This document shows positions 1-25,366 of a stretch of DNA of 25,366 nt, in pieces. The position numbers and the translations under genes are program-made. Below the pieces are notes generated by a model. The model was not told the origin of the DNA and ran no database searches. It was given only the letters and a program-made list of their open reading frames with translations. The DNA is taken from the IMG/VR virus record IMGVR_UViG_3300027797_000126, positions 1 to 25,366 of that record; one strand, given 5' to 3'. The DNA is from a virus. Positions within the stretch are counted from its first letter, which is position 1. Every line of letters begins with the position of its first letter.

Positions 1-3000
1 CTAGAACCATCAGGTGAACCAACAATTTTATGTCCCCATTGAGCGCCGGCATATAAAGTTACAGATGATGTTGATTGTATTTTAAATAGTGTACTAGTAG
101 TGATTGTATAGGTAGTAGATGTTGTAGTTACAATTTGATTAATTTTATAAGCATAAACTGAGCCAGTGCTTGCTGCACCAGGAGCACCTATTAACATTAA
201 TGTTGATGTGGTAGCTGCACCTTGATTAATATAGATTGAATAACCAAATCTAGAATAATTTTCAGGATAAGGATTTGCTAATACAATTTCAACAACAGGG
301 TTAATTATTTGAAGGAAATCTTCTTGTCGACTATCAATTTTAACTAACCCTTCGAAAATATAGGGTCGGGCGTATCCGGTGCCAGTGCTAACAGTTAGTA
401 TATTTGTTCCTGTTGCTCTAACATAAGTTGCGTCCGGAGCACCTGTAACATATAATTTCTTTGCAATATCATATTGTAACGCATAACCAAATTGTGTAGA
501 ACTGGTAGCACTACAATAAGTCTTTTGACTACTATTTAAAATATAATCATACTTACGTGTCCAAGCACCATTCACTTTATTAAAAACTTTTACTCTACCT
601 TGCCCAAATGTATTATCAATTCGCCAACCTGGAGCAGATACTAACATTACAGGGCTGTCGTCTGATGCAAAGATTGATGTTCCAAATTGTTGTCCTGCTG
701 GAATATTAACTGTGTCGGAAACTTTTACTGAATAGTTTTTAATTTTTTCATAAACTTGCCATTTATTTTTAGTACCTTGATCTATCCAAACTTTATCACC
801 TGCATTTAATTTTAATAAATCAGTAACTGCTGCAAGGTCATCTAAATTGTTATACCTAGCTTCTTCAAATTTATATAATGTGCCATAGTTTAGTAATTCA
901 GCATTTTCTATACTAGCCAAATCACTAGCAACTGTAAATTGATTTATTGTAACAATGGAATTAACAATGTAAACACCATTCACTTGCTCGTTAAATCTTA
1001 CAATAGAAATAATATCACCTAGTTGAAGATTATGATGACTATCAGTTACAAATGTTATTTCACTGCCAGGAGCACTAACAAACACCCCGGTTATTTCTGC
1101 TAGTTGTTTAGTATATCTATATACTGTCCAATCGCCGTTTTCTTGAAACCCTAACCATATAGTATCACCGTGTTTAATTATAGAATTATTAGCAATATCT
1201 AATAAACTATTTTTATTATAAGCAGTAGATGTTACATCATCTGGTCTTACATAACCAGCAGTAGTTAATTTTAAATTATTATCTTCCCATGTACCGGCAT
1301 AAGATCCAATAGCAGTAGTAGGAGAAAAATCAACAGGTGTTAGTAGTAATGTCGAAGAAGTTATATAATTAATTAACGGTATACGATCAGCAGGAATTTT
1401 GTCTACAAATTTAACTATATATGGATTTTCTAAATACGTACCTTCCGTTAACTGGAATTCAATTTCATTTAATGTTTCAAAACTACCATAGTGTCCTATT
1501 CTAAATGCCCATTCTTCTTTAAATGATATCCCACTATTGTTTGTATATTCACTAGCTTTAGATAATTTGTTAAAGGCATTCTTAGTACCTTTATCTTTGA
1601 TCATACCTTGATAAAATTTATATTGACTAATAGGGTTAGTAAAAATATTATTTAAATATATTCTTGGAGTATATCCTGTTAAATGCTGTGCTAATTGTTG
1701 TTGATTAGCATCAAAATTATCAATATCAAGACTATAGAAGTCTTCAAATTGATTAATCTTGTAATCAAAATTAGGTAATAATTGAGGAATCGGTTTGCCT
1801 ATTAGCTGATCCCATTTTGTAAAATCAAATACCGCAGAAGAACTAATTTTTGCTAATGACTGGTAATATCTACCGTTGTATCTAACTACTATTCCTGGTA
1901 GGTATTTTGTATACGGGGTCCAATCAATAATTTCTACATTATCGTATACAAAGCCCGGGCTGAATAAATCCCCGTTCCAATTTTTGGTTCTAAATCCAGA
2001 AAATTTAATTCTTCTTTGTTTGTATCCAGTTTCGATATCATATATAGTATCATTAAATACTGTACGATTATTGAATACCATACCATGTTCTTTTTGTATA
2101 GAATTTAATATAGCAAAAAACAATCCCTCGTTGTCATCTCTAGTTTTAATAGTACAAATTGCATCTTCTCTAACCATGGTAAATTTATCAATAGGATAAG
2201 GTTTACCATCTGCTTTTAATAAGCTATATTGATATTTTCCTGTAGAAATATTATCTACTATTGAATTAGGAAAATTATATTTGATATAATTTGCAAAAGG
2301 ACTTAGTGTAATTAGATTGCCATCTGCCCAATTCTGTGTAGTCCAATATAAAAATTCTTTACCTGTAAATTTCCAATCTAACATTTCATTTAAATCAGTA
2401 TTAAACTCGTCAAATATAAATCCCTGAGTTTCTAAATATGCTCCATATCCTAGAATGATATCATAAACTTCTTGAATTGTAGTAAGTTCTGATCCATATG
2501 GAACTTGTATTACTTTATTTGAAAAATTGGATGGAGATTGCACCGTAGCTCCGCCCTTGACAGGTAATTCTGAAAGAATTTGAAATAGTGTGCTGTCAAA
2601 CGTAGAGGTTGCATTATGGCCTATTTTAACTCTATAAAATTTATTATTATATCGTAGCAACTGACCTTGTTTATAATATCGATTTGTTACGGATTCTGCT
2701 GAAGTAGTATCATTAGAACTTAATCCTTTGTTCCCGGTGTTGTTAACAATATTTGACCATTCAGTAAATGATTCTGATACTCCGCCGACTTTAACTACTC
2801 CTGCCGACATAGAAACTATAGGCTGTAATATTTCAAAATAGGGGTTATCTATATCGTATCCTTTGATAACAAAGTTTCCGTTAGATCGTTGTATAATAAT
2901 TCCAGAAATTCTAGCAGTCTTAACAGGGTTACTTACATTTAATATTAGCGAATAATCTTCAGATGGTAAAATGACTCCGGGGCTAGTTGACGTTGGATCT

Positions 3001-6000
3001 ACTGAATCAATAATAATTTGTAGTTTTTCTTTACTAACAAACCCACCAACTTTATGAAAAAGATTAAAATTTAAATATTTAAAATCTTGTCTTAATTTTG
3101 TAATATAATTTTGATCTCGTTGTCTGCCTTTTTCTATTATATACGAACCAAATCCCGATATTTGATTGTTGTCCTCCCCTTCAATTACTAATTTTCTAGG
3201 ATCTAGATATAGGTCATCTTCCTTGTAAGTAACCTGCCCTATAACATTAATAATTGATCTACTAACATCATATAGATTAGAACAAAATGTGGAAGGATTA
3301 AGCAATGCTGCTGCTGCAAGGACCGAAAATCTAGACTGGCTGCTTTGTCTCCATGCATTTTCAGCAGGACCATAATCACCAAATTTCCATTTTTCTTTTC
3401 TAGTTTGATATGAAGTCTCAGATATTAAAAATGTATTAGGAGTTTTTAAATTTCCAGTATTATCAACCGGAATGATAGATAATAAATTGGGCCTTTTATA
3501 ATCTTCAAAGTATACATTTTCGCCTCTTGAATACCCATTTCTTAAGTCTGTCCACATAAGGGTGTTGCTAGAAGTATAAGGACCGACTCCGTAGTATGTT
3601 TTCCACCAGCTAGGTAGTATAGCATATCCCAACATTTCCCAAGGGCGAATGTCTGGTCGAGTAGTGTCATAAAAATGCAAAAATAATGCCTTCCATGATC
3701 CTGATATAGGTTTACCAAATACTGTGTCAATGCTGCCTGTGTAATTCCAAGTTTTTGGATTTGCATCATTAAATGTACTATTAGTAGTTGTATCAATTCC
3801 GTATTGGGCTGTCCAGCGGGAGAAATCACTTATGAGTATACTTGTTAAATCAGGAATTGTATATTGTTTTTTTCTAAATGCACCTGGCGCAAATCCTATA
3901 ACATCAAACAGATTTTTTTTATATAAAACTTTTATATTATTAAAAATTCGAGTTTCAAATTCAATTATAATATTATCTCTATAATCATTATAAGCAGTGG
4001 TTATACTTCCATCGTGTCCTAAAATTAAGTTTACTGGACCAGAAACCGCGCTAGTATCAGAAAATATTTCTGGTTTAGAAGATGGCCATAATCCTAATTT
4101 ACTAGGAGTTGGAGGGATATAACATCCCAAAGTATTTGTATAACAATTTATTTCTATTACGTCATTAATTTCTAATAATGTTAATAGTGTTATAGACCCA
4201 TCAATGTAGTTAAATGTATAATCAGAATTATGAATTAATTGTATACCATTTAGATATATAATAACTGACTGGAAACTTAATCGAGTTAAATCAAAGTCAA
4301 AACCAATTGGATACTCGATATTAAAAACATCCGTTACTTTAAATGTTCGAACTGTCTTGTTCTGCCCATATCCTATCATATCAGATCTTTGATACATAGA
4401 TTTAATATCTTTAGAAATATTTAATTCTGTTAAGATTAAATCCACCGCAGCAGAAGGAGTCATTGAACTATCAACTTTTCCTGCAAGTCTTAAGAAATTC
4501 ATCTTAAATTGTCCGTAATCATTGCCAGCGTTTCTTAACGCATCAACTACATTATGTTCTTTTTTTCCAAAGAAAATCTGTGCAAAAGAGATAGGATTGG
4601 CGTTGATTACTAATTTAGATCCATACTTAGAATACCCTGTAAGATCTCTTAAATTATTTCCTGTGTATGTAGGAGTTTTCTCAATCATAGTAGATAAATG
4701 ATCTCCTAATTCACTAAGTGTGAGACTTTCAGAAGAACCATTTAATGGATTGTTTGTCAATCCTATTGGTGTTTCATAATATCCATTATTGTTAGGAACT
4801 TGATTAGTTTCTATTTTTAATAAGACGACATCGTTTTCTGCCAACACAGGAGCAGTTGTTAAATTAATCTTTCCAGAGGTAATAGTTGCAGTTGCAGAAA
4901 CTTTTATATTGTTTACATAAACAGTTGCTGTTAAATTAGTATCTATAGGAGAATTTAAACATGTCACTGTTATTGTATTTGTATTTGAGAGAACTACTTG
5001 ATTTTCTAATATTGGAATTCTATAATTTACAGATTCGGCCCAAACATTAACTAATGTATTATTTAATTTTAAATAAGTTATTGATGACGAGATAGTTCTA
5101 CTTACATTGTTATTGATCAATGTAATAACGTCTGTCATAAAATAATTCTTAAACAAATAGCTACCGGACCCAATAGTATTTTGATACTTTAACGGAAATC
5201 CTAAAATTTTGTCATTTGTGCCACTGCCTATATCATACCCAAAAATTTGATTACCAATAAAGTTATTTGCCTCTTGGTTATTAGTGTAACTAATTCCGTC
5301 ATTAGTAAACAAATCAAACAACGGAGGTTGATTTAATTTATTGTGTTGTTGAGCATAAATCCATTTTCTTGTAGATGTAGAAAAGAACCAACTTGTTCCA
5401 TAATATTCTATTCCTAGATTTATACTTACTGAATTCATATCTACTGGATTTACATCAGAAGCCGGTATAAGGTGCAATACCGGAGTTGAGCCAGTTATAT
5501 TAAAATTAACCTGAAATATTTTACCTCTAACATCTAAGTCAGTATCTGCATTAAAAATAACTCTATGACCTTGTTGCAATAAAATTCCATCAATATGATA
5601 ACCATAGCTGCCTTCAACTTCGGTAAATGCATTGGCAGTACTATTGTCAATTAAATCAACATTTTTAATTCCAGTTATTCCAAAATTATATAATTTTAAA
5701 TTTGGTCTAAATTCAATAATAGGGCGAGATGCTCTAGCAGCTAGTGGATATATAACTGAAATTTTATTAATCTCAGATGAAATTCTAATAATCTCTTTAT
5801 GGAACCATCTATTATAACGTGACCACGGATTTAAATCAGAACTTGCTCTATTAACAGTAATGTAATCAGGAATTAACGGTAATCTATTGTCACCGTCAAA
5901 AGAAAATTCATCAAATTTAACAGCGTCAAATGTTTCATTATAAACTGTAGAAATTCTATCATACGAATTTAGTAAATTAATATTAATCAATTTAATAGAT

Positions 6001-6563
6001 TCTCCTACTCCTTCAACTATATATGTTACTCCGGCAACTTCAATTTGCATGCCGTTGCTTAATTGGTATCCATTTTCCATTGTATATGTAGGATAGCCAT
6101 TAATAGCATTTATTGTTGCGGTCGTTAACACAATTAAATCTGGACCAGTTGGCAACCAATAGTAGTCTGTAAAGTTTATTAGTTTATCCCAATTAATCAA
6201 CGGATCATAAGAATAAAATTTTGAATTAAAAGTAGCATCAAGATTAGAATTTTTACCACCTTGACTGGCAATTTCATTAATTAAATCATCATAAGAAACA
6301 ACATCAGTTATGTTGTTATTTCCATCTTTAAAAATTAACGCAGGTTCTAAACTATAATTATTTCTTAACGATGAAGTTTCATTAAGATAAAAATCTGTAC
6401 TGGGATTATAATTAGGAGTTATTTTAGATCCTACAAATCCATCAAGTCTTTCTACTTCGGGCGTTTGAATAAATTGATCAATTGTGCTAGATAAAAATTT
6501 AGAGTTTTTATCAGTCCGTAGATATTCTGGTAATAGATTGACTGATTTTTTAATTGCCGCCAT
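1..6563 (-). CDS. Giant baseplate-associated structural protein, C-terminus beyond window
   Basis: The frame is open without a stop from the ATG at 6563 down to the left edge (at least 2187 codons), starting one base after the gp6 stop, so translation is probably coupled. The N-terminus reads MAAIKKSVNLLPEYLR. From memory this resembles the large structural protein that follows gp6 in marine T4-like phages, the position of the wedge protein gp7 in T4. Two modules resemble carbohydrate-binding family 5/12: residues about 1289-1327 (QGQLLRYNNKFYRV) and 1548-1587 (WTPYTKYLPGIVVRYNGRYY, ending FTKWDQL). From about residue 1955 there are FG-GAP (integrin-type propeller) repeats: QFGTSIF, QFGYAL, RFGYSIY and QWGHKI at residues about 1960, 2025, 2106 and 2176, with SAPG, TGAPDA and IGAPGA in the first three blades. 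I infer a wedge or peripheral baseplate protein with surface-binding modules. The gp7 equivalence is positional only. Confidence 0.85.
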   Translation of the reverse strand, partial: MAAIKKSVNLLPEYLRTDKNSKFLSSTIDQFIQTPEVERLDGFVGSKITPNYNPSTDFYLNETSSLRNNYSLEPALIFKDGNNNITDVVSYDDLINEIASQGGKNSNLDATFNSKFYSYDPLINWDKLINFTDYYWLPTGPDLIVLTTATINAINGYPTYTMENGYQLSNGMQIEVAGVTYIVEGVGESIKLININLLNSYDRISTVYNETFDAVKFDEFSFDGDNRLPLIPDYITVNRASSDLNPWSRYNRWFHKEIIRISSEINKISVIYPLAARASRPIIEFRPNLKLYNFGITGIKNVDLIDNSTANAFTEVEGSYGYHIDGILLQQGHRVIFNADTDLDVRGKIFQVNFNITGSTPVLHLIPASDVNPVDMNSVSINLGIEYYGTSWFFSTSTRKWIYAQQHNKLNQPPLFDLFTNDGISYTNNQEANNFIGNQIFGYDIGSGTNDKILGFPLKYQNTIGSGSYLFKNYFMTDVITLINNNVSRTISSSITYLKLNNTLVNVWAESVNYRIPILENQVVLSNTNTITVTCLNSPIDTNLTATVYVNNIKVSATATITSGKINLTTAPVLAENDVVLLKIETNQVPNNNGYYETPIGLTNNPLNGSSESLTLSELGDHLSTMIEKTPTYTGNNLRDLTGYSKYGSKLVINANPISFAQIFFGKKEHNVVDALRNAGNDYGQFKMNFLRLAGKVDSSMTPSAAVDLILTELNISKDIKSMYQRSDMIGYGQNKTVRTFKVTDVFNIEYPIGFDFDLTRLSFQSVIIYLNGIQLIHNSDYTFNYIDGSITLLTLLEINDVIEINCYTNTLGCYIPPTPSKLGLWPSSKPEIFSDTSAVSGPVNLILGHDGSITTAYNDYRDNIIIEFETRIFNNIKVLYKKNLFDVIGFAPGAFRKKQYTIPDLTSILISDFSRWTAQYGIDTTTNSTFNDANPKTWNYTGSIDTVFGKPISGSWKALFLHFYDTTRPDIRPWEMLGYAILPSWWKTYYGVGPYTSSNTLMWTDLRNGYSRGENVYFEDYKRPNLLSIIPVDNTGNLKTPNTFLISETSYQTRKEKWKFGDYGPAENAWRQSSQSRFSVLAAAALLNPSTFCSNLYDVSRSIINVIGQVTYKEDDLYLDPRKLVIEGEDNNQISGFGSYIIEKGRQRDQNYITKLRQDFKYLNFNLFHKVGGFVSKEKLQIIIDSVDPTSTSPGVILPSEDYSLILNVSNPVKTARISGIIIQRSNGNFVIKGYDIDNPYFEILQPIVSMSAGVVKVGGVSESFTEWSNIVNNTGNKGLSSNDTTSAESVTNRYYKQGQLLRYNNKFYRVKIGHNATSTFDSTLFQILSELPVKGGATVQSPSNFSNKVIQVPYGSELTTIQEVYDIILGYGAYLETQGFIFDEFNTDLNEMLDWKFTGKEFLYWTTQNWADGNLITLSPFANYIKYNFPNSIVDNISTGKYQYSLLKADGKPYPIDKFTMVREDAICTIKTRDDNEGLFFAILNSIQKEHGMVFNNRTVFNDTIYDIETGYKQRRIKFSGFRTKNWNGDLFSPGFVYDNVEIIDWTPYTKYLPGIVVRYNGRYYQSLAKISSSAVFDFTKWDQLIGKPIPQLLPNFDYKINQFEDFYSLDIDNFDANQQQLAQHLTGYTPRIYLNNIFTNPISQYKFYQGMIKDKGTKNAFNKLSKASEYTNNSGISFKEEWAFRIGHYGSFETLNEIEFQLTEGTYLENPYIVKFVDKIPADRIPLINYITSSTLLLTPVDFSPTTAIGSYAGTWEDNNLKLTTAGYVRPDDVTSTAYNKNSLLDIANNSIIKHGDTIWLGFQENGDWTVYRYTKQLAEITGVFVSAPGSEITFVTDSHHNLQLGDIISIVRFNEQVNGVYIVNSIVTINQFTVASDLASIENAELLNYGTLYKFEEARYNNLDDLAAVTDLLKLNAGDKVWIDQGTKNKWQVYEKIKNYSVKVSDTVNIPAGQQFGTSIFASDDSPVMLVSAPGWRIDNTFGQGRVKVFNKVNGAWTRKYDYILNSSQKTYCSATSSTQFGYALQYDIAKKLYVTGAPDATYVRATGTNILTVSTGTGYARPYIFEGLVKIDSRQEDFLQIINPVVEIVLANPYPENYSRFGYSIYINQGAATTSTLMLIGAPGAASTGSVYAYKINQIVTTTSTTYTITTSTLFKIQSTSSVTLYAGAQWGHKIVGSPDGS

Positions 6564-6564
6564 G

Positions 6565-9500
6565 TTAGGTTCCACTAGTTGTAACAATGTCTGACGTTGA
6601 TTTTAACTGTGATGCAGTTATAGCATCAATTATTTCTATGTCTGAAATGCTTGCACCATTTATAAAAATTTCATTTGATTGACACGCCACTTCATATAAA
6701 CTTCCAAAGTTGCCAACACTCTTAGGTGTAACAACAAAGTTAGTTATGTCAGGAGTTAGTTGATTCATTACATAAGTTGACAATTCACTAAAATAGAATG
6801 ATTGTCCAAACTCCCAATTTTCTAATGCAAAAAATTCATTAATTGCAGTTAATATTCTAGTTTTTAAATCATTATCTGTAGTAGGTTTTTCAGAATTCCT
6901 TACCGCTTTAAATTTAGCTTGCAGACCTGTAGCAGCATTGGTTCCGAATAGTACCTTATATTTTACAGAATGAAAAATAATCTCATCACTAATAGATTTA
7001 ATTGGTTCTAAATTTGCAGAATAGTTTTGTTCTAAACTGTAACTAGTAGGAGGCAATGGTTCCGTAGCAATATTATTCAATAACCAACTTCTTATAGCAT
7101 TATCATAGTCAGTAGTTAACACAAAGATGTCAATAATATTAGACTTGCTAGGATCAATACGTCTATTACTTCCACTGTTATGTACATAATGGAAATTTAA
7201 ATTGCTACGACCGGGTCTTACAAAATATTGATCTGTATATATTAGTTGCTGAGTTAACGCTGACCAATATTTTACAATCTGTAATGTAGAATTGTAAAAA
7301 TAAAATAAGTCTCCATCACTTACCAAATTTGTAGTTTTATAAATAAAAAAATCATTTTCAGTATCGAACGGAATAATACCAGTTGTAGGAACATATCTTA
7401 GTCCATCACTTAATCTTTTAAAATAAACAAAATTAATTTTGTGTTTGATTGAAGATATCTCTTCTTCGTATAATGGATTAACGATTGTGTTAAATGATTC
7501 AGGATCTTCTAATTGACCTGTATTATTATAATCATAAAAACTTACTTTAACTTTTTTAGGTTCAACATATCCATCATTCTCAATTACAGGCCCATCAATC
7601 TGCCATGCATAATTAGAAGAAAGTTTTCCTGAAAAACTATTTCCTGATAACCAAACTCCGGATACTTTTCTAAATACACTGTTAGTTGTAATATTAACGT
7701 AATAATCACCAGTATTACCTTGTGCAACTGCCGGATTAGTTGTACCGCTAAGCCACTGACGAGTTGATTTAGGTTCGGCATTCACTGCAAGAATATCAAT
7801 CTTATCTTTAATTACAGAGTTATTAGTAAAATCATAATTAACGGAATCATTATCTATATAAAACGCTGTTTCAGCTGCACTTTCAAATATATAGTATAAA
7901 TTTCTATATCTTACTTTATAATTTTTACCGGTCCATATAAAAGCAATTATCCAACTAGAATCTAATCCAATATCTTCTATACTACCTTGATTTCCTAAAT
8001 TAAATGAATTAGTTAAATTTAAATTAGAATTTAAAATTATATCCCAAGATCTAGTATCATTAGAAATAGTTAAACCAAAATTTAACTGATTTGTACATAA
8101 ATTTGCAATTTCGTTTTCAATTGGATAGTTTAAAATTTGATTATATTTAGGAATAACTTCAACAGGCACTGCTCCTTGCGGAACACGGTTAGAAAATATT
8201 ACAGGTCCAGTTCCATCATCTAATGTTCCTACACCACTATTTGACCCATCGCCTATAATTTGATAAACGGTTGACCACATATAATCTCTACCACCGTCTG
8301 GGATAATTCCAGTAGTAGGAATTGAAACTAAGTTGTTGTTAAGATCAAAATACTTTCCAGTGGTGGGATTAAATTTAACTAACGCTCCCGGAATTAAATA
8401 TCTTAAATTATATTCTGAATAATTTCCTAATACCATGGCTCCAGAAATATTAGAAAAATATCCTCGACTTTGCCCGGGGGTTTTATTAACTTCATTCCAG
8501 GTTAATAGGAGCGATGTTAAACTAAGATTTTCATATTTTTCAATGTAAAAAGAACGCAGACCTGCAGACCGAATTATAGGAGCGAGAGAATTTTTAATAG
8601 TAGCAACAACTTGATTTCTATTTGTAAATTCAAATTCAAAATATTCTTCAGTCTCTTCTTGATATAAAATTCCATCGGCAGCAAATATATTAGTTTTACT
8701 ATACCCGCCTGTTACATCTGATATATCAAAATATTTACTTAGGCCACTACTTACCCTATTAACACTTTTAATTTTTAAAATGTTAGTACCAGCACTTAAC
8801 GGAGCAATATTATAATCTTCTCCGGTAACCATTCTATTTTGCAAATAATAATTTTGTGGAGCCTTTGTTTGAATACTTGCATTGCTTTCTGCACCGGAAC
8901 TATTGCTAACTGTATATTGCAAACTTAACGTCATTTGCAGTGTATGCAATTGCCCTATTCCGTTTATATAAGGAACTTGGATAACAATTCCACTCATCTG
9001 CTCAGGTTTAATAATATAGGAGTTTCCATTACTCTGTCTATAGAATAATCTAAAATTACCCTTGGGCAAATTACCAAATACGCCATCTGCAAAATTTAAA
9101 TCAATCTGATCATTTTCTCTAGGAGTAATTGCATATATAGTTCTTAAACTTTTATTGAGACTATTATAAATTACATTGTTGCTATTGTTAATTGTTGGAA
9201 CATCTGTCCACAGTGTTGAAAAGTTTCCATTCTTATCTAATTGCCATAACCAAACATCTGTATCATTAATATCGGGAGTATTAATTCCCACGATCTCGTT
9301 CGGAACAGGATTATCTAATGTAAACTGGACCATACTTAGCGATCCTTGCTTAAACATTGTAAAGAATCCTGTATCAGCACTGCCAGATCCTTGATTATCA
9401 TTCTTATATACAAAACTAAATTTGTTTGCAGGTTCGGGCGCAGACTCGTATACAAAAGTTTTTTCAACAAACGTGCAAGGTACAACTTCAAATCCCATTT

Positions 9501-10116
9501 GTACTCCATCAATGCTTTTATTGTAATTAAACAACGGCACATCAAGAGTTGCTCCATTAAAATAATATTGTTCAGTTAATATACCATCAAGTGTTTGACG
9601 ATCTGCAGGGTTTCCAAAATTAGAACTCATTGCCGAATTCATAATATTAATAAATTGTTGATACCAGTTAAGATTTGTAGAATCATTCCAACCAATAGTA
9701 GTATTGGCTAAATTATTACCATTAGAATCAATAATACTGTCAGTTGTAGAAATTGCGGTGACTTTTAAAAAGCCGCTTGCAGGAATATTACGTTTAGCAC
9801 GATAGCTAATTAGTTGTGCTAACCGTAATATACTATCTCGACGTTGGGCAGTTTCTAAGAAGTTCTCACGAGCATTTAAGTCAATACGGAAACTTAGGTT
9901 CTGTCCTAGGTATGCAATAAGATCAATAAGAGCAACGTATTCACTACTGTCAATAAAATCATTAAAATCTTCAGGATATGTTTCCTGAAGGTAAGAAATC
10001 ATAGTACGTCTTAAAGTTTCAAAATCATAAGATTTGAAATCAGCATTACGAAAAGATTGATATATTTTTTTCCAATCTTCGCCGACAAGCAGTTGAGTGT
10101 TAGTTGCAGGGATCAT
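6565..10116 (-). CDS. 6: Baseplate wedge protein gp6 (enlarged)
   Basis: This 1183-residue protein matches the T4 gp6 family, which forms the dimeric ring of the baseplate wedges around the hub. The N-terminal 120 residues (DWKKIYQSFRNADFKSYDF, then DLIAYLGQNLSFRIDLNARE and YRAKRNIPASG) are the family signature as I know it. The C-terminal 130 residues (ENWEFGQSFYFSELSTYV, then DITNFV) are the wedge-type end. T4 gp6 is about 660 residues, so some 500 residues are extra. Around residues 790-830 a segment (GNTGDYYVNITTNSVFRK, then GVWLSG) resembles the short Gly/Asp-Tyr motif of phage fibre proteins. It lies between gp25 and the giant gene, as expected for the baseplate operon. The start ATG has only a purine-poor leader and no clear Shine-Dalgarno sequence. 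Confidence 0.9.
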   Translation of the reverse strand: MIPATNTQLLVGEDWKKIYQSFRNADFKSYDFETLRRTMISYLQETYPEDFNDFIDSSEYVALIDLIAYLGQNLSFRIDLNARENFLETAQRRDSILRLAQLISYRAKRNIPASGFLKVTAISTTDSIIDSNGNNLANTTIGWNDSTNLNWYQQFINIMNSAMSSNFGNPADRQTLDGILTEQYYFNGATLDVPLFNYNKSIDGVQMGFEVVPCTFVEKTFVYESAPEPANKFSFVYKNDNQGSGSADTGFFTMFKQGSLSMVQFTLDNPVPNEIVGINTPDINDTDVWLWQLDKNGNFSTLWTDVPTINNSNNVIYNSLNKSLRTIYAITPRENDQIDLNFADGVFGNLPKGNFRLFYRQSNGNSYIIKPEQMSGIVIQVPYINGIGQLHTLQMTLSLQYTVSNSSGAESNASIQTKAPQNYYLQNRMVTGEDYNIAPLSAGTNILKIKSVNRVSSGLSKYFDISDVTGGYSKTNIFAADGILYQEETEEYFEFEFTNRNQVVATIKNSLAPIIRSAGLRSFYIEKYENLSLTSLLLTWNEVNKTPGQSRGYFSNISGAMVLGNYSEYNLRYLIPGALVKFNPTTGKYFDLNNNLVSIPTTGIIPDGGRDYMWSTVYQIIGDGSNSGVGTLDDGTGPVIFSNRVPQGAVPVEVIPKYNQILNYPIENEIANLCTNQLNFGLTISNDTRSWDIILNSNLNLTNSFNLGNQGSIEDIGLDSSWIIAFIWTGKNYKVRYRNLYYIFESAAETAFYIDNDSVNYDFTNNSVIKDKIDILAVNAEPKSTRQWLSGTTNPAVAQGNTGDYYVNITTNSVFRKVSGVWLSGNSFSGKLSSNYAWQIDGPVIENDGYVEPKKVKVSFYDYNNTGQLEDPESFNTIVNPLYEEEISSIKHKINFVYFKRLSDGLRYVPTTGIIPFDTENDFFIYKTTNLVSDGDLFYFYNSTLQIVKYWSALTQQLIYTDQYFVRPGRSNLNFHYVHNSGSNRRIDPSKSNIIDIFVLTTDYDNAIRSWLLNNIATEPLPPTSYSLEQNYSANLEPIKSISDEIIFHSVKYKVLFGTNAATGLQAKFKAVRNSEKPTTDNDLKTRILTAINEFFALENWEFGQSFYFSELSTYVMNQLTPDITNFVVTPKSVGNFGSLYEVACQSNEIFINGASISDIEIIDAITASQLKSTSDIVTTSGT

Positions 10117-10134
10117 ATTTTTTTCTATATACTG

Positions 10135-10142
10135 TATTTATT
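10135..10142 (-). promoter_or_regulatory. Possible late-promoter box before gp6
   Basis: On the minus strand the bases read AATAAATA, seven of eight matching the T4 late -10 box TATAAATA. The box lies about 18 bases before the gp6 start in the 46-base gap after gp25, the widest gap in the operon. AT-rich sequence gives such matches by chance, so this is weak. Confidence 0.3.
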
Positions 10143-10162
10143 GTAAAAATTAAATGCATATA

Positions 10163-10600
10163 TTATTGTAACGATAGACCAATTTTTTGATCAAACGTTA
10201 ATTTTATTACTTCTGATTGATCAGTATTCTTCATTACTAAAATGATATCAATTACATACCCTTGCTCATACTCGTTAATTTGAATTTGAGTAGTATATAC
10301 TCTTGGATCAAACGTGCAAATTTCTTCAATATCTTTAGTTAGTGCATTTCTAACTTGTAATGTTAACGGCTCCATTAATATATCCCAAATAATTGTACCA
10401 AATTTAGGATTCATCACTCGTTGGCCTTTCCGTGTATTTAAATGATTAAGAATATTTTGTTTTATTAAATTAAAATCATAGAGAGTAGATCCTCGATTGT
10501 CGGGATTAACGGTACTAAATCCTTTATAATAGTGTGTCAACTTATTAGTATGTTGACTATTATAATTTGTAGGATTAATCTCTAAGTTTTTATAAGGCAT
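10163..10600 (-). CDS. 25: Baseplate wedge protein gp25
   Basis: The 145-residue protein belongs to the gp25/TssE family of baseplate wedge proteins, which starts sheath assembly and contacts gp6 and gp53. The typical core is visible: NILNHLNTRKGQRVMNPKFG at about residues 50-70 (the family R-x-G-x-R-x-x-x-P-x-F-G motif), then a stretch predicted to form the wedge helix (EPLTLQVRNALTKDIEEIC) and a final beta region (YVIDIILVMKNT). The length is close to that of T4 gp25 (132). It sits between gp5 and gp6, 18 bases after gp5. The ATG is preceded by a short AT-rich leader. Confidence 0.93.
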   Translation of the reverse strand: MPYKNLEINPTNYNSQHTNKLTHYYKGFSTVNPDNRGSTLYDFNLIKQNILNHLNTRKGQRVMNPKFGTIIWDILMEPLTLQVRNALTKDIEEICTFDPRVYTTQIQINEYEQGYVIDIILVMKNTDQSEVIKLTFDQKIGLSLQ

Positions 10601-10618
10601 GATATATTTATTACTACA

Positions 10619-12931
10619 TTACAAACCAGTTTTTACAGGATTGCCACTGCCGTCACTTAATATGCCGCCACTTCCGGTATTAACAATTTTGCGTTGTAAT
10701 TGGCCGAGGAAGCATTCATAAAAACCTTTTTTCTTAGCATATATATCTGGAGTACAAAAGCCAACTGCATGTATTGCTTTTTCCACATAGCCTGGATCAG
10801 TTTGGGTAGCCTTAACTCTATCTAACATATACTTTACACTTACTTCTGCTGCAATTGTAGGATCATTTAACAGAGTAGGATTGTTTATTAAATCTTTTCC
10901 AATCATTGTACCATATTTGGTATAGTTGCTTCTACCTGTTAACTGAATATAACCACGACCTATGTATTTTTGGCCGTCACCTTGTTGAGTGTTTCCTAAT
11001 CCTTTGCCCGTTGCTGTTGTATAACCATACAAAAATTCAGGTAGACTGTTATTAGGATTGCCAGCATATTGTTGTGCAAGAGCAGTATTACCGTTAAAAA
11101 CACTGGGAAATACTTGTAATAACCTATCTACACTATAATTAAATCCTTCTTCAACTAGGTTCCAGCGGCACTCACCGCCTGCAATTCCTAATAATGCTGC
11201 CACAGCATTAGGACTTGTTATACCATATTTTACACATGCTGCTTTAATTGCAGCAATTCCCTGAGCCGCTGAAGATGCATTAATCTCTTTAGAATATTCA
11301 GGAGTACAAGTTCCCGGAATAACTTCAGGCTGATTTGCAAGTTCTTGGGTACCGGCAGCAGGATTAGGAGGAACTCCAGCAGCGACCCTAGTGCTTGCAG
11401 GAGAGCTATCTGTAGATGGAACATCTGCAAGAGTAACATCAGTTGCATTGGAATCAACTTTAGTACTATTAATATTTTCATGTTGAGGCCAAGGTTCGTG
11501 AGTTGGAACACGTTGCATTATAGTTTTAATAGTACCTGTATTATAAAATTTACCATCACTCCACCCATATGTAACTTGTTTGTTAGGTAAACTGAATATG
11601 GTAAGTTTAGGAGGAATACTTGCAGAACTTATTGCGGCAGGAGCAGCCGCACTAGGACCATTTAAATGAATTTTTGAACCAGATACCAGTATATTGCCAT
11701 TAGCTCCTAAATTAAGAACAGAAGCTGTACCTAAACTTATACTACCCTCGGCTGCTATTCCAAATGCAGCTTTAGTTTCAAAATTAACAGCAGCAACAGC
11801 TTCAACTTCATAGCTTGCACCTACCGTTATTTTTGATGACGATCCAATTGTTTCATCATGCGAACCCCTTAATGCAATTTTTTGATCACCATCAACTACA
11901 AGATAATTGTATCCTGTTATATTTGTTTCCATATTTTTTCCAGCACGAACATTTATATTTCGACCTGCTTCAAAGTTAATATCACGGTCGGCCCGGAAGT
12001 TGAAATCGTTTTCACTATGAATGCTAATACTATCAGCAGAAAAAATATCAATCTTACCATTACTAGTCAGCTCAATCCAAGCAGTACCTTTACTGTTAGC
12101 AATATAAACTAAATCTTGACTATTGTGCATTAGTATTTGGTGACCTGTTCTAGTTCTCAATCGAATTAACTCATTTTGCCCATTAACATCACCATCATCC
12201 ATAACAAAACTGCTACCACCTAATCTACTCACTGGTGCTTGTTTGTTTCCTGTATATCCAATCTTTCCTCGTTTTGCTCCCGGACTGTCATCAAGTGGGC
12301 CTGGGGTACTTATTCCGAATACGCCACTAGGTACTTCTCGTCTTGCACTACTAGAAGTAACTCCTCGGGTAGTATCTAATAATAACCCTTGTTGGACTAA
12401 TCTATCTGCAAAAGGATGTACAGGTTTAGCAAATCTTTCTACATTAGGATTTTCTAACTTCTTAGAACTTTTATGAAATTCTGCAACAGGTAAGTAATCT
12501 GTTCCGTACTTTCTTCTTTGTTCTTCTGTAATTGCAACTTGTTTACTAGCAGCAATACCAGGTATCATGTGATTTTGAAAAACATCAGGAACGCATCCCA
12601 TCCAATATCCTTGATTTGGGTCGCCATCAATAAAAATAACCATGACTGTTGTACCAATGTCCGGAGGAACTGCCCAAAATCCGTAACTTTTTTGCACATC
12701 ATTAAAATCACTACTATTATTACCTTCGTGCCTAATAGATGTGTTGCCTGCAAATGGGCTTAGATAACGAACCAGAAAAGTTTCACCTTGAGTTTTAACA
12801 GAATTAGATATACCTTTAATTAAAGCAACTTCAAGTCCTCCCATGTAGGTAGGATCGAGATGGTTAGTAACTTCTGCAAGAAATGGACCTGGAGTAGGTA
12901 AAGGAGCACGTTGTCTTGTTTCTTCTGCCAT
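10619..12931 (-). CDS. 5: Baseplate hub spike gp5 with C-terminal GH19-like lysozyme domain
   Basis: The 770-residue protein is a gp5/VgrG-type hub spike. Residues about 10-125 form the OB-fold domain (GFWAVPPDIGTTVMVIFIDG, then GYWMGCVPD). Residues about 250-430 are the repetitive triple-stranded beta-helix, with alternating I/V-x-I/V-x strands (KIDIFSADSISIHSENDFNF). An Ala/Pro/Ser/Thr-rich linker follows. Residues about 550-750 look like a glycoside hydrolase family 19 domain: GRGYIQLTGRSNY (658-670) is the family signature, and E587 in GGEC plus E594/E595 are the candidate catalytic acids. In T4 gp5 a different lysozyme is inserted between the OB-fold and the helix; here the enzyme sits at the C-terminus. 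It would open the cell wall during injection. It starts three bases after the putative hub gene, with no strong ribosome site. Confidence 0.92.
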   Translation of the reverse strand: MAEETRQRAPLPTPGPFLAEVTNHLDPTYMGGLEVALIKGISNSVKTQGETFLVRYLSPFAGNTSIRHEGNNSSDFNDVQKSYGFWAVPPDIGTTVMVIFIDGDPNQGYWMGCVPDVFQNHMIPGIAASKQVAITEEQRRKYGTDYLPVAEFHKSSKKLENPNVERFAKPVHPFADRLVQQGLLLDTTRGVTSSSARREVPSGVFGISTPGPLDDSPGAKRGKIGYTGNKQAPVSRLGGSSFVMDDGDVNGQNELIRLRTRTGHQILMHNSQDLVYIANSKGTAWIELTSNGKIDIFSADSISIHSENDFNFRADRDINFEAGRNINVRAGKNMETNITGYNYLVVDGDQKIALRGSHDETIGSSSKITVGASYEVEAVAAVNFETKAAFGIAAEGSISLGTASVLNLGANGNILVSGSKIHLNGPSAAAPAAISSASIPPKLTIFSLPNKQVTYGWSDGKFYNTGTIKTIMQRVPTHEPWPQHENINSTKVDSNATDVTLADVPSTDSSPASTRVAAGVPPNPAAGTQELANQPEVIPGTCTPEYSKEINASSAAQGIAAIKAACVKYGITSPNAVAALLGIAGGECRWNLVEEGFNYSVDRLLQVFPSVFNGNTALAQQYAGNPNNSLPEFLYGYTTATGKGLGNTQQGDGQKYIGRGYIQLTGRSNYTKYGTMIGKDLINNPTLLNDPTIAAEVSVKYMLDRVKATQTDPGYVEKAIHAVGFCTPDIYAKKKGFYECFLGQLQRKIVNTGSGGILSDGSGNPVKTGL

Positions 12932-12934
12932 AAT

Positions 12935-15900
12935 TTATGATTTTAATAAAATTGCCGGTAGTCCTAATCTTTCTCTAACTATAGGATCGGTACCAGTATA
13001 GGGAGGTGCATTGGGATCGCTTAGATTGTTTACTAGTTTATCCAGTGGACTTACACTTGCAGAACTCCCGTACTTAGAACTTACCGACCCTAATAAGTTT
13101 TTATCCACTATAGGAATTGATCCTGTCAATCCAAATAATTGAGAATTAGCAGAAGAAAACTTATCTTTGATAACATTAGCATCAACTGCATTAAATTGAC
13201 CAGGAACATTAGAAAACAAGTTAGTTTGTGCTGTGGGTATATTAGCTAATGCAGATGCAACAACTCCTGCAGGTAATAACTTTTCAGATATCCCTTTAAC
13301 ATTATTTACTCCATACAAGTTTGCTAACGCAGTTGCGCCACCTTTTGCAACTACTTCTTTAACATATGCAATGTTAACCCCCGGAGCAGGTGCAACAGAA
13401 TATGGTGTTGTAGGAGGAATATTTTTTATTTTACTAGAAGATATATAATCCAATACAACTCCACTATTGGCAGCTTGAACAAGATTAACTCCTTCGGGTA
13501 TATTTTTTCCAAAATTTGAAATTTGATTTAAAATTTTACTTTGATATTTATTTCCAAGGCCAGACAATTGTGCAGTATCTAATCCTACTTGAGCCCCAAT
13601 GGCTGCAGGGTCGGCAGGGGTTCCACGCATTGACAAAATTTTATTGCCAATATCTTTAGCAAATGGAGATATGTTAGTTCCTAAACTGTTAACTATACCA
13701 ATTGCAGAAACTCCTAATTCTTTAGTTGCTCCTGCTATACTACTAACTGACCCACTTTCTAAAGATGTTGGATTAATTGTCGATCCGAATTGAATGTCTA
13801 ATGCTGTAGGATCAATAACAATACCTGGTAACTTAACCGTTGCTCCTTCTCCAATTCCAGAACCTATGTTTAATTTTTTAAGGGCAGTAGTTAATGAACG
13901 ATTAGTTATATTAGTAGCAACTCTAGTAACTGCATCAGGTACCGGGCTGTTTCCTGTCAACACATTAGTTGCCGCTGCAATCAGTGCAGCAGAACTTAAT
14001 CCTGTTTGATTTATACTCGCAAGCCCTGAAGAATTTAATCTAATGTTGGATGAAAAATTAGATGGCAATGTTGACCCGAGAACAGACGACCCAGCAGTCA
14101 ATGCTCCTGATTGTGATATTGCTCCTGGTGTTTGCATTAACATTCCAGTTGTAGATCCACCCAATCCGCCGGTAGCTGCTGTAAAATTACTTAATTCTCC
14201 CGGAAGTCCAGGACTAGGTAGTCCTCTGTCAAGTTGTTCCATAGCAGTTGATGAATCTAAGCGTTGACTAGGATTAGAAGATCGTGTAGTATCCGGAATT
14301 ACTTGATTAGATCTAGCAGGAATAGCAATAATTCTATTAGCTGGGTCGCTAACTGGTATATTTTGATCTAATATTTGTCCCGGCATTCTCAAAATTTCTA
14401 ACCGTTGTTTAAACACTCCTTCTTTAAATGTACTTGAACATTTAGTAATTTGATATATTCCACTAAACGGAATAAGTTTAGGATCAAATTTCATTATACC
14501 AGTGTCTGGATCAATATCAATCGGATTTTGAAAATTTATTGTTACTAACACTTGACCAGATATATAATCTGCTTCACCGTCAGTTGTAATACCTCGACTA
14601 TCTGGAATAGGATTATAATTTCCTTGACCGCCGGTAGCAAGGTAAAACGGATCTCCAAGGAGTTCTATTTCTCCGGTAATCATACTTGCTTTAGAATTAA
14701 TAATAGCATTATGCATATTCTTAGCAATAACACTATATGGATCGTTTAATGGTTGCCCAGCATTACCGCCTGTTGATTGTGTTGCAGCCGGTTCAACTTT
14801 TGTAGGTGGGGTCGGAACTTGTTGTTTAGTTTCTGTTTCTATAGATCCAGCAGTTTGTCTAATTTCAGTACCGTTAGTTGGGCCAGCACCAGTTTTTGTA
14901 GACGGAGTATCATTATTTCCCATGGCTGCAGGAACTGCTTCATAAAATAATGTATTAAAATTTAATTTAAAATTTGTTATATCAATATTTTTTCCTGTAT
15001 ATATATAATTGTATTCACGCAAACTCAATTTTGTTAAATTAGCATCGTCAATTTGCTCTTGCCCGTATGTAGGGATACAGGTGTAATGAAGTTTATAGGG
15101 AGTTACTACATAGGTAAATTTTTGAAATGGTTTTTTAGATGTTTTATCAATAATCTTTAAATTTTCTACTTCCATCCTAACCATAAAATAGTTTATCATT
15201 CCATATTTGTCAATATTGGTTTTTACATTTTTTATGATATTTCTAGAATATTCACTATCACGGATAACAGAAGAAATAGCCTCATGTATATTCATCTTTT
15301 CTGCAAATTGCACCACTGTTACTCCGGGAGTATATTTAATTGCTTCCGGTTCATTTGATTGTTGGGCAGCTGTAGGTTGTGTTGTTCCGTTTGTTTTGTA
15401 AGCTGTTGCCTTACACCTGTCCTCTCCAGGATCAGCCATGGAATATAATGCATTATCTTTTAGAATTTCTACCAACTTTGCTTTAGCAATATCATTTTCT
15501 CCAGTTTGAGCGAAAGCTATTGCAGCCTCAGTCATTGGAAGAAGTCCTGACATTTGAGATTTAAATGCATCTGCTCCGCCTTTGCCTCCCATAGCCAATG
15601 CATTTTGCAAACCAAGTTGTGCCTTTTCATTATTCCATCCCGTTGAATCACTCCATTTTGGAAATTTTATAGCATATATATTATGATCGTTACCCAATGA
15701 CACCGACTTTCCATCTTTATCAGACATTGCAACTTGTTCATTTACTTTTAAAATTAGATTATTTAAAATTTCACCAACTGTCAATCCTTCCATTTTTATT
15801 GGTTTTTTAATAACATTAGGTTCGCCAAATGCTCGTTCATTATACGGAACTGCTGAAACTTTATACCTAGTACCACGTTCTGTTATATCAACTTCAATTC

Positions 15901-16654
15901 CAGTAAGACCCATTGGAAAATATCTTTCAGATTTTGGGATTTTTTCAGGTTCTGAAAACTCGCCAGCATCCGGGTATCCCCAAAATTCCATTTTTAAAAG
16001 AAAACCAGCTTGAAGGTAAGACGGATATCCAGCAGCAATGGCGGCGAAATGTAATGCCTCAATAAATCCATTAACACTATATGGTTCAATTACTTCAAAT
16101 TTAATTTGAGAAGGCAATGTACTTCCGCCTTCAGCTGAAAATGCCATTAATGTATCAATTTCTATATTTTCAATAAACATATCAAATCGACCAGGGCTAT
16201 TAGCATTGAACCCTTTTACAGATTCTATTGCTTGTTCAAATCCATAATCTGTCATTTTTTGATCAGTTTGGTCTGAATTATCTATATCTACTCTTCTAGG
16301 ATCTTGGGCAGCAAACTTGTTACGAGCATTGGCAGCTGTTTCTGAAGAAAGCGCAGTTACGGTATTATCTAATACTGTGTTGTTTGATATTGTTAGTTTA
16401 GAATTACCTTTACCGCCTGACTTTAATATAATTAAATCTAATTCACTGGTTCTATATAGTGTAGGATCTGTAAGATGCTCTTTTAACAAACCTGCTAATG
16501 TAAAGTGATATGTAATTGATCTATAAGAATTTAAAATATTTTGCTGTTTAGATTGCTTTACTTGTATTTTATTAACATCACGATCTGCTTTAGCACTATT
16601 ATTAAAAGGATATGTTTCTCGAGTTACAATATCATTTGACCCGGTATCTTCCAT
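12935..16654 (-). CDS. Large baseplate protein, putative hub (gp27 role)
   Basis: This 1239-residue protein lies between gp53 and gp5. I recognise it only as the large protein found at this place in marine T4-like phages. Its folded part covers roughly residues 1-780, with YSVNGFIEALHFAAIAAGYP near 190-215 and YFPMGLTGIEVDITERGTRY further on. At about 725-770 the segment PFSGIYQITKCSSTFKEGVF, followed by RLEILRMPGQ, looks like the closing beta-strands of tail-hub domains (gp27/VgrG type). No separate gp27 is seen in the window, and the gene precedes the spike gene, so a hub role is reasonable but inferred. Residues about 790-1239 are rich in Ser, Ala, Gly, Asn and Pro and look flexible or fibrous. 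The start is six bases after gp53. Confidence 0.7.
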   Translation of the reverse strand: MEDTGSNDIVTRETYPFNNSAKADRDVNKIQVKQSKQQNILNSYRSITYHFTLAGLLKEHLTDPTLYRTSELDLIILKSGGKGNSKLTISNNTVLDNTVTALSSETAANARNKFAAQDPRRVDIDNSDQTDQKMTDYGFEQAIESVKGFNANSPGRFDMFIENIEIDTLMAFSAEGGSTLPSQIKFEVIEPYSVNGFIEALHFAAIAAGYPSYLQAGFLLKMEFWGYPDAGEFSEPEKIPKSERYFPMGLTGIEVDITERGTRYKVSAVPYNERAFGEPNVIKKPIKMEGLTVGEILNNLILKVNEQVAMSDKDGKSVSLGNDHNIYAIKFPKWSDSTGWNNEKAQLGLQNALAMGGKGGADAFKSQMSGLLPMTEAAIAFAQTGENDIAKAKLVEILKDNALYSMADPGEDRCKATAYKTNGTTQPTAAQQSNEPEAIKYTPGVTVVQFAEKMNIHEAISSVIRDSEYSRNIIKNVKTNIDKYGMINYFMVRMEVENLKIIDKTSKKPFQKFTYVVTPYKLHYTCIPTYGQEQIDDANLTKLSLREYNYIYTGKNIDITNFKLNFNTLFYEAVPAAMGNNDTPSTKTGAGPTNGTEIRQTAGSIETETKQQVPTPPTKVEPAATQSTGGNAGQPLNDPYSVIAKNMHNAIINSKASMITGEIELLGDPFYLATGGQGNYNPIPDSRGITTDGEADYISGQVLVTINFQNPIDIDPDTGIMKFDPKLIPFSGIYQITKCSSTFKEGVFKQRLEILRMPGQILDQNIPVSDPANRIIAIPARSNQVIPDTTRSSNPSQRLDSSTAMEQLDRGLPSPGLPGELSNFTAATGGLGGSTTGMLMQTPGAISQSGALTAGSSVLGSTLPSNFSSNIRLNSSGLASINQTGLSSAALIAAATNVLTGNSPVPDAVTRVATNITNRSLTTALKKLNIGSGIGEGATVKLPGIVIDPTALDIQFGSTINPTSLESGSVSSIAGATKELGVSAIGIVNSLGTNISPFAKDIGNKILSMRGTPADPAAIGAQVGLDTAQLSGLGNKYQSKILNQISNFGKNIPEGVNLVQAANSGVVLDYISSSKIKNIPPTTPYSVAPAPGVNIAYVKEVVAKGGATALANLYGVNNVKGISEKLLPAGVVASALANIPTAQTNLFSNVPGQFNAVDANVIKDKFSSANSQLFGLTGSIPIVDKNLLGSVSSKYGSSASVSPLDKLVNNLSDPNAPPYTGTDPIVRERLGLPAILLKS

Positions 16655-16660
16655 TTGAAA

Positions 16661-16957
16661 TTACCCCACTACTCGTTTTAGGGTAGTTGCTTTTGGTAAA
16701 AAGATTTTAATACCGGCTACCATATCAAATACAGGGTCTTTAATTATAGATCTGTTTCTAATAGCAAATACCCACCACAATTGTTGATCACCATATAAGT
16801 CATATGCCAATAAGTCAGGACGAAGTTCATAAGTGGCGGTTAATTCAAACAACACGTCATCACGTTCTTTAGGTATATCTCTAAAATTAATAATATCAAG
16901 ATAATTATTAACTAGTGATGTGTTAAAGTAAGGACTTGTTTTAGTATATGTTGCCAT
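16661..16957 (-). CDS. 53: Baseplate wedge protein gp53 (short form)
   Basis: This 98-residue protein carries the hallmark of T4 gp53, the wedge protein that joins gp6 and gp25: a LysM-like module YDLYGDQQLWWVFAIRNRSI (about residues 53-72), then MVAGIKIFLP. The N-terminus (YTKTSPYFNTSL) is also typical of the family. T4 gp53 is about twice as long, so this is a short form with the core only. The ATG overlaps the stop of the upstream gene by one base (TAATG), so the two are translationally coupled. An AAAGG sequence lies about nine bases before the start. Confidence 0.9.
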   Translation of the reverse strand: MATYTKTSPYFNTSLVNNYLDIINFRDIPKERDDVLFELTATYELRPDLLAYDLYGDQQLWWVFAIRNRSIIKDPVFDMVAGIKIFLPKATTLKRVVG

Positions 16958-17724
16958 TAGATGTAACCTTTATTTTTTAAAGACCCGTCGTTATATCCAG
17001 TCACATTAAATTTTTGAATTTCATTTCTACTATACATAGGAACACATGTGATTGCTATAGTGGATACTGTAGGAACCGAAGTAGTTCCAAATCTGTTATC
17101 TTTAACAATTGTAAAGTAATCCACCGAATCAGTCAGTTCTACTCGATAGCTAACAATAGCAACTGGTACATTATGTAACATAGATTCTCCGTTAGCATAC
17201 AACCTACACACTGGCGGCGGTGCACCACTATCTATATCGCCATCTAGTCCTCCCGAACGCATTCGAGTTAATGAAGTTAATAGTTGCACCGTGGACAAAT
17301 ATAGTTGAGCATCCTCAGCGCTTTCTACAGAAAATTTACCAGTGATTGAAATCCTGCCTATCGAACTCCGTTGATAAAAGTTAATGGAAAAATTGGAATG
17401 AAGGGGTTTTGCTTCAGAATATTCCGCAGAAACATCATAGGAGATACTAGGAGTATATGGAAACAATATACCGCCATTACGTGCAATTGCAAAATTTCCA
17501 CCAGCGCCGCCATCACCACTAAGCCGAGAGGTAATATATTTTGGAGGGACTAACAGCCTAACCCGTGTGTCATCTCTTGATAAATTTCCATTAATATCTT
17601 TAAATATTGTTTGGGCGGGGTGAGGTTTTTTAGGCATTGCACCCTTTGCAACTCCAGGAACGATTCTTTCTCCAAAAGAAAGGCTTTCTTCAAGACTAAC
17701 ACGATCTTCTAAATTGTCTGCCAT
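16957..17724 (-). CDS. 48: Baseplate tail tube cap protein, gp48-like
   Basis: The protein has 255 residues from the ATG at 17724 (MADNLEDRVSLEE). This start is chosen over an upstream ATG at 17757 because AAGGA lies at good spacing before it and the sequence becomes family-like from there. The core VRLLVPPKYITSRLSGDGG, then GGILFPYTPSISYDVSAEYS, and later APPPVCRLYANGESMLHNVP, resembles the tail-tube-like fold of the gp48 tail tube cap in marine T4-like phages. Its role would be to join the baseplate to the first tube ring. T4 has two related proteins, gp48 and gp54, and I cannot exclude gp54. It is the first gene of the minus-strand baseplate operon. Confidence 0.65.
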   Translation of the reverse strand: MADNLEDRVSLEESLSFGERIVPGVAKGAMPKKPHPAQTIFKDINGNLSRDDTRVRLLVPPKYITSRLSGDGGAGGNFAIARNGGILFPYTPSISYDVSAEYSEAKPLHSNFSINFYQRSSIGRISITGKFSVESAEDAQLYLSTVQLLTSLTRMRSGGLDGDIDSGAPPPVCRLYANGESMLHNVPVAIVSYRVELTDSVDYFTIVKDNRFGTTSVPTVSTIAITCVPMYSRNEIQKFNVTGYNDGSLKNKGYI

Positions 17725-17779
17725 ACTATATAATTCCTTGCATAGTATATTTACCATAAATAAAACGCCCCAATAACCA

Positions 17780-17809
17780 TTGACCTTAGCATGTTCAATA
17801 TGCTATAAT
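17780..17809 (+). promoter_or_regulatory. Sigma70-type promoter for gp55
   Basis: The -35 box TTGACC (17780-17785) and the -10 box TATAAT (17804-17809) are separated by 18 bases. Both are near or at the bacterial consensus, and the gp55 ATG follows 25 bases after the -10. This suggests reading by the host polymerase before late sigma is made. An AGGAT ribosome site (17820-17824) precedes the ATG. Confidence 0.7.
17787..17805 (+). repeat. Inverted repeat inside the gp55 promoter, possible operator
   Basis: TAGCAT (17787-17792) and ATGCTA (17800-17805) are perfect 6-base inverted copies separated by seven bases. They occupy the promoter spacer and enter the -10 box. A dimeric repressor or activator bound here would control the promoter. 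This is inference; the repeat itself is seen. Confidence 0.45.
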
Positions 17810-17834
17810 ATCTATTATAAGGATAATAACAACA

Positions 17835-18746
17835 ATGACCGTAAGTTTAATTCCCACAGGAAGAAAAGTAAAATATTTAAACAATAAAGATTTATTAGCA
17901 GAAATCCATCGTAGTAAGTGCTCATTCTCAACATACGAAAAATCAGACTATAGTCAACATGACATAATTTTAACTAATTTAGATAAAATAAACATTAGAA
18001 CCATAGCAGATGCTAAACGTGCTAAAGCCAAGAGATTAGGATTAGCTAAATTTGCAACAGCAAGAGCAAGTGGTGATAAGAAAATTAAACTAGCAGAATG
18101 TACCGAAGACTATAAATCTATAGCAAAAATCGATGTGGTTTTTAGAATTATGACATTCAATCATATTCCACTAGCACCGGGTCGTAAAAAAACAACTAAG
18201 ACAACTGCAGATTCTCATGAAAAAGTAAACTTCCCTCCTTACCAACATTGGAAATTTAACGATACTGACGAATTAGTATGTGTTGGAAAGTCACATTGGA
18301 AAGGCCCGTTAGATACCGGTAAATTTAGCAAAGAGCACGGCCGCATTACAGAAAACTTGGGTAAAATGTATATTAAACTAAGTGAAAGATATGCCCAACG
18401 TAGCAATTGGCGTGGATATACCTATGTAGAAGAAATGAGAGGACAGGCTATTTTGCAATTAAGTCAAATTGGTTTGCAATTTGACGAAAGTAAATCTGAA
18501 AATCCATTTGCTTATTATACAGCCGCAGTAACAAATAGCTTCACTCGTGTACTTAATATAGAAAAGAAGAATCAAAATATCCGAGATGATATGTTAGAAT
18601 CGCACGGATTGACTCCTAGCCTTACTAGACAAAATCAACAGGGCTACGCTGAAGAAACTGCACGTCAGGCTGAATTATATAAAAACTTTAGAATGCCGAA
18701 AAGTGTAGAAGGTGATTTTGAAGAGACTGATGAAACTGACCATTGA
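17835..18746 (+). CDS. 55: Late-transcription sigma factor gp55, with N-terminal extension
   Basis: The 303-residue protein ends in a gp55-like region: residues about 170-260 (MYIKLSERYAQRSNWRGYTY, then VEEMRGQAILQL, NPFAYYTAAVTNSFTRVLN) match the sigma region 2-like core that reads the late -10 box TATAAATA. gp55 directs polymerase to late promoters together with the sliding clamp. T4 gp55 is 185 residues, and this one has about 120 extra at the N-terminus (KYLNNKDLLAEIHRSKCSFS, then many Lys/Arg/Ala), containing a block that I associate with small separate proteins of marine phages. NFPPYQHW (132-139) may mark the start of the usual gp55 part. The acidic tail (EGDFEETDETDH) is unusual. A sigma70-type promoter lies just upstream. 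Confidence 0.85.
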   Translation: MTVSLIPTGRKVKYLNNKDLLAEIHRSKCSFSTYEKSDYSQHDIILTNLDKINIRTIADAKRAKAKRLGLAKFATARASGDKKIKLAECTEDYKSIAKIDVVFRIMTFNHIPLAPGRKKTTKTTADSHEKVNFPPYQHWKFNDTDELVCVGKSHWKGPLDTGKFSKEHGRITENLGKMYIKLSERYAQRSNWRGYTYVEEMRGQAILQLSQIGLQFDESKSENPFAYYTAAVTNSFTRVLNIEKKNQNIRDDMLESHGLTPSLTRQNQQGYAEETARQAELYKNFRMPKSVEGDFEETDETDH

Positions 18747-18771
18747 CTTTTGTCATTTTTTATTGTACAGT
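18743..18771 (+). promoter_or_regulatory. Possible sigma70-type promoter for gp47/gp46
   Basis: TTGACT (18743-18748) and TACAGT (18766-18771) are 17 bases apart, overlapping the gp55 stop and ending 19 bases before the gp47 ATG. The -35 context ACCATTGAC is identical to that of the gp55 promoter at 17777-17784. The -10 is only moderate. Confidence 0.45.
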
Positions 18772-18790
18772 AAAGATAGGAAATTAATAT

Positions 18791-19804
18791 ATGCCCCTAT
18801 TTAAGAAAGTTGCCTGTTTTACAGATATACATTATGGTCTTAAGTCCAATAGTGCTACTCATCTTAGAGATTGTGAAGAATTTGTAGATTGGTTTATTGA
18901 TGAAGCTAAGAAAGCTAGTTGTGAAACATGTATCTTCCTTGGTGATTGGAGTCATAATAGAAATAGTCTCAATCTAATTACGTTAGATACAAGTCTAAGA
19001 TGCTTAGAAAAATTAGGTGCAGCATTCGAACAATTCTTTTGGTTTCCAGGTAATCACGATTTGTTCTATAAAGACAAGCGGGATATCCATAGCAGTGCAT
19101 TTGGACGTCATATTCCTGGCGTAACTGTGGTAGATTGTATCACTGAGTTAGATAACGTTACCCTTGTACCGTGGTTAGTAGGTGATGAATGGAAGAAAAT
19201 GAAGGATATCAAAAGCAAATACGTGTTTGGTCATTTTGAATTACCTAAGTTTTTTATGAATGCAATGGTACAGATGCCCGATCATGGTGAACTTAGGGCA
19301 GAAGACTTTAATGGACCTGATTATATATTCAGTGGTCATTTCCACAAACGGCAAACTAACAATAAAGTAATCTATATTGGTAATGCATTTCCGCACAATT
19401 ATTCAGATGTCGGTGACGACGACCGAGGAATGATGACATTAGAATGGGGCGGAGAACCAAATTTTATTAATTGGAGTAATTGTCCTAAGTATAGATCTAT
19501 TAAACTTAGCGATTTGATAGATCAAAAAGACACAATTATGAAGGGTAAGATGCATTTCAAGGTTAATCTAGATATTGATATTAGTTATGAAGAAGCAAAC
19601 TTTATTAAAGAAACACTTACTGCCGATTATGACATCCGTGAAATAAGTCTTATTCAAGATAAAACAAATTTGGATGGTACTATAGACGACAATCCAGATC
19701 AAACATTCGAAAGCGTTGATCAAATTGTATCTGAACAACTTATTAATATCGAATCAGGACAATTTGACAAAGCTACTCTTTTAGAAATTTACAATAATTT
19801 ATAA
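18791..19804 (+). CDS. 47: Recombination endonuclease subunit gp47 (Mre11-like)
   Basis: The 337-residue protein is a calcineurin-type metallophosphoesterase, the nuclease half of the gp46/gp47 complex (SbcCD/Rad50-Mre11 type). That complex resects DNA ends and supports recombination-dependent replication and host DNA breakdown. All five metal-binding motifs are visible in order: D12-x-H14 (FTDIHYG), GDWSHNR at 51-57, PGNHD at 86-90, GHFE at 147-150 and SGHFHKR at 181-187. The length equals T4 gp47 (339). AGGAAA precedes the ATG by about five bases. It sits six bases before gp46, so the two are co-translated as a pair. Confidence 0.96.
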   Translation: MPLFKKVACFTDIHYGLKSNSATHLRDCEEFVDWFIDEAKKASCETCIFLGDWSHNRNSLNLITLDTSLRCLEKLGAAFEQFFWFPGNHDLFYKDKRDIHSSAFGRHIPGVTVVDCITELDNVTLVPWLVGDEWKKMKDIKSKYVFGHFELPKFFMNAMVQMPDHGELRAEDFNGPDYIFSGHFHKRQTNNKVIYIGNAFPHNYSDVGDDDRGMMTLEWGGEPNFINWSNCPKYRSIKLSDLIDQKDTIMKGKMHFKVNLDIDISYEEANFIKETLTADYDIREISLIQDKTNLDGTIDDNPDQTFESVDQIVSEQLINIESGQFDKATLLEIYNNL

Positions 19805-19810
19805 TAATAC

Positions 19811-21592
19811 ATGGCATTTAAACTCTGTAATATAACTGTGAGAAATTTCCTATCAGTGGGAAATCAAACACAGGCAGTTGACTTTGATAAAGAACATCTT
19901 ACATTAGTACTTGGGTCAAATTTAGATCTAGGTGGTGACGATACTGGATCTAGGAATGGCACGGGGAAAACCACTATCATCAATGCGTTAAGTTATGCAT
20001 TATATGGGCAAGCTCTAACAAATATTCGAAAAGAAAACTTAATTAACAAAACTAACGGTAAGGGAATGTTGGTCACTGTTGAGTTTGAAAAGAATAATAC
20101 CAAATATCGTATTGAAAGAGGACGAAAACCTAATATACTTAAATTGTTCGTTAATGACACAGAACTAAAAATTGATGAAGAAGATGATAGTCAGGGAGAT
20201 AGTAGAGAAACTCAGAAATCCATTGAACAAATGATGGAAATGAGTCATACTATGTTCAAACACTTAGTAGCACTTAATACCTATACTGAGCCATTCCTTT
20301 CAATGAAGGCTGCTGATCAACGTGAAGTTATTGAACAACTGCTAGGAATAACATTGTTATCCGAAAAAGCAGAAATTCTTAAACTAGCAATTAAAGAAAG
20401 CAAAGATTCTATTCAAATAGAAACGGTTAAAATTGAAGCTGTAAAGAATGCCAATAGTAATGTACAAAAAAGTATAGATAGTCTTAAGATTAAAAGTTCA
20501 GCATGGGAATCTAAGAAAGAAACAGACATAGAAAATCTAGGTCGAGCAATGATGAGATTAGAAAATGTTGACATTGAAACAGAAATAATCTCTCATGGCC
20601 TCCTTAAACTATGGGTCAACAACGAAATTAAAATTAAAAATCTTAATAAACAACAGGCAACATTGGAATCTGCTATCGGTCAGGCTGAAAAAGCAGTTAA
20701 AAAATGTGATAAAGAACTTGTTAGTTTGTCTGACAAAACATGCCATGCATGTGGACAAGAACTTCACGATCATAAACATAAAGAAATGACCGCAATTGCT
20801 GAACAGCAGCTAGTCGACGCAACCAAATACTTTGATAAAGTGACTCAAGATTTTACCAAAATTATTGAAGAGATTAGTATAATTGGAAAACAACCCCATC
20901 GACCTCAAACATTTTATGATACAGAAGCAGAAGCCCTAGGTCATAAAAACAATTTGGATGGTTTAGAAAAGAACTTAACAAGTAAAATAGACGAACAAAA
21001 TCCATATGAAGAGCAGATTCAAGAATTAAATAATACAGCTATACAAGAAGTTGATTGGAACATTGTAAACTTATTAATTAAACTCCAAGATCATCAGGTG
21101 TTCCTATATAAACTGCTAACTAATAAAGATAGTTTTATCCGTAAAAAGATTATTGATCAAAATCTAAGTTATCTGAATAAGAGATTAAGTTATTACATTG
21201 ACAAGTTAGGATTGCCACATCGTGTAATTTTTCAAAATGACCTTACAGTTGAAATTACCCAACTAGGACAAGATTTAGATTTTGATAATCTAAGTCGAGG
21301 TGAACGGAACAGATTAATACTTAGTATGAGTTTTGCATTTAGAGATGTATGGGAAGGATTGTATCACCCTATTAATTTATTGTTTATTGATGAACTAATA
21401 GATGCTGGAATGGATGCAGCCGGAGTTGAATCAGCATTAGCAGTATTGAAAAAAATGGCTAGAGAGAGAAATAAGAATATATACTTAATAAGTCATAAAG
21501 ATGAACTCATAGGACGAGTGAACAATGTACTTAGAGTAATTAAAGAAAACGGTTTTACCAGCTATAACAACAATGTAGACTATGTTGAGTGA
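19811..21592 (+). CDS. 46: Recombination endonuclease subunit gp46 (Rad50-like ATPase)
   Basis: The 593-residue protein is an SMC/Rad50-type ATPase, partner of gp47. The Walker A motif is GSRNGTGKTT at 46-55. A long coiled-coil region with a short zinc hook C311-H-A-C314 in the middle joins dimers. The ABC signature LSRGERNR is at 494-501, Walker B LLFIDEL at 523-529, and the switch histidine H562 is in YLISHKDEL. The length is close to T4 gp46 (560). Nothing is missing, so it should be active. The downstream small gene overlaps its last 11 bases. Confidence 0.96.
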   Translation: MAFKLCNITVRNFLSVGNQTQAVDFDKEHLTLVLGSNLDLGGDDTGSRNGTGKTTIINALSYALYGQALTNIRKENLINKTNGKGMLVTVEFEKNNTKYRIERGRKPNILKLFVNDTELKIDEEDDSQGDSRETQKSIEQMMEMSHTMFKHLVALNTYTEPFLSMKAADQREVIEQLLGITLLSEKAEILKLAIKESKDSIQIETVKIEAVKNANSNVQKSIDSLKIKSSAWESKKETDIENLGRAMMRLENVDIETEIISHGLLKLWVNNEIKIKNLNKQQATLESAIGQAEKAVKKCDKELVSLSDKTCHACGQELHDHKHKEMTAIAEQQLVDATKYFDKVTQDFTKIIEEISIIGKQPHRPQTFYDTEAEALGHKNNLDGLEKNLTSKIDEQNPYEEQIQELNNTAIQEVDWNIVNLLIKLQDHQVFLYKLLTNKDSFIRKKIIDQNLSYLNKRLSYYIDKLGLPHRVIFQNDLTVEITQLGQDLDFDNLSRGERNRLILSMSFAFRDVWEGLYHPINLLFIDELIDAGMDAAGVESALAVLKKMARERNKNIYLISHKDELIGRVNNVLRVIKENGFTSYNNNVDYVE

Positions 21593-21893
21593 TAATATAA
21601 AACAGTATAGAGAATTGTATTCGCAGTTAGTAAGTGCATTTGCAGAGTTGCATAATCAAAATTTAATTTTTGTACAAACTACTGGTAGATCTCCCGGATA
21701 CTTATGTAGAAGAGAATTAAGAAATGTAGAAACGTTAGCAAAACAACTAAAACAACAAAGTAAATTAGTATGTAAAGAACAATTAGCTAATATAAGATTA
21801 GTAAAAAAAGAAAAGGCAAGATTAAAAGCATTGCCAAAAAAACGTGGAAGACCACCTAAAGGAAAAACAAATGTCATCAACACAACAAATTAA
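21582..21893 (+). CDS. Small basic protein with AT-hook
   Basis: The 103-residue protein overlaps the end of gp46 by 11 bases in another frame, so translational coupling is likely. Its N-terminal 40 residues (IKQYRELYSQLVSAFAELHN) look helical, the middle is Lys/Arg-rich, and the C-terminus has KKRGRPPKGK (about residues 86-95), a textbook AT-hook that binds the minor groove of AT-rich DNA. I do not recognise the family as a whole. Because the phage itself is AT-rich, the protein may bind phage DNA, but that is inference. It overlaps the next gene by 23 bases. Confidence 0.75.
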   Translation: MLSDNIKQYRELYSQLVSAFAELHNQNLIFVQTTGRSPGYLCRRELRNVETLAKQLKQQSKLVCKEQLANIRLVKKEKARLKALPKKRGRPPKGKTNVINTTN

Positions 21894-22065
21894 AGATTGC
21901 ATGGACGGATTTTTAGCAGAAGATGCAAAATTCTCAGCAGGCAATGCAGCTGCCGGTACTCGTGCTCGCAAAGCATTAGGAGAGCTAGCCAAAGCTGTTA
22001 AAGCACGCCGTAACGAAATTACTGCTGAAAAGAACGCTCGTAAAGAAGCTAAGTTAGCAAAATAA
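21871..22065 (+). CDS. Small histone H1/Hc1-like protein
   Basis: The 64-residue protein starts at the ATG at 21871 (MSSTQQIKD), chosen over an in-frame ATG at 21844 because GGA sits nine bases before it and the family resemblance begins there. It is rich in Ala, Lys and Arg. The stretch GNAAAGTRARKALGELAKAV resembles the N-terminal region of the chlamydial histone-like Hc1 proteins (GNKAA-x-R-V-R pattern); similar short proteins occur in marine T4-like phages. It may compact or organise DNA. It follows directly on the AT-hook gene, making two candidate DNA-binding proteins behind the recombination pair. Confidence 0.75.
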   Translation: MSSTQQIKDCMDGFLAEDAKFSAGNAAAGTRARKALGELAKAVKARRNEITAEKNARKEAKLAK

Positions 22066-22066
22066 A

Positions 22067-22795
22067 ATGAATAAAGCGTTAGAACATTATCGTGACAACG
22101 GATTTAAAATTGTAGAGGGATGGGTTGAGGATGAGCTATTTACTACAATTGATTACTTTAATAATTTACCAATAAACAAAACTGGTGGGGTTTGTGAGAT
22201 TGGGGTCCATCATGGTAAATTATTTTTATTGTTAAATCAAATAACTGAACTTCAAGACAAATCATATGCAGTAGATGTGTTTGAATCACAGTCACTTAAT
22301 ATAGATAATTCTGGCTGCGGAAATATACATTATTTTAAGCATAATTTATTAAATTATGATGTACATCAAGGACAAAATACAACTATTATACAAGGTGACT
22401 CTACTGATTCTAAACTACAACTTGATAAAATAATTGAACCAGGTTCTTTAAGATTTATGTCTATTGATGGCGGCCATACTGCAATCCATACTATGAATGA
22501 TTTGAAACTTGCAAGTAATCTTATCAGTAATGAAGGTATAGTAATACTCGACGACATTCTCAATCATCGATGGATAGGAGTGTTAGAAGGGTTAGTAAAA
22601 TTCTTACAAACAACTCCAACATTAGTTCCTATAATGATGGGGCATAATAAATTATATTTGGTTAAATTAAGTTATCAAAACTACTATTACGAAGCATGTA
22701 GTAAAATAGGCTTACCCGGAGTATGTAGCACTAATAGATTTTTTGGATTTAATATTGCAACTTGGCCGTATTGGCCAAAAGTAATGCCATGGTAA
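22067..22795 (+). CDS. Class I methyltransferase-fold protein
   Basis: The 242-residue protein has a Rossmann-type methyltransferase core. GVCEIGVHHGKLFLLL (about residues 41-56) is the glycine-rich SAM-binding motif I, AVDVFESQ the acidic second motif, and RFMSIDGGHTAIHTMNDLKL followed by GIVILDD the central strands and loops. The IDGGH/ILDD pattern suits the methyltransferase 24 group, which methylates small molecules or sugars; no DNA-methylase motif such as DPPY or NPPY is seen. The substrate is unknown. It starts one base after the previous stop, so it belongs to the same transcription unit. Confidence 0.7.
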   Translation: MNKALEHYRDNGFKIVEGWVEDELFTTIDYFNNLPINKTGGVCEIGVHHGKLFLLLNQITELQDKSYAVDVFESQSLNIDNSGCGNIHYFKHNLLNYDVHQGQNTTIIQGDSTDSKLQLDKIIEPGSLRFMSIDGGHTAIHTMNDLKLASNLISNEGIVILDDILNHRWIGVLEGLVKFLQTTPTLVPIMMGHNKLYLVKLSYQNYYYEACSKIGLPGVCSTNRFFGFNIATWPYWPKVMPW

Positions 22796-22802
22796 TATTA
22801 TA

Positions 22803-23231
22803 ATGTTATGGACTTATAAAGGTCAAGAAGTTATTGAACTACCAGAAGATTGTATTGGGTATGTATATATTATCACAAATTTAACAAATAATAAAAAGTA
22901 TATAGGAAAGAAACTTGCAAAGTTTGCAAAAACTACCTATAAGACTATAAAATTAAAGAATGGTACAAAAAAGAAAAAGAAAATCAGATCTAAAGTAGAT
23001 TCAGATTGGAAAGAATATTGGGGTAGTAGCCCCAATCTTCAGGCAGATATAAACACCTTAGGCAAAGAAAATTTCACAAGAGAGATATTGCACTACTGCA
23101 AAAGCAAAGCAGAAACATCATACGTTGAGGCCCGCGAACAATTCGACCGAAAAGTATTAGAATCAAATGAATATTATAACGGACAGATCTCAGTCCGTGT
23201 CCATGGCTCTCACATTATAAACAAAATTTAA
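22803..23231 (+). CDS. GIY-YIG nuclease-domain protein
   Basis: The 142-residue protein begins its domain with GYVYIITNLTNNKKYIGKK (about residues 19-37), the GIY-YIG pair. After a basic insertion (GTKKKKKIRSK) come DWKEYWGSSPNLQ, LGKENFTREIL and the candidate metal-binding acid in YVEAREQFD. The tail YYNGQISVRVHGSHI is typical of small GIY-YIG proteins of T4-like phages. The usual active-site arginine is not obvious. It could be a homing endonuclease, a DNA repair or exclusion nuclease, or inactive. It is the last gene before the structured region, and part of its 3' end (ACGGAC/GTCCGT at 23179-23198) can form a hairpin. Confidence 0.8.
   Translation: MLWTYKGQEVIELPEDCIGYVYIITNLTNNKKYIGKKLAKFAKTTYKTIKLKNGTKKKKKIRSKVDSDWKEYWGSSPNLQADINTLGKENFTREILHYCKSKAETSYVEAREQFDRKVLESNEYYNGQISVRVHGSHIINKI
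23216..23223 (+). promoter_or_regulatory. Late-promoter-like box before the structured region
   Basis: TATAAACA matches seven of eight bases of the T4 late box TATAAATA. A start a few bases downstream would fall at about 23230, just before the first strong stem at 23234. It lies inside the 3' end of the GIY-YIG gene. Confidence 0.4.
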
Positions 23232-23655
23232 TTGGTATAAAGCTCGCACCTGCTAAGTTCTGGTGCCCGTATACCTGGATCTAGGATCACAGGGAGGGAA
23301 ATCTCTTGCCGATAAGAGTACTCATCTACTACCCGAAAGGATGAAGATCGTAAAATGCTTACGGTTTAGATGTTTGAAGATAGAAAATAAGCAAAATGAA
23401 GGGCTAGAGACGCCCTACGTAAGCAAGTATGTTAGTGTATATTTGTTTACCGCCGCTGGATAAAGACACTGCTCGTGGTACAGGCCAACCGCCACTGTAA
23501 TGCAGTAACACTAAGTGACATATGTTCGACTCGAATAATGTTCTTTGCCCTGCTCGGGCAAAGTGTGACTGAACGATCTGAATAATATTAATTCTTTCTT
23601 CGAAAGAAACAATTGCTCTGAGTGCAAACGAAAGAGCAAATGAGCGCACGCTCAT
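23232..23655 (+). ncRNA. Putative large structured RNA, family unknown
   Basis: This is the only gene-free stretch over 300 bases and it looks richer in G+C than its flanks. Perfect or near-perfect hairpins follow one another: GGTATA/TATACC (23234/23270) with inner GCACC/GGTGC (23246/23262); GATC/GATC (23278/23285); CTCTT/AAGAG (23303/23314); TCAT/ATGA (23322/23341) around a CC-GAAA-GG tetraloop (23333-23340); a 9-bp stem with GU pairs (23345-23353/23359-23367); AGGGC/GCCCT (23400/23412); GTAAGCAA/TTGTTTAC (23419/23443); ACTGC/GCAGT (23468/23502) with GTGG/CCAC inside; CTTTGCCC/GGGCAAAG (23543/23556); TTCTTTC/GAAAGAA (23592/23602); TTGCTCT/AGAGCAA (23613/23633); ATGAGC/GCTCAT (23640/23650). 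No tRNA, tmRNA, RNase P or intron core is evident. Strand is inferred from the gene direction; ends are approximate. Confidence 0.65.
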
Positions 23656-23663
23656 TATAAATA
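23656..23663 (+). promoter_or_regulatory. T4-type late promoter
   Basis: TATAAATA is a perfect match to the T4 late -10 box, 23 bases before the ATG at 23687, with TAGGA (23675-23679) as ribosome site between. The gp55 encoded in this window would be the sigma factor that reads it. It starts directly at the foot of the last hairpin of the structured region. Confidence 0.75.
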
Positions 23664-23686
23664 ACAAATACAGTTAGGATACTTAT

Positions 23687-25069
23687 ATGGACATGCATCA
23701 ATTATCTGCTAGATTAAGACAAATAGAAAATTCTCCTAAGCAATCTATATTTGAAAATATAGGGCAAGGCGATCAATACTTCCGTACTTGGGAAAGGGAT
23801 ATTCATCCTATACTATGTGAAGTTGCATTACAACCTGATCAAATTCAACAATTATTTAAAAGCATAGAAACTAGTGCCGGCCGTAGTATGCTAGGTAAAG
23901 CTGGTGATGCAGTGGGTGCAGCTAAAGATAAAATCAGTGATGTGTGGTTTAATAAATTTGGAGGTATGCTACAAAGTAGTGCTCCTGTCCAAGCATTTGA
24001 TAAAAAGTTTGAAGAAATTAAAGCAAGTATTGCTGCAAAGAATCCCCAGTTAGCAGCCAAATTAGCCAAGTACGGCGAGTTTGCAAAAGAAAATCCTAAC
24101 CTACACAAGTTCTTGTTGGCCATTGCTGGTTCAGCCGCAGCCGCATTAGGTGTAGCAGTAGCAGGTGGTATTGGTGCAGGAGCACTAGCAGTTGGAACAG
24201 GAACAGGTATTGCCGTGGGTATTGTTAACATTGCTGACCGTTTACTACAAGGTCAAGCGGCATCAACTGCTGTTGGCCGTGGGGCAACCGCAGGAGCAGT
24301 TGCTGGTATTACAGCAGGTGCTATGGCAAAACTTGGCGGTTGGTTAGCAGGCCTGCGTGAAAAATCAATACCAATTGGAGACACAGGAATCGAAAAAGTT
24401 ACTTACCAAGCTACAAGGACTATTAGAGGGCCCGGAATGGAAATGAGTGATATGGTTCAAGGATTTAATATTGCTGCTAATCCTGCAGAAGCAAGTGCAG
24501 TGCGAACTGCAATGAATGCAATTAAAAATGGTGACGTTTCAGCATTTAGGGATCTACAAGATGTTGCTAAAATAATAACCAGTAAAGAATATAAAGAAGG
24601 TATACAGGCTACAATTGGTGCAGCTAAACAAGTTGCGTTTAATAATGATAGTTTATTACAATGGATTAACGGGTTGACTCAGGTAGCAACAACAGCAGGT
24701 GGTGCTGTAGCTGGACAAGCAGCAGGTGCTACGGGTGAAAAGCCAGTAGCAGAATCACTAAACAGAAATCAACTCAACGAATTGTTTGGAATCACGGGCA
24801 ACAAGGTAGATGCTAATACATTAGAGAAAGCATGGAAGAAAGCAGGCAGTCCAATGGACAGCGAAGAAGTTGCCAAGATATTACAAAGTGCAGGTGTAGA
24901 TCCTGCTGTGATATCAAAAGCATACGCAGATATGTCATTGCCAGCACCAGCAGGACAAGTTGAACCAACAATGAATGCAGAACCGGTAAATATCAAAGAC
25001 ATGCTTGATCAGATATTAGCACTATCTCCTGCAGATCAACAACAAGTATTAGCATATCTTAAGAAATAA
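23687..25069 (+). CDS. Gly/Ala-rich putative virion protein with glycine-zipper segment
   Basis: I do not recognise this 460-residue protein. Residues 1-65 are a mixed helical head (MDMHQLSARLRQIENSPKQ). Residues about 145-225 are a long run of Ala, Gly and Val (SAAAALGVAVAGGIGAGALA and on to TAGAVAGITAGAMAKLGG) with small residues every third or fourth place, as in glycine-zipper membrane-inserting segments. A second short one follows (TTAGGAVAGQAAGATG). The C-terminus (DMLDQILALSPADQQQVLAY) is a conserved-looking helix, preceded by VAKILQSAGVDPAVISKAY. No signal peptide is seen. A perfect late promoter points to a late, structural product. I infer an internal or ejected virion protein; a membrane protein is the alternative. 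Confidence 0.7.
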   Translation: MDMHQLSARLRQIENSPKQSIFENIGQGDQYFRTWERDIHPILCEVALQPDQIQQLFKSIETSAGRSMLGKAGDAVGAAKDKISDVWFNKFGGMLQSSAPVQAFDKKFEEIKASIAAKNPQLAAKLAKYGEFAKENPNLHKFLLAIAGSAAAALGVAVAGGIGAGALAVGTGTGIAVGIVNIADRLLQGQAASTAVGRGATAGAVAGITAGAMAKLGGWLAGLREKSIPIGDTGIEKVTYQATRTIRGPGMEMSDMVQGFNIAANPAEASAVRTAMNAIKNGDVSAFRDLQDVAKIITSKEYKEGIQATIGAAKQVAFNNDSLLQWINGLTQVATTAGGAVAGQAAGATGEKPVAESLNRNQLNELFGITGNKVDANTLEKAWKKAGSPMDSEEVAKILQSAGVDPAVISKAYADMSLPAPAGQVEPTMNAEPVNIKDMLDQILALSPADQQQVLAYLKK

Positions 25070-25080
25070 CAGGAACTTAT

Positions 25081-25366
25081 ATGAAAATTTCTCAACTCGT
25101 AGCAACTAAAAAATATACTCAATACTATGAGAGTGTTGCTAACAAATTGCCTAGAGGTATTAAAACTCAGCAACAACTGTTAAATCTTGGATACCGTGTA
25201 GCAGTTGAAGATCTCGGATTAGCAAAAGCAAAAACATTGGATGAAAACTTTGCTGCTAAGTTGGTTAATTCATATCATAAACAATGTATTGACGAGGGAA
25301 TTGGATCATTCTTAGGAAAGGCAGCAGGTAATGTTGTAGGTGCAGCAAACGCAGCTGGCCGTGGTA
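25081..25366 (+). CDS. Gly/Ala-rich protein, C-terminus beyond window
   Basis: An ATG at 25081 with AGGA nine bases before it opens 95 codons without a stop to the right edge. The start reads MKISQLVATKKYTQYYESVA, a mostly helical head. Near residues 76-95 it reaches SFLGKAAGNVVGAANAAGRG, which resembles MLGKAGDAVGAAKD near residue 70 of the preceding protein. The two genes are 11 bases apart and share this motif, so they may be related or act together. The function is unknown. Confidence 0.7.
   Translation, partial: MKISQLVATKKYTQYYESVANKLPRGIKTQQQLLNLGYRVAVEDLGLAKAKTLDENFAAKLVNSYHKQCIDEGIGSFLGKAAGNVVGAANAAGRG

Follow-up and report, generated by a model that had tools for sequence, protein, structure and literature searches.

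The window analysed here, a stretch of 25,366 nucleotides from IMG/VR record IMGVR_UViG_3300027797_000126, represents part of the genome of a T4-like myophage. Baseplate wedge genes lie on the minus strand and are followed on the plus strand by genes for a late sigma factor (gp55-like), gp47 (SbcD), gp46 (SbcC) and two small basic proteins. Next come a methyltransferase, a SegE-type GIY-YIG endonuclease (22803-23231, plus strand; PF19835, E 7e-33), a stretch free of open reading frames, and a 460-aa ORF at 23687. The ORF-free stretch of about 425 nt follows the stop codon of the GIY-YIG gene (23231) and lies ahead of the ORF that starts at 23687.

The two small basic proteins (21582-21893 and 21844-22065) are kept beside the GIY-YIG gene and the RNA described below in about 70 contigs. 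One has an AT-hook-like tail (KKRGRPPKGK) and the other is rich in lysine and alanine; they are possibly nucleic-acid binders. The methyltransferase gene (Methyltransf_24, 22067-22795), which lies between the small ORFs and the GIY-YIG gene, is found in only a few related contigs. PHROGs (phrog_447) and many records of phages give GIY-YIG proteins of the 22803-23231 type the name “NAD synthetase”, although Pfam assigns them to the SegE GIY-YIG family. Downstream, 23687-25069 and 25081-25366 encode two related Gly/Ala-rich proteins with no Pfam match.

A first-pass annotation had described the ORF-free stretch, which it found to be without a credible gene, as a candidate for a large, selected, multi-hairpin RNA of about 420 nt. 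The evidence is now stronger than that claim. The RNA spans 23231-23655 on the plus strand, with an uncertainty of about 15 nt at its 5' end (23231), and its length and position are conserved in about 200 phage contigs, with covariation over most of its length. In all 96 homologues the reading frames across the stretch are closed, each of them with 6-10 stops per 435 nt. The annotation had also seen no sign of a tRNA, tmRNA, RNase P or intron. This agrees with ARAGORN, which finds 0 tRNA or tmRNA genes in the window, and with Rfam, whose covariance models for ribozymes such as RNase P, for group I and II introns and for HNH-associated RNA give no match there at gathering threshold. Its appeal to G+C-rich composition as a hallmark of RNA structure carries little weight, since the gene that follows has an equally high G+C content.

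The RNA can be identified by an Rfam covariance-model search, which had been proposed as a check. Positions 23241-23375 (plus strand) match model positions 1-141 of RF01718, Polynucleobacter-1, at 108.9 bits, with a gathering cutoff of 37 bits (Rfam 15; the model is 141 nt long). This is the sole Rfam match at gathering threshold in the whole window. A scan of 23150-23700 with cmscan up to E 5 gave nothing else credible, and the GOLLD and ROOL models in particular found no match, so that the suggested kinship with those RNAs gains no support. The alternative suggestion, a new class, fails because the 5' third of the RNA is RF01718. Judged by this match and by conservation beyond it, the RNA is the full-length form of RF01718, which covers its 5' third only; its real length is three times that of the Rfam model.

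Polynucleobacter-1 was described in a single survey (Weinberg et al. 2010, PMC2864571), whose entry lists it as an RNA (“y”) and as cis-regulatory (“y”), from Burkholderiales and fresh water. No paper beyond that survey was found under the name or the accession. The likeness is close over the 5' 135 nt, which match the full model far above cutoff, and extends to the freshwater, Burkholderiales setting. The RNA described here differs from the model in having two pseudoknots called PK1 and PK2, a third called P8, and a pair of twin motifs, all absent from the model. It also differs from the family as labelled, being common in T4-like phages and not a leader there. A 141-nt fragment listed as a candidate cis-regulator is thereby extended to a pseudoknotted RNA of about 425 nt, found in abundant freshwater phages and in islands of their probable host genus.

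In IMG/VR, the complete RNA is present in about 200 phage contigs, at a single locus. A pattern from its 5' part matches at least 119 contigs and a pattern from its 3' part at least 120, and in the aligned phage contigs conservation runs through the whole stretch as far as the terminal hairpin. Exactly one copy is present in each of 19 contigs from the 5'-pattern set. Rfam does not, as was first supposed, overlook most of the divergent members: RF01718 was present in all 45 tested contigs that had been chosen by the 3' pattern alone (58-123 bits).

The order of the phage locus is constant: gp55, gp47, gp46, small ORFs, GIY-YIG, RNA. The RNA has the SegE-type GIY-YIG gene, syntenic in 115 loci, on one side and variable genes on the other. 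Directly 3' of the RNA, genes are replaced especially often, with 12 families represented among 48 contigs. In one contig (L036), ORFs of 459 and 152 aa are inserted in the interval between GIY-YIG and RNA, from about -2300 to -350 relative to the RNA. Contigs with the RNA are up to 365 kb long, and the phage lineage is therefore in part jumbo. The nearest gp46 proteins of isolates, from phages of the PA5oct group, are about 50% identical. A blastn search of INPHARED with the RNA gave no match. Nor was the RNA found beside relatives of the GIY-YIG gene in nine isolate phages or at gp46 in five large ones, and a model of the phage RNA's middle domain (R1) found no match in these 14 genomes. The phages that carry the RNA are uncultured T4-like, partly jumbo, freshwater myophages.

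The structure was derived from 96 representatives less than 90% identical, aligned with MAFFT. Covariation was assessed by our own re-implementation of an R-scape-like test, with a null simulated on the tree of the representatives (40 simulations behind the E-values). This comparison of homologues, also proposed by the first-pass annotation, yields 23 column pairs that covary at E<0.05. Twenty of these are canonical; almost every canonical pair belongs to a proposed helix or pseudoknot, and the majority lie beyond the 141 nt of Rfam. There are more G.U than A.C cells (130:39 and 191:46), which identifies the plus strand as the RNA. Single-sequence folding, with z of -2.8 on the plus strand and -3.5 on the minus strand, is modest evidence. 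The comparison of homologues is decisive: it indicates that the region encodes one structured plus-strand RNA, and the predicted structure is well supported.

The predicted fold divides into three domains, established by the alignment and pair counts and all on the plus strand. Pairing is seen in 90.5% of the cells of the 5' domain, compared with 34-43% when partners are slid. Its first element is the 5' strand of PK1 (23231-23236), which pairs with the loop of P4 at 23308-23313; pairing holds in 87.8% of cells, and 91 changes are two-sided. Hairpin P2 (23246-23266; strands 23246-50 and 23262-66) is 99.4% paired, with covariation at E<0.05. The 5'-domain pair count also supports P3 (23274-23293), which is followed by the conserved GGGANGGAAA, and P4 (23303-23318), whose loop GCCGAU is the 3' strand of PK1. 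P5 (23323-23372; strands 23323-28 and 23367-72) encloses P5a (23333-40) and P5b (23347-65); it is 96.2% paired and covaries at E<0.05.

The middle domain is a double pseudoknot. Over 35 named pairs in six helices and 59 sequences, 94.1% of cells pair, compared with 31-52% with partners slid, and there are 413 two-sided changes against 121 when shuffled, a number reached by 0 of 500 shuffles. P6 (23400-23416) is supported by the covariation test and this pair count. P7 (23419-23450) is a 12-bp hairpin in which all 12 pairs show two-sided change and five covary at E<0.05. It contains the stem GTAAGCAA/TTGTTTAC, which the first-pass annotation had named and which proves to be strongly covarying. 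The loop of P7 (23432-37) is the 5' strand of PK2, and the 3' strand (23509-23514) pairs with it in 98.9% of cells; five of the six pairs change on both sides, and 23436/23510 reaches E<0.05. P8 (23455-23489; strands 23455-59 and 23485-89) forms a pseudoknot across P9 and P10 and is 93.8% paired, with 23457/23487 and 23458/23486 at E<0.05. P9 (23469-23505; strands 23469-72 and 23502-05) encloses P10 (23475-78 and 23492-95) and is 100% paired in the 59 sequences.

The 3' domain contains the twin motifs, P12, P14 and P15. P12 (23543-23563), the hairpin CTTTGCCC/GGGCAAAG flanked by the twin motifs, is 87.4% paired, with two-sided change at three pairs. Another of the stems named earlier, it is conserved; the third, TTCTTTC/GAAAGAA (P13), belongs to a variable stretch, is not conserved and has no support. 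P14 (23613-23639), which has an inner GC-GNNA-GC, is recognised from the alignment and pair count. For P12 and P14 the support is mainly conservation, covariation being partial. The terminal hairpin P15 (23639-23655) has four pairs at E<0.05 in the consensus register.

Like the three pseudoknots and the bacterial copies described below, the twin motifs go beyond what had been noticed earlier. Copy 1 (23527-23540, plus strand) reads xyACUC[n1n2]AUAAU and copy 2 (23574-23587, plus strand) reads xyAUCU[n1n2]AUAAU. The two copies are identical at 23533/80, 34/81, 36/83, 37/84 and 39/86 in 96 of 96 sequences. They are coupled by identity and not by complementarity: for example, GG occurs with GG, AG with AG, GA with GA and GC with GC. 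Some 20 independent changes on the tree affect these five position pairs, always in both copies and never in one alone. The xy positions are coupled as well, with exceptions (identical in 78/96 and 86/96). The adjoining letters CUC and UCU remain distinct, which argues against gene conversion. Within the RNA no strand complementary to the motif was seen to co-vary with it, a search of the surrounding 3 kb gave no complement, and extra copies of the motif were not enriched in 12 contigs. Repeats coupled by identity are a rare evolutionary signature that points to a partner. A shared partner outside the locus would be the most economical explanation of their coupling.

Homologues of the RNA also occur in bacterial chromosomes, and the idea that it is confined to phages was dropped once RF01718 matches appeared there. 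From 398 scanned genomes of the phylum the search narrowed to a genus with genomes of about 2 Mb, in which RF01718 exceeds its cutoff in 10 of 101 genomes, in some of them twice. Within the same family it is found in 6 of 399 genomes, all of 1.8-2.2 Mb. The genus is very probably Polynucleobacter, and we infer that it is also the host of the phages with the RNA. The bacterial copies differ at the motif used for pattern scanning and were found by covariance model only; a pattern scan of GTDB contigs gave 19 matches, about the chance expectation, without RNA context.

The island RNAs, about 15 in number, maintain the order of elements of the phage RNA over some 440 nt, with diverged sequence. 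They give no match to R1, the model of the phage middle domain, so their homology rests on RF01718 and the shared motif order. This order is PK1 (CUACUG/CAGUAG and CUACCG/CGGUAG), a P7-like stem, the twin motif, a hairpin ACUGAGCC/GGCUCAGU, GUGUAGGUUGAAUCU, P14 and P15. The loop of the P7-like stem, CCACUUA, pairs with UAAGUGG in the manner of PK2. The island twin tetramers (AGCG, AGAG, GGAG, AUCA or AACA) have letters unlike those of the phage RNAs. They are identical within 11 of 14 RNAs and differ between two loci of one genome; in the other three they are unequal (GGCG/AGCG in one, AACA/UCCA in two).

An island consists of a DUF6641 gene, the RNA, variable cargo, a 188-aa FimB-like tyrosine recombinase, two unknown proteins and an AAA protein. 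The AAA protein is most like phage clamp loaders and is 26-32% identical to those of the phages with the RNA. Several loci also encode a 424-aa integrase-like protein. The loci on bacterial chromosomes (L259-L271 and L273-L275) resemble a family of phage satellites or integrative elements, and the suggestion is that the island may be a phage satellite.

The mode of action can be approached through the genes that follow the RNA. In most phage loci a same-strand gene begins about 30-60 nt past the RNA. Directly after the terminal hairpin lies TATAAATA (23656-23663, plus strand), a T4-type late promoter for the downstream gene that is outside the RNA. Of 147 loci whose downstream gene is on the same strand, 84 have it in this position, whereas 0 of 26 with a convergent next gene do; it was not found elsewhere from -900 to +400 around the RNA. 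In the 26 convergent loci there is no downstream gene in the direction of the RNA. The comparison of loci establishes that the RNA is positionally autonomous from its neighbours, and an independent, trans-acting RNA appears to be the simplest reading. The best explanation overall, to which we give a probability of roughly 0.78, would be an autonomous, trans-acting, structured RNA of about 425 nt, the full-length RF01718, present in freshwater myophages and in diverged form in probable Polynucleobacter islands. It offers a testable structure and a culturable organism with a copy in its genome.

Four other explanations can be weighed against this one. The RNA may self-assemble into a particle that works in the manner of GOLLD and ROOL, with the twin motifs as intermolecular contacts. 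GOLLD and ROOL, which form RNA-only cages (PMC12286853), are likewise large, phage-borne, multi-pseudoknot RNAs of unknown function, and no obligate protein partner is known for the RNA described here. Phage ICP1, a virulent phage, makes a very abundant non-coding transcript of about 800 nt (PMC7567579), similarly from a gap without ORFs; it differs in length and host, and the comparison is by description and not by sequence. Against a particle, the RNA has only about 425 nt, an architecture other than that of GOLLD and ROOL, no covariance-model relation to them and no tRNA close to it in the window. Coupling by identity is moreover not what complementary kissing contacts from one copy to another would produce. 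A particle is therefore unlikely.

Somewhat less probable is that the RNA belongs to a GIY-YIG mobile cassette, as a homing-endonuclease-associated RNA working with the adjoining SegE-type protein. In almost every phage locus the GIY-YIG gene immediately precedes the RNA. However, the synteny is fixed (gp55-gp47-gp46 and onward) and not that of a hopping element, about eight loci have other ORFs between the two, relatives of the GIY-YIG gene in nine isolate phages lack such an RNA, and no GIY-YIG gene lies beside the island RNAs. Just as improbable is an element that acts as DNA, with the direct repeats as sites of recombination or replication and the conserved gene anchoring the exchange of cargo. 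The paired direct repeats, the variable cargo directly downstream in phages and islands, and the FimB-like recombinase of the islands would fit such an element. It does not account for covariation of the RNA type, with its G.U asymmetry and its three pseudoknots, nor for ACUC and AUCU staying distinct as the repeats co-vary, which is not expected from gene conversion or slippage; further repeat copies are not enriched in the contigs either.

Least probable is a riboswitch-like leader of the downstream gene, which the 2010 listing and the nearby same-strand gene favour, since some loci have only a convergent gene, a late promoter often separates RNA and gene, and the first downstream gene comes from 12 unrelated families among 48 representatives; on this arrangement the published label “cis-regulatory” is not borne out in the phages.

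If the RNA does act in trans, the twin motifs could be two copies of one specificity site. A single element-specific partner (protein, trans RNA or DNA) would then read both copies, and the motif pair would be matched within each RNA and different between phage and island RNAs. The RNA may in this way carry a duplicated “address” of 4 to 8 nt, both copies matching, that prevents cross-talk between phages and islands within the host genus. This proposal is tentative and less likely than not. Were it true, the address would be a programmable-like RNA specificity system common to large phages and satellite-like islands. A sub-threshold match to RF01718 (25.8 bits) in a further contig (L248:1501-1656, minus strand) lies beside an ORF (1806-2240) like the DUF6641 protein of the islands, and is probably a very diverged member of the RNA family.
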